The notes under the pieces were generated by a model that saw only the letters and a list, made by a program, of their open reading frames with translations, did not search any database and was not told the origin of the DNA. From Halichondria panicea (Eukaryota; Porifera; Demospongiae; Suberitida; Halichondriidae), in contig NC_087377.1 in assembly GCF_963675165.1 (NCBI RefSeq), forward strand, positions 3,316,978-3,380,977: a DNA stretch of 64,000 nt, read 5' to 3'. Shown here piece by piece: positions 1 through 64,000 of this stretch. Numbering within the stretch: position 1 is the first letter of the stretch; every line of letters begins with the position of its first letter. The position numbers were made by a program, and so were the translations under genes.

Positions 1-429
1 ACTGTCTGAGATCCACTGTGTAGCTGGAGAGACACTCCCTAGTGCCCTGTATCTGAGAGAAAGAGAGAGAGAGAGAGAGTGACCATTACTGAACTACGTA
101 CATTGGTATACATAAGTACGCCAAACTAGAAAGCAAATATCAATCCTAGAGCAAAAAAATACCATACATATTGTTGTGGGTGAAAAACCTTTGCAAACGA
201 CAGCAGCTAAATTTTGTGATCAGGCAAGATCGAATCATGATACTACATGTGTGACAGTGATTGACTTACATGGGTTACTCTGAATATGGTAGTAAAGGTT
301 TGGTCACCCCCGGCAAACACCCGCCGCAGACAAGCAGTATTCGTCCAATCAGAATGCCTCGATTCTTGTTCGTTATCTGAGCAACTATCCATGGAGGCAG
401 TTCGACACACACTCTCAACCGAAGACTGG

Positions 430-725
430 GCAGAGTAGGTCAGCTCTAGGGGGGTGGATACAGGTATATAAACACACCTATGGTGGAACCAGCCCTAGGG
501 GGATACATTTATAAGCAGCTACAATGGAACCAGCACTGGGGTAGATATACATGTAGGCATATACATGTAGGCGTGAAATCAGCACTAGGGGAGGGGGGGG
601 GGTGCATGGATACAGGCATAAGCAGTTACAGTGAAACCAGCCCTAGGGGGATACACTTAACGGGTACATACAATAATTATATGAGCAGTTATAATGGAAC
701 CAGCACTGGGGGTGGATACAGGTAG
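430..725. repeat. Imperfect tandem repeat at the left edge
   Basis: Degenerate units containing 'ggaaccagc', 'ctaggggg' and 'gtggatacagg' recur four to five times, each followed by a variant of 'aagcagttacagt'. The units vary in length. Short frames crossing this stretch are by-products of the repeat. It lies beyond the last exon of the HERC-like gene that I could place, so it is intronic to that gene if the gene continues leftward. Positions 1-430 hold an AG-rich run and no exon I can support. A weak candidate exon at about 1-47 on the minus strand does not fit the incoming reading phase. Confidence 0.6.
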
Positions 726-843
726 AGTACGAAACAGAATGGACTGAAGTATAAATGTATAAACTATTACTACTTTTCATAATTATATCTAGAGTATCGC
801 TATACACGTATACGTTACATGTACACAAATACAAACTACCCAC

Positions 844-1102
844 CTTCCTCCAGCTCCATGGGTTCATCTGTGGGAGGGTCCACTGATGTACCACACAGTG
901 GAACCTCTTTCGGTGACAATATTCTCTTTGTTAAACCGCTACCCACTGATCTGGGGGGCAGAACGCTGAAATCGTGGTCTATCTGCGAAGGGGTGCTGAC
1001 GTTGGTTCTAGCAGGAATCCCCAGTTGACCCCCTGACCCCTGGCCAAAACTGTAGACAAGGCCTGTGCTGTCCACTGCAAGTGTATGCATCCTGCAAGTG
1101 TA

Positions 1103-1133
<31 letters not shown>

Positions 1134-4100
1134 GGGCGTGGGCGCGTACAGTTAAATGTACATAGTAGATAAGTTTCACTTACATACTCATGTAGGCACA
1201 CACCAGCAGTCTATGTTTTTTAATGAAAACATAAAATTTGGGCTCGAAAGCTAACACACCATTTGACAGGCCTTTCTAAGCTATAAATAATTCTTTAGCT
1301 TGGAAATCGGACAAGTTATCAATCATAAAAGATACATTGTACATGTACGTATAATTATGGGGCACTGAGAAGTACATGTAATGTAAAGTACATGTACGTA
1401 CCTTCCACAGGCCACCTGACAGATCTGTTTCCCATGGAGAGCTTTAACTTTGGTGGGGGTGTCAGGTGAGAGCAGTGTACCGTGACCCAACTGACCAGAG
1501 CTGGCAGCACCAAATGTCAGCACTTCACCTTTCTGTAGTGGAAAGAGGCAGTATAACTTCCTATCAGCTCATAGCCGCTGGAGGCATATACGATTGAATG
1601 CATGAAATCGAGGATACAAACTTAGCAACCACTTAGATTTTCTGGGCCCCACCCTGTATAACTACATGTACAGTGCATGGCACATGACAGCTAGAGCACC
1701 TAACAGGCTATAAAAAGAGGCAAATATTTGTTGGGATTGAGGAAAATAGAAATGCTGGGTACATCCATGTATACATGTAACTATACATATGACAGCAGAG
1801 TGTACTTGCCTGAGTGAGAGCTGCAGAGTGACTCTCTCCACACGAGATGAACCGGACACTCTCAGAGCTCAGACTCAGAGCCTCAGTAGGCTGCCCCACA
1901 CCTGGGAGACACACATACCAGTACATCAGTATTACATGTAGTATGAGCTACACTGCATGTACATATAGCTTACAGTTAAATACACGAGAGCCTGACTTAA
2001 AACTGACCCAGTGTATGTATACATGTACGTACACTAGGCCTTGTGATGAGGCTACCATGCATACACCAATAAACGTATAAAAGTGGTTAGAAGGGTAAAA
2101 TATCATTATAGTGGGTTGGAAATATAATTATACGTTGATGGAAACCAGCCCTTTCACCTCACTTGAAATTCCAAGTTATAAATGAAAGTAAAAATGCTAC
2201 ACTAAGAGCCTATAGCGTGGTCCTACTGTGTACACTGGTGGGTTGACTTGTAATAGTATTACCATAATAATTATGAAGATAACCCGCTATATATGGTAAT
2301 CGGGTGAACTGATGAAATATTCCTTATGTACATGTAGGTGGATTGTATGTACAGCCTATGGACTCACCTATGTTGTGTCCCAGACCCAGCTGCTTGAAGC
2401 TGTGCACATGCATGAGACACAATTTATATATGAATGAAAACTCAATTAAACGATAGAAAAGTACACAAATTGCACTTGAATGTGAAAATTATAGTCATAG
2501 AGCACATACTGAAGCTCGGACAGATGCCTCATATATACATTGTACATGTACGTAGACCACATATAAATATGAATTCATTTTAAGAATGAAAATTCATAAC
2601 CGTTTGTTATCTAAGGGGGTGACCTACACCTGTACCTATGTATCTTATTATATACCGTGATTACCGTATAGCGTGAAATTTCGTAAGATGCGGGCAGAGC
2701 ATTTATTTTCGTATGGTGGGAAATTTAGTTAATTTTGTGTTGTAGAGTATCATACGATGAGTTCAACGTCACTATCCTAGCTGAGCTGTACGAATATTTA
2801 AATGGGTAATTTATATGAAAATTTGCACCAACGAAAATTACCCGCTATACGGTATTTAACAGTTAGTAGTGTACTGAGAGCAGACTCACTTGTTCAAGTT
2901 CAACTATACAAAAATTTGCACCAACGAAAATTACCCGCTATACGGTATTTAACAGTTAGTACTGTACTGAGAGCAGACTCACTTGTTCAAGTTCAACTAT
3001 ACAAAAATTTGCACCAACGAAAATTACCCGCTATACGGTATTTAACAGTTAGTACTGTACTGAGAGCAGACTCACTTGTTCAAGTTCAACTATACAAAAA
3101 TTTGCACCAACGAAAATTACCCGCTATACGGTATTTAACAGTTAGTATTATATATTACTGCATGTACTGAGAGCAGACACTCACTTGTTCCTGCCCCATC
3201 CAAACACGTAGAGGCTTCGAGTGAGGACAAAGTTGTGAGCTCCTCCGGCCGCTAGCTGGAGTACGGGTAGGCCGGCCAGCTGTGAGATGGGGGTGGGCTT
3301 GGAGATGACTGACTTATCCAGAGAGTGGCCTAACTGGAAGTGAGTGTTCTCCCCCCACGAGTACACAGTGCCGTCTAGAGGGGGAGAGGGGACCGGTAGG
3401 GTACAGGGAAATATGTACATGTACTTATAAATATATACATAGACACTGACTGCCTCTTGAGTTTAAGATCGTGCTATTTCCTATTATTATGTTATCTCTA
3501 GGGAGTCCCATGTGCTTAAGTATTTCACTACCTGTAATTCTAATAATTAACATAACAGTGCAAAGAGGCTCATGCTTCTAAATCAAGCCTTGAAGGTTAT
3601 ATGCAAATTATATAATGCTGTGCAATTTAAAAATAGTACAACGGCCAGCTATGCATACAGAGCTGTATGTACAGTGTTAAGACCCAGTGTACAGCGTTAA
3701 GACCCAGTGTACAGCGTTAAGACCCAGTGTATACCTTGACTGAGTGCTAGTGTGTGGTTGGACCCACACGAGACCTGCACCACTGGTACACCTCTGAGAC
3801 TACGCACTCGCCTGATATATAGTGGAGGAGGAGGACAATCTCATTAGCCAGTGATCACACAAAATGCACCAACACAGTAGAACAGTAAACAGTAGCGTAA
3901 TTTTTACCTTAAGTGTCAACCACTACACTGTTTAAAACAGTGGGACCACATGACACATGTGTATTGGGTTTCAAATGTGACGTTGTTTCGATATGCAATT
4001 CGCAATTAAAAGAATGCAAAGAGTGAGCGTGCTCATGTATGCAATTCACACTAGTTAACACAATTATTGTACTGTGTTATTCGCAATCGATGCCTCGCAT

Positions 4101-5031
4101 TCAAAACCTATAATTATACGATATATAATTAGTACGTACATTATTCAACTGTAAAACAAGCATTTCTGCTCTGCTTTTTGAAGATGTTGAAACTCACATA
4201 GGGAAGAACTTGTTGTCAGTCTGAGTGTCTGATCCCAGCTGACCGTAACTGTTGTCCCCCCAGGTGAACAGTGTGCCGTCGTCGTCAATGGCAACCGAGT
4301 GAACGTTCCCACAAGCTACGGCAGTGATACTGTACGTATCCAACGCACTAATGAGACCAGGCCTGCATGGGAGTATACAAAAATTAATGGTGATAATAAC
4401 ATTTGTATGAATATTGTCCATTCACATAATTTACAGTGTAACTTGTCTATTGTGGTGTCCCTATAAGCAGGTCGCCACCCTCTATAATACTGCCAGGTTA
4501 ATAGGCCCCAAAGTCTCTCCATAGCATGTGTTTGGACCTGTGCTAGCAGGCCACCCTCTATAATACAGCCAGGTTAATAGGCCTCAAAGTCTCTCCATAG
4601 CATGTGTTTGGACCTGTGTTAGCAGACCACCATCTTTACCACAGCCACTGTTATGGTCTACCCAAGAATCACTGTACTCAAGTATTTAACAGATCAATGT
4701 GTACATGTACCTTGTTGAGGAATGGTCTTGTCCTAGTTGACCTTTCTCGTTGCTCCCACACGAGTACATGGTGCCATCGTCCAATAGGATTACAGTATGC
4801 TTGAGACCACACCCCACTCTCATTATACTCTCATCATGAAGAAACTTGTTCCACCTGAAAACAAGAAAATTAAACACTGCACACAAACCCCACCCACCCA
4901 CACACACACTACACACATACACACTCCCACACACACACACACACATACACGTACCTCGGCAGGGATATAGTGTTCTCCTCGATGCCTCCTAAACCAAGCT
5001 GACCATCAGTGCTCCGGCCACAGCAATACAT
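844..5031 (-). CDS. HERC4: HERC4-like E3 ubiquitin ligase, N-terminal RCC1-repeat half (partial)
   Basis: Nine minus-strand exons with consistent phases: 4955-5031, 4711-4854, 4198-4362, 3735-3811, 3185-3374, 2368-2399, 1810-1901, 1402-1532 and 844-1091. Together they encode RCC1 blades, recognised by repeated 'GQLG' and 'xxxCGxxHT' motifs such as VGCGLKHTVILLDDG, VACGNVHSVAIDDDG, LAAGGAHNFVL and ISCGESHSAALT. The order and spacing follow human HERC4, whose protein also begins at the first blade; here the start is MYCCGRSTDGQLGLGGIEE at 5031. HERC proteins pair an RCC1 propeller with a C-terminal HECT ubiquitin-transfer domain; that half must lie left of base 1. Oddities: a 32-bp micro-exon (2368-2399) and a GC-AG donor after the exon at 1810. 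HERC3 or another small HERC is possible, but the LGLGGIEE start favours HERC4. Confidence 0.85.
2662..3160. repeat. Inverted-repeat MITE whose right end is amplified as a 93-bp tandem array
   Basis: A small element starts with TACCGTATAGCGTGAAATTT at 2662 and has the inverted counterpart (AAATT..CCCGCTATACGGTA) ending near 2855. From about 2817 the right end plus flanking DNA repeats almost perfectly about four times with a 93-bp period. Because 93 is divisible by three, the repeat gives an open frame on the plus strand that is not a gene. Each unit also carries a copy of the flank of the adjacent HERC-like exon, including its minus-strand splice donor context (AACAAGTGAGT). Confidence 0.8.
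3668..3732. repeat. 22-bp tandem repeat, three copies
   Basis: The unit 'gtgtacagcgttaagaccca' plus two bases is repeated three times within an intron of the HERC-like gene, directly next to the exon at 3735-3811. Confidence 0.75.
4467..4640. repeat. 76-bp tandem duplication in a HERC-like intron
   Basis: Two near-identical copies of a 76-bp segment containing 'ccaccctctataatac' and 'catgtgtttggacctgtg' lie head to tail, followed by a partial third copy. No coding signal was seen. Confidence 0.75.
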
Positions 5032-5532
5032 AATAGTTGCCCTGAATAAAAAAGGTTATTAGCTAGCTATAAATTATATAGTACTGTCAGCAGGATACAT
5101 GATGTCAACACACTGCACTGGTATGCGGCATAACAACAGGTCTATTCATGTAATACTCACCTTTCTAGGGGCAGAAATTCGACAAAGTTATTTATGAGCT
5201 AGGATACGCAGTCAAGGAAACGGTTGAAAGCTTCTTTAGAGGCTTTTACAAGGAAAGAAGCTTATAACATGACATGCTCTTGCTCTTGTAAGCACGTCGA
5301 GTCTTTTTGTTATCAACATAACTTTATTATAGCTTTTAACTTTAACGACCATACTGAATTCACAAACTTACTGTCTGAATACTACATGTTAAGTTAATGA
5401 TCTTTACCCTTTTATAATCATCCAATTTTTGTTCATAAAATAATTGTCACAAAGGGGGGGGGGGTTGGTATTGACTAGACACTAGAAATCATAATTTTAA
5501 TTCAGCTCTTTAGTTTTCGTTTAATTCTCACA
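5032..5532. other. Intergenic gap between the HERC-like start and the VioB-like 3' end
   Basis: About 500 bases with no supported exon. It includes the likely promoter or 5' UTR of the minus-strand HERC-like gene just above 5031, where a 3' splice-site-like 'ttttattcag' on the minus strand near 5043 suggests a non-coding first exon farther right. A G-run lies at 5453-5465. Both flanking genes point leftward. Confidence 0.5.
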
Positions 5533-8500
5533 TTAGTTATTTAGTGGCTCAGCAGTAGGCCAATTATAGTTGAAGACAGGTCCACACGTTTGGTTGGGGT
5601 GACCATCGGGAACTGGCACTTGGATCTGCATCAGCTTCTTTGCTTGTAGTTGCATTGCTTCCATAATAGTCACTGCCTCTGTGATGCTATCAGGGCTGCC
5701 ATTGAAAGTAGTCTGCAGCGATCTCAGCATGGAACGATAGATACGATGGAATATCTTAGCCTCCCTGTACACGTGTGATCCCACAGGCAGTCCATTCAGT
5801 GATGGATTATTTCTCATTGGCCAGACACCCTCCGAAACAAACTCAATCTCGGCCCCTTTGAATTTATACGAATGTTCAGGAGTCGATTGAATGTGATGTT
5901 TGCAAGCGAGTTGTTCAAATTTGAAAAAATGAGCAAGCTGCTGAGTGCCTTGGTAGGTCGGATCCTCTTGTGTACTTCCTTCTCCTTGTTCAATTATCAT
6001 CTGTATTGCTTTCTTTGCTTCTTTTATGTTGGACACCTTCCACAACTTACTACCAACGTCGTGTATTTTCCATGGCCAATGTAATTGCTTATTCAAATTT
6101 CCAAAGTTAATTTTACCTTCACGATCCAATTGCACCATACATTTTTGGATGGTGCTGTAAAAGGCTCCAATCGTAAGTACATTCAAGTCTATAGTTTCGT
6201 CGTGGAAAGGTCCCTTGTAAATAACATCGTCTGGAAACTCTATCATCATGAATACGTCCGCAACATGTTTAGGAGAGGCTTTTTGCAGTGTTACAGTTAG
6301 ACCGGGTAAAACTCCACCGGGGAGATTAGAGGGAAAAGATTGAGGAATCACACTTGGATCGTCAATTAATGGTTGTCCTCCGATTGCAATGAGTAAATTG
6401 GCAGCTTGTGCCAAATGCAACATTTCCTGCATGACAACAGAGCGAATGGTGTCATAAACCTCACGATTGTAACCATCTTTGATCGAGTAAAGAGCAGTCA
6501 TGTACGGGGGAATAGTTGAGAACTCAAGTGCAATGGCTGTTTGTAGATTCTCTTTAAGAATATCAACTGAGCAGTCTACTGTACTCCATCGGGGAAGTGA
6601 GGAGGAAAAATCATTCAGTGATTCAGAAACACTTCTTCGTGAAATATCGGAAAAAAGTCTCGCAATCTCGGAAGATGCGAGTGTGAGTATATCAGCAGCA
6701 TCATCATCATCCTCATCAGAATTGACAAGCAATGACTCAGAAACATACTCTGCCTTGCTTTTCTCCTTATCGTCATATGCAAAAACGACCTGCTCACAGA
6801 ATTTAGGCGATTCGTATAGCCTGTTGTCGACGTCCTGCCAGTTTCTATAGTGCTCGGTAGTGTTCAACCAGTCTAGAATCATCTTTAATTTAGTTGGGGA
6901 GAGATCTCTAGTTGCAGGCATGTAGCTGGGGTGGTATATGTCCAATGACATTGAGTATATGAGCATGTGAATGTTCCATGGTTTAGTAACATCGTCATAG
7001 TCGCCCAGTTTCAGAATATCACTCATTATCGGATAGAGATTCTGATATTGCGTGAAAATTGGTTGTATATCAGTGTCCCAGAAATACGGAGTGCTGTATT
7101 TTACTGGGCTCCAAATCAAGAAGACGAGCTGATTTCCGATGTTCGTAGGAACACATCGATCACATTCGCTGATGCATTCTTCAGAGCAGTAACCAAACGT
7201 GAACAGTTGTCCATCAAGGTGAATATCACCTCTTGGGTTACCCACATCTCCAGCCTCGAACTTAAAATATGCTATTCCATCCTCTGGATTGGTCTTAACT
7301 GTGCTCTCATATACCATCTGATTACCACTTGCAGCAGGTCCATTTGGACTTTTATCAAACAGAGTAACTGAGGTCGGATTGGTCGGTGAGACACCGTAAT
7401 GCTTGACTTTCATCGGCACGGTTATTGTATTGCCTTCCTCCATTCGATAAACGTAGTAGTCCATGGGGCGAACAAGACAGGGGGTCTCTTCCAGTATAGT
7501 ATATACGCAATCATCTCGAACCGCGGCATCACTATGCTCACTGCTGCAAATTGGATATTTTGAGCCTTCAACAATTACATCTGGGGAGGTCACTATGACA
7601 ACTCTATGCTGTGTGCTTAACAGTTGTTGCTGACTGTCAGTCAGATAAAAATCTTGAATTCCTGCGGTCAATAAATACCAGTTTTCTTCCATGTAAGGAA
7701 TTTCCCCAATAATCTCGACATCAGAGTTAGTTGCTAATGTGCTAGTGCTCTCTGTAATAACACCAACATAGAACCGAAACAAGTGACAAATAGTTCCTTG
7801 AACATTTATTGGGAGCGAATTAGCGAAATTTACCGTCATCTTTTTTCCAACTACATCGAAATAAGTCGTACTCATCCAATCACCAACATCAGCGCAAGGA
7901 TTTTCTTTGGGGATCTCCATCGGGGGATTTTTAGAACGAAACACCATCATTCTGTTTTCAGGAAAAGACAACGATTCTCCGGTCTCGGCTATACCAATAC
8001 TGCCGACAACATTACCGTATGAAAACAAGTCTGCCGTTGGTGGCCTGGTAAAGTTGTAGACTGTGAACATTACTGATAGTTTGTCTGCACCTTTAAAACG
8101 ATTCAGCACATTCGACGTTATACTATTGGACCATTTTACATTTTTGATATGTGATACGGTGTCGGAGGCGACAATTTGTTGAAGTGGTTCCTCAGATTTA
8201 ACTTGACGAGGCCATATATCACGTGTGATTACAGATGGGACGAAATCTCCAATAAATGCGTTTGTAGTCTCAGCGTTATTTGGATCCCAATTAACACCTA
8301 AATTCATGCCGTATATCGTTGAAGATTGCTGTTGATCCGGGTCCACGTCCACCAGCTTAGGAAACGCTGATTCAGGATTATTGACGATCGGCAAACCAAT
8401 GATGTCATCATCTTTAGAAGTGGTCAAAAGTTTGGTCCTCCCATCAAGTTCGGTCAATGCTACAGAAGTAACAACACAATTGATCATTGCCCAAGTATTT

Positions 8501-8694
8501 GTACCATTCGGATTCCATAGCTCATTCAAGCCCTGGTTGGTGGCGCTTGAAAAGAGGTAGTTGAGTCGAACGTTATTGTTGGTAGCGACGTCGACTCGAA
8601 ATTGACCAACGAAATTGATTCTTGGGGTTTGCAGAAATGATGCAGCAGCTAGCTGGAACCTGTATAGTAGTAAGGTGTATATGAGATCTATCAT
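5533..8694 (-). CDS. VioB-like iminophenylpyruvate dimer synthase / ferritin-like protein
   Basis: A single uninterrupted frame of 1,053 residues. The N-terminus (residues 23-46, with RINFVGQFRVDV) matches the opening of VioB/RebD-type enzymes, which couple oxidised tryptophan units in violacein and rebeccamycin synthesis. The C-terminal third (about 710-1025) is a ferritin-like fold with candidate metal ligands E724 (ALEFSTIPPY), E757-x-x-H760 (EMLH) and H922/E927 (AHFFKFEQL). Length is near bacterial VioB (about 1,000 residues). An Asp-rich linker lies at 660-666. The ATG at 8694 may not be the real start: a good acceptor on the minus strand (ttactactatacag) sits at about 8663, so residues 1-11 may be intron and a short upstream exon could supply a signal peptide. 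Substrate and product are unknown. A long intronless frame in this intron-rich locus suggests acquisition from a microbe. Confidence 0.8.
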   Translation of the reverse strand: MIDLIYTLLLYRFQLAAASFLQTPRINFVGQFRVDVATNNNVRLNYLFSSATNQGLNELWNPNGTNTWAMINCVVTSVALTELDGRTKLLTTSKDDDIIGLPIVNNPESAFPKLVDVDPDQQQSSTIYGMNLGVNWDPNNAETTNAFIGDFVPSVITRDIWPRQVKSEEPLQQIVASDTVSHIKNVKWSNSITSNVLNRFKGADKLSVMFTVYNFTRPPTADLFSYGNVVGSIGIAETGESLSFPENRMMVFRSKNPPMEIPKENPCADVGDWMSTTYFDVVGKKMTVNFANSLPINVQGTICHLFRFYVGVITESTSTLATNSDVEIIGEIPYMEENWYLLTAGIQDFYLTDSQQQLLSTQHRVVIVTSPDVIVEGSKYPICSSEHSDAAVRDDCVYTILEETPCLVRPMDYYVYRMEEGNTITVPMKVKHYGVSPTNPTSVTLFDKSPNGPAASGNQMVYESTVKTNPEDGIAYFKFEAGDVGNPRGDIHLDGQLFTFGYCSEECISECDRCVPTNIGNQLVFLIWSPVKYSTPYFWDTDIQPIFTQYQNLYPIMSDILKLGDYDDVTKPWNIHMLIYSMSLDIYHPSYMPATRDLSPTKLKMILDWLNTTEHYRNWQDVDNRLYESPKFCEQVVFAYDDKEKSKAEYVSESLLVNSDEDDDDAADILTLASSEIARLFSDISRRSVSESLNDFSSSLPRWSTVDCSVDILKENLQTAIALEFSTIPPYMTALYSIKDGYNREVYDTIRSVVMQEMLHLAQAANLLIAIGGQPLIDDPSVIPQSFPSNLPGGVLPGLTVTLQKASPKHVADVFMMIEFPDDVIYKGPFHDETIDLNVLTIGAFYSTIQKCMVQLDREGKINFGNLNKQLHWPWKIHDVGSKLWKVSNIKEAKKAIQMIIEQGEGSTQEDPTYQGTQQLAHFFKFEQLACKHHIQSTPEHSYKFKGAEIEFVSEGVWPMRNNPSLNGLPVGSHVYREAKIFHRIYRSMLRSLQTTFNGSPDSITEAVTIMEAMQLQAKKLMQIQVPVPDGHPNQTCGPVFNYNWPTAEPLNN

Positions 8695-9640
8695 AAAGTA
8701 AAAGGAATGTTAAAGCGTGGAATTTTAGGCTTATAGTGTGCTAACACAATCAGTACAATGCCAAAATACTAGGTAGCCATATTGATGTTTTTACTGAATG
8801 GTTTTTGTATCTCCAGTTTGCACACGATCCTTGCCAGATCACAATAGTTTGATCGCAAAGAGTCAAATTTTCTGCTGATTTAGCTCATTCGCAAAAGTTT
8901 TTCACCCGCAAAATATTCTAGTAATACGGTAGGAAATAGAGTATTAGGAGAGACAGTCCTATCATAATAATTATTGGGCTTCAGGTTAACCTCGGTGAGT
9001 ACAATGTCATTAATTATCTCATGGATAATCTCAGTGGTGGTGTTCCCATGGAACCAGACAGTGCAAGTGCAGGTGCGTGGCTCGTGTATGCATTAATATG
9101 TATCTGAAAGATATGAAGAGATACTGATATAAGTATTACAGGCTTTACACTGTAATAGCACAGCACTCCTGAGCCTAGTCGAGCACGCATTGTATGCATT
9201 ACTCTCATCAATCTCTGACTGTCACTCATGATAATAATTATAGATCGACACGCATAACTTACAGAATATATACTGTATTTAGGCAACCAATGATTATTCT
9301 AGATCTAGTCTGCCTATGTCAATTCAGTTATTTTGAATTGAAAACGTATTAAATGCGGATAAGTATCTAGAGCAGCATGCATGTAAATATGAATGTATCT
9401 GACCTACCATAGGAGCACCAGTAGCTGCACCCATTGAAACTTGTGCATATTCTTCTAGTCTGTCCTGTAGAACACAATAGACCAGTCACCAAGACAAAAG
9501 CCAATCTCAAGGAGTGAGTCAAAACTTTGTGAATCAATATGGGGGTGGGGCTCAATCTGCTGTCGAAGACGTATATAATGCCGAATTTCAGATATTGGTA
9601 AGAATTGTCCCAATTTATTTTTAGTTTTCTTCATGCACAG

Positions 9641-9687
9641 TAGCCTCGAATCCACGCCGATTTTAATCGGCGTGGATTCGAAGGCTA
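9641..9687. mobile_element. 47-bp MULE-like foldback (TAGCCTCG family)
   Basis: An almost perfect palindrome begins TAGCCTCGAATCC and ends in the reverse complement. It is flanked by CATGCACAG (9632-9640) and CATGCACAA (9688-9696), a 9-bp target duplication with one mismatch. The same ends occur at 11143, 54856, 55988 and 58610. Confidence 0.75.
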
Positions 9688-10083
9688 CATGCACAATAAA
9701 CTCTCTTTTTGTATTAACCAGTGGAATCCTTTTGCTCCTTCAAGTCTTCTCTGCAACATCACTGAAAATTCAAGTCTACAACATCTATACAAGTCAAGTC
9801 TCCCACCTCATTTCATTCCGATCTAGAATCCCTGCAACTGCCCCCCCCGCTATCTACGGCACTGATACTGCAGTTTTACAGTATTAAAATGGCTGTCATT
9901 ATTTTAATACTGACCCACACATTCAACATATAATAATAACGTGAATGACGTTGTAGAGTTATGCTCTTGCCGGATTTCTTGTTTTCACACTTTTAGGTGT
10001 TTCCCCCGGCCAATCCTAGCAATTTTTCATATTGCAAATGTTTACAGATACCTCTATATGGTATAATTACCATAATTATAGAT

Positions 10084-10270
10084 GGTAATTTCTGGGGGAC
10101 TGTGGTTTTCGTGGTTGGAGCTCAGACCACGAATATTTTACCCACGAATGAAGCGACCTTGCCTATACCTTTATACCTGCAGTGCAAGCAGCAACCACGA
10201 AAATATTATCCACGAATCGAAGTGGCTAAATATTGCTCAACCACAAATGTTTTGTCCCCCAAAAATTACC
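10084..10270. mobile_element. Inverted-repeat MITE
   Basis: The left end GGTAATTTCTGGGGGAC and the right end GTCCCCCAAAAATTACC are imperfect inverted repeats. The inner sequence also pairs (GTGGTTTTCGTGGTTG with CAACCACAAATG). No coding capacity was seen. The target duplication is unclear. Confidence 0.65.
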
Positions 10271-11142
10271 GCTAATAATTTATATAGCATATAGATAAGC
10301 TTGAACCTTCAGATTGTATATACAGTAGTCTATAGCTGGCACAATAAACTTTAGCTATAGCACTGCTTACATGCACTTATGCAAAATTAATGCTGCTTAA
10401 CACTTACAGGAAACTATAGGCAACCCACATTCAGTAAGTTGAGTTTTGGAAAGTTATCGAAATGATTGGTGCATGTAATCCCACATCCTATAGCTATAGT
10501 TCATAGAAATGATGTAAGTTCTTTACAGAAAAGCTCCAAAATAGGAAAGAGGAACTCTGATGTAACCCATTACTGGTAAATTGTAGCTAGGTCATTGATA
10601 CTAAGAAAATAGTTAACCACATGTATCCTATAATTATTAGATAAGCACCAAAATAGGAAATGACAGCAAATTCTGGTAAATTGTAGCTACTGCTAGGTCA
10701 TTGATACTAAGAAAATAATTTAACCACATCCTATAGCTATACATAAAATTAAACTACATCTAAAAACAAGTGGTATACCATGCAGTCTTCACCATAAGTA
10801 TATGCTGATCTATTACGTATATACCATGCATGGAAACATAAGCTCTATACCATGCATGCATGCATGTGTTAAAACAAGAGATGACTAGCACAGCATAGAC
10901 CCCATATTATCGTCGCACAAGTATAACATTAAACCATAAATAATGGCCGTGCGCACATGACTCTATCCATGGATTATAAACCTGCCTATGTACCATTGAC
11001 TTCTCTGTTATAAAGGTGCCACACTGTATAGGGCCTATGCTATAGCATAATTCTCACCAAAAATTGTGCCTATTACGCCGATTATAATGTACCAACCCTA
11101 TATACCTGTCTCATAATACCCAAATTACTTCAGAGCTACCGT

Positions 11143-11314
11143 TAGCCTCGTTCCCAGGCCGAGTTTTGGCATTGATACGGATGGGTGAATAACTATTAAT
11201 TTTGATAAAAAAGTGTGGTATATGTGACCGTTTCAGTGTGCCTACCGCATTTCATTTGTTACGGTGTAGCGCTCCATTAGAGAAAAATTGACATTGTATG
11301 TAGTGACGAGGCTA
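11143..11314. mobile_element. 172-bp TAGCCTCG-family MULE-like element upstream of copy A
   Basis: It begins TAGCCTCGTTCCCAGGCCGAG and ends GTGACGAGGCTA. It is flanked by AGCTACCGT (11134-11142) and AGCTAGCGT (11315-11323), a 9-bp duplication with one mismatch. A decayed homologue with the same interior lies at about 18528-18640 upstream of copy B, so this insertion predates the duplication of the first exon. Confidence 0.7.
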
Positions 11315-11558
11315 AGCTAGCGTTAAATAACAAAGCACTGTCACGCATTGCTATGCAAAGCCCATATAGATGTTATCTTATAATTATAATGAGCAAACTA
11401 GTTTGTTTCCCCTCAAGATTGATGTAATATTTACAGGGGGTTCATTGAAATTCTCATAATTCCCCTTTTATGTTTACCACAATTATTTGCATATAAATAG
11501 CATGCATACAGTTACTTGCTCTATTAGCTCAGGACTGCATATGCTTCTCTTGCATGCA

Positions 11559-14500
11559 ATGAAGCTTCTTATAGCTGTGGCTCTGTTGGTTGTTGGACTC
11601 TCCCCTAGCCCAGGCTTCAGTCAGTTTGGTGATGGCTCTGGACAGACCACTGAGGCACTAACTGATGCAACAACTCAGAAACCAACTGAGGCAACAACTG
11701 AATCAGATAGTAAGTCACTTACTGAAGTGCATGAGATTAATGAATTTTTATGAGCCACTTAATAATTATCTACCCCTATACTGAATTATAGTCCTAATCC
11801 CCACAAGTTGGTTGTGACGCACGCTTTGCGCTTAGCGATGATGCTCATCAAAAGCAGTATAGATATGATATATGCATGTGCATGTGGCATTTGTACAATC
11901 ACAGAAGTTAATTTGTTGATATCAGATTTCAGAGATCTATAAGCATCATCGATATAATTATTACAACCTTCTATGCAACACTGTAGAGAAATAATTTATT
12001 AGATCTATCATAGCTACTGTATAGTTGAATCACTATTCAATTGCCAATGAGAAGTTTTATCTCTGAGTTTGCATGATAATAGCTTCGCTTAAAATGATCT
12101 TGGCATCCCTCATAATTATGCCTCGATGTGCATGCGCAAGCTAGGTATACGGTAGTGTGTCTGTGTGCAGGGGCGTATAGCCAGGGGGGGTGCTAGGGGT
12201 GCTCGAGCACCCCCAACCAGCCTGAATCAAGTACAAATCACAGAGAAATGTATCTGATTATCCAGCTGAGCACCCTTTTCTTCCAAATCTTGCTGCAGTT
12301 AGCTATATAGCTGATAGGCAAGCAAAATGAGTCAGTCTCTACACTGTCAGCTAATGCAAGTAAGAGGCTTCTATAGTCATGTTTTCATTCGTTGGTTCTC
12401 GAGTTATGCTTCACCGGCCTTCGAAGAGAAAAGAAGACCTGCTACTGACTGCTTGCGCATGCGCAAAATTACTGTATTTTTTCCATAAAATTAATACTGA
12501 ATTTATATATCAGAAAAAATATCCTATACATGCACAGAGCTAGCTAGCTATAGAGACAGAGCTGTAGGTTGTATACAGCTATTTTCTTTCTGATATAGAG
12601 TCGGTAACAGTAGTATAGTAGACTTTCACCAAAGTTAGTGTTAGATGGGCGTGGCCTGTCCATTGCATTATAGGCTCTTGTCATGCAGCTTTCACTCCGT
12701 TTAGATGCCAGATGATTGTCATCCACATGCAGGCTGTGAGTCTTTTGTTAATTAACATATAGCAGGCTAAGGGTAGCTATCAAAGGAATGCTATCGGATG
12801 GGCTAGAAACCTTCAATCGAACTTTCTATCTACTTTCTATCTACTTCCTTCAATCCACTTCTGTTTGTCGTTTGTTTTACTTCCAAAGCCTCCGGGATAC
12901 CGGGGTGAGATTTAGCGCATGCGCATGCAAGCAGTCGATATCAGGCCCACTTCCTTGATGAAGTGTAGCCTGGGATCGAGGCTAGTCAAAACCTGACTAA
13001 CCTGACTGGTGGCTACGGTCCTGTATTGGTAGCTGCAAGAGTGAGAAGAGAGCTGCAAGGCTCTGCTCATACAGCCATTAATTTTAGACTTGGACTTTAG
13101 GCATAAATCGTTTTTAACAACAATCATGAGTCATCATTACCCACTCTTTAAGTTTTGGCCTGCATGCAGCAAAATCAAATAATGCAAAGATTATCGTATC
13201 AAAGCTAGTAGTAGCTTTTAGTTTATGTTATGTAGCACAGCACCTGTGGTGCTTTTAGTGCTTCACGGTCTTGCCTGGAAAATTCCAGTCAATTCGTGAT
13301 CCAACACTCGGGAAACCGCAGAACTCTTAGGGCTTGGCATGCAAGCCTAGCTTATTACATAGTGCTTAAATAAAAACAGACACAGCGTAGTCTGTAGTCT
13401 AGTGCGTGGGCTAACCACAAAGCTATACAACATAATTATGAAGTCAGGACTCAGTAGCTTCCTAAAGCCACAAAACTAACCAATTCTTAGAATGCGGATC
13501 ATGTAGAGTTGACTCATGATTCACAGTAGACTAAAACACTAAAATTACTACCCGTCTATAATAGTACATTGAGATATATAATTATAACACATCTAGCAAC
13601 ACTTTGTTCAGTTGGTACTGCTATATGAATATCTATAACTCTGTCAGTCAAATTTTGTCTGAAATGATATATGCACTGCCTGAATGTTCAGTGCTTTTTC
13701 CTTTATTAATAGGAGTTGACAACGTCCTAATCAATTACAGCTATGAAAATGTCTACATATTCATTTTCTTCGGAAATTCATTTGACAAAGACTTCTACCA
13801 GCTGTTTAATCATGATACACCGTGCTTTTTGAATCAACTTGTTTTCAGAAAAACAAACACAAATGAAATCTTCCAAACGGAATACATGGGTAGTTGCAAG
13901 TACTTCGATGGCTTTGTCATTCGGATCACTATGAATCCTAGAGATCATCTTAAGCTAATTTTGGACGAGTTTATTGACACCAACTCTACTACACCCTTGG
14001 GCTTGGAAATGTACACTGCAGATATGCTTGGAGCTCCGTTCAATCTTCGAATAGAACCAGAAAACGCCATTGAGTGTGACGTGAGATTGTCCTTGTCTTC
14101 ATATGTAGGGATTATTGACACTGATTATTGGATCGATGAGGGGATTCTTTTGATTCATATCTATTCTTTCATTGATGTTGCGACTGTCAATCCCAGCAAG
14201 CTATCGCTCTCTCGCAATAACTATCGGGATGCAAGCAACACTGTTAACATTATGGGTGGGGAAATATTGAACCGGTCGCCTGGCTTAACATCATCTGTGG
14301 CTATTAGACTGACTGCTAGTGATCAAGATCTTCTTACGAGCAAAGGAATATGCACTGGTGGTAATAAGAGTTTCAATTACGACTGTTACCTTAGCATAAA
14401 ATCGGGATTTGCTGCTGCGTATTTTGGAGCAGAGGTTTATCCTACTCGCTATAAAGGTTATACTGTCAATAACATCCAGAGAGCTCCTACAGGTGAACAG

Positions 14501-16654
14501 AATGTGTTATAATTCTCCATGCATGTTGGATATTATACAAGTGCACTTCTAACTTGATGATAACAAAAATATTTTACAGATTCTGAGCCAGTGACTATGT
14601 CTATTCAGCTGGAGTATGTCGATGGGTTGACTTTGAACTTGACGCTCGGTTTAGGTCAGCCATTCAATGTTCGCCAGTCAAATTTTGCTCTGGGCGAGAG
14701 AATTATCAGGTCAGGCAAGAGAAAATGTATAGATTAGTAATTCTTGAACATGCGTGCTTACACAACACCCCCTCCCTCCCCCTCCATCCATCCACAGTGT
14801 GACATGTACTAGCAGGGACACTAATGAACATGTGAATCCCATGCTGGAGATTGACAATGGTGCAGTGCCTATTCCATCTAGCTACATCCAGAATAATTGG
14901 CCCAGCTCTACCACCTTGAATGCACCCAGGGGGCTAGTTGAGTCTGGTTTGCAAGGTTACTACACGTGCAGGACAGAGGGAGATACATTCCTCAGCCCTC
15001 ACATTCTGCATTCCAGTAAGTACTGTAGAGTATTATAGACGCCAGAACAATTTTGAGTGAACAAATAGAAAGGATCGAGAAAATCATGTTAGCTTTAGAT
15101 AGCAACAATTATAACTTAATTGGATTGGTTCACTGAGAGCTAATAACTGTTCACTCTAGGTACTAGGAGCCTTTTTTTTTACGATAATTTATAATTATAG
15201 CACGTATATACAGAGCATTGTATGTATAATTATATATGTACTCATAAATTATGTACAAAGTATAGCAACTCAAGTTGGGCTTATTTGTTTGACAACATCT
15301 GTTGAAATGTGCTGTAGAATCTGCATGCATGCACTGTACTTTTTTCCTGTTGACTCCGAGTCAGTTACATTGTGTTTTGGTTTCTCTCCATTCAGATTAT
15401 TTTTACATCTTTTTCTACCAAGGATCCTCTGCTACAGCTGATGTGCATGAAGACATTGTACTCCGCTTTGCACATGACGACTTGTATGACAGTCAGTTTG
15501 CAAATTTTGGCAATCGGTTCTATGTTCTTAATGCTGCTGACAGATATAACGAGGTACCTTTTGATTATCATTTTGAAATAAACACACCATTTCCGTACCA
15601 TGCTGAGCTGCACATCAACAGGACACAGTTTGACTATGAGGGAGAGTACTTCATCGCATACGATTATTATTCTTTAGGTCCACATTTTATTATTGATGTC
15701 AACGGTAAGTTTTGTATGGCTCTAGCAAATCAGATTAGATGTATCATAACCATGCATGTAATCTTCCTGTATCTCGGTTTCTTACATATATATACACTAC
15801 TGTTCCAAAGAAGCTTCCTAGCATAACACTCTATGACGGAAGCAAAACATGCCTTGAGGCATTATATAAGCACTACTGGGCTTGTGGCATTTTTATGTTG
15901 TGTATTAATTAAACGTATATAACTAAATTGGAATGAACTTTGCTTGTGTATTTTCCCGACAGAACCTGAACTCACTCTCTACCCACCGGTCCTGACTGTG
16001 CTCAGCTCTGGCACTCCCGATACAACCGCCTCTCTCACTTGTACCTCTGACAATACAAATGTTCCTGTGCTGTTCTCTGGAAACTACAGTTTAATGGGCA
16101 TCACATCTACCTACCTGGATGACACCAACAGCTCTGTGAGATTGGATTTTGATCTGGACAAAGACTTGATTGGCATGCTAGAGGGGATGGAGTTCACCTG
16201 TGAGGCCAGGGACCCAGATGACTTTAATTCAACTGTATCAACTTCCAGCTCTACCTTCCGGGAAGTGTCAGGTAATGGAAAATATCAGGAGGTTAATATT
16301 ACAGTCCATTCATTATTATTGCAGCACCATTGTCTCTCTTTGCCATTGAACCTGACAGTGATCGCAAGCAACTTATGGATGGTGCGATGATCAATACAGC
16401 CAGCTCGTTTGAATGTCTGTGGCATATCAATCCTACACGAACGGATATCAAGTCCATCCCTGGGACATTGCTCTGGAGAACCAACCACTTGGAGACAAAA
16501 GTAGAAATGGAGTTCACTTCAGACGCTAGTGGTAAAGATTTTATAGTCACTACACTCGAGAATGGTATCACTCTGAATATTCTCGGTGATTTCCTTGGAA
16601 GTGTTTCGTGTATCTATGGCGATGACAGTGTAAATATCAACGTTGCCACTAAAG
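11559..16654 (+). CDS. Copy A: secreted-type Ig-like surface protein, truncated paralogue of copy B
   Basis: Exons by splice sites and phase: 11559-11709, 13713-14492, 14580-14709, 14798-15015, 15396-15704, 15963-16271 and 16325-16654. Exon 1 gives a signal peptide ([13 protein letters not shown]) and a Thr-rich stretch. Exons 2-3 give a ~300-residue beta-rich domain of unknown family; its [14 protein letters not shown] stretch resembles a repeated motif I recall from large eukaryotic surface proteins. Exons 4, 6 and 7 are Ig-like with paired cysteines (SVTCTS..YYTC, SLTCTS..FTCEA, FECLW..VSCIY); exon 5 is Ig-like without cysteines. All sites match copy B almost base for base. After exon 7 (donor AAAGGTAAGTG) no NIDO, VWD, EGF or membrane exon follows before copy B begins, so the 3' end is missing, replaced or read through. 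Function unknown; adhesion or recognition is an inference. Confidence 0.75.
12113..13270. mobile_element. Interspersed repeat 'M1' broken by a hAT-like insertion, in copy A intron 1
   Basis: The left end (ttatgcctcgatgtgcatg..cgaggtatacggtagtgtg type) stops at 12169, where a hAT-like end CAGGGGCGTATAGCCAGG begins. M1 resumes near 12340 and its distal part (ggtagctgcaagagtgagaag .. tagcacagcacctgtggtgc) appears at 13027-13260. The hAT-like piece lacks a recognisable right end. Sequence between 12420 and 13020 includes a TAGCC..GAGGCTA remnant near 12966-12985. Confidence 0.6.
13275..13530. repeat. Conserved intron-1 block shared by copies A and B
   Basis: This non-coding block is nearly the same as 27345-27597 in copy B intron 1; shared strings include 'gatccaacactcgggaaa' and 'gtgcgtgggctaaccacaaa'. 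It belongs to the ancient duplicated gene unit, not to a dispersed repeat. It may simply reflect recent duplication, or it may hold intronic regulatory sequence. Confidence 0.6.
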
Positions 16655-16912
16655 GTAAGTGTGTAGATACTCTATTATACATACACCTATAACCTCATAC
16701 AGTGAGTGACCTTTACCACTAACTACGTACGACCACAATTATACACTTGGGCAGTTCAGGTCCTATAAAAGGGTGCCCAGACATGTATGCAAGTGGGTAC
16801 TCAATGTCAAAAACATAGCACAAGAGCTTCATAAAATGAATCTATACTATTTCTCTACGATGAGGATCGAAGTATATAGTTCATTGATCCATGCCAGATT
16901 CAATAATTATAT

Positions 16913-17128
16913 TACCGTATATAGCTAAAAATTTCTGCGGCCCAAAATTCTGCGAATAGCTGTAAAAAAGACATTCTGCGGATGATATTTCTGCGAATTA
17001 AACTTTCAACTGTTAAATTAGGCGTGGTTAATAAGCATTTGCGGATAATAATTATTTCTGCGTTTACTCATTTATTCGGAGAATTCGCAGAATTTTTGGG
17101 CCGCAGAAATTTCTAGCTGTATACGGTA
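16913..17128. mobile_element. TACCGTATA inverted-repeat MITE
   Basis: Left end TACCGTATATAGCTAAAAAT and right end TTTCTAGCTGTATACGGTA are inverted repeats. The next ~30 bases of each arm also pair (TTCTGCGGCCCAAAATTCTG). It lies just beyond the last recognisable exon of copy A. Confidence 0.8.
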
Positions 17129-17488
17129 ATAATGAAGGGTGTGTATAGCATTTTTTATACCTTGAACGAGCGTCATTCACCTGCATGTATAAATGATGGG
17201 TACAGGAGTTTTTAGAGTTCACAAAAACAAAAGGCAGAGTATAAGTGAGTAGGAGATTATTTTCATAACAAATAAGCCGAACGTCTAACACTTTACTAAT
17301 AATTATAGCAACTGTGTTGTTAACAGTACATGTGCATATGCTATATATTGTGTATGCTGACAGGGTTACTCTCGTTATAAAAATTATATACCCCCCCCAC
17401 ACAGGATGAATTCAAGGGCAACAGAAGAATTAATTATGTAACAGTAAACTCGTATAATTTCAATTTAGCTGCTTATAGATTATTCTAT

Positions 17489-17677
17489 ATGCATTATTAT
17501 ACGTTGAGCTTGACAATTAAGATCGTTTGTACTGCATCCTTCTTCTTCTTGTCAAAAATGAGAATTATAAGTATGTTCAGAACTGATAAAGGGTATAGAT
17601 GTATAATGTGTTGTATTATGATGATTGCTGTCATAACTTGTATTACCATTGGGTTGTACGTGGGATTGCATTTGTGA
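17489..17677 (+). CDS. Small frame with a hydrophobic Cys-rich C-terminus (doubtful)
   Basis: A 62-codon frame ends in a likely membrane helix (residues about 40-60, CIMCCIMMIAVITCITIG). It sits 0.8 kb after copy A exon 7 and could be a replaced anchor exon. However, no upstream acceptor gives the phase-1 entry that exon 7 requires, so chance is equally likely. The rest of 16655-18890 holds the MITE at 16913-17128 and AT-rich DNA homologous to the region upstream of copy A. Confidence 0.15.
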   Translation: MHYYTLSLTIKIVCTASFFFLSKMRIISMFRTDKGYRCIMCCIMMIAVITCITIGLYVGLHL

Positions 17678-18890
17678 CCAAACAGTTGCTGAATAATCTT
17701 CGACCAGCTCCTGTAACTTAACATTGTGTTTTCCCTCTTCACATGCATACTCAACAATATCTTTGGTTCGAATTTATTCCAACTTTCCTCAAGGTAGAAT
17801 CTATAGGTTCTCTTTTCCCGTAATTTCAGAAAATTACTATATAGCTGCTTGAACAAAGCTATAAATAATTATACTGTTAATGCAATAATAGTGAACTTAC
17901 CTCAGTCAGTGGGTAAGTACATCTATATATTGAGGGGCGATCCTCTAGCTTGTAAGATCCCAGCTTAGACATAACACTCCCTTAAGTATACGCTTTGTTT
18001 TGGACCATTCCTTTTGAAAAGCAGTGGTTTTGTCTTTGGACAGATGTTGAATCTAAAGATTTGCTTGCTCCATGCTTGGGTATAATAGCTCAAATACTAG
18101 CCTGAGTCTACAGTGCTTGATTTGTGACGCATATTCTTTAGAATAACTCGACTCCATGAACTGAACCCTGCATGAAAAGAGTACATAATTTACTTCTAGT
18201 GCCTTTTTTATATATTGATGCGATAATTAACAACATCAACTTGCATTGTCGTTGGAAAAATGCAGTATAGATAGCTTACACCAATAATTGGAAGTGATGA
18301 GACATGTATGTTGATCTGCTGATGTATATAAAAATTATACATAATTATGTGCGAAACCATACTGACAGGAAAGTGTCCCTAAAGCTCAAATCTACTGACG
18401 GACATTCACAAGTCCCCACAGAGCTCAACAAGAGTTATTACAATTCTCCAACGTCCCATAGTAGCGAGTGAGTACAGAGACTTATACGTATACAGTCTAT
18501 CTGCACGACAATTGTTTTGCAGCAACTTTTTAGCCGAGTTTTTGCATTTATATCGGATGGGTGAACAACTAGCTATTAACTTTTTCGACCTATAATTATA
18601 GCGCTCCATTAGAGAAAGATTAGTCTAGTGACGAGGCTAAGCTATATCATCAAGAAATGAAGCACTGCATGTCACACATTGCTTATACATGTATTAAAGC
18701 CCATTAATTATCTATAACAGATAAATGGTTTTATAATGAGCAAACTATCTAGTTGCTTTCCCTCAAGATTGCTGCAAAGGGGGTTCATTGAAATTCTCAT
18801 AATACCCCCTTTGTATATAGATCTACTCCCACGTTTACCACAGGTACTTAACAGCTCTATTAACTCAGACGTATGTTTCTCTTGCATGCA

Positions 18891-21800
18891 ATGAAGCTTC
18901 TTATAGCTGTGGCTCTGTTGGTTGTTGGACTCTCTCCTTGCCCAGGCTTCAGTCAGACCAGTGAGGGCTCTGGACAGACCACTGAGGTAACAACTGAGGC
19001 ACTAACTGAGGCACCAACTGGTGCAACAACTGATGGTAAGTCACTTACTGAAGTGCATGCATGAGATTAATGAAGACTACCTAAAAATGTATAACGCTTA
19101 TGGCAATCATGCATTGCTCATCAAAAGCAGTATATCTGGTATTATTTTGTGTAATCATGGAAATTTGTTGACATCAGATTTCAGAGATTTACAAGGACCA
19201 TATCTATGGGGTGCCGTTTGTCTCAAAACTAATAAACAGTCAATGTTTACCAAAGAGGTCGATGTTTACCAAGGAGGTCGATGTTTAGCAACCAAGTTGA
19301 TGTTTAGCAACCAGGTCGATGTTTAGCAAAGCTACCAGATCACACAATGTGCAGATATTAGGGCGTGGTTTCTTGTGATACGCCTTAATTAGAATTGTGC
19401 TAGAGATGAATGCCGCCCCTACTGCCTAATTATTGCCAGTGCTATTTTCATCTTCAGAATCTACTATATAAGTAAACCGCTGTTTGTAACAGCAGTAGTA
19501 AGTAAGAGCAATGGCTATAACATCTTGCAACTAGCTAGCACATTAAGTATCACAAGAAACCACGCCCTAATATCTGCATTTTGTGTGACATTGCCAGCAA
19601 TTGCCATTGTATTTTGGACACTATTGTTCTAGCATCCTGTCTAAATATTTGTTCTATTTATATGAAAATTCAAATATTACTCAATCATTTTAACTACTGC
19701 GGAAATAAATGCTACTATAGACTATTGTAGTGCGTGCGCAAGATCTTCGCTGAACTAGCTACGTTCACTGCACTGGTGCTGGTGAGTAATATTATTGTTT
19801 ACCTGTTGGTTGAGCTCATGTAGACTTCTGTGGTAGATTCTATCCTGTGGCAGATCTCTCTAGTCACTGTTACAGGCCGGTACAAGTAATAACAAAATAC
19901 TGAGCATGCAGTACTGCCAGCTCAGTATTTTGTTATTACTTTTACCGGCCTGTAACAGTGACTAGAGAGATCTACCACAGTAAATAATTATATAGAACAG
20001 TACAGTATAGTAGTGAGTTCTTAGTCATATTCTTCTCAGTCCTGTTCTAGTTACAACACTTTTACTAAATTAAATTTAACTTTCTTTCTTGGCTCTTTGT
20101 TGTCCGCTTCTTTTGTGCTTTCTTCTTTTGTATTTTTGGCTCTAAATCCTAGCAACGTGTAGTCTGGGTTTAAAACTTCTGACACCTGGACATCGTATGT
20201 TTGGCTGAGCCTCACAACTTTCTTTAAATAGTTCTGGGCCTTTTTCTGAGACCCCATCGGAAAATAATGTGTTCCAGTATCATCTGCTGTTGTAAAATAA
20301 AATTGTTTTCCCTCAGTTCCAATCTTTACTAGCGACCCAATAGGAAAGGAGTTCCTGTGGTGTCTGATCTCTCGTAAGTCGGAGTCGATGTAGTACGGGT
20401 ACGGGTGGAAGTGGCAGCAATTTCCCATCTCAATTCTTTCTCTGTTCTTTTTTGTATAGTAATTTACTGATTCACATGACAGTAATAGCATGCAATCAAT
20501 GGTAGTAAAGTGTGTCAAATGAATAGAGATAAAATCTTTATGGTCACTAATTATTAATCTTCCAGCAGACCTGTTCATGCAGATCGACCTGTTATGGACT
20601 CGTCAAAGAGGCAACGACCTGAGAAAGGATACTATTCCTACCTCCATAATATAAGCTCGGCTGACATGGACTTATCTAGCATGCGGGAAGCACGAGATGT
20701 GAGAACCACTCTGAGCTGTAAGTCTGATGACAGTCTGCCAGAAGGGGTCTTCCTTGTTGAGAGGATAATTCATCATCGACTAACTAAGGTACGTAACATT
20801 TTATGATATATAGCCCTATACGATTGATTCTATTTCTAGGGGAAAACGGAGTATTTGGTAAAGTGGGCTGGTTACTCATTGGAACAGTCTTCATGGGTCG
20901 CTAAGGAAGATGTGACTGTCTCTACTATCCAGTAAGATTATTAAGTATGGCATGGCAGTGCACTGTGTATTACTATATATCTGCACATTTCCCCCCTTTC
21001 AGATCATACAATACACCACAAGCACCACATACCGAGCTTATAAGCGACGCAACAAGAAGATTTGTTCTGTCCATTCAATGTAGTTTAAATTTAGGTACTG
21101 TAAAATCCTGTAATTTAACTATAGATTTCCGGCTAGATGTATTTCGTTACCTATTTAAAGATCGAGGAACCCAAATGACCCGCGGAAAGCTCCAACTTCA
21201 ACAAACTGATTTTAACGATGAATATTTTATAGGTAGTTGGTATATTTTGTATGATAGATATGGCAATGGCTGCACAGTAGATTTTCCTATTGTAGTATGT
21301 CCTAGAATTAAGTATGGACCGAAAACATATAGAAATAGCAATGGTGAAATGTTAGAGTCACCTAGACTACTATCTGAAATTGTATGTGTAAATCTGGTGA
21401 AAAAACGTTGTTGATCATTTTTAATTGTTAATTGTTAATGCATGCATGGCCCAACCTGAGCAGCCAATACGCACTATGTGACTCATAACTAACTGCTTCA
21501 GGCCAATTCTCTACCATAATGCTTTTAATGACTCTCAAACAAATGGCTGGGTCAACACGCATCCCGACTTACAGCTAACCTTGTCAGCCTTCCATTAGAG
21601 AGCACGGATTTGCCTACAATTATACATAGACTATGTCATAGTTAAAGCTAGCACCAGATTTAAACATGAACGAATGAATGTAAGACATAATTAGTCACAT
21701 AGTCATTCAACATTAAGAGAAATGGTTTCTAAGCTAGGACGGTCATGAGCATGATAAGAAAGACATTCCTTAATTACATGGGCAAGTTCAGTTGACTTAA

Positions 21801-24800
21801 TTACAATGGAGTTCATCTTCTTCATTATTCTACCTAATGAGTATATATCGCTCTGTGTGCTCTGTAAAACAAGCCCATCACGGAGGTCTGGAGCTACTTG
21901 AGTGTGTTCTTTTATGTAAATAACTTTCTGTTCCTCGGTCAGGCAGTACTTCTTAGCATGCTTTTCTTTACATGCCTTTCCAAAATCCACAATACATGGC
22001 CGGATACATTCTAACAAAGTAGTCCCTAATACTACGTTGTCTACTTTAAGATCATTGTGAAGAATACTCAGCTTGTGCATGTATGATAGACCATCACAAA
22101 TTTGGATCAGTATTTGCATCCATGTCTTAGGGTTTAATTTAATTTCGTTAGTCGAATACAAGGCAGAATATAATGAAACTTGTTGCTGCTTCACGCTTAC
22201 ATTAGACATTACTAAAGCTCTCCTGGTGGAACAAATACCAAAACAGTGTGGTATATAAGGGCTGGAATTTAATGTAAGTAATATACTGGCTTCATGCCTA
22301 ATCGATTCGATTGAGGAGTCGGAAGTAAATGTTTTGACACAGACGTCAAAACACTCTTTAAAAATCATACGAGAGCATGTTCCAAACCGACCATTTCCTA
22401 TATGAACATCACCACCCCCATCTGCTAAACATTTCTCACTTATCTCTGGAACTACAGTAACTCCTCGCATAATATCAGCATTCGTACACATTCTTGGAGT
22501 TGCCTTGGGTAGACTGATTGCACTCGTCTTCATGGCTGCTGTTAGTAACTTTAGTGGTCGTTGGTGACTGCAGGATGTTCCCAGAGTTCCTGTCCGTAAT
22601 TGCTTAGCTCGATACACGTTGAGTTCCCTGTATGAACAATATTATTTACTGGCTGTTAATCAGCAACTTACAGTTTATAATCTATTGCCTTCTTCTTCCA
22701 ATTCTGAACATTTTTCTCGGCACATTCAAGGCTCTTCTTCTCCATACACAGCTGCTTGCCAATTTTGTCAACTCTAGCTTTTCGATTGAGCCTCTTGAGC
22801 TTGGATCTTGAGAATGTCTCTTTCTGCTGGTCAGCCATTTTGTAATAAGTCTAAGAGAACCAGAGGTCGCAAAATACCCGCCATAATGCATCTGAGAAGT
22901 GTTATCATGCTATTGAATGAGTACTGTGGTTAATTTAGTGGGTGATAACACCCGCAGCCTATTCACCCACCCACTCATATTGACATGGCTAATTAATTTT
23001 GTTACATAACAGCTCAAGGGACCTTTTGTTCCATTATCCCGGGCCTCCTAGCTATGGCAGTAAACAAGCAGTCCAGAAGAGCAGAGAGCCTGTCCATCAC
23101 CATCTCAAATTCAGCAAAGAAGTACTCTGACTTCAGCCACACAGAACCACAAGTACAGCCAAACTTCTCTCTCTCTATTCCTATCGAGTTGCTGCATCAT
23201 TGGTACATGAACAAGAAGGCAGAAGAGACATTCATTAGCTTAGTTAATAGCATGGTAACAATAGTTAAACTAGCACAAAGCAATCGTCTGGAGAAAAGGC
23301 TTGCAGAACAAGCTAGCAAGGTAGCAAGAAGGATACGGGGGCTAAAAGGAAGAAGGAGGTATGCCGTACTTGCTGGAGAATACAACCTCTTCGTGCTTGA
23401 TGGAGAAGCAGAATCGTATTCTGAAATTGAGCAGCAACTATCCACTGAATCTCCACAGCCAACAACAATCCCCGAAACAAGTAGACCTACCACAGCACAC
23501 ATCAACAAAGGCAAAAAAGTTCACGAGGTATCACCACGACAGGTAAAACGAAAGCTAGCACACTGTAAGAGCTCTGCAGAGCAAGCGCTTTGGTTTTGTG
23601 AATCATTCGGTCTTCAGCCAGAATCTTTAGAGCTACGCAAACAGACAGGATCTCCCATCAAATTCAATTTTTTATCTAGCCCATCTCACAAGCCACAACA
23701 TCAAACGCCAGCTCTTTCACCAAACGATTCTGCGAGGGTACAGCAAGCTCTTTATGTACTTGACAGGTTTGCTGTGAGTGATGAAGCTTATCATGAATTG
23801 AGCGTCGCATCTGATTTACCACCACTGTACCGAATCAAGGATGCTCGCCTCTCAATTAACAACTCTCTCGACATCCGACATCTCGAAGGTCCTTATCCTG
23901 GTGCTTATAGACCACCGAAAGCTGCAATCCAGGAAGAGCTAGCTAAGATCGTAAGTAAAGAAGAAATTATACACTATTATTATGGATTATTATTTTAGGT
24001 TCATTCAGGGAAAGCTATCACCCAACCAGTAAAAGTAAAACTCAGTGGTGACGGAGCCAGATTCACAAGATCATCCAATATCATACTTCTCTCATTTGCA
24101 TTTCCAGAAATTCAAGACAATGTTTTATCAGGCATGGGTAAGCTTAACAATAAAAATATTAAACGAGAAAGTGGTGAAAATATTTTTATATTGACATTCA
24201 TACAGGCAATCATACTTTTGCTGGCCTAAAAGCCGAAGAGTCGTATGAAACAATTAGTTCAGGACTATCTGAGGTATTGAAGGAGTTGAACGACATCATT
24301 TCACACCCACTACTCACTGTTGATGAAACAGAGTACCGCCTTGAGTTTTTCCTGGGTAGTGATTACAAGGTGAGAATGTATAGTTAATTACTGACTATAA
24401 AAATTGCATTATTAGTTTCTTTTACTGAGTATGGGCCTCAACAAAGCAACCTCTATGTACGCTTGTGTCTGGTGTACCATTAAGAAGGATGAAAGGTATA
24501 TCTATAATTATTATGCTTAAACCTAGCTTCCCCATTTGCCGCTATATAGGTGGGATATGTCAAAGGATAGGGCTGACTACACCGTAACAAATGCAAGAAC
24601 ATTGAGTTCCCTACAAGCAAAAGGCGCACTTCCCAGCAGTAAACCAGCAAGTGTACGACTAGGATCAATTACAACACCACTACTGAACATAGAGCCAGAC
24701 CATATAATACCCGATGAGCTACACCTACTCCTACGTATAGCTGACGTTTTAACAAGAAATCTCATTCTAGAGATAGTGGCATCTGCTAAACAAGACAGAC

Positions 24801-27800
24801 AAGGAAACGCACATATACTCACTCACCTACAAACACTACAGACGATCGTTAAAGACTGTGGTATCACGTTCAGGGTATGGGAAGCAAGGGGTCCAGATGG
24901 CAAAGCTTCTGGACATTACGAATGGACATCACTGCAGGGGAACGACACCAAAAAGTTTCTGGAACGTCTCCCAGTGAGGTTTGCTGACCTACTGAAGGAA
25001 GAAATTCAAGCTAAAATGGCCCAACTTTGGACAGTGAGTACTAATTAAATTTCCCTTCGCATTTTACAAACATAATTATTTATATGGTCTGGCTCTATAG
25101 GAATTTCTCTCTTTGTATAAGATGGTTTCTAGCTGGACTCCACCTCCCAGTGAAGTGGTTGAGCAAAAGGTATAGTGTTAGTTTACTAGTAGGGAGAACC
25201 ATTGTATCTAATTTACTATAATCTATCATGATAGGCGAAAGACTGGATAAGGCTTTTCTTGAGCTTGAAGCACAAGTGTCAAGGGTTTCAGGAAAAGAAT
25301 ATTACGCCCTATATGCACACACTGGTCTTTCACTTCCCTTACTTTATTTCAAAATACGGAAATGTCAAGATGTTTAGTGGACAAGGTGAGTTCGAGTGTA
25401 AAGAGATAACATTTTAATCACCTTTTTCTCTAGGGGTGGAGAAAAATAATGATGACGCCAAGAGACACTACTTCTCCAGTAATCTGCATGACCCAGTGGG
25501 GGAGGTTCTGAAAGCTGAAGCGAGAATAGACGAGACATCACAATTTAAGCGAAAGAAACGAAAGTACATACGAAAAACTCCATTAGATTTAGTAGACATG
25601 AACAAACAGCCACGACTTGACTCTGAATCATGATTAATTCTACCCAACATAATAATATAGTATACTATATATCCTGATAGATTGTAGACATTTACTATCT
25701 TCAAGTAAATGACTGCTAGCCTATACTTACTTGCAGCCATATACACTCACTTTACATTGCTGGTACATTGCGATTAATGGGGAATTCCCCAAATTAGTGG
25801 CTCTACGCAGCTCTTGGGTATGTGTAGATAATGCGATACGTCATTGATAATTGTGGATTTTTTGACAAAACTGGACACATTTTGGAACCGCTTAGTCCAC
25901 TTTATATCGAGCAGCAGCCGCTTTAAGCAGCAGAGTAGGCCGTATATTTTTGCTGGCAATCGGCAAAAATGAAAATATATGTGTAAGAATGCCGCAAATC
26001 AAACACAAAAATACAAAATAATCAAATTTTACAATACAATACACAAGACAAGCGCTGAAACATTGATCAACAAAAGCAGTTAGGGAACTTATACAAGCTG
26101 GCTGGCTAGCTTCTTGTGGGATTCCAAGGTTAGCTAAGGTGTATTTCTTCTTCTTTGTATCGGCAAATCAACTGAAAGTAGCTCCCTACAAGGGAAAAAG
26201 GGAAGCATAGCCTTTGGTCTCATAAGAACACATATAAAATCATACCGTAATATACAGAAAATTACTAACTGATTTACTGACATATTTTAATTGGTGTCCA
26301 GTCATTGCTGGCAATGGCTGGTAGCTTTGCTAAACATCGATCTGGTTGCATGCTAAACATCGACCTGGTTGCTAAACATCGACCTGGTTGCTAAACATCG
26401 ATCTGGTCTCTAAATATCGATCTGGTTGCTAAACATCGATCTAGTCTGCAAAGATCTGGTTGCTAAACATCGATCTGGTTGCTAAACATCGATCTGATAA
26501 GCATAAATTTGTCTCTAAACATCGATCTGGTAGGTAAACATCGACCTCGTTGGTAAACATCGACTCTTTATTAGTTTTGAGACAAACGGCACCCCATACA
26601 TATCGATACAATTACTACAATTGCAAAATTTTATACGGTAAACAGTGTGCTCATGAATATTCATTATAATGATTTTTGTGAAACTATTGAAGCACACATG
26701 ATAAGGTTATCATTCTGTATGAAAAGGCTTCAAAACATTTCAGTGGAAGCTTTGAGCAATCGTTACGTTTACTAGAAACAACACAAACTATAATTATAGT
26801 ATACATTTTAAACTTCCAAAAAAACACTTCTAGCTCTGTGTTCTTGCTCTTTTATACTTCTCCATTCCGGAGGCCGACTCTAAATTTTTTTTTCTTTCCA
26901 GGCCAAGAAACTCTCACAAGATAATAATATGTATATAGACTATAACGGCGGTCAGAGCTAAGGAAAACAACCTCTTGCGAGCTTTTAGTATAACCTTTTT
27001 TCGAAATATATCATCTTCGAGTCGCCCTGCATAATAGTGAAGCTATAGTATAGATTGTATACCTAAGCTATCTAGTCTATTCGAGCCATGAAATGACTAC
27101 TGCGTTTCAGCTGGACTTCCAGCTCATTCTAGCTGCTCACGATCACTAGCTCATGAATAATTAATGAGCAAATGGTTTACCGTAGCCTTAAAGCTCCACT
27201 TTTAATTTTCTACTATAATTATATATATGGAATCCGTTTTTAAAGTTCTCTGAGTTTGCATGATAGCTTTGTTTAAATTTACTTGGCATCCCTCGTAATT
27301 ATTTCAGCACTTCAATATACAGTGTTGTAACATGCAGTCTTACACGGCTGATTTCCCGATCAATTCATGATCCAACACTCGGGAAAACGCAGAATTCTTA
27401 TGAGGGCCTGGCATGCAAGCCTAGCTTATTACACAGTGCATTAATTAAAAACAGACACAGCATAGTCTGTAGTCTAGTGCGTGGGCTAACCACAAAGCTA
27501 TACAACATGAATGGACCAAGTAGCTTCTTAAAGCCACAAAACAAACCAATTCTTAGAATGCAGATCATGTGCAGAATTGACTCATGATTTACAATTATAG
27601 TCATCATTATGCCTCGATGCGCATGCGCAAGCGAGGTATACGGTAGTGTGGTTGTGTGTTTGTGTGTGTGTCTGTGTATCTGTGTGTCTGTGTGTGTGTG
27701 TGTAGACTGCTACAGCTGCTCAACGATCAATGGCTTCTATAGTCATGGATTTTAATTCGTGGATTTGCAAAGTAATGCTTCGTTCTCGAATTATGCCTAG

Positions 27801-30800
27801 TTTTGCTTATACTTGGAATGCCATTGCAGCCTTTTCAGAAGAGTCAGTGCGTAGCAAAACTTGTTCACCAAATGTTGCTACTCTACTTAGTAGTTAGCTC
27901 TGCACCTGAATGCTAGCTATTGGTAACTGCAAGTGAGAAGAGGGCTACAAGGCTCTGCTGATGTAGACATCAATTTTAGACTTGAACTTTCGGCATCGAT
28001 CGTTTTTAAACAACAATTGTGGTCGATCATTACCCACTCTTCGAGTTTCCCTGTGATTCTGGATTCTGCCTGAATTAATTATGCAAAAATGTTCATCATG
28101 TTATGTGTGTATATAGTAGCTTTGGCACCTCCGCGGTGCTTTCATTTATGGTCAGTGATGACTGCCAACCAATTTGGCAGAAAATATGGTCCTACCGTAA
28201 CAAAATTGGCCCTTATAATTGTATTAGAGGCCATTAGGAATTCATTGAGAAATTCTCTGAGCCTCTTCCGTCTACTGGCGCTATTGTTCAGTATATATAA
28301 TTATGCCTCGGTGCGCATGCACAAGCGAGGTATACACTATGGTAGTGTGTTTGTGTGTCTGTGTGTAGACTGCTATACATGCAGCTGCTCAAGGAAGTGC
28401 AAGTAAGAATTTCTATATAGGCTTCTAGTCATGTTTACTAGGATTTGTATTCGTGAATTTTCAAAATAATGCTTTGTTCTCGAGTTATGCCTACTTTTGC
28501 CTACTTGGAATGCTATTGCAGCCTTTTCAGAAGAGTGCAAAACTTGTCCATCAGGCATGGAGTGTTGCTACTCTACTTAGTAGTTAGCTCTGCACTAGAG
28601 CGCTATAGCTATTAATTGGTAGCTGCAAGAGTGAGAATAAAGCTGCAAGGCTGATGTAGCCATTCATTTTAGATGGCATTGATCGTTTTTTTAACAATAA
28701 TAATGGTCGATCATTACCCACTCGTTGAGTTTCTCTGTGATTCTGCATGCAGCAATTATAAAAATGTTCATCATGATAATTATAAATTAATTTGTGTATA
28801 AAAGCTATTGCTATAATAGCTAGTAGCTTTATGTTATGTAGCTTTGACACCTCCACCGAGGCATCAGCACCCGCGGTGCTTTCATTTAATTATGTGTTTG
28901 ATATAAAATGTATATGAGGCATCAGCACCCGCGATGCTTTCATTTAATTATGTGTTTGATATAAAATGTATATGCACTGCTATGAATTATGCATGTTCGG
29001 TGCTCTTTCTTTTATTAATAGGATCCCTTAGAATTGACAGCGTCCTTATCGATTACAGCTATGAGAATGTCTACATATTCATTTTCATACTTGACAACCA
29101 GCTGTTTGATCGTGATGCACCGTGCTTTTTGAACCAACTTGTTTTCAGAAATACAGACACAAATGAAATCTTCCAATCAGAATACCTGGGTAGTTGCAAT
29201 TACTTCGATGGCTTTGTCATTCGGATCACTATGAATCCTAGAGATCATCTCAAGCTAATTTTGGACGAGTTTATTGACACTAACTCTACTACGCCCTTGG
29301 GTTTGGAAATGTACACTGCAGATATGCTTGGAGCTCCGTTCCACCTTCAAATAGAACCAGATGACGCTGTTAAGTGTAACGTGACATTGAACTTGTATTC
29401 CGATGTAAGGATAAGTGACATTGATTATTGGATCGATGAGGGGATTCTTTTGATTCATTTCTATACGTTCATTGATGTTGCGACTGTCAATGCTAGCAAG
29501 CTATCATCACTCTCTCGCTCTTCTTATTACCCTCGGGATACAAACAAAACTGTTAACATTAATGGTGGTGAAATACTGAACCAATCGCCTGGCTTAACAT
29601 CATCTGTGGCCATTAAACTGACTTCTAGTGATCACAATCTTCTTGCAAGCAAAGGAATATGCACTAGTACTGGTAGTAGGAGATTCATTTACGACTGTTA
29701 CCTTGGCATAGAATCGGGATTTGCTGCTGCGTATTATGGAGCAGAATTCAATGGTGGTTATCGTGTCTACGGTCATTCTGTCTATAATATTCGAAGAGCT
29801 GCCACAGGTGAACAGAATGTGTTATAGTAGGTGCACTTTTTATTTGATGATAATTATAACAATCTCACTATAAACATTTACTCTGCAGATTCTGAGGCAG
29901 TGACTATGTCTATTCAGCTGGAGTATGTCGGTGGATTGACTCTGAACTTAACCCTCGGTTTAGGTCAGCCATTCAGTGTTCGCCGGTCATATTTGGCTAT
30001 GGACGAGAGGATTATCAGGTCAGGCAAGAGAAAATGTTTAGATTAGCATTGTTTAATTCCAGAACATGCGTGCTTACACAACACCCTCTCCCTCCCCCTC
30101 CATGCATGCACAGTGTGACGTGTACTAGCAGGGACACTAATGAACATGTGAACCCCATGCTGGAGATTGACAATGGTGCAGTGCCTATTCCACCTAACTA
30201 CATCCAGAATGATTGGCCCAGCTTTACCACCTTGAATGCACCCAGGGGGCTAGCTGAGTCTGGTTTACAAGGTTACTACACGTGCAAGACAGAGGGAAAC
30301 ACTTTCCTCAGTCCTCACCTTCTGCATTCCAGTAAGTACTGTAAAACGTACTATAATCATGCCTCGGTGCGCATGCATGCGCAAGCTAGGTATACGGTAG
30401 TGTGTTTGTGTGAGTGTGCATGTGTGTGTGTGCAGGGGCGTAAAGCAGGAATTTTAGGAAGGGGGGGGGCTGAGCTGAAAGGGTGCAAAGCACCAGAAAG
30501 TGATAATGTAGCTGATCAGTTACTTTGCTGGCTCTTCATCAGTACTCAGGCTGGCAGTACTGGAGCTTGGCAAGCTGGCACTAGAGCTTGGCAAGTCAAG
30601 TTGGCACTAGATCTTGGCCTTGAGAAGTAGTGGTCCAGTTTCTGTGACATAGTTGCTGCTCTCAATCAACCTCTGTGGTAGATTATTAATCAGTTGCACA
30701 GTGCATTGCCATGTGCAAGAAATAGTTTATAGCCACACCTGCTTCAATTAATAATTATTTAACTGCATGCTAAATTAAAGAAGCTAGCTAGCTAGCTTAG

Positions 30801-31350
30801 TTACGCAAGACCTCGATTTAAGGGACCCTCCAAATATGCGACACCCAGAAGCTTCAGCAATTTTCTGACCTCTAAAAGTAGCGACAGCTGCGTTGACAAT
30901 TATTTTTTAATGTCGCGTTTTAAATAGAGGTAAATGTAGCCACTCCCTATCCTGAATTGTAGCCCACTGCAGTGTTTTTAAGCGGCCTGAAATCGAGGCA
31001 AGTAGACTCTGTAAAGTTACCTCCAATTAGATACGACCCTCTAAATATGCGACACCAGGACTTCAATATAATTTTTCAACCTCCAAAAGATGCGACCTCT
31101 GGCTTCGTAATTGTTAAAAGTGTCGCTTTAAATTCGAGATCTTACGGTACACTGAAGAATCAAAGTTACTAGTATAGTATATAGCTAGCTCTTGGACATG
31201 CTGTTTGTCTGCCACTAATCTATACCAGTAATTCCCAGGCTGAAGACAGTCATCAGAGAAGGTGGGGCTCTTAGTGTGGTTTTTGCAGAGGAAGGGGGGC
31301 TCCAGCCCCCAAAGCCCTGCCCCTCCCTACGCCCCTGCAGTGTGTGTGTG

Positions 31351-31382
<32 letters not shown>

Positions 31383-34300
31383 TGCGTGTATGTGTGTGTA
31401 GACTGCTACAGCTGCTCAAGGATGAATCAAGTACAAGTAAGAGTTTCTATACACTGTAAAAAAAAAAGTGCGGTGAGCACACTAAAACCGTCGCATATAG
31501 CTAGCACACTTTTTCAAAAAAGCGTGCTATATGCGACGGTTTTAGTGTGTCCACCGCACTTTTTTTCAATCATTTTTTTACAGTGTAGGCTTCTATATAA
31601 TTAGTCATGTTTACTTGGATCGATTCGTGGATTTGCAAAATAATGCTTCATTCTCGAGTTATGCCAGTTTTGCTTACTTGGAATGCCATTGCAGTCTTTT
31701 CAGAAGAGCACGTATAGCCAAACTTGTTTACCGAGTGTTGCTACTCTACTTAGTAGTTAGCTCTGCACTAGAACGCAAGCTATATAGCTATATTGGTAGC
31801 TGCAAGAGTGATAAGAGAGCTGCAAGGCTCTGCTGATGCATGCAGCCATTAGACTTGAACTTTTGGCATCAATCGTTTTTAACAACAATCATGATGGATC
31901 ATCCATGATGGTCCATCATAATGGACCCACTCTTTGAGTTTGCATGCAATTAATGCATCATATGAGTGTATAAAAGCTTTTAGGTTATGTAATTATAGCT
32001 TTGGCATCCCCACCGAGGCATCAGCACCTGCGGTGCTTTCATTAATAAAGTTGCCAGAAAATGTTTTGAGTACACAAAATATAGAAAGGATATTAATATC
32101 ATGTTATAGCTTTAGAATTGTGCTTCATTTAGCATGTACAGAGCATTGTATCATAATAATTATTATAGATATGAAACGCCTCCGTGAACGGACATTTGGA
32201 CTGGGATGACGATTGCGTCGGATAGTATTAATATAGCGGTCTATATAGCTAGTATACGATTATTGGTTACTGCATGAAAGTGTGTCTAGTGCATGTGTCT
32301 CTATAGTTGTTCCAGCTCTGAGAGTGTCACTTAGATAAACTGATATAGATCGAGTTGACAATAACAAGGATGCACTTTACATGTATTATAGATCCAGGAT
32401 TTATGTATCTATAGATAGATTGGACTATAATTATGAATGAAATGACAATGCTTTGGTTGTTCTAATAGCTGATATAAAGTAGAGGCTTTGACGTGGACAT
32501 GTGGACATCACATTCTAGTGTCATTCTCAAGTTTCGTCCGTCAATGAGTGATTTCCTTAACTTCTTTCTTTTGGCGAGGCATGCATATAGTTTGGCTGCA
32601 AAACATAAGCTAAGTCAAGTATGACATTGTAACTATACTGACTGTAATACGAACGAATAATATCTAGCTATAATTTTCAGTTATAATGGTTAATAATCAA
32701 CAACAAATTCATTGAAAGCGTGTACATTTTGAACTTATGATCAATACAAAATTAGTAGACCCGGTGAAAATGTCCTACTATTCTACGCAATATAGACTAA
32801 GTAGAAGTCAACTGACACAAAGAAGGACATGCACCTGAAAACCCTTCAACTGTTTGTAACCAGGGAGTTAAAGCATACACATATATATACAAGGTCAGCA
32901 CTCACTGGCTCACTGTTACACATAAAATAAACACAGAAATCCTTTTCAAACAGCAGATCAACTGACACAGTTATTACAAGAGTAAATACAGCGATTTTCA
33001 GCTCCACAAATCAGCTACAACGCTCTGGCTGAAATAATCATAACTAAAACTTACTTTACAGACCTATATAGTAAAGCCAATCACAGTGGTAGCACTTTTC
33101 AGCCTGCAATCGTAGATTCAGATTCTTTGCTTGCCAGTACCAATAGCTCTTAATTCATTTATGGTAGCTGCATGCGGGCAATCATCCTTCCAGCGTTTTT
33201 TATGCATGCATGTCCATGTCATTGTATGTATGTACTCATGGCTTTGTTCATTAGACAACCTCTGCAAAAAAATTGATGTGCTGAAAATGAGTCTGCCTAT
33301 CCTGTTGGTCAGTTACATTCTGTTTTGGCTTTCTCTCCATTCAGATGGTGTTTACATATTTTTCTACCAAGGAGCCTCTGCTACAGCTGATGTGCATGAA
33401 GACATTGTACTCCGCTTTGCACATGATGACTTGTATGACAGTCAGTTTTCAAATTTTGGCAATCGGTTCTATGTTCTTAATGCTGCTGACAGATATAACG
33501 AGGTACCTTTTGAGTACCGTTTCGAAACAAACACACCATTTCCGTACCATGCTGAGCTGCACATCAACAGGACCCGGTTTGATTATGAGGGAGAGTACTT
33601 CATCGCATACGATTATTATTCTTTACGCCCACATTTTATTATTGATGTCAACGGTAAGTTCTAGCTCTATAGCAAATCAGACCAGATGTATAGTTGTACC
33701 ATAGCGCCTATAATTGTGTATCTAGCTATAGGATTTACTGTGTTACTTAGCTACTTGCATTTCTGTTTCAAAGAAGCTTCCCAGTACTGACACTCTAAAT
33801 ACTTTTTGACGGAAGCAAAACATGCATGCTTCGAGGAATTAAGCACTGGGGTGCTTTTGAGATTTTCATGGTGTATTTATTAAACGTAAACTAAAATCTT
33901 TATTGGAATGAACTTCGCTTGTGTGTATTTCCCACAGAACCTGAACTCACTCTCTACCCACCGGTCTTGACTGTACTCAGCTCTGACCCTCCCGATACAA
34001 CCGCCTCTCTCACTTGTACCTCTGACAACACAAATGTTCCTGTGCTGTTCTCCGGAGATCACACCTCACTGGGTATCACGACTACCTACCTGGATGACAC
34101 CAACAGCTCTGTGAGATTGGACTTTGAACTGGACAAAGACCTCATTGAAGTGCTAGATGGAATGGAGTTTACCTGTGAGGCCAGAGATCCAGATGATTTA
34201 AATTCCACTGTGTCAACGGCTAGCTCCACCTTCAGGAAAGTATCAGGTAATTATAGAGGGAGAGAAATAGTATTTGCTGCCTTTTAGCCTCTGCATGACA

Positions 34301-37300
34301 TCAAAGGAAATGCAGTGGCATAATTGTACTGTAGAAAAGGGACATTTTAATTTTGAGACACTCACTAACCATGCACTACTTGTGAGACAGGAGTATATTC
34401 AAGTGGTACCTGATGCATTTCGGTATGGTTTCGAGTGGGTTTCTACTCAGTGCCATGTAAGAGTAATTATAGTTGACTATGTATAATTATGCATAATTAT
34501 TGCAGCTCCTCTGTCTCTATTTGCGATTAAGCCTGACAGTGATCGCAAGCAAGTTATGGATGGTGCGATGATCAATACAGCCAGCTCATTTGAATGCCTG
34601 TGGCATATCAATCCTACAAGAACGGATATCAAGTCCATCCCTGGGACATTGCTCTGGAGAACCAACCACTTGGAGACAAAAGTAGAAATGGAGTTCACTT
34701 TAGACGCTAGTAGTAAAGATTTTATAGTCACTACACTCGAGAATGGTATCACTCTGAATATTCTCGGTGATTTCCTTGGAAGTGTTTCGTGTATCTATGG
34801 CGATGACAGTGTAAATATCAACGTTGCCACCAAAGGTAAGTGTGTAGATACTCTACCTTGTTCTAATTGTCTATCTTCACCACTATCCTAATTCTTACTA
34901 TCCCTGACCTCACAGTCAGTCGTAATAGAACTATATAGCACATATATAGTATACTCTACTTTGCTTTGTTTGTCTATCCACCTTCTTCTACACTATATAT
35001 TATCCTAATTACGTACCACTATCTCCAAACAGTAATAGAACTAGCACTGCTATAGTATGAAGCGTTTGACCCACATTTATGAATTTAAAGTGAGCCTCTC
35101 CAAGTTTAAATGCTCATCCAATTTCTCTCTTCAGCTCTGGTGGAGGGTGTCGACTTTATTGCTCCCATCTTCCCTGATGATGCTGTGGAATTGTTTGATA
35201 GTGATGATGGATGTTCACAGCGGATTTACTCGAGCACTGGCATTCCTTTTGGAGCCTCAGCTCACCAATACGCTCATGTGAGTTGAAGGTATAGGTATAG
35301 CTCTTAAATGCATGATCCACGCACACACTAGCTCTTGCAATGAATGCATGCTCAATATTATAGTCTTCATGACTGTATTACTGTTTGTGCTTTCTTCCTG
35401 CAGGTCTGCACGAATGGCATGTTGACTGTTGGCACTCCACCTCTCTTTCTCGGCACAGCACAAGAACGATTTCCTACATCTGATATCAGGATCAGCCAAT
35501 CAAATTTGCTCGCTCCATTCTGGAACGACCACGATAGCCGAAACCCCGCCTCTAAAGTAACATACAGAGTGTACAATAGTGCTGCCGGTGATCCAGATAT
35601 TATGTATGTGAAATCTTTTATCTCAAATCATGTCGATGCTAAAGAATTTGGCAAGTTTGTTCCCACCTGGATGCTAGTAGCCTCCTGGAGAGACGTTCCT
35701 CCGTATCCTCACACTGCAACAGACAGGGGAAGAGTGAGTGCTGTGTGTGTGTGCAATTACTTGGGTGCCAATGAATTTGAAATAGCACAAATTGTTTAAG
35801 CCTCTGAATAATGATATTTGTAATGTTCTGAATGGTTTGGAGCATTCACACTGTAAAATGGAAGGTTTCCACTACTGAGAGCTAGGTTAAGTACTAGCAA
35901 TTATTAACAAAGATTACCTTTTATTGCTTATGAATAGTAATCAGTTGAAACATTATTATTTTTGCTTATCCAGAATTCGTTTGAAGCCATTATCATAACT
36001 GATGGTGTGGTAACCTTTGCTGTCTACACGTATAACTGTGATGATCTGCAATGGGGTGAGTCGCAGGATGGTGACTATTCTACCATCGGCTACAACATCA
36101 ATCCAGCCTCGTTTTTTGGTAGTGATAGCAACGAATTGTCTTCCTTCCACGATCATCGTCTTTCAAATCTTCCCATAAGCGAGATGATTGCATGTTCCAG
36201 CCTTGCTAGAGGATCACGTTATCATAATGAGGTGTATTTTGTCGGTCAGTCTAGAGATACCACGCAATTGGCACGTGCAGAATGTACCAGCTCTATCAAC
36301 AACGATACCTTGTATAGTGACATAATCAATGGAACCACACTAAAGGATGGATGCCCTTGCAACTCAGCTCAAGCATCAAGGGATTTTGCCTTTCGTTTTA
36401 TCAACATGTTTGACTTGACATTGGACCTTGTATATGCTGAGCAATTCTGTGTGACTCCAAGCTTCAACCATACAAACACTATTCTCTGTTGCTATGGGTA
36501 AGATCGAGGGTGACTTTTCTGAGCCTTTTATTCATACTATACTCATAGGTAATTTATTGAATTATGACTCTTTTAAATACATGCAGACAAAGCAGTGGAG
36601 CTCTCAACAATGTTGGTGGTGTCAGTGGAGTGGTGGCGTACAGTCCTAGCTTCTTCCCAAGAGAGTTTCTTGATAATGATTACAACTTGCGTCGCAAATG
36701 CAGCATAGGAGGTGAAGCTGACACATTGTACAGGACTAGACGACCTCCAGTGACCTGTGCCACTTATACCCCACCAAGAAGAAGTGAGTATAGAGAAATT
36801 TCTTAGAAAAATATGGAGGAGGGAATCATGCATATAGACTTTCTATCATTTCATCCACTAAGCCGAGCCAACTAACTGTTAAGTCACACCTTTTTGCCCC
36901 AATATGTGTACACAAAATATTACTACACTATTGATAAGCAAGTTTCTTACTATTGGACAGTCCTAGCTCGACATTATGAACATGCACACATTCTGTCCTA
37001 GCTCACACACACACATGCACACACACACACATACACACACAGCTTTCTGTACGGGTGATCCTCATCTCACCAACCTTGATGGAGCTAAGTTCACATTCAA
37101 CGGTTGGGGAGAGTACATTCTACTGGAGTTGGAGACTGATGACACCACGTTCTGGGTGCAAGCTCGTATGCAACCAATCACAGATTCTCTGGCTACTGAA
37201 TTAGGTGGTTTCGCTTTTGCGATGAGCAGGGACACTCCTGTTGAAGTATGTAAGAGGAATTGAATATTAATGTGCTTGTAGCATTTTATACTTGTCCTAT

Positions 37301-40300
37301 ATCTATTTCACAATGGCTATTCCCTCCAACAGATACGCCTGAATGCAACTAGACAGCTTGAGATCCTAATCAGTGGAGAAGATGTGACTGACCAACTGGT
37401 CAACGTCAGCTCTTCTATATCCACTGATTTCTATTCAGTGTCTCGAAGCAACTCCAATTCCATTCTGGCTACGTTCCCGAATGGAATGGGATTAATGGTG
37501 AATCTTTCGAGCATGCTCACTTTCACAGTCATCATCCCTGATGCCTTCCGTGGACTAACTAGAGGTACATAACATTCATACCTTGATGGTCAGACGTTGC
37601 ATAAATTAGGTTACAGTGTATAAATAAAGGGTGATTTTGTAAGGTGTAAGTTGGATATACAGTTGTATGTGAACAGTGTATAAAATTATAATTATTGTGT
37701 TAAACAGTGCATATAAATGGTGATTTTAAGGTGTAAGTTGTTCGTATTAGGATATACAGTGAGGTTAATATATTCATTGGCAGTTTGTTGCAGGAATGGT
37801 TGGGAACTACAACGGTAATGTCACTGATGATGTCGTATTCCGAAACGGAACTATGGTGCCTATTAGTGAATTTTCCTTTCGGATACTTCATCAAGTGGGA
37901 CTGTCATGTGAGCTATATCTGAGTATAATTAATTAGCTACTGCCTCGCGATCCATAGTGTATGTGCATGTGTATTTTGTTATATTATTGACTGTTGTGAT
38001 CACAGGGCAAGTGGATGCTTTGGAGTCTCTCTTCACTTACATTGAGGGCTTGACTGCTGCAGACTTTGCTGTCCTTGACCACGATCCACCCTACCTGGAT
38101 GAAGCGGTAGCCAATGCGTCAGCAGAAGTGCTTAAAATGTGTGGAGACAATGTCGAGTGCATTTTTGACTCCATAGAAACAGGGGACATCAATATCGGCC
38201 TTGAAACCATGACGATGATTTCCATAATTGATGAAGATGAAAAGCTAGCATGTACGTTAAAATTACGTTAATAATGAGGTAATATAGATGTACATATGTG
38301 GTTGGGCGGATAATTATTGTTAATTGCCTGAGCTGCACCGCGCCTGTCGTACCTCCTCTGATGTGGTAGCCACGCATGCAGACATGACTATATAATAGTG
38401 TAGGAAGTTCTCTAGATTAGAAGCCCAAAAGTACTGATTTAGTATCCCGAGCGTATAGCGAGAGGTACTATAAGTGGCTGAGGCTTTCTATAAATCACAT
38501 GGACACATACAAAACACTCATTTAGATACTAGTGCGCATGCCCAAACCTTGCCCTAGCTCGATGCTTGACTACAATATAATTACGGAATACTAGTCAGGG
38601 GCGTAGCCAGGGGGGGTGCTAGGGGTGCTCGAGCACCCCCAACCAGCCTGAGTCAAGTATACAAATCATAGAGAAATGTATCTGATTGTCCAGCTGAGCA
38701 CCCCTTCTCTTCCAGATCTTGCTGCAGTTAGGCTGTTAGCTAGCTAGTATAGCAAGGAAAACGATCCAGTCTCTAAACTGTGAGCTATTCTGGTTTAAAT
38801 CTATGAACTAGTTCTCTTTTGTGATCGTGGCCAGCTTCTCTATGCAAATAAAAGTTCAGCCACGCCCTACTTGGCAGATAAGTTAATGATGATGTCATTA
38901 AGAAGAGGTGTGGCTTCCGGTCAACCAAATGTCGGCGCTTCGCGCCCTTACCCCTTTCTTTAAAATCCTGGCTACGCCGCCCTTGTATAGTATACCTGCT
39001 CTGAGGCATTTTTCCTATGTACTTCCCATGTAGATATATGATCTTCTCAAATAGTGTCTAAAACCTTTAAACTACTTACTACTGCTAACAACCAACGTAT
39101 AACTTTCTATACAGCCAACTTCCCTCCCCTCATCTATGGTCCTGACAGTCTCTATGCTACGCTGGGGGAAGAGGCTGTACTGGTGTTCAATGTGACTGAT
39201 GACAAAGGCAATATCAATGTTACACTGGTGGATGGACTGCCAGCTGGGGCCACTTTACTGCCTACCCCTAAGGGCAACTATACGGTGGAGTACGCCTTCA
39301 GGTTGGAACTTAATGCAATTGCCGATGTTTCTCTCGTGTTTTTGGCCACTGATGAGCTGGATGCTGGGTCAACTCTGGAAGTGCAGGTTTGATGGGTTGA
39401 GTAATGGCTATAGTAAGGTTTCATTTGTTTTGAATTTCCCAATAGGTTGTGATCTGTGCTTGTGAGAATAATGGCAACTGCACACTGGAGGGAGTGGTGG
39501 ACCAGAGTGCCAGTACTGTCGTTTCCAACTGTATATGCCCTCAAGGTATGATGTAACGTATAGAATTGGAGCAATTCATTGCACACAAAAATACACTATT
39601 CAATAGTAAGCCCAGTCAATACTATTGTATGCATGTGGTACACTGCTTCAGGTTGGGAGGGTGACTTCTGTGACGCTGACGTTGATGGCTGTGCCAACTT
39701 TGACTGTTTCATGGGTGTGGATTGTGTGGACGTCCCTGCTCCAGGAGTGGGGGCCATGTGTGGTCCATGCCCTCCAGGGTATCTTGGAGACGGGTCGAAG
39801 TGCGCCGGTAAGCTATTCACACCCCCCCAGGATTTCGTATGCTGTATTTAAACGCCCTTCTTGATTAAACGCCCATCTCATTTAAACGCCCATTGTAAAA
39901 GCTGTCTTTGTCAATAAACTCTCCTCTTAAATAATCGCCCATGTATGGGGCATGGCACTGTGGGTGGAGCTGAATTAGCTCGTGGAACCAGCTGAAATAA
40001 TGGCAGCATAGAATAAATAGATACTGTTTATGATGGCAAAGAGGACACAGAGGGAGAAACACCACTCCTACAACTTACAATTGAAGCTGAGAGCTGTGGC
40101 AGCAGCCAAAGAGAGCATAATAACTGCTGATGAGCAAGAGTTTAAAGTAGACAAAACAATAAATACCCGTTTCGAATAAGCGCCCATCTTGTTTAAACAC
40201 CCCCTCTACATGCAGATGCTGCTAGGAAATACGGTATGTATGTTCAATGTATGGTCAGCTTTGAGAGCATCCATTCTTGTACGGGATCTCTATAGACTTT

Positions 40301-42864
40301 GTGTAAAAGTAACTTTAAAACTGATTTAGGCCTATAATTATAGTTCCTATGGCTTACTATGATAATTTGACAATCTATCATTTTCCAGATATCAACGAAT
40401 GTAACGGTACTAATGGCTGTACTCAACTGTGCGTCAACCAACCAGGAAGCTTCGAGTGTGCCTGTTACCCTGGTTACGAGCTCGTCAGTCAAACACAATG
40501 TAGAGGTAAGTGAATGAGTTATTTCGAAAGTGACCTTTGATGATTGATAACTTTAGTTATAACAATGTCCAATTGTACACAAGTATAGCTCTTTAAATTT
40601 GCTTGTACCCAAATCGTTCGTGATTGCTATGGAAAACACTCTTTATCCCGTTTGCATATTCCTTCAGACATTGACGAGTGCTCATTGCTCAATGGTGGTT
40701 GTCATCAGATCTGCACCAACTGGATTGGAGGGTTTGATTGCAGCTGTGATGAAGTTACACCATCAGCACTGACAACAGAACCTGCCAAGGTACGATCACT
40801 GCTATCATAAACTTCCTCTACTACTTTAAATTCTCTTTGAGATTTTATTTCCCTCTATTCTATCTCCTACAGTTGACCCGGTAGCGATGTGTGATGCTAG
40901 TAACAGCTGTGCCCAATCATGTGTGAGATTATCCGGAGTGGAAACCTGTAGCTGTTTCCCTGGTTACGATCTGGCGTCCAATGGGATCGGCTGCACAAGT
41001 GCGTTATTAATTTGAATCTGTGCTTTGGGAACAGTATAGTGTGATGGTCCTTTGAAGTATCCTCTCACAGATATCAATGAGTGTCAGGAGAATCCATGTG
41101 AGCAGATCTGCATTGACTTGGAGGGAGGTTATGAATGTTCGTGTCGTGAGGGATACCAGCTGTTGCCTGGGGGGAGATGTACCGGTGAGAGTGTGTTGTG
41201 CAATAACAATTTTGACCAGTTATAATATAATTATCACTGTATATATTCTGTACAACTGTATAATATACAAATATTATAGTAGATCTGTTTTTGACGCTAT
41301 AAAGTTTATAATGAATGATGTAATTATGACTCAATAATTATCTTCTTATCTCTTTCCATTCACAGATATCAACGAGTGTTTGGTGGCAGCTCTGGACATA
41401 TTTGCGACTGACCTTTGTGAACCCTCTATGTTCTGTGTGAATAGTGTGGGTAACTACAGTTGTGAGTGTCTGGCTGGTACACTACTAGTGGAGGGAGTGT
41501 GTGAAGCTGGTAAGTTCTTTGCAGTTGACTGTATGATGTATATCAAAACGTTTGAGTGTCAGTACGTGGATTCAAATTAATTTTCCATTTAAATCGTGGC
41601 AATCAAGATGATAAGTGCAAGAATTCAGTGAGAGCTCTGATACTACACACGCACACACTCACACACATGCACACACACACATATCAGAGGATGTGCTAAC
41701 CACCACTGCTGCACCACCAGTGACGACTGTGACGACTGTACCTGATGATACTGATACTATTCCTACTGACGCTATTCTTAATGCCGTTGTCGTAGAGATC
41801 AACGGATACATTCCTTCCACGGTAATAATTTACAACTAATACAATAAATATGGTGTCTACAGTTATTTTCCTTTCCCTCTAGTTCACTCCCGAGAATCAG
41901 AGGCGCTTCAGAGAAGCCACAGCAGATGCAGTCAATGCTTACTGTGAGGACAAGGAATGTCTGGTAGCATACCCTCAGGCAAGAACAAGGTGAATTGATT
42001 GATTCATCACTATATATATACAATGAGGTTATAAGCCTGTACACTTAATTAAGTGGGTGATTACAATGTATCCTTACCCCGCTCAGGAGAAACACTCTCA
42101 CGGCTGACAATCTCTACATTGCTGACATCACTAGTACTGGAGATTCTAGAGTCAGCTTCAGCTTGTATGCTCGTTTAGATGGTGGCATCCTCAGCGGCAG
42201 TGTCTTGGCAACGGCTGTGCTGGTAAGAGTCATTCCTTGTCATGCATACGAATATGTCACTTAATAATTATGTATATGGGTGTATTTGTCATAATTTAAA
42301 CCCCTCCCCTATAGGACCACCGTGACGAGTACGCAGCCCTAGGCTTTAATGTGGCTAGTGTACAGCTGCCTACGGAATCAACCACTATTCTGACAACCAA
42401 CCAGATCATTGGTATAGCGGTGGGAGGTGGTCTTGGACTAGTCCTAATACTGGTCCTTCTTCTGATTACTATCACATGGTGAGGCTGTATACTCGTTAAT
42501 TTGTGTACCTCCGTGTATTTATCAGATGAGCAGTTAAAAAAGAAACCTCAAATGCTGATCTATAATTATTATAAGAATCATTCGTGAGAAAATGATGATA
42601 GACTAAATAGCTACGATATTTAGTTCAACATTAATTTTAGTTCAACACCACTCATGATCATCATGCATGATACTATTCCCTTGCAGTTGTTGTGTGAAGC
42701 ATCGATCAGGACAATCCAAGAATGGAGGAGACCTCACCAATGTTGGCACTAGCCTTGACCTGAAGCCAGTACCCCACGAGGGCCTCGAAGAACAAGCCGT
42801 GGGACTAGAGTCTGAGCAGAAGGAAGGGGATCTCGACTATGAGAGATATAAGACCATTACATAA
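18891..42864 (+). CDS. Copy B: NIDO-AMOP-VWD-EGF type I membrane protein with Ig-like N-terminus, one frame break
   Basis: Twenty-eight exons: 18891-19035, 29022-29807, 29889-30018, 30114-30331, 33345-33653, 33938-34246, 34506-34835, 35135-35277, 35404-35733, 35974-36497, 36587-36783, 37043-37245, 37333-37564, 37794-37907, 38006-38251, 39115-39386, 39446-39545, 39652-39807, 40389-40505, 40668-40789, 40873-40998, 41071-41184, 41366-41509, 41688-41821, 41883-41989, 42087-42222, 42315-42478 and 42687-42864. Order: signal peptide, Thr-rich, unknown beta domain (49-353), four Ig-like exons (354-742), NIDO (~743-1000), AMOP-like, VWD (from [10 protein letters not shown]), EGFs (DINEC/DIDEC), Thr-rich plus SEA-like, TM (~1945-1970), acidic tail ending near YERYK. 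The order from NIDO onward is that of MUC4. Exons sum to 6,086 bp, one short of a multiple of three; a missing G at about 40754 in an EGF exon explains it and yields 2,028 residues if present. Likely extracellular adhesion or recognition. Confidence 0.85.
19205..19337. repeat. Left terminal inverted repeat with subterminal ~17-bp units
   Basis: After the terminal TATGGGGTGCCGTTTGTCTC come five units of the form 'gatgtttaNcaaNNaggtc'. They are the reverse complement of the units at 26320-26560. Such arrays often serve as transposase-binding sites; that role is inferred here. Confidence 0.85.
19341..19587. mobile_element. MITE with 40-bp inverted repeats nested inside the 7.4-kb element
   Basis: Arms 19341-19380 (CACACAATGTGCAGATATTA..) and 19548-19587 are inverse copies with one or two mismatches. 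The ~170-bp interior has no coding sign. No clear target duplication was seen. Confidence 0.8.
19845..19980. repeat. Long hairpin (61-bp arms, 14-bp loop)
   Basis: The arm 19845-19905 pairs with 19920-19980 with only a few mismatches (CTGTGGCAGATCTCTCTAGT against its inverse). It is probably a foldback element or MITE nested in the larger transposon. It could form a cruciform. Confidence 0.8.
20051..20428 (-). CDS. Small basic-tailed protein with MGNCC start, unknown function
   Basis: From the ATG at 20428 this frame gives 125 residues beginning [14 protein letters not shown] Gly at position 2 followed by Cys residues is a classical N-myristoylation/palmitoylation pattern, hinting at membrane attachment. 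The middle (about 40-75, with [15 protein letters not shown]) looks like a small folded domain. The end is charged ([19 protein letters not shown]). The frame stays open upstream to 20578, but the MGNCC start is the more gene-like choice and leaves a 165-bp gap to the divergent chromodomain gene, probably a shared promoter. I do not recognise the family. It travels with the kinase and transposase inside the element. Confidence 0.55.
   Translation of the reverse strand: MGNCCHFHPYPYYIDSDLREIRHHRNSFPIGSLVKIGTEGKQFYFTTADDTGTHYFPMGSQKKAQNYLKKVVRLSQTYDVQVSEVLNPDYTLLGFRAKNTKEESTKEADNKEPRKKVKFNLVKVL
20594..21414 (+). CDS. Chromodomain protein encoded by the transposon
   Basis: Exons 20594-20788, 20840-20931 and 21003-21414 (introns 51 and 71 bp) give 232 residues. 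A chromodomain at about residues 51-97 is plain: [20 protein letters not shown], then KWAGY and SSW, with the usual aromatic positions (F, W, W). It crosses the first intron. The C-terminal ~135 residues are beta-rich, contain several Cys and no motif I know. Chromodomains bind methylated histone tails; in mobile elements they often steer integration or attach to the host integrase. Here it is a separate gene beside a transposase, so target choice or chromatin escape is a reasonable guess. It diverges from the MGNCC gene. Confidence 0.75.
21703..22838 (-). CDS. Protein kinase with coiled-coil N-terminus, carried by the transposon
   Basis: Two exons on the minus strand: 22672-22838 and 21703-22627, joined across a 44-bp intron (GTAAGT..TACAG), about 363 residues. 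Residues 1-56 are Lys/Arg-rich and helical. The kinase fold follows: glycine loop IGNGRFGTC, catalytic Lys in VCVKTF, Glu in [15 protein letters not shown] catalytic loop (HND for HRD), DFG as VDFGKA, APD for APE, and a C-lobe Arg in HDRPS. The key residues K, E, D, N and D are all present, so activity is plausible; HND is seen in some active kinases. It resembles captured animal or bacterial-type Ser/Thr/Tyr kinases; specificity cannot be told. It diverges from the transposase gene across ~215 bp. Confidence 0.8.
23054..25633 (+). CDS. DDE-like (RNase H fold) transposase of the 7.4-kb element
   Basis: Eight exons: 23054-23950, 23999-24137, 24206-24369, 24416-24495, 24550-25033, 25101-25169, 25235-25385 and 25434-25633. 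All phases agree and give 727 residues. A basic helical N-terminus (1-120) is followed by a disordered Ser/Pro/Thr region. The likely catalytic core has a first Asp in [10 protein letters not shown] (exon 2), a C-x2-C in YACVWC (exon 4), a second Asp with the conserved block [11 protein letters not shown] (exon 5) and a candidate Glu in SGQGVEKNND (exon 8). I recall similar uncharacterised proteins in cnidarians, sponges and glomeromycete fungi. Assignment as the element's transposase comes from motifs, size and its position between matching inverted repeats. The C-terminus is basic ([11 protein letters not shown]), probably a nuclear signal. Confidence 0.7.
26320..26598. repeat. Right terminal inverted repeat with about a dozen ~17-20-bp units
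   Basis: Units of the form GGTTGCTAAACATCGATCT run head to tail and end in GAGACAAACGGCACCCCATA. They are the inverse of the units at 19230-19330 but more numerous. Small variants (cgacctgg, cgatctgg, gtctctaaa) show the array is evolving. There are no unique spacers. Confidence 0.85.
27603..28160. mobile_element. Interspersed repeat M1, copy 1 in copy B
   Basis: M1 starts GCCTCGATGCGCATGCGCAA with an inverse GCGAGGTA a few bases on, then a GT-rich microsatellite and 'agactgctacagctgctcaa', and ends near 'cacctccgcggtgctttcat'. It is about 550 bp with no frame. Other copies: 28300, 30357, 48140 and a broken one at 12113. Confidence 0.7.
28300..28905. mobile_element. Interspersed repeat M1, copy 2 in copy B
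   Basis: Same landmarks as at 27603: the GCCTCGGTGCGCATGCACAA start, GT tract, 'gaatgctattgcagccttttcagaag', and the ending CACCGAGGCATCAGCACCCG. The final segment is tandemly duplicated once more just before exon 2 of copy B. Confidence 0.7.
30433..31338. mobile_element. hAT-like non-autonomous element
   Basis: Ends CAGGGGCGTA and TACGCCCCTG are inverse copies. G-rich (ggaaggggggggctgag) and C-rich (ctccagcccccaaagccctg) subterminal stretches also pair. The interior has repeated 'tatgcgacaccc/atgcgacacc' motifs at 30835 and 31045. No transposase frame. The target lies in a GT tract, so the duplication cannot be defined. Confidence 0.7.
31452..31585. mobile_element. Tc1/mariner-type MITE, near-perfect palindrome
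   Basis: CACTGTAAAAAAAAAAGTGC at the left and its inverse at the right. Almost the whole 134 bp folds on itself. TA flanks both sides, and uninterrupted M1 copies show a single TA at this place, so the target duplication is TA. Confidence 0.85.
38596..38985. mobile_element. hAT-like MITE in a copy B intron
   Basis: CAGGGGCGTAGCCAGGGGGG at the left pairs with the right end CCTGGCTACGCCGCCCTTG. The left 150 bp match the incomplete element at 12170 (gtgctcgagcacccccaacc). It lies in the intron between copy B exons 15 and 16. Confidence 0.75.
39828..40234. repeat. TTAAACGCCC-repeat element in an EGF-region intron
   Basis: Several scattered copies of 'tttaaacgccc/aataagcgcccat' lie at both ends of this intron segment between copy B exons 18 and 19, ending in an 'aatacggta' tail. 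It looks like a decayed inverted-repeat element. No frame of interest. Confidence 0.5.
40668..40789 (+). pseudogene. EGF exon of copy B with a one-base deletion
   Basis: As written, the exon reads [15 protein letters not shown], loses the sixth EGF cysteine and leaves phase 0, whereas the next exon (40873) needs phase 1. If one G is assumed at about 40754 (GAAGTTAC for GAAGGTTAC), the end becomes a normal EGF tail containing GY and a terminal Cys, and the phases agree. This is either a true disabling deletion before the membrane anchor or a base-calling error in a GG. Confidence 0.8.
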
Positions 42865-44687
42865 TCTAGTCTTAACAACAACATTAATTTTGGTGACAGT
42901 TATTAAAAGTAGATAAGTAGCTTAGCTGCTGAACTTATACCTATGATTTGTATTTCAGAACTCCTTGTTCTCACCTAGTTGGGCGTGGCCTGACTGTCCC
43001 TAACGGGAGGTCGGGTTGCAAACCTATCTAGGATTTGTTCTGGCGCCACTATAGTGGCACCCTATCAGATTGCAGCATTTTTCACGTGCTTGGTATAATG
43101 CAGCAGAACAAATTCCAGATAATTGCTTGACACGCCCTACCCTGCTTCTATATATAGTTCCTTCATTCATAACAGCAGGAGTGTATATGAAGACACACTC
43201 CTGATAACAGGTAAAGGTGAACAAGTTGTATGATTTCTGCCAGGAACATAATTATGAGGGAATCACAATTTCAGCACAATTATTATAATTGATCATAATT
43301 TACCCACTGAATGCTACATGTTTAGTTAACGATCTTTACATACCTCTATTTTGTGGGTGGGGCTTGTGTCTAACCTTGCAAAACAAAATTCTTAATTGTC
43401 AATGGGGGGGGGGCTAGGGCAAGACTACTGATTTTTTAGGGGGAAGGCTAGAAGTGAGCCGCCGGGGCTCAGTGATGAGAAATAACACTTTGCCTGTCCT
43501 AATAATTATTGTTTATAATTATAATTATACACAAGTGCAAAAACATTAGTGAAAAAATGCGGAAAATAGGGTTCGCAAAGCTGCTCAAACATCAAAAATG
43601 ACGTAAACAAGATGGGTTGGAGTTGGTTATTTTATGGTTGATATTGGCATGGTTGGAGTTAGCCTCGATTCCAGGCCGAGTTGTTTCTAGCTAGGCCGAC
43701 AAGCATGACATGAGAGGAAGAACGACAAGTTAGTTTTGCTGTTACATTTATTCATGCAATGTTCAATTCCCACTAATGTCACAAATGATAAGGGCAACAG
43801 CTAATTATCTTGTGTCTTGGGTGAGGTTGGGTTTTTTTTGTTGTTCAACCCATTGGCAACCCTATTATAATTTTAGTTACCGCGCTAATGCTAATTATCC
43901 CTCAGTTTGCATGCTTTTATGCATCGGATGATCCCTCCACATGCATATCAGCAGTTACAGTCTTGCATGTGGGATTCAATTCAGCAGAGGAGATCCTCAG
44001 AAAAAATGCAGATACTCAAAGTCTAGTGATTTGTATCTGGCAAAGCTATGTAGAATAGAACACAAGTACATAATTGCATGCATGTAGTGATTTGTAGTAC
44101 AATTCCCTCAAGAGTAACTGTTTTTGTATAGACATGCATGCAGAAGGAAGTCAAACATAAATATGCTAAAAATAGCCAATTAGTGTTCAGCACAAATTAA
44201 TTAGTGTTCAGGGGGAGTATTGCGATCGATACCTACACGATACTAATTGGTAAAACCTGACCTGCCGAATCATTCTCGCAAAAATTTCAGTATTTGCTAC
44301 CTCGTCCGATCCACGTGCAGATTTTTGCAACAAGCTGTCACCCACTGACCTCAATTTTAGCTTCCTTTTCCCCCATTCCAATCCAGCCACATCCAATAAC
44401 CTAGTGAAACTCGTCCCCTTTTCCACATAATGGCCGGAATGTGACTTGTGTGATAGAGGATCTATTGATATAGCCATGATTGTAGATCTTAGAGAGAAAA
44501 GCTATATGCCTGCATCTTATCCAACTGATGGTCTTGTTGTAAGGAAGAGGTGTCACTCTTTTCGCTAACTATAGTCTTTTGTCGCTGATCTTCCCCATTC
44601 CTCCAGTGTATTAAAATAATTCAGTAAAACATGTGCCTTCTCATTTTTATCAAGGGCGTATCAAACTTGGTATTTTAACGCTATAAG

Positions 44688-45075
44688 TATAGGATATACC
44701 ACACCTATAAGAGGAGGATAATCATAATTATGTACCCATAATATTCTCCGCTACTGTGGTTACTCCGAGGGAATTTCAAGTTGGCGATTAGACGTCCCTT
44801 ATACTGGAGTTGAAAGCTCTTCTTAATCTAAACCATGCCCATGCATGGACCCATGGAGGCTTAGCTGTCTTAATTGTTGGAGAGCATGCAGCTTCCGTGT
44901 TTCTGCCACGCTTTAGAGTCTTAATACTGTCAGTATATGGCTCCTTTCTCTTTGCTTACTTTCTTGCGAACAAATGAAAAAACACCTTGAAAACTGTGCA
45001 TGCCTGGGGCTGTATGTTATTTTTCTATGTATTGTAGCTGTTGACCAATGAGTGGTGACGTAAGTGTGGTTTATA
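44688..45075. mobile_element. Decayed non-autonomous Crypton relative
   Basis: It begins TATAGGATATACCACACCTA and ends GTGACGTAAGTGTGGTTTATA, the ends of the element at 59041-61020. It keeps only the left half of the terminal hairpin, then joins an interior shared with 50390-50640 (gacgtccctta..ggagttg, 'gcatgcctggggctgtatg'). No frame. Confidence 0.7.
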
Positions 45076-45106
45076 CAGCGTCTATTGTATTATTCTTTCC
45101 CTGCAT

Positions 45107-45290
45107 TTGTTGTGTGAAGCATCGATCGGACAATTAACCCAAGAATGGAGGAGACTTCACCAATGTTGGCACTAGCCTTGACCTGAAGCCAGTATCCCAC
45201 GAGGACCTCGAAGAACAAGCCATGGGACTAGAGTCTGAGGATGAGGAGAAGGAAGGGGATCTCGACTATGAGATATATATAATTATAAGA
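45107..45290 (+). pseudogene. Orphan cytoplasmic-tail exon (left copy)
   Basis: Homologous to copy B exon 28 (42687-42864): 'ttgttgtgtgaagcatcgatc' and 'gcactagccttgacctgaagccagt' are shared. The acceptor AG has become AT (ccctgcat), small indels shift the frame, and no upstream TM exon exists. The same broken exon is at 62757-62940, so the damage preceded the segmental duplication. A polymorphic (att)n/(aat)n run follows at 45300-45366. Confidence 0.8.
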
Positions 45291-45331
45291 TCATTACTTA
45301 AATAATTATAATAGTAATTATAATAGTAATA

Positions 45332-45369
<38 letters not shown>

Positions 45370-45559
45370 ATAGCTAATAGCTTAACAACAACATCATTTT
45401 GGTGACAATTATCTAAAGTAGCTTAAGCTGTTGAACTTCTAGCTATGATTTATTGTCTGTTAGAAGTATCATCCTCCAGCTCCGTGGTTCCCTTCATTCT
45501 ATGAAAGACTCTAATCATGGTAAAGTGAAATGCTGAATAATTTGCCCATTGAATGCTAC

Positions 45560-45706
45560 ATGTTTAGTTAACGATCCTTACATACCTCTATTTTGGGGGT
45601 GCATGCATGGGGGGGGCTTGTTTCTACTCTTTTGCCAGGCAAATATATTCCTGCAATTTTAATAAATAGCTCAAGCTATTACTCAGTGATCATTAATTCT
45701 CTTGCA
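45560..45706 (+). promoter_or_regulatory. Conserved block upstream of the signal exon (copy C)
   Basis: The ~150 bp before the start codon (gctacatgtttagttaacga .. ttttaataaatagctcaagc .. gtgatcattaattctcttgca) are nearly the same before copies D (52430-52549) and E (63175-63323). The block probably contains the promoter and 5' UTR; 'aataaatagc' is a possible TATA-like element. Copies A and B have a different upstream region with 'cctcaagatt' and 'gggggttcattgaaattctcat'. Recent duplication alone could also explain the conservation. Confidence 0.45.
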
Positions 45707-48700
45707 ATGAAGCTTCTTATAGCTGTGGCTCTGTTGGTTGTTGGACTCTCCCCTAGCCCAGGCTTCAGTCAGTTTGATGAGGGCTCTGGACAGACTACTG
45801 AGGCACTAACTGATGCAACAACTGAATCAGATAGTAAGTCACTTACTGAAGTGCATGAGATTAATTTATGAACCTAACTGATGTACCAACTGATGCACCA
45901 ACTGAGGCACCAACTGATGGTAAGAAGGTCTTTACTTTTATATGAGCCCTAAAAATATCTATACTCCGATACTTATATAATGCATGTATACATACCAGAA
46001 TTATGTGGCATAAATTTACATTGACTATGCTATAGATATATAACTTGCACACAGTATATAATATAATTTATACTCTCGTTAATCTGGCCATGCAGCCTTG
46101 GGCAGTGCAGCTTGGCTAGAATGGCAACATATTTGCATTTCCTAAAATAGCCACGGCTAAAAAACGCCTACCTCAAATCTAATAACTATAGTATATTTAT
46201 TTTGCGTTCTGTCTCGAGGATAATGAATCTCTATTTAAGTGTATAATCTTGCCAAACTACAGTACAGGCCGGTTTATATACGAAATAGCGAGTGGTTGCA
46301 TGAATGCTTTTATGCATCGGATGATCACTCCACATTTACAGTTACAGTTTTGCATGTTGGAAATTCAATTTTAATTCAGCACAAGAACTTCTCGGAAAAA
46401 ATGCAGATACTCAAAGTTTAGTGATTTGTGTGTGGGCTAAGCTATAGAATGGAACACACTTGATTATTTAATAATAAAGTTGTATGGGTGTGAAATGATT
46501 TGTAGTAAAATTCCCTCAAGAATAAAACTGTTATTGCACAGACAGAAGGACGTCAATTAGTTAAATAAATCGCAATACTCCTCCTTGCATGTCTCAATCA
46601 GAACATTAGCTGTTGCAAAGAAGATATTTCTTTCATGCTAAGCCTATTGACCGTAATAATTAATATGATCATGTATGATGGTTGTGTTAGTGAACAGACT
46701 AGCTAGACATAATTATAGTGAGTTGCATACCCTCTCTTCTTTTGTACGCCCTTGATATTATCATACTGCAATCAAAAATTAACGTGTTGTGAACACATTA
46801 TTAATATTCTATATAATTATAGAGTGGAGGCTAATATAAATAATATCAATGTTTTACTAGCATGCAGTAACAGCACATGTTTTCAATTTTCAAGAGTTCA
46901 ACACATGCGTGCATCTTTTGCTAGTGATGTAAAACTGCGCAACCCTCATAGCTATACTCTATAATAATTATAACAGTTTAGAGTTTCTACATGACTTAGA
47001 AGCCCAAAGGGTTGTTGTATCTGGTTATTCCCAAGGATTCTACTAGCCCTGAAGTTCTAAACCACGTGTAAACTTCCTATAAACAGTGCCTAAGCATTTT
47101 AGATCATAGCAACCATGAGGAGGGAGTGTGTGAAGCTGGTAAGTGTTACCATAATAATTATAAGTTATAATTTTCCATTTAAATTGTGGCCATTATTAAG
47201 AATTCTGCAATTACGAGCTATAAATGTGATTGATGATTGATTGTATACCGTCCATCTCCTGTATAGTACTTGAACAGATCACAGAAAACGCTCTGCCATA
47301 AAAAAGAAAGGGCTAAAAGTAGAACATGTATACATGCATGTGTTCTGGTGTTCATGCATGCATGCAAAAGGAAACTGTCTAATCTTGAACACTTGATGTT
47401 TGTTGTATATATAGGATAGATCTAACAGATGCATGCAGTTGCATACTGGTGTATACCTAGTATACTATCATAGATTGAAAAGTTAGAGGGATAGGAAACG
47501 GTTGGTATTCTCAAGTATCATCCGCACTGTTCCATTAGCTCTAAAACAGCCTTGGGAACTTATAACTTTATTGGAAAGTCTCTTTTACTAGGTGTGGTCA
47601 GTCATTAGCAAGTACTACACGTGGCTCACGGACTATATAGGCGTGTTATAAATTGCTCCACTGCAGATTCAATGTAAAATTATCACGTGCACCACTCCGT
47701 TTCCTATCCCTCTAACTCTTCAATTTATGGTACTATAATTATAACGTTTTAAAGTCTTATTTTTTAGCTAGAGCTATATCTATAGGTGCATAGTTAAAAT
47801 GTTGCATCATGTTAAACTTTGACCCAATATAAGCATGCGCAATAGTGGGCGATGGCAATTACAGGACTTTCAAGAAAAAGAAGGGGGTGGGCGGTTATGG
47901 CATTTTGACGATGAACTACGGTACATGTATCTACACACACATATCAGAGGATGTGCTAACCACCACTGCTGCACCATCGGTGACGACTGTGACAACTGTG
48001 ACGACTGTACCTGATGACACTGACACTATTCCTACTGACACTATTCCTAATGCCGTTGTCGTGGAGATCAACGGATTCACTCCTTCCACGGTAAAACTCC
48101 ATAAATTAATCCATCATCTCCCATACATGATGTCTATAATTATTATGCCTCAGTTGCGCATGCGCAGCGAGGTAGACGGTGTATATGTACGGTACTCTGT
48201 ATACGTGTAGTGTAGACTGCTATGATGAAGTGGTCTAGGTTTCTAGTCAGGTGTGTTTGTGTGTCTGTGTGTAGACAGCAACTCAATATTAAATAAGAGA
48301 TTCTATGAGCTTCTAGTCATGTTTTATTGGTGAAATAATGCTTCGTTATCAAGTTATGCTACATATATATAGGTTTGCTTACTTGGAAGACTATTACAGA
48401 CTCTTTTGGCTATCTATTAGTAGTTAGCTCTGCACTAGAACGCTAGCTATTGGTAGCTCCAAGAGTTAGAAAGGAGCTGCAACTTGCATGCACCGTTCCA
48501 TGAACCATCCTTTTTAGCAATTCGATGATTTCCTACTCTTTTACACCATAATTATAACCACAGCAATGTAATGAATTGTACTGTATATACGGTGTGATAT
48601 TTATGGTTTGCTAGTTCTGTATAATAGCATAAATATTTGGCCCCTACACCAGGCATCAGCATGCACCTGCGGTGCTTTCACTATACTTATTTATTTATTA

Positions 48701-51700
48701 TTTATTTATTATTAGAGGTTTTCTTAATGATAATACTACCCTCCAGTTCACTCTTGAGAATCAGAGGCGCTTCAGAGAAGCCACAGCAGATGCTGTCAAT
48801 GCTTACTGTGAGGACAAGGAGTGTTTGGTAGCATACCCTCAGGCAAGATCAAGGTGAATTGATTCATAGAACAGCTAGAGGTATTAATAATGATTATGTT
48901 GGTATGCAGTCTTTGCAAATGAACCACATCTGAAAAAAATTATTTTGACCCTTTGCATGATGTTCCGGAAAGATCTTGTGTCATATACCATGATCAATGT
49001 GTAGGTTTCTGTTTTGCGAAGTGATCAACACTCGACTTATGTTTTTAATACAGCATTAATGTAGTAGCTAGTCTTGCATATAACCTGCATGAATGTAATT
49101 TGGTTTTCAGTTATAGATCCATTTTTACAACGTACCGTATGCATGTAGCAAGTTTTTGAAAATTTCCCATATAATTATACTGTATGTTATAGTTATAACA
49201 CGGGCACAAGGGATGTATGGAATATATTGCACTGAAGCACGAGGGCGTAAGCCCCGAGGGCTGAGTGCAATATATTCCATGCAGCCCGAGTGCACGTGTA
49301 ATAACTAGTTTATATCCCGAGGGCATAGCAACATAACACTGTCTTAGTAACACAATATAAACTGCACAAAAAGATGACAAAGACAACTCTAGACACAGCT
49401 CCATCTCTTCTCTCTCCTAGACGCCAGTATATGCAGCGTATAAGATTGGCATGACCAACGAATGGCTTGACACAAAATTGTTGGAGTTCCAACGCTGAAA
49501 CCACTGCAAAACAGCCCCACCCCACTTCTGGTGCTGCAAAACAGCCCCACTCCACTACTGCTGCAAAGAAACAGCCCCACCCCATTTACTGCTGCAAAGA
49601 AACAGCCCCACCCCACTATACTACTCATCAGTGTAACTGCTGCTAGAACAGCCCCCTCCACTATCCTCGGCATCACAACCAAGCCAAAGAAGCTCGCCTC
49701 TACACTGCTGCAAAACAGCTCAAGCCCCCTGCAAAAAGAGCCGCTTCTAGTGCTATGGTGAAGCCAGAAAATTGACCGTGCATCAAGAAGTGGAGGACTA
49801 GGTCTAGGAACACAGAATCTTCACAAAATGAGCCTGGGACGATTTTAAAACCTGCATGGTTGCAAAGAAGAAACTCCAGCAGTGCTGAACATTCCTGCAT
49901 GGCTGGACTTACTTTGATACTTGTTATTTCTCATGATACAATATTTAATTTAATTATGCCAGAGGGGCGTTTTGTGGTTAGTGCAATATGACTTTGCGGT
50001 CAGTGCAATATGACTTTCAGCAGTGCATTATGCTGCATATTGCACTTGGCAACAACGTAGCAACGGGATATAAGTATAGGATATACCACACCTATAAGAG
50101 GAGGATATGCACCCATATATCCTCCGCTACCGTGGTTACTCCGAGGCGGAGCCGAGGGGTATGTAACCACGGTATAGGGTGCATATCCTCCGAGTAGGTG
50201 TGGCATATCTGACTTATACCACGTGACCGCAGCACTATAAAAGGACCTCCCCCTAGCAACAATTCAATCACAATGCAGACTGCAAAAAAGAACAAGACTA
50301 TGCCCGGTTTTGCAGCCGTCAAAGAGCTAGTTGAGCAACATGTTGACTCCTACAGATGCTCAAGAGCTTCCTTGGTCCAAGCGTTGACCATTCGACGTCC
50401 CTTACTGGAGTTGCAAGCTCTTCTTGGATAAAATGTATCTAAACCGCGCCCATGGACCCATGGAAGCTTAGCCATCTTGTTGGAGAGCACCTTCCGTGTT
50501 TCTGCCGGCGCTTTGAGTCTTAGTACCGTCAAGCATGGCTCTTTTCTCTTTGCTTACTTTCTTGAACAAATGAAAAAACTAAAAAACAACTTGAAAAACT
50601 GTGCATGCCTGGGGCTGTATGCTAATATTCTATATATCCTACAGCTGTTGACCAATGAGATCAATTTGTGGTGACGTAAGTGTGGTATAAACATAGATAA
50701 ACATCACCCGAAAATTAAGGTATAGTTTATATGAAAATTTAGGCAGCGAAATGTTCCTCTCTATAATTATACGGTATCTTTATACCCTCCTCCTCCCACA
50801 CTCCACACACATGCACACACACACACACACACGCACACACTCTTGTCTCAGGAGGAACACTCTCACGGCTGACAATCTCTACATTGCTGACATCACTAGC
50901 ACTGGAAATTCTAGAGTCAGCTTCAGCTTGTACGCTCGTTTAGATGGTGGCACCATCAGTGGTAGTGCATTGGTAATGGCTGTACTGGTGAGAGTCTCTC
51001 GATCCTTTCTACAATTGAGCTACTACTGATAATTATGTGTGGGTGAATTTCTAAACCTCCCTCCCCTATAGGAACACCGTGACGAGCACGCAGCCCTAGG
51101 CTTTAATGTGGCTAGTGTAAAGCTGCCTACAAAGTCAACCACTATTCTGACAACCAACCAGATTAGTGGTATAGTGGTGGGAGGTGCTCTTGGACTGATC
51201 CTAATACTGGTCCTTCTTCTCATTACTATCACATGGTGAGGCTCAGGGATGTAGATATAGCGGGGGGAAGTTGCTCCCCTGGTATTCTAGATCTATAGCA
51301 TTGTGGCGCCCACTTTCTTGTACATGCATGCAGGCTATATTATATATGAATTATTGTGAAACGCAGTGGCGGATCCAGAGGGGGGTCCATGGGGTCCCTT
51401 GACCCCCCCTTTTGAAGTTAACTTTAAAAGGCTTAATGACACCAGCTATTTATCAGTTTTTGTAGCTATTATAATTTGATTCAATGATTGTATCTGTTGT
51501 TTTGATGTATCAACTGCCAAAGGAGTGTTCAGGTTAGCCTAGGCTAGCTAGTTGACTGTTCGTTCGTGGCAGCTCTACACAAGTCTATTATGGGACTTCC
51601 CCTGGCTGAGCATGGGATTTTCCCTAGTCACGTTTGACCGGAAGTGGGCGTAACCTAAAAATTTCGCGCTGCAAGTGACTTTCATTACTTGCGCTGGGCG

Positions 51701-52256
51701 CTAGTTAGTTTGGACCCCCCCTTTCATTTTTCCTGGATCCGCCACTGAAACGTTAACAATGATGGGGTGATCTACCAGTAGCAAAGAAACAATCTTCATT
51801 TCTGAAACATGATCTATAGTCAATCTATAGAGCTAAATTAACTCATGTTGCTGTTTTCTTGCTGCCAGTAGATCAAGTACCCTACATAATAATTTATTAT
51901 GCATTTACTCTCGTAACTGACAAAAAAGGAGGTTCTATCTTGCTACCCCTTCATGTAAATCTAAGCTACCTATACGGTTGCTCCTTTATTAATTGCATGA
52001 TTGTGTATGCAGTGACGTACCTCAAGTTCAAATCTTTTTCTATATCCACTCTCTCATTAGTATAATATTTTCCCTTTGCAGGGTTTGTGTAAAGTTTAGA
52101 TCAAAGCAACCCATTACTGAAGGAGACCTCACGTATGCTAGCCCTAGTTTTGACATGAAGCCAGTACCCCACGAGGGCCTCGAAGAAAAAGCCGTGAGAC
52201 TAGAGTCTGAGGAGAAGGAAGGGGATCTCAACTATGACAAATATAAGATCAGTTAA
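45707..52256 (+). CDS. Copy C: compact mucin-like membrane protein (signal + Thr-rich + SEA-like + TM + tail)
   Basis: Exons 45707-45833, 47948-48090, 48747-48853, 50852-50987, 51072-51235 and 52082-52256. Exon 1 matches the family signal peptide and Thr-rich start. The others match copy B exons 24-28: a Thr/Val/Pro repeat ([12 protein letters not shown]), SEA-like block with [16 protein letters not shown] and [13 protein letters not shown] (about 205-230, [16 protein letters not shown]) and a tail ending YDKYKIS. All ectodomain exons are missing; a scrap of EGF exon 23 remains at about 47118-47141. Every junction is still in phase: the sum is 852 bp, 283 residues plus stop. So it may be a working short paralogue rather than debris. 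Introns carry an M1 copy, a Crypton derivative and other inserts. Expression is unproven. Confidence 0.6.
48140..48690. mobile_element. Interspersed repeat M1 in copy C
   Basis: It begins 'attatgcctcagttgcgcatgcgcagcgaggtag', with the GT tract near 48250, and ends 'gcatcagcatgcacctgcggtgc'. It is more diverged than the copies at 27603 and 28300. Confidence 0.6.
49191..49306. mobile_element. Foldback element, 43-bp arms
   Basis: Left arm 49191-49233 (agttataacacgggcacaag..) pairs with right arm 49264-49306. The loop is the G-rich 'gaagcacgagggcgtaagcc..'. It directly abuts the element that starts at 49309. Confidence 0.7.
49309..50074. mobile_element. Inverted-repeat element with an internal GCCCCAC-rich tandem array
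   Basis: Ends 'ttatatcccgagggcatagcaac' and 'gtagcaacgggatataa' are imperfect inverse copies. Inside, at 49500-49620, four to five ~30-bp units with 'ctgcaaaacagccccaccccact' repeat. Near the right end 'gtgcaatatgactttN' is repeated twice. No convincing gene; open frames follow the repeat. Confidence 0.55.
50075..50691. mobile_element. Non-autonomous Crypton derivative with terminal hairpin
   Basis: It starts TATAGGATATACCACACCTA, followed by a hairpin of about 60-bp arms (50083-50205), and ends GTGACGTAAGTGTGGTATAA. The ends and hairpin are those of the element at 59041. The ~480-bp interior has no recombinase and differs from it. It lies in the intron before copy C exon 50852. Confidence 0.75.
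51364..51747. mobile_element. hAT-like MITE with AAACG target duplication
   Basis: CAGTGGCGGATCCAG at the left and CTGGATCCGCCACTG at the right are exact inverses. AAACG precedes (51359-51363) and follows (51748-51752). No frame. The 5-bp duplication is shorter than the 8 bp of classical hAT elements. Confidence 0.85.
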
Positions 52257-52549
52257 TAATCTAGTCTTAACAACAACACATCATTTTGGTGACAGTTATA
52301 AGTAGCTTAGCTGCTGAACTTATAACTATGATTTGTCTTTTAGAACTATCATCTCTTACTTGTTCCCTTGAAGTATAATGAAGTGAATAGTGTTTCTGAC
52401 CATAATTGCCGATTGAATGCTACATGTTTAGTTAACAATCTTTATTTTGGGGGTGAGGCTTGTTTCTACTCTTTTGCCAGGCAAATAAATTTCTGCAGTT
52501 TTAATAAATAGCTCAAGCTATTACTCAGTGATCATTAATTTCTCTTGCA

Positions 52550-52682
52550 ATGAAGCTTCTTATAGCTGTGGCTCTGTTGGTTGTGGGGCTCTCTCCATGC
52601 CCAGGCTTCAGTCAGTTTGGTAAGGGCTCTGGACAGACTACTGAGGCACTAACTGATTCACCAACTGAGGCACCAACTGATA
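52550..52682 (+). CDS. Copy D: signal-peptide first exon without downstream exons
   Basis: Gives [19 protein letters not shown] and a Thr-rich run with the usual phase-1 donor (ACTGATAGTAAGA). From here to copy E at 63324 I found none of the family's other exons apart from a broken tail exon at 62757. It is therefore a dead start, an extra promoter splicing to something past the window, or a gene cut apart by the insertions at 54-61 kb. Confidence 0.6.
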
Positions 52683-54057
52683 GTAAGAAAGTATTTAGAG
52701 CCCTAAAAATATCGGTATCCCAGTCGGAATTAACAAGTTGCTTGAGGTACTTAGTGCATGCATGACATGTATACCAGAGTTATATATATGGCATCTACAT
52801 TAACATTTATTTTATATATAGCTATAGATTTAATTTGCATGCAGTAGACTTATTAATCCGGTCACCTTTGGGACAGTGCAGTCTGGGAATAGCGAGGTGG
52901 TCACATTTCTTAAAATATAGCCACGGCTAAAAAACGATCCTACCTTGAATCTAATGACTAATTTTACGGTTCTGTCTCGAGGATAACGAATCAATTATGC
53001 TCTCAATTTTATTTGCCAAACCACACCCAAAACGTCATATCCAGCCGTAATAAACGTACACTAAAAACCTCGTTTGGGGAAGCCATACAGCACTGGCCAG
53101 TATACACGGAATAGTGCATAAGTGGCCGCATTTCAGGGTCAGTTTTGTGTATAGTAAAAACATCTAGATCTATAGCTAGCAATTTGTGCAAAATGAAACG
53201 ACCAGTATAATTGTCGATGTGGCCTTACTTCAAAGAGCCGGAATAGCGAGAGTCTACTGTATTTAAGGGGGGGTTTTGGGGACTGTAGCCCCCCCCTCCA
53301 TCTTGACGGACTGTAGCAGCAACACTGCTCTAGCTAGTCTACCCAGCTGAAGGGATCATGCATACAGTGCCCAAAAACTGGTTGACATTTTTTTTAGTAC
53401 ATTGCTACACTCAAAAACAGTTGACCTTTTTTTTAGCAAAAATGTTCTGGTGATTAGCCCCCCTTTCAATATTCCTGTATCCGCCCTTGGACTAGTATAG
53501 GTGTTTCGCCAAATACGTTGATATCATAATTATAACGGTAATTCCATACATTGAATTGGATGATTGGTAGATTGAAATTTTGGCAAGAATCATTCGGCAG
53601 GTGAATGGTTAAGGCGGATTTAATTTTTGCAGAATAGCAGCCTTTCTACAGCATGCATGCCGAAGACTGTAACTCCTGAAGTGTAAATGTGCAAGGAGGG
53701 ATCATCCCAATGCATAAAAGCATACGAAGTCAGAGACAAATCATTGATAAACTCGCCCAGAAATGCGTTTGTATAATGTCAAGTCAAATGCATGTACTTA
53801 TTTTTCCAAGCATCTCTACCTATAATTATAGGAAAATACACCCAGGTATATTCCTCACATTTCAAGGAACGTTTCCTTGAAATTTCATTCATATAAAGTT
53901 ATCAATTCAGCATCATGAAAACCTCGGAAAAATGCGAAGTCTAGTTGGCTAAATTTTATCCACAAAGCTCATATCAGTTTTCAGCAGCTTATAATTCTTA
54001 AACTACAAACTCTAACCCGATCGACCGTTTCCTCCTTTTTTTCCCATACCAATCCAC
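52683..54057. other. Non-coding stretch after copy D
   Basis: It contains the diverged continuation of the family's intron 1 (ggacagtgcag .. ctgtctcgaggata, shared with 46110-46220), a degraded hAT-like piece (about 53265-53490, G-run at the left, 'tgtatccgccctt' at the right) and AT-rich DNA. No exon. Confidence 0.5.
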
Positions 54058-54117
54058 ACCCAGATTTATATATCCATGTCCAGATTTATAAATCCACACC
54101 CAGATTTATATATCCAT
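54058..54117. repeat. Left array of ~20-bp 'cagatttatatatccatgtc' units
   Basis: About three units, in the opposite orientation to the large array at 58140-58410. The outer left end of the presumed element is not recognisable. A hAT-like end (CAGTGGCGTGTACAATGG) starts at 54119 within the array and has no clear right partner. Confidence 0.6.
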
Positions 54118-54369
54118 GTCAGTGGCGTGTACAATGGGGGGTTTTGGGGGCTTGAGCACCCCCCTGTCCTCCCAGACAACCATGAAATATCACTCAGTAG
54201 CTAGCTAGCTAACTGTGCAGCTCCAGAGATATGTGCAGCTCTATCTCATATTGACAACGACAAGTCATGATCGACCACGCCCAATTGAGCATGCGCAATC
54301 AGTATTGCCATTCCAATGGTTATGTAATGCTAAATAGCTGATCAAGATCCTTTGCACTCTCCCAGTGCA

Positions 54370-54735
54370 GACAGAGATTAATGGTTGCATGTGCAGACAT
54401 GATCACTGCATGCATGTGCAGACATGATCACTGCACACGCAGAGACTAATGGTTGCATGTGCAGACATGATCACTGCACACGCAGAGACTAATGGTTGCA
54501 TGTGCAGACATGATCACTGCATGTGCAGAGACTAATGGTTGCATGTGCAGACATGATCACTGCACACGCAGAGACTAATGGTTGCATGTGCAGACATGAT
54601 CACTGCATGTGCAGAGACTAATGGTTGCATGTGCAGACATGATCACTGCATGTGCAGAGACTAATGGTTGCATGTGCAGACATGATCACTGCATGTGCAG
54701 AGACTAATGGTTGCATGTGCAGACATGATCACTGC
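54370..54735. repeat. Minisatellite, ~43-bp unit, about eight copies
   Basis: The unit contains 'gactaatggttgcatgtgca' followed by 'gacatgatcactgcaNNNgcaga'. Two subtypes alternate (…gcacacgcag… and …gcatgtgcag…). No coding frame persists. Confidence 0.85.
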
Positions 54736-54855
54736 ATAAGGTGATCATTGCACGTGCATGCTATGTCGGTATATTCACACCAGGACACGCCTATGTATAT
54801 GCAGACATTGTTATTGAAACACACGGCGCGCCATACGAACCAACTAGGCCTGCGC

Positions 54856-55940
54856 TAGCCTCGATCCCAGGCCGAGTTTTCGCTTTTATAACGGTTAGAC
54901 GAACAACTGGGCCTGGTACTAGTTGTCTGCGCATGCGTCAATCGTTCGCCAGATTCTGACGAATGGATATTCTCGTTCACTTTCGTGACATTTATATTCG
55001 TGTACTATCGTGTACTAGAAGTCAGTTCCCGTTTTATCATTATTGGAATCGATTGGAATGGCTCTTAGCTGAAGCTTCTCTCTTCTCTGAAGATTATTCT
55101 GAAGACTAAACAACAAGGGAAGAGGTATAAAGCTTTGTCAAGCTTGTTAAGGTCAGATATTTTTGTGTGGGCCCTATGCTATCAAGTCTTGTTCATGTTT
55201 GGCAAGATCTAGGTAGAGTATAGTTTCATCATTAATATGGTGGATCAAGTGAAGAGTGTGAGCTAGAGAACTTGGTGCTGCCATCATCAGCTCGTCGACA
55301 ATGACACTATAACCTGTTTAATACGAGAAATTTAATATGTATATAGATCTACACGTGTTTAGAATGTCTACTTCTCTGTACAGGAGCAATGGCTAATGTC
55401 CAGCTATCCCAACAGTGCTCCTCTTGGGCAAGAGCCTTGGCTATACTAACGGACGAGACTGGACAGTTTGAGGTAAGGGTTTAACCGTCTTTTGTTTCTT
55501 TTAGTATTTTCCTATATTCACAGGATTGAAGTATGACCTGCTCGTTCGAGCGTTGCTGGGTAGCTCAGAGGCATCAAAAGAATCTACGTTTTCAAAATTT
55601 AACTGATTTACAAGTTGGAGCCTAGAATCAGAGAAGTCCAGTAGCCTGCTAAATCTTTTTGAAACATAATTTGAAGGCATTCAATCATCCTGAAGTTGCC
55701 CTGGGTCACTGTAATTGTGCTGCAGCACAACTGGCAACTCCCCAGACCCTTGTGAAGCAGCTCTCTATGTGCATATTTTGTGTACTCATGCACTCTGTGT
55801 ATTTTCTGTGTACGAATTTCGAAATATTTTTGCCGGCTACAAATACAATGAAAATTTGACGCATGCGCAGACAACTAGTACCAGGCCTGTTGTTCGCCTA
55901 ACCGTTATAAAAGTGAAAACTCGGCCTGGGATTGAGGCTA
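54856..55940. mobile_element. MULE-like element i (1,085 bp, TAGCCTCG ends)
   Basis: It starts TAGCCTCGATCCCAGGCCGA and ends with its inverse. The inverted repeats extend for about 85 bp (through 'ctagttgtctgcgcatgcgt'). Its flanks do not match each other (..cctgcgc and tgttgg..), so one side may have rearranged. Inside, 55388-55473 reads as a short exon (MANVQLSQQC..) ending in a GTAAGG donor, possibly captured host sequence. No transposase. Confidence 0.75.
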
Positions 55941-55987
55941 TGTTGGAGCTGTGCACACGCTGTAGGTAACAGGACATGCGCATTGAG

Positions 55988-57044
55988 TAGCCTCGATCCC
56001 AGGCCGAGTTTTCGCTTTTATAACGGTTAGGCAAACAACTAGGCCTGGTACTAGTTGTCTGCGCATGCGTCAAATTTTCATTGTATTTGTGGTTGGCAAA
56101 AATATTTATAATCGAAATTTGTACACAGAAAATACACAGAGTGAGTACACAAAAGATGCACATAGAGAGCTGCTTCACAAGGGCCTGGGGAGTTGCCAGT
56201 TGTGCTGCAGCACGATTACAGTGACCCAGGGAAACTTCAGGATGATTGAATGCCTTCAAATTACGTTTCAAAAAGATTTAGCAGGCTGCTGGACTTCTCT
56301 GATTCTAGGCCCCAACTCGTAATTCTTGAGAAAACGTAGATTCTCTTGATGCCTCTGTCAGTCTGAGCTACCCAGCAACGCTCGAACGAGCAGGTCGTAC
56401 TCCAGTCCTGTAAGTATAGGACAATAATTACAAAGACGGTTAAACCCTTACCTCAAACTATCCAGTCTCGTCCGTTAGTATAGCCAAGCGGAGCACTGTT
56501 GGGATAGCTGGATATTAGCCATTGCCCCTGTACAGATAAAATTTAATAGACATTCTAGATCTATATTAAATTTCTCGTGTTATAGTGTCATTGTCGACGA
56601 GCTGATGATGGCAGCACCAAGTTCTCTAGCTCACACTCTTCACTTGATCCACCATAATTATTAATGATGAAACTATAGTCTACCTAGATCTTGCCAAACA
56701 TGAACAAGATTTGATAGCACAGGGCCCACACAAAAATGTCTGACCTTAACAAGCTTGACAAAGCTTTATACCTCTTCCCTTGTTGTTCAGTCTTCAGAGT
56801 AATGTTTTCTAAGCTTCAGAGAAGAGAGAAGCTTCAGCTAAGAGCCATTCCAATAATGATAAAACGGGAACTGACTTCTATCTAGTACACGATAGTACAC
56901 GAATATAAATGTCACAAAAGTGAACGAGAATATCCATTTGTCAGAATCTGACGAACGACTGACGCATGCGCAGACAACTAGTACCAGGCCTAGTTGTTCG
57001 CCTAACCGTTATAAAAGCGAAAACTCGGCCTGGGATCGAGGCTA
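55988..57044. mobile_element. MULE-like element ii, inverted neighbour of element i
   Basis: Same family as 54856-55940 but in opposite orientation, with the same ~85-bp ends. Here a perfect 10-bp target duplication GCGCATTGAG stands at 55978-55987 and 57045-57054. With element i it makes an inverted pair of ~1.1-kb arms around a 47-bp centre. Small differences (single bases and short indels) exist between the arms. Confidence 0.85.
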
Positions 57045-57139
57045 GCGCATTGAGCTGCTCTTTCACGTGGTATATTTAATATCTTGCCTCGAGGTACGCT
57101 TGGTGCAGTACTGCTAAAAGAAAAGTGACCGCATGTGAC

Positions 57140-57394
57140 TAAGGCCACTCCAAGTGATACACTCTGGTTTCTGGTCCACCGCCCGCATCAGATTTTATTC
57201 TTGGATTTCTATCCCATTATTTCTACTACGCATGCGCATAACGGTCTAATTATGATATTCATTTGCAAAATAACGAGATTCATAAGGTAAAATTGATAAT
57301 GACATAATGAAAAAAGCCGCCCGCCCACATGCAATATTAGAAAAACTTTAGGACCAGAAACCAGAGTGTCACTTGCCAAGTTGGAGTGGCCTAA
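57140..57394. mobile_element. Inverted-repeat MITE (TAAGGCCACTCCAA)
   Basis: Left TAAGGCCACTCCAAGTGATA and right ACTTGCCAAGTTGGAGTGGCC pair, as do 'ctctggtttctggtcc' and 'ggaccagaaaccagag'. The interior is AT-rich with no frame. 57395-58139 holds no gene I can support. Confidence 0.75.
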
Positions 57395-58139
57395 TAAATT
57401 GATAATGGCTTCGAGATCTTCTTAGTACAACCTCAGTGAAGTTCTAGGCAGCTAGACAGTGAGGAGAACGATGCTTATGGCCTTGTTGAGTGAGAGGACA
57501 GTGGCTGGGATCATAGCTAGATAAGAAACTACCTCAAGCTAGAAAATATAGAGCCTGAAGAACAGGCTGATGAAGAAGCTCTTACGATGGACTAAGTTCC
57601 TGGATCTGGTAAGGCTAGAGTAGCATCTGTAGTCTTGATAGCTTCAGTATAACTGTATTTAGGCTAGTTAGTACAGCAGTGGACATCACATGAGCCACTA
57701 TTTAAGTTGTAAACCTGTGTGTAGGTGAAGAAAACATTTCCCGGGAAAATGGCGTCTGCCGATGTGACCTCATGGACAAGTTTCTGCTGATCCTGCTTGA
57801 ACCATGTCTCCGTGAGAATATTGAGAACACATAATTATATATAGTGTCTTTAGTCACATTGTGCCTTCATACAATAATTATTGTTTGTGTACATAATTAT
57901 AAATGTTTGTAAACAATCGCTAATTAGGGGGGTGGTCAGTTGCTAGGTAATGATGATGGTGTCAAGATACCTCTGGGATCTGCGCTACCTGTAGGAAATA
58001 TTTACAAGTCATTTCAATGTGTGGTTCATGATATATGAATTTTTAAAGAAAAACTGTATTTATTCTGTATTTTCTTTTTTTAATTAAAACGGGGAAAGGG
58101 TAGTCATGTGAGTATCACTTGACTGACATTATAATATAA

Positions 58140-58462
58140 ATCTGGGTGTGGATTTATAATCTGGACATGGATATATAAATCTGGGTGTGAATATATAAAT
58201 CTGGACATGGATTTATAAATCTGGGCATGGATATATAAATCTGGACATGGATATATAAATCAGAGCATGGATATATAAATCTGAGCATGGATATATAAAT
58301 CTGAGCATAGATATATAAATCTGGACATGGATTTATAAATACAGACATGGATTTATAAATCTGAGCATAGATATATAAATCTTGGCATGGATTTATAAAT
58401 ACACACAGATATATAAATACGGGCAATTTTTTTAAATTTTGACACATTTGGCACCCCATATG
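58140..58462. repeat. Right array of ~20-bp units ending GGCACCCCATA
   Basis: About 13 units of 'ggatatataaatctgNgcat' type run to 58410, then the sequence ends 'cacatttggcaccccata'. After 58463 the DNA matches 43136 onward, so this is a true insertion boundary. The last bases are the same as the terminal bases of the 7.4-kb transposon (GGCACCCCATA), and both have subterminal tandem arrays. Minus-strand open frames here are products of the repeat. Confidence 0.7.
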
Positions 58463-58483
58463 ACACGCCCTACCCTGCTTCTA

Positions 58484-58862
58484 CAGTGGCGTAGGCAGAG
58501 GGGGGCTGACGGGGCTAGAGCCCCCCCCTTTTGTGTTTCATCAACTCCAAACCAGCTTGAATCACCTTGATCTGTCAATCTATTCTGCACTACACTGCAT
58601 GGTAGTTACTAGCCTCGATTCCCGGCCGCTTGAACAAGGCGGCGCCTTGTTCAAGCGGCCGGGAATCGAGGCTAGGTAGTTACTAGAATGATGTCATTCA
58701 ATGGAAATGTGGGCAGGGTCATCTACTGCGCATGCTTACTGCTGATGAAAAGTGATGACCTTTTTTTTTAGGTAAAATTCCAAGCTATTCAGCGCATGCT
58801 CTGGCCCTGCTCAATGGATTTGAGCCCTGCATGCCCTTCCCAAAATCCTGGCTACGCCACTG
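58484..58862. mobile_element. hAT-like MITE with TTCTA target duplication
   Basis: CAGTGGCGTAGGCAG at the left and CTGGCTACGCCACTG at the right. TTCTA is present at 58479-58483 and 58863-58867, and once in the empty paralogous site at about 43145 (ctgcttctatatatag). A 65-bp foldback is nested at 58610-58674. Confidence 0.9.
58610..58674. mobile_element. 65-bp TAGCCTCG foldback nested in a hAT-like MITE
   Basis: A perfect palindrome from TAGCCTCGATTCCCGGCCGC to its inverse, flanked by the exact 9-bp duplication GGTAGTTAC (58601-58609 and 58675-58683). It is the smallest complete member of the TAGCCTCG family besides that at 9641. Confidence 0.9.
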
Positions 58863-59040
58863 TTCTATATATATAGTTCCTTCATTCATAACAGCAGGAG
58901 TGTATATGAAGATACACTCCTGATAACAGGTAAAGGTGAACAAGTTGTATGATTTCTGCCAGGAACATAATTATGAGGGAACCACAATTTCAGCACAATT
59001 ATGATCATAATTTACCCACTGAATGCTACATGTATAGGAT

Positions 59041-61020
59041 ATACCACACCTACGAGGAGGATATGCACCCATATATCCTCCGCTACCGTGGTTACTCCGA
59101 GGCGGAGCCGAGGGGTATGTAACCACGGTAGCGGAGGATATATAGGGTGCATATCCTCCGAGTAGGTGTGGCATATCTGACTTATACCATACTGCGCATG
59201 CGCGTATCCAAGCTTGCACAGCAACAGTAATTCATTCTGCAAAACTCAACTGTACGACGAAATGGAAGAAGCAATTGAAAGAATGGTTTGTGAAGCTACT
59301 GCGTCCGCGAATGCAGAAATTGAAGAAGAAGTGAAAGAACTACAAAACTCCCTCTGTCCTAGCCTTTTACAGTGGCTCAAGACTCCTGTAAACACCTCTG
59401 CTTCTCCAGTTGCAGCAACAGAACAAGAGAACACTGCTCCCTCCAACTCCAACTCTGCAACAGACCAAGAGAATACTGCTCCCTCCAACTCAAACTCTAC
59501 AACTGAGGAAGAGAACACAGCTCCCTCTGCCGTTTTGCCACCCGTTGACAGTCTCTCACCAGCCCCACCCTCATTCCAGCCGCTTTGGAGAGCCCATTAC
59601 TGATGACCAACTACAGTCTGCAATAAAAACGAGAATACCAAAGAATACAAAAAAAACCACCAATTGGGGATTCAAGGTATAATTATACTGACTGGTGCAC
59701 AGTGAGGGATATATCTCAGCCAATCGAACAGATGGACATAACCACCATGAATACCAAACTAGCTAAGTTTGTTCAAGAGACGAGAAGGAGGGACAGCAAA
59801 GAGTATCCTGCTACTTCACTCCACAATATTGTTGCTGCAATTCAGAGACACCTTCGCGAGAATGGACGACCTGAGATTTCCTTTTTCAACGAAAATTGTC
59901 CTGACTTTGATATGCTTCGAAAGAGCCTCGACGCAAGGATGAAGCAACTGACGAAGAAAGGTGTCGGGAATATAAGGAAGCATGCTCAGCCGATCACTCC
60001 CGAAATGGAGGAGAAATTGTGGCAAATGGGAATATTTTCTCGTTCTACTGGGGAAGGTTTGATAAACATTGTTTTCTGGTACGCTTGTAAGATGTTTGGA
60101 CTCCGCGGCGCTGATGAGCACAGGGATCTTCAGAAAGACCAGTTCATCATTGGAAAAGATGACAAAATTTCTCCGCTTTGTTGGCAAGAGCTGCAAGAAC
60201 TGGCAAGGAGGTTTGCACCAGCGAAAAATTCAACCAAAAGACCTCCACATATATGCAAAACCTGACCTTGAAGAGAGATGTGTGGTCTCTTCATTCTGCT
60301 ACTACATGTCACGTATCCCAGAGGATGGTCCCTTCTATCGACGTCCGATTGCTGATAATCCACCTAGGTTTTCGAAGCAAGTGATTGGTGTCCACAAGCT
60401 CTCAAACATCGTCAAAACATTTTGCAGACAGGCAGGCTTTGATGGGAACTTCACAAACCATTCAGGGAAAGTCACCTGTGCAACAGAGCTCTTTAAAAAC
60501 AATGTTGACGAACAGCTCATCATGCTCCAAACAGGTCATCGAAGCCAAGATGCTGTCCGAATGTACAAACGACCAACACAAGAGCACCAACAGCTTGTTT
60601 CGGACATTCTCCAAGCACCAGCACCCAAACGCCACCACCAAGCTCCTTCGCACTCCGATCAACCGATGATTAAAGAAGCTTTGAAGCCTATTGCAGCACC
60701 AAACTTCAACATTAACACCTGTGGTGGAGGAACACAGAACATTGTGATTCAATACTACCAGTCGCACTAACACTCCACACTTAACTCTCACCCTAACTTG
60801 TTATTTATTTATTTTATTTATTTATGTAAGCTTCATACTCTTCAATCTATGATTCAATTACCTTTCCTTCATTCTCTGTTATTAGTAGTTGCAATATATA
60901 CATGGACTGCGCATGTGCGATGTTGTATTGGAATAACTACTGTATGCCCTGGGCCGTATCCTATATCCTACAGCTGTTGACCAATGAGATCAATTTGTGG
61001 TGACGTAAGTGTGGTATAAG
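59041..61020 (+). mobile_element. Crypton-type tyrosine-recombinase element
   Basis: The boundaries come from the paralogous empty site: 'gaatgctacatg' then 'tttagttaacgatc' is continuous at 43309-43334 and split here by 1,980 bp. It starts TATAGGATATACCACAC and ends GTGTGGTATAAG, a short inverted match, with no target duplication, as expected for tyrosine-recombinase integration. A hairpin with ~57-bp arms (59050-59180) follows the 5' end. It encodes a DUF3504/KIAA1958-type recombinase. Since the flanks barely differ from the empty site, insertion is young. Confidence 0.85.
59262..60770 (+). pseudogene. Crypton tyrosine recombinase (DUF3504-like), three frame breaks
   Basis: From the ATG at 59262 the product has an acidic N-terminus with three Thr/Ala/Pro/Ser/Asn-rich repeats (ENTAPSNSNS), a SAM-like core-binding region (KNTKKTTNW .. 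LAKFVQETRRRDSKEYPATS .. HLRENGRP) and the catalytic domain: Arg in FGLRGADEH, His-x-x-Lys in NHSGKVTC, second His in QTGHRSQD and nucleophile Tyr in RMYKRP, giving the R-H-K-H-Y set. ZMYM2-4, QRICH1 and KIAA1958 are vertebrate relatives domesticated from Cryptons. The frame changes near 59580, 59676 and 60163 (beside AAAA), so this copy cannot make the full protein unless these are base-calling errors. Stop at 60768-60770. Confidence 0.8.
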
Positions 61021-62344
61021 TTTAGTTATAACGATCTTTACATACCTCTATTTTGGGGGTGGGGCTTGTGTCTAACCTTGCAAAATAAATTCCTAATTGT
61101 CAATGGGGGCTAGTGCGGCTAGAAGTGAGCAGCTGGGGCTCAGTGATGAGAAATAACACTTTGCCTGTCCTAATAATTATTGTTTATATCATTTAATTAT
61201 AATTATACACAAGTGCAAAAACATTAGTGAAAAATGCGGAAAAGTTGGGTTCGCAAAGCTGCTCAAACATAAAAAATGACGTAAACAAGATGGGTTGGCA
61301 TTGGCATGGTTGGAGTTAGCCTCGATTCCAGGCCGAGTTGTTTCTAGCTAGGCCGGCAAGCATGACATGAGAGGAAGAACGACAAGTTGTATAGCTTTGC
61401 TGTTACATTTATTCATACAATGTTCAATTCCCACTAATGTCACAAATGATAAGGGCAACAGCTAATTATCTTGTGTCTTGGGTGAGGTTGGGTATTTTGC
61501 TGTTCAACCCATTGGCAACCCTATTATAATTTTAGTTACCACGCTAATGCCAATTATCCCTCAGTTTGCATGCTTTTATGCATCGGATGATCCCTCCACA
61601 TATCAGCAGTTACAGTCTTGCATGTGGGATTCAATTCAGCAGAGGAGATCCTCGGAAAAATGCAGATACTCAAAGTCTAGTGATTTGTATCTGGCAAAGC
61701 TATGTATAGAATAGAACACAAGTACATAATTGCATGCATGGGAGGATTTGTAGTACAATTCCCTCAAGAGTAACTGTTTTTGTATAGACATGCAGCATGC
61801 AGAAGGAAGTCAAACATAAATATGCTAAAAATAGCCTATTAGTGTTCAGCACAAATTAATTAGTGTTCAGGGGGAGTATTGCGATTGATACCTACATGAT
61901 ACTAATTGGTAAAACCTGACCTGCCGAATGATTCTCGCAAAAATTTCAGTATCTGCTACCTCGTTCGATTCACGTGCAGATTTTTGCAACAAGCTGTCAC
62001 CCACTGACCTCAATTTAGCCTCCTTTTCCCCCATTCCAATCCAGCCACATCCAATAACCTAGTGAAACTCGTCCTCTTTTCCACATAATGGCCGGAATGT
62101 GACTTGTGTGATAGAGGATCTATTGATATAGCCATGATTGTAGATCTTAGAGAGAAAAGCTATATGCCTGCATCTTATCCAACTGATGGTCTTGTTGTAA
62201 GGAAGAGGTGTCTCTCTTTTCGCTAACTATAGTCTTTTGTCGCTGATCTTCCCATTCCTCCGCTGTATTAAAATAATTCAGTAAAACATGTGCCTTCTCA
62301 TTGTTATCAAGGGCGTATCAAACTTGGTATTTTAACGCTATAAG

Positions 62345-62728
62345 TATAGGATATACCATATAAGAGGAAGATAATCATAGTTATGTACCCATAATATTCT
62401 CCGCTACCGTGGTTACTCCGAGGGAATTTCAAGTTGGCGATTAGACGTCCCTTATACTGGAGTTGCAAGCTCTTCTTAATCTAAACCACGCCCATGCATG
62501 GACCCATGGAGGCTTAGCTGTCTTAATTGTTGGAGAGCATGCAGCTTCCGTGTTTCTGCCACGCTTTAGAGTCTTAATACTGTCAGTATATGGCTCCTTT
62601 CTCTTTGCTTACTTTCTTGCGAACAAATGAAAAAACACCTTTAAAACTGTGCATGCCTGGGGCTGTATGTTATTTTTCTATGTATTGTAGCTGTTGACTA
62701 ATGAGTGGTGACGTAAGTGTGGTTTATA
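62345..62728. mobile_element. Decayed non-autonomous Crypton relative (right copy)
   Basis: Same deleted structure as 44688-45075, with TATAGGATATACCA at the left and GTGACGTAAGTGTGGTTTATA at the right. Confidence 0.7.
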
Positions 62729-62756
62729 CAGCGTCTATTGTATTATTCTTTCCCTG

Positions 62757-62940
62757 CATTTGTTGTGTGAAGCATCGATCGGACAGTTAACCCAAGACTG
62801 GAGGAGACTTCACCGATGTTGGCACTAGCCTTGACCTGAAGCCAGTACCCGACGAGGACCTCGAAGAACAAGCCATGGGACTAGAGTCTGAGGATGAGGA
62901 GAAGGAAGGGGATCTCGACTATGAGATATATAAGATCATT
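62757..62940 (+). pseudogene. Orphan cytoplasmic-tail exon (right copy)
   Basis: Duplicate of 45107-45290 with the same AT in place of the acceptor AG and the same frame damage. Confidence 0.8.
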
Positions 62941-63323
62941 AATTAAATAATTATAATAGTAATAATAAATAATAATAATAATAATTATTATAATAGCTAA
63001 TAGCTTATAATTTTGGTGACAATTATCTAAAGCAGCTTAAGCTGTTGAACTTCTAGCTATGATTTATTGTCTTTTAGAAGTATCATCCTCCAGCTCCTTG
63101 GTTTTCCCTTCATTCTTTAATACTAAAGACTCTAATAGTAAAGTGAAATGATGAATAATTTGCCCATTGAATGCTACATGTTTAGTTAACGATCCTTACA
63201 TACCTCTATTTTGGGGGTGCATGCATGGGGGGTTTGTTTCTACTCTTTTGCCAGGCAAATAAATTCCTGCAATTTTAATAAATAGCTCAAGCTATTACTC
63301 AGTGATCATTAATTTCTCTTGCA

Positions 63324-63592
63324 ATGAAGCTTCTTATAGCTGTGGCTCTGTTGGTTGTTGGACTCAGCCCAGGCTTCAGTCAGTTTGGTGAGGGCCCTGG
63401 ACAGACTACTGAGGCACTAACTGATGCACCAACTGATGCAACAACTCAGTCACCAACTGAATCAGATAGTAAGTCACTTACTGAAGTGCATGAGATTAAT
63501 TTATGAGCCACTTAGTAATTATCTACCCCTATAATTATATATAGTCCTAACTGATGTACCAACTGATGCACCAACTGAGGCACCAACTGATG
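63324..63592 (+). CDS. Copy E: first exons of a further family member, continuing past the right edge
   Basis: Exon 1 (63324-63468) encodes [20 protein letters not shown] and a Thr-rich run, ending in phase 1. A second mini-exon at 63545-63592, with acceptor 'tatatatag' and donor GATGGTAAGA, adds 16 codons of Thr/Pro repeat (LTDVPTDAPTEAPTD) and keeps phase 1. In copy C the same mini-exon has lost its acceptor through a deletion (about 45870-45888). So the length of the Thr/Pro stalk differs between paralogues through exon gain or loss. The remainder of the gene is outside the window. Confidence 0.65.
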
Positions 63593-64000
63593 GTAAGAAG
63601 GTCTTTACTTTTATATGAGCCCTAAAAATATCTATACTCCGATACTTATACAATGCATGTATACATACCAGAATTATGTGGCATAAATTTACATTGACTA
63701 TGCTATAGATATATAACTTGCACACAGTATATAATATATACTCTCGTTAATCTGGCCATGCAGCCTTGGGCAGTGCAGCTTGGCTAGAATGGCGACGTAT
63801 TTGCATTTCCTAAAATAGCCATGGCTAAAAAACGACCCTACCTCATATCTAATAACTATAGTATATTTATTTTGCGTTCTGTCTCGAGGATAATGAATAT
63901 CTATTTAAGTGTAATCCTGCCAAACCACAGTACAGGCCGGTTTATATACGAAATAGCGAGTGGTTGCATGAATGCTTTTATGCATCGGATGATCGCTCCA

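Follow-up and report, generated by a model that had tools for sequence, protein, structure and literature searches.

A four-gene element, probably a CMCT transposon, nested in an older IS3EU-like MITE of the sponge Halichondria panicea

The window, a stretch of 64,000 nucleotides from Halichondria panicea (Demospongiae; GCF_963675165.1, contig NC_087377.1, forward strand 3,316,978-3,380,977), contains at positions 19589-26316 (+ strand) a complete mobile element of 6,728 bp, inserted in a MITE that is older and IS3EU-like. It is probably a cut-and-paste transposon belonging to the CMCT clade and active in recent times, and it carries genes for a transposase, a protein kinase, a chromodomain protein and an MGNCC protein. 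An earlier note, based on window positions 18,891-27,800, had assigned these genes to one transposon spanning 19205-26598; because gene-block copies end at 19589/26316 and the outer ends bound short MITEs, we conclude that two nested elements had been merged.

Ends, copies and age of the four-gene element

Genome copies align across the element and then stop at both limits. Its true ends, CATTGCCAGCAAT...ATTGCTGGCAATG, are perfect 13-bp inverted repeats, located at 19589-19601 (+) and 26304-26316 (-) and identical in all 16 complete copies found in the 131-Mb genome searched; the termini, CATTG...CAATG in 16/16, are of the 5'-CA..TG-3' type. The copies share these ends, differ in their flanks and hold all four genes between the ends. 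This upholds the proposal that a mobile element carries the kinase, chromodomain and MGNCC genes as passengers, and no complete copy with the true ends has the transposase while lacking the kinase or chromodomain gene. A 152-bp near-perfect palindrome lies near the left end (19837-19988) and recurs in copies L001-L006 and, in part, L009.

The end sequence has 43 exact matches in the genome, of which 32 are the ends of the complete copies and three belong to damaged or interrupted copies; the remaining eight are taken as chance, the reversed end pattern having given 21 matches as a control. The 43 exact matches include no short pair that would mark a reduced, non-autonomous copy. Five compared copies are 99.97-100% alike, indicating recent activity, and the window copy is 99.72-99.73% alike. 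The C12 and C17 copies contain nested insertions of ~11-12 kb between kinase and transposase, read at their edges only.

The outer MITE

The sequence around the element is a MITE split into a left part beginning TATGG (19205-19588, +), which hosts the insertion, and a right part ending CCATA (26317-26598, +). This outer unit, TATGGGGTGCC...GGCACCCCATA plus CATATC (19205-26598), corresponds to a MITE of ~0.66 kb with IS3EU-type ends. The inverted ends and the 6-bp duplication CATATC described earlier are both real: the arms measure 99 nt at 88% complementarity, and the duplication occupies 19199-19204 and 26599-26604 (both +). IS3EU elements are marked by TAYGG..CCRTA ends, terminal inverted repeats of >30 bp and 6-bp duplications; the outer MITE has the corresponding TATGG...CCATA ends, long arms and 6-bp duplication in the window and at three further loci (L032-L034).

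Seven loci were fetched; at those three, the outer ends enclose MITEs measuring 529, 611 and 657 bp, each with a 6-bp duplication. L035 has the ends 3,543 bp from each other, with neither a duplication nor a long frame, and L036-L038 yielded no pair of outer ends. When the MITE halves of the window are joined, they align gap-free to 7/7 MITE loci, with a single altered base where they meet. The outer MITE is a non-autonomous, IS3EU-like element, older than the four-gene element inserted in it. IS3EU identity was considered for the four-gene element itself and rejected, since only the outer MITE has the TAYGG..CCRTA ends and the 6-bp duplications. The paralogous empty site reported earlier is a likely one of the outer unit (window 11842-11966), where the alignment is weak (66.7%) with a gap at the junction.

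Insertion without target-site duplication

The element makes no target-site duplication. The C8 copy has an exact empty site at a paralogous place, seamless over 140/140 bases, and the copy at C1:249674-256398 also has an exact empty site, with a local repeat continuous across the junction. Across the flanks of 16 sites, matches of 2, 4, 6, 8 and 10 bp occurred at 0/16. Matches of 1 bp occurred at five sites (2.93 expected from mismatched flanks) and of 3 bp at two (0.33 expected), and the single matches of 5, 7 and 9 bp (1/16 each) all come from a GT-microsatellite site, L018, by printed flanks. Position -4 of the left flank is G at 12/16 sites and A at the other four (for G, p=3.3e-5, best of 240 tests); the right flanks of the 16 sites show no mirror preference, and no AAATTT target appeared in the tallies of insertion flanks.

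Genes carried by the element

The four genes described earlier stand, with open frames, GT-AG introns and a 727-aa product among them. The MGNCC gene (20051-20428, -; 125 aa) is a single exon whose frame, by matches, is open in 15/16 complete copies and broken in one. Its protein has no Pfam match above cut-off, and its single-sequence structure model is poor (pLDDT 44). The chromodomain gene (20594-21414, +; 232 aa; exons 20594-20788, 20840-20931 and 21003-21414) encodes a protein matching Pfam Chromo (PF00385, E=1.7e-12). The kinase gene (21703-22838, -; 363 aa; exons 22838-22672 and 22627-21703) encodes a match to Pkinase (PF00069, E=1.6e-21) with catalytic motifs HND and DFG; its frame is broken in 5/16 complete copies, four of which have one break in common. 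The transposase gene (23054-25633, +; 727 aa) comprises eight exons: 23054-23950, 23999-24137, 24206-24369, 24416-24495, 24550-25033, 25101-25169, 25235-25385 and 25434-25633.

The transposase resembles RAG1 in motif spacing

The motif residues of the transposase are D317, D398, C417, C420, H485, H639, H644 and E664. A C(2)C motif follows the predicted second catalytic aspartate (D398-x18-C417-x2-C420), and an H(3-4)H motif precedes the predicted last catalytic glutamate (H639-x4-H644-x19-E664-x2-N). Neither Pfam nor PDB gave a significant match to the protein. RAG1 was the top and commonest PDB match, accounting for 11 of the 13 sequences with E<=10, and not significant (best E 0.32); it was also a weak, non-significant Pfam best match (E 0.19). 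The RAG1 alignment pairs D708/C727/C730 and H937/H942/E962 with the transposase, its two aligned stretches scoring weakly at 2.0 and 8.9 bits, respectively. The whole 727-aa query returned no PDB match at E<=10, and neither did the C-terminal piece alone return any. Another transposase in the genome, L055, gave five ROR-gamma matches near 0.6 and no RAG1. The whole RAG1 spacing arose in 0/50,000 shuffles, in a test framed after the alignment had been seen. Pfam gave no match to a recombinase, Rep protein or PHIS type; among candidate relatives of the core, 4 viral-contig and 21 genome-contig stretches fit a pattern, none of them confirmed.

As described in PMC12730594, the CMCT clade comprises EnSpm/CACTA, Mirage, Chapaev, Transib, Plavaka, ESTA and Lanisha, as well as RAG1; its marks are C(2)C, H(3-4)H and, in most members, CA..TG ends, and its members are reported with 2-5-bp duplications. 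On the strength of the RAG1 pattern D-x18-CxxC ... HxxxxH-x19-E-xx-N and the CA..TG ends, we regard the element as a probable member of this clade. The earlier view that no named superfamily applied must be revised: in its motif and termini the transposase agrees with the CMCT/RAG1 clade, though in target duplication it does not.

Age of the gene association and related kinases

A decayed relative, L007 (38-54% identity), has the chromodomain, kinase and transposase genes colinear and in the same orientation; no MGNCC match and no clear inverted pair of ends were found there. Over all aligned codons, pN was 0.31-0.44 (chromodomain 0.44, kinase 0.31, transposase 0.34) vs a pS of 0.77-0.83, and whichever filter was applied, each of the three genes had a pN far lower than its pS. 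Equal constraint on the three holds only in blocks with local identity >=35% and was dropped without the filter. Since this relative retains the gene order and silent sites have changed far more than the proteins, the kinase and chromodomain cargo is old, as is its association with the transposase.

Of the kinases elsewhere in the genome that most resemble the element's, the majority are arranged tail-to-tail with a transposase of another kind, EnSpm/Plavaka-like: 10 of 12 loci have this second type within 20 kb, tail-to-tail in 10/10. These elements (L052-L055, L066-L070) carry kinases of the same family, and the less decayed ones have the N-terminal coil, HND(L/I)K, DFGKA and HIAPE in common with the element kinase. 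They differ in their DUF4218-type transposase and in the tail-to-tail arrangement, whereas kinase and transposase stand head-to-head in the four-gene element; the L052-L055 stretches gave no match to the chromodomain or MGNCC proteins of the window. That one kinase family accompanies two or more transposase types points to control of the elements, or of their silencing, by phosphorylation. Among the papers listed in a literature search that covered few subscription journals, none described by title or abstract opening a DNA transposon that combines an ordinary kinase of this type with a chromodomain.

Proposed mechanism and alternative explanations

The transposase, with a putative triad of D317, D398 and E664 and with C417/C420 and H639/H644 placed as in RAG1, would pair the CATTGCC ends, excise the element and insert it by joins directly opposite on the two strands, so that no target letters would be copied. 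The chromodomain protein may bind methylated histone tails and steer or protect the insertion complex, a role that we liken to that of RAG2, which has a chromatin-reading finger. The kinase could phosphorylate the transposase, a host silencing factor or a DNA-damage factor, and the MGNCC protein may be an adaptor, perhaps lipid-anchored. We tentatively advance, with considerable doubt, a new CMCT lineage combining a RAG1-type transposase, its own chromodomain partner replacing RAG2, a dedicated kinase and stagger-free joining, with the kinase family passed among several CMCT transposons and controlling transposase activity or host silencing. TET/JBP genes, which pass among fungal transposons, offer an analogy.

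That a single transposon with TATGGGGTGCC ends and 6-bp duplications holds the four genes is very improbable: these ends and CATATC do flank the gene block in the window, but in other complete copies the block ends at 19589/26316 amid unrelated flanks, the outer ends bound MITEs too short for genes (3/7 fetched loci), and the MITE halves join gap-free in 7/7 loci. Near identity among the copies would also be expected had they spread by segmental duplication rather than transposition, an idea to which the exact ends and differing printed flanks of all 16 complete copies, together with the two exact empty sites, leave practically no credence.

The kinase, chromodomain and MGNCC genes might instead be functionless, neutral hitchhikers captured once. 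The broken kinase frames, four with the same break, the one broken MGNCC frame, the lack of an MGNCC match in L007 and the higher pN of the chromodomain gene would all suit such an origin; we think it unlikely given the low pN relative to pS in three genes and the recurrent tail-to-tail pairing of related kinases with a second transposase type. A different chemistry, by a single-strand, rolling-circle or site-specific recombinase, would explain both the missing duplication at seamless insertions and the purine preference confined to the left flank. It seems quite improbable beside the perfect 13-bp inverted ends, the DDE-type RAG1 spacing and the lack of any recombinase or Rep protein among the Pfam matches; moreover, Spy is a DDE group that also lacks duplications, according to PMC4482050.

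Comparison with known systems

The IS3EU elements of fungal rusts that carry an alpha-kinase, as covered in PMC12730594, are likewise DNA transposons with a kinase gene opposite to the transposase, and the outer MITE has IS3EU-type ends and 6-bp duplications; the four-gene element differs in its ordinary protein kinase (PF00069) and its transposase. Spy, of the PHIS group, is a DDE transposon that also inserts without target duplication; by PMC4482050, it targets AAATTT and has a PHIS transposase, whereas our element has the C(2)C/H(4)H pattern and a target preference limited to a purine at -4. The element has in common with the CMCT clade, as set out in PMC12730594, the C(2)C and H(4)H motifs that lie between the second D and the last E, an additional histidine in a DxxH motif and 5'-CA..TG-3' ends, and it differs in lacking the 2-5-bp duplications. 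It differs further in its kinase, chromodomain and MGNCC cargo, and no significant whole-protein similarity to the clade was found for its transposase.

The D-x18-CxxC and HxxxxH-x19-E-xx-N spacing is identical to that of RAG1, with E-values that are not significant. RAG1 descends from the CMCT transposase clade, and RAG2 adds chromatin reading; a chromatin-reader gene beside a transposase recalls RAG2, although no RAG2-like gene is among the element's four. The RAG heptamer represents RAG/Transib-type ends, from which the CATTGCC ends differ, and Transib and RAG make 5-bp duplications whereas the element makes none. An active relative that makes no duplication and has its chromodomain in a gene of its own would permit tests of how partners of this kind came to be recruited and of what determines the insertion stagger of CMCT enzymes.

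The gene block is nested within an older unit

The window contains two nested elements, with a four-gene element (19589-26316; 6,728 bp) lying inside an outer unit (19205-26598). The outer unit starts with TATGGGGTGCC at 19205 and ends with GGCACCCCATA at 26598, with CATATC on either side. Its relatives in the same genome are short: at three of the seven fetched loci (L032-L034), each flanked by a 6-bp duplication, they measure 529, 611 and 657 bp, which is too small for four genes. At a further locus, L035 (C3:3362150-3366000), outer-type MITE ends lie 3,543 bp apart without a 6-bp duplication, and about 3 kb of extra DNA in the interior holds no open frame longer than 110 aa; no pair of outer-MITE ends was found at L036-L038. 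A passage of PMC12730594 describes IS3EU elements as having TAYGG..CCRTA ends, TIRs longer than 30 bp and 6-bp duplications, a description that the ends and duplications of the outer unit fit.

An earlier note had taken these inverted ends and the CATATC duplication as the bounds of the gene block. Both are present in the window, but they do not bound the genes: gene-block copies stop at about 19589 and 26316, and the same ends elsewhere delimit short MITEs. When window 18001-28000 was compared with gene-block copies L001-L006, the long match started at 19577-19589 in every copy, and its end fell at 26316-26318 in five of them, the match to the sixth (L005) breaking at 26051. In L009, another copy, which carries an insert, the left end was without the first 9 query letters and the right end was present, the fetched stretch stopping short of the element ends. 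The left end, CATTGCCAGCAAT, occurs in 17 of 19 printed copies (its letters are altered in L020 and it is not reached in L009); 16 of the 19 have ATTGCTGGCAATG as their right end. An exact genome search with the 13-bp end returned 43 places, comprising both ends of 16 complete copies (32 places), three in damaged or interrupted copies and eight single occurrences; a reversed control pattern returned 21. No short copies bounded by two 13-bp ends were found among the 43 exact matches.

With gaps not counted, five fully read copies are 99.97-100% similar to one another and the window copy is 99.72-99.73% similar to those five, a near-identity showing that the element moved recently. In two copies (C12:4254125-4272523 and C17:2197160-2214434), separate inserts, each of about 11-12 kb, are nested in the short gap between the kinase and transposase starts. 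Old copies (L008, L039, L040, L041 and L042) have many small deletions, their surviving blocks being mostly 80-100% identical, as if the genome sheds DNA in small steps. Near the left end of the element, also in L001-L006, lies a near-perfect 152-bp palindrome (19837-19988; arms of 76 nt, 91%) with a folding energy as RNA of about -109 kcal/mol, which could be a small-RNA source or an old insertion.

Four genes and their conservation

The element encodes an MGNCC protein (125 aa, minus strand), a chromodomain protein (232 aa, plus; Pfam Chromo, 1.7e-12), a kinase (363 aa, minus; Pfam Pkinase, 1.6e-21) and a transposase (727 aa, plus, eight exons). Each gene has an open frame, and the latter three have GT-AG introns in models based on genomic splice signals, bearing out the claim of four genes without frame breaks. 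A Pfam search with the MGNCC protein and the transposase gave no match above cut-off. Protein matches place all four genes inside the element ends in 16 of 16 complete copies, with a broken kinase in five (one break being common to four) and a broken MGNCC in one. Of six complete copies whose whole sequence was read, five have every frame open, whereas L003 has a broken kinase frame. Copies can thus exist without an intact kinase of their own, which fits a kinase that is supplied from other copies or is dispensable.

A decayed relative, L007 on C13, retains pieces of the chromodomain, kinase and transposase genes in the order and on the strands of the window element; MGNCC was not detected there. 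Over all aligned codons, identity is 38% for the chromodomain (184/232 codons), 54% for the kinase (207/363) and 49% for the transposase (489/727), with pN of 0.44, 0.31 and 0.34 and pS, near saturation, of 0.77, 0.80 and 0.83, respectively; some chromodomain columns in this count are probably misaligned intron. In blocks with local identity of at least 35% (76, 171 and 337 codons), identity is 55-59% and pN 0.27-0.28 for all three genes, under a filter biased to low, equal values. Filtered or not, silent change exceeds protein change in each gene. That the kinase, chromodomain and MGNCC genes are neutral hitchhikers carried without function seems to us unlikely, an estimate that we raised in their favour after the recount over all aligned codons.

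Insertion without target duplication

Flank pairs were compared at 16 insertion sites, with expected values from mismatched pairs. Matches of 1 bp occur at five sites (2.93 expected), of 3 bp at two (0.33 expected; L018 and L002 in the printed flanks), and of 5, 7 and 9 bp at one each, these last reflecting a GT microsatellite at L018; matches of 2, 4, 6, 8 or 10 bp occur at none. The C8 copy has an exact empty site, its joined flanks matching 140 of 140 bases at a second C8 place and spanning the junction gap-free in four of four fetched repeat loci (L048-L051). At a second exact empty site (C1:249674-256398), a local repeat runs unchanged through the junction. At the window site, seven of seven MITE loci are gap-free at the junction, with T there versus G in the joined flanks. 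For L006, the joined flanks align (86%, small gaps) to a repeat within L001, with no duplication; those of L028 and a repeat of the window differ at 2 bp close to the junction. Together, the empty sites and flank comparisons show that insertion makes no target duplication. Left-flank position -4 is G at 12 of 16 sites and A at four (G, p=3.3e-5, the best of 240 tests), and no mirror of this preference was found on the right flank of the 16 sites.

The kinase family is shared with another transposase

The closest kin of the element kinase elsewhere in the genome are about 33% identical to it and, unless too decayed, share with it an N-terminal coil and the motifs HND(L/I)K, DFGKA and HIAPE, at which aligned host kinases differ. 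In a tree of 13 sequences and 236 columns, from which five of 18 sequences were omitted (L054, L058, L067, L068 and L070), the split between all seven host kinases and the six transposon kinases has 100% support. Distant kin of the transposon kinase form large groups of host genes at C9:0.18-2.4 Mb and C3:0.1-3.2 Mb.

A different transposase adjoins these nearest kinases. Of three pieces of it that were scanned, two gave sub-threshold matches to DUF4218 (E=0.0013 and 0.024), and we take its motifs to be EnSpm/Plavaka-like. Among 12 kinase loci of at least 50 bits, two of which are a 99.99% duplicate pair, a DUF4218-type transposase match lies within 3 kb at six, 10 kb at eight and 20 kb at ten; at 45-50 bits the count is none of three within 10 kb and one within 20 kb, and below 45 bits one of 64 within 10 kb. 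Kinase and transposase are tail-to-tail at all ten loci within 20 kb. A further, weak kinase match (C9:3149180) runs counter to this pattern, having a transposase match 1.5 kb away on the same strand. In contrast to this arrangement, the two genes of the window element are head-to-head.

Proposed mechanism and transposase class

The transposase probably cuts at the CATTGCC ends, which would then be joined to the target at opposite positions, leaving no gap for copying. By eye, F, W and Y are retained in the chromodomain protein at what we take to be the HP1 methyl-lysine cage positions, and the protein may therefore tether the insertion complex to marked chromatin, by analogy with RAG2, which tethers its complex in this way. 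In the kinase, the catalytic D and the DFG motif are intact, and its target may be the transposase or host silencing.

Against the PDB, the whole 727-aa transposase matched nothing at E<=10. A 392-aa core matched 13 sequences, RAG1 accounting for 11 (best E 0.32); in Pfam it gave two weak matches, one of them RAG1 (E 0.19). The reversed core matched one unrelated protein, the C-terminal piece alone had no PDB match, and the five matches of the L055 transposase, with E near 0.6, were all to one nuclear receptor, with none to RAG1; given these controls, the RAG1 E-values alone prove nothing. What counts for the apparent likeness is the position of the aligned residues. The alignment comprises two stretches, of 2.0 and 8.9 bits, in which D398, C417 and C420 pair with what we take to be RAG1 D708, C727 and C730, and H639, H644 and E664 with H937, H942 and E962, numbered on the same assumption, the spacing being read from the alignment. 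The pattern D-x18-CxxC ... HxxxxH-x19-E-xx-N, framed after the alignment was seen, is found in the transposase and in none of 50,000 shuffles.

According to PMC12730594, the CMCT (CACTA-Mirage-Chapaev-Transib/RAG1) clade is marked by the motifs C(2)C and H(3-4)H together with CA..TG ends, and its members make duplications of 2-5 bp. The four-gene element has both motifs and the CA..TG ends but, unlike CMCT members, no duplication. With three marks shared and the fourth differing, we call it a putative new lineage, outside the named families, that would work like a CMCT transposon.
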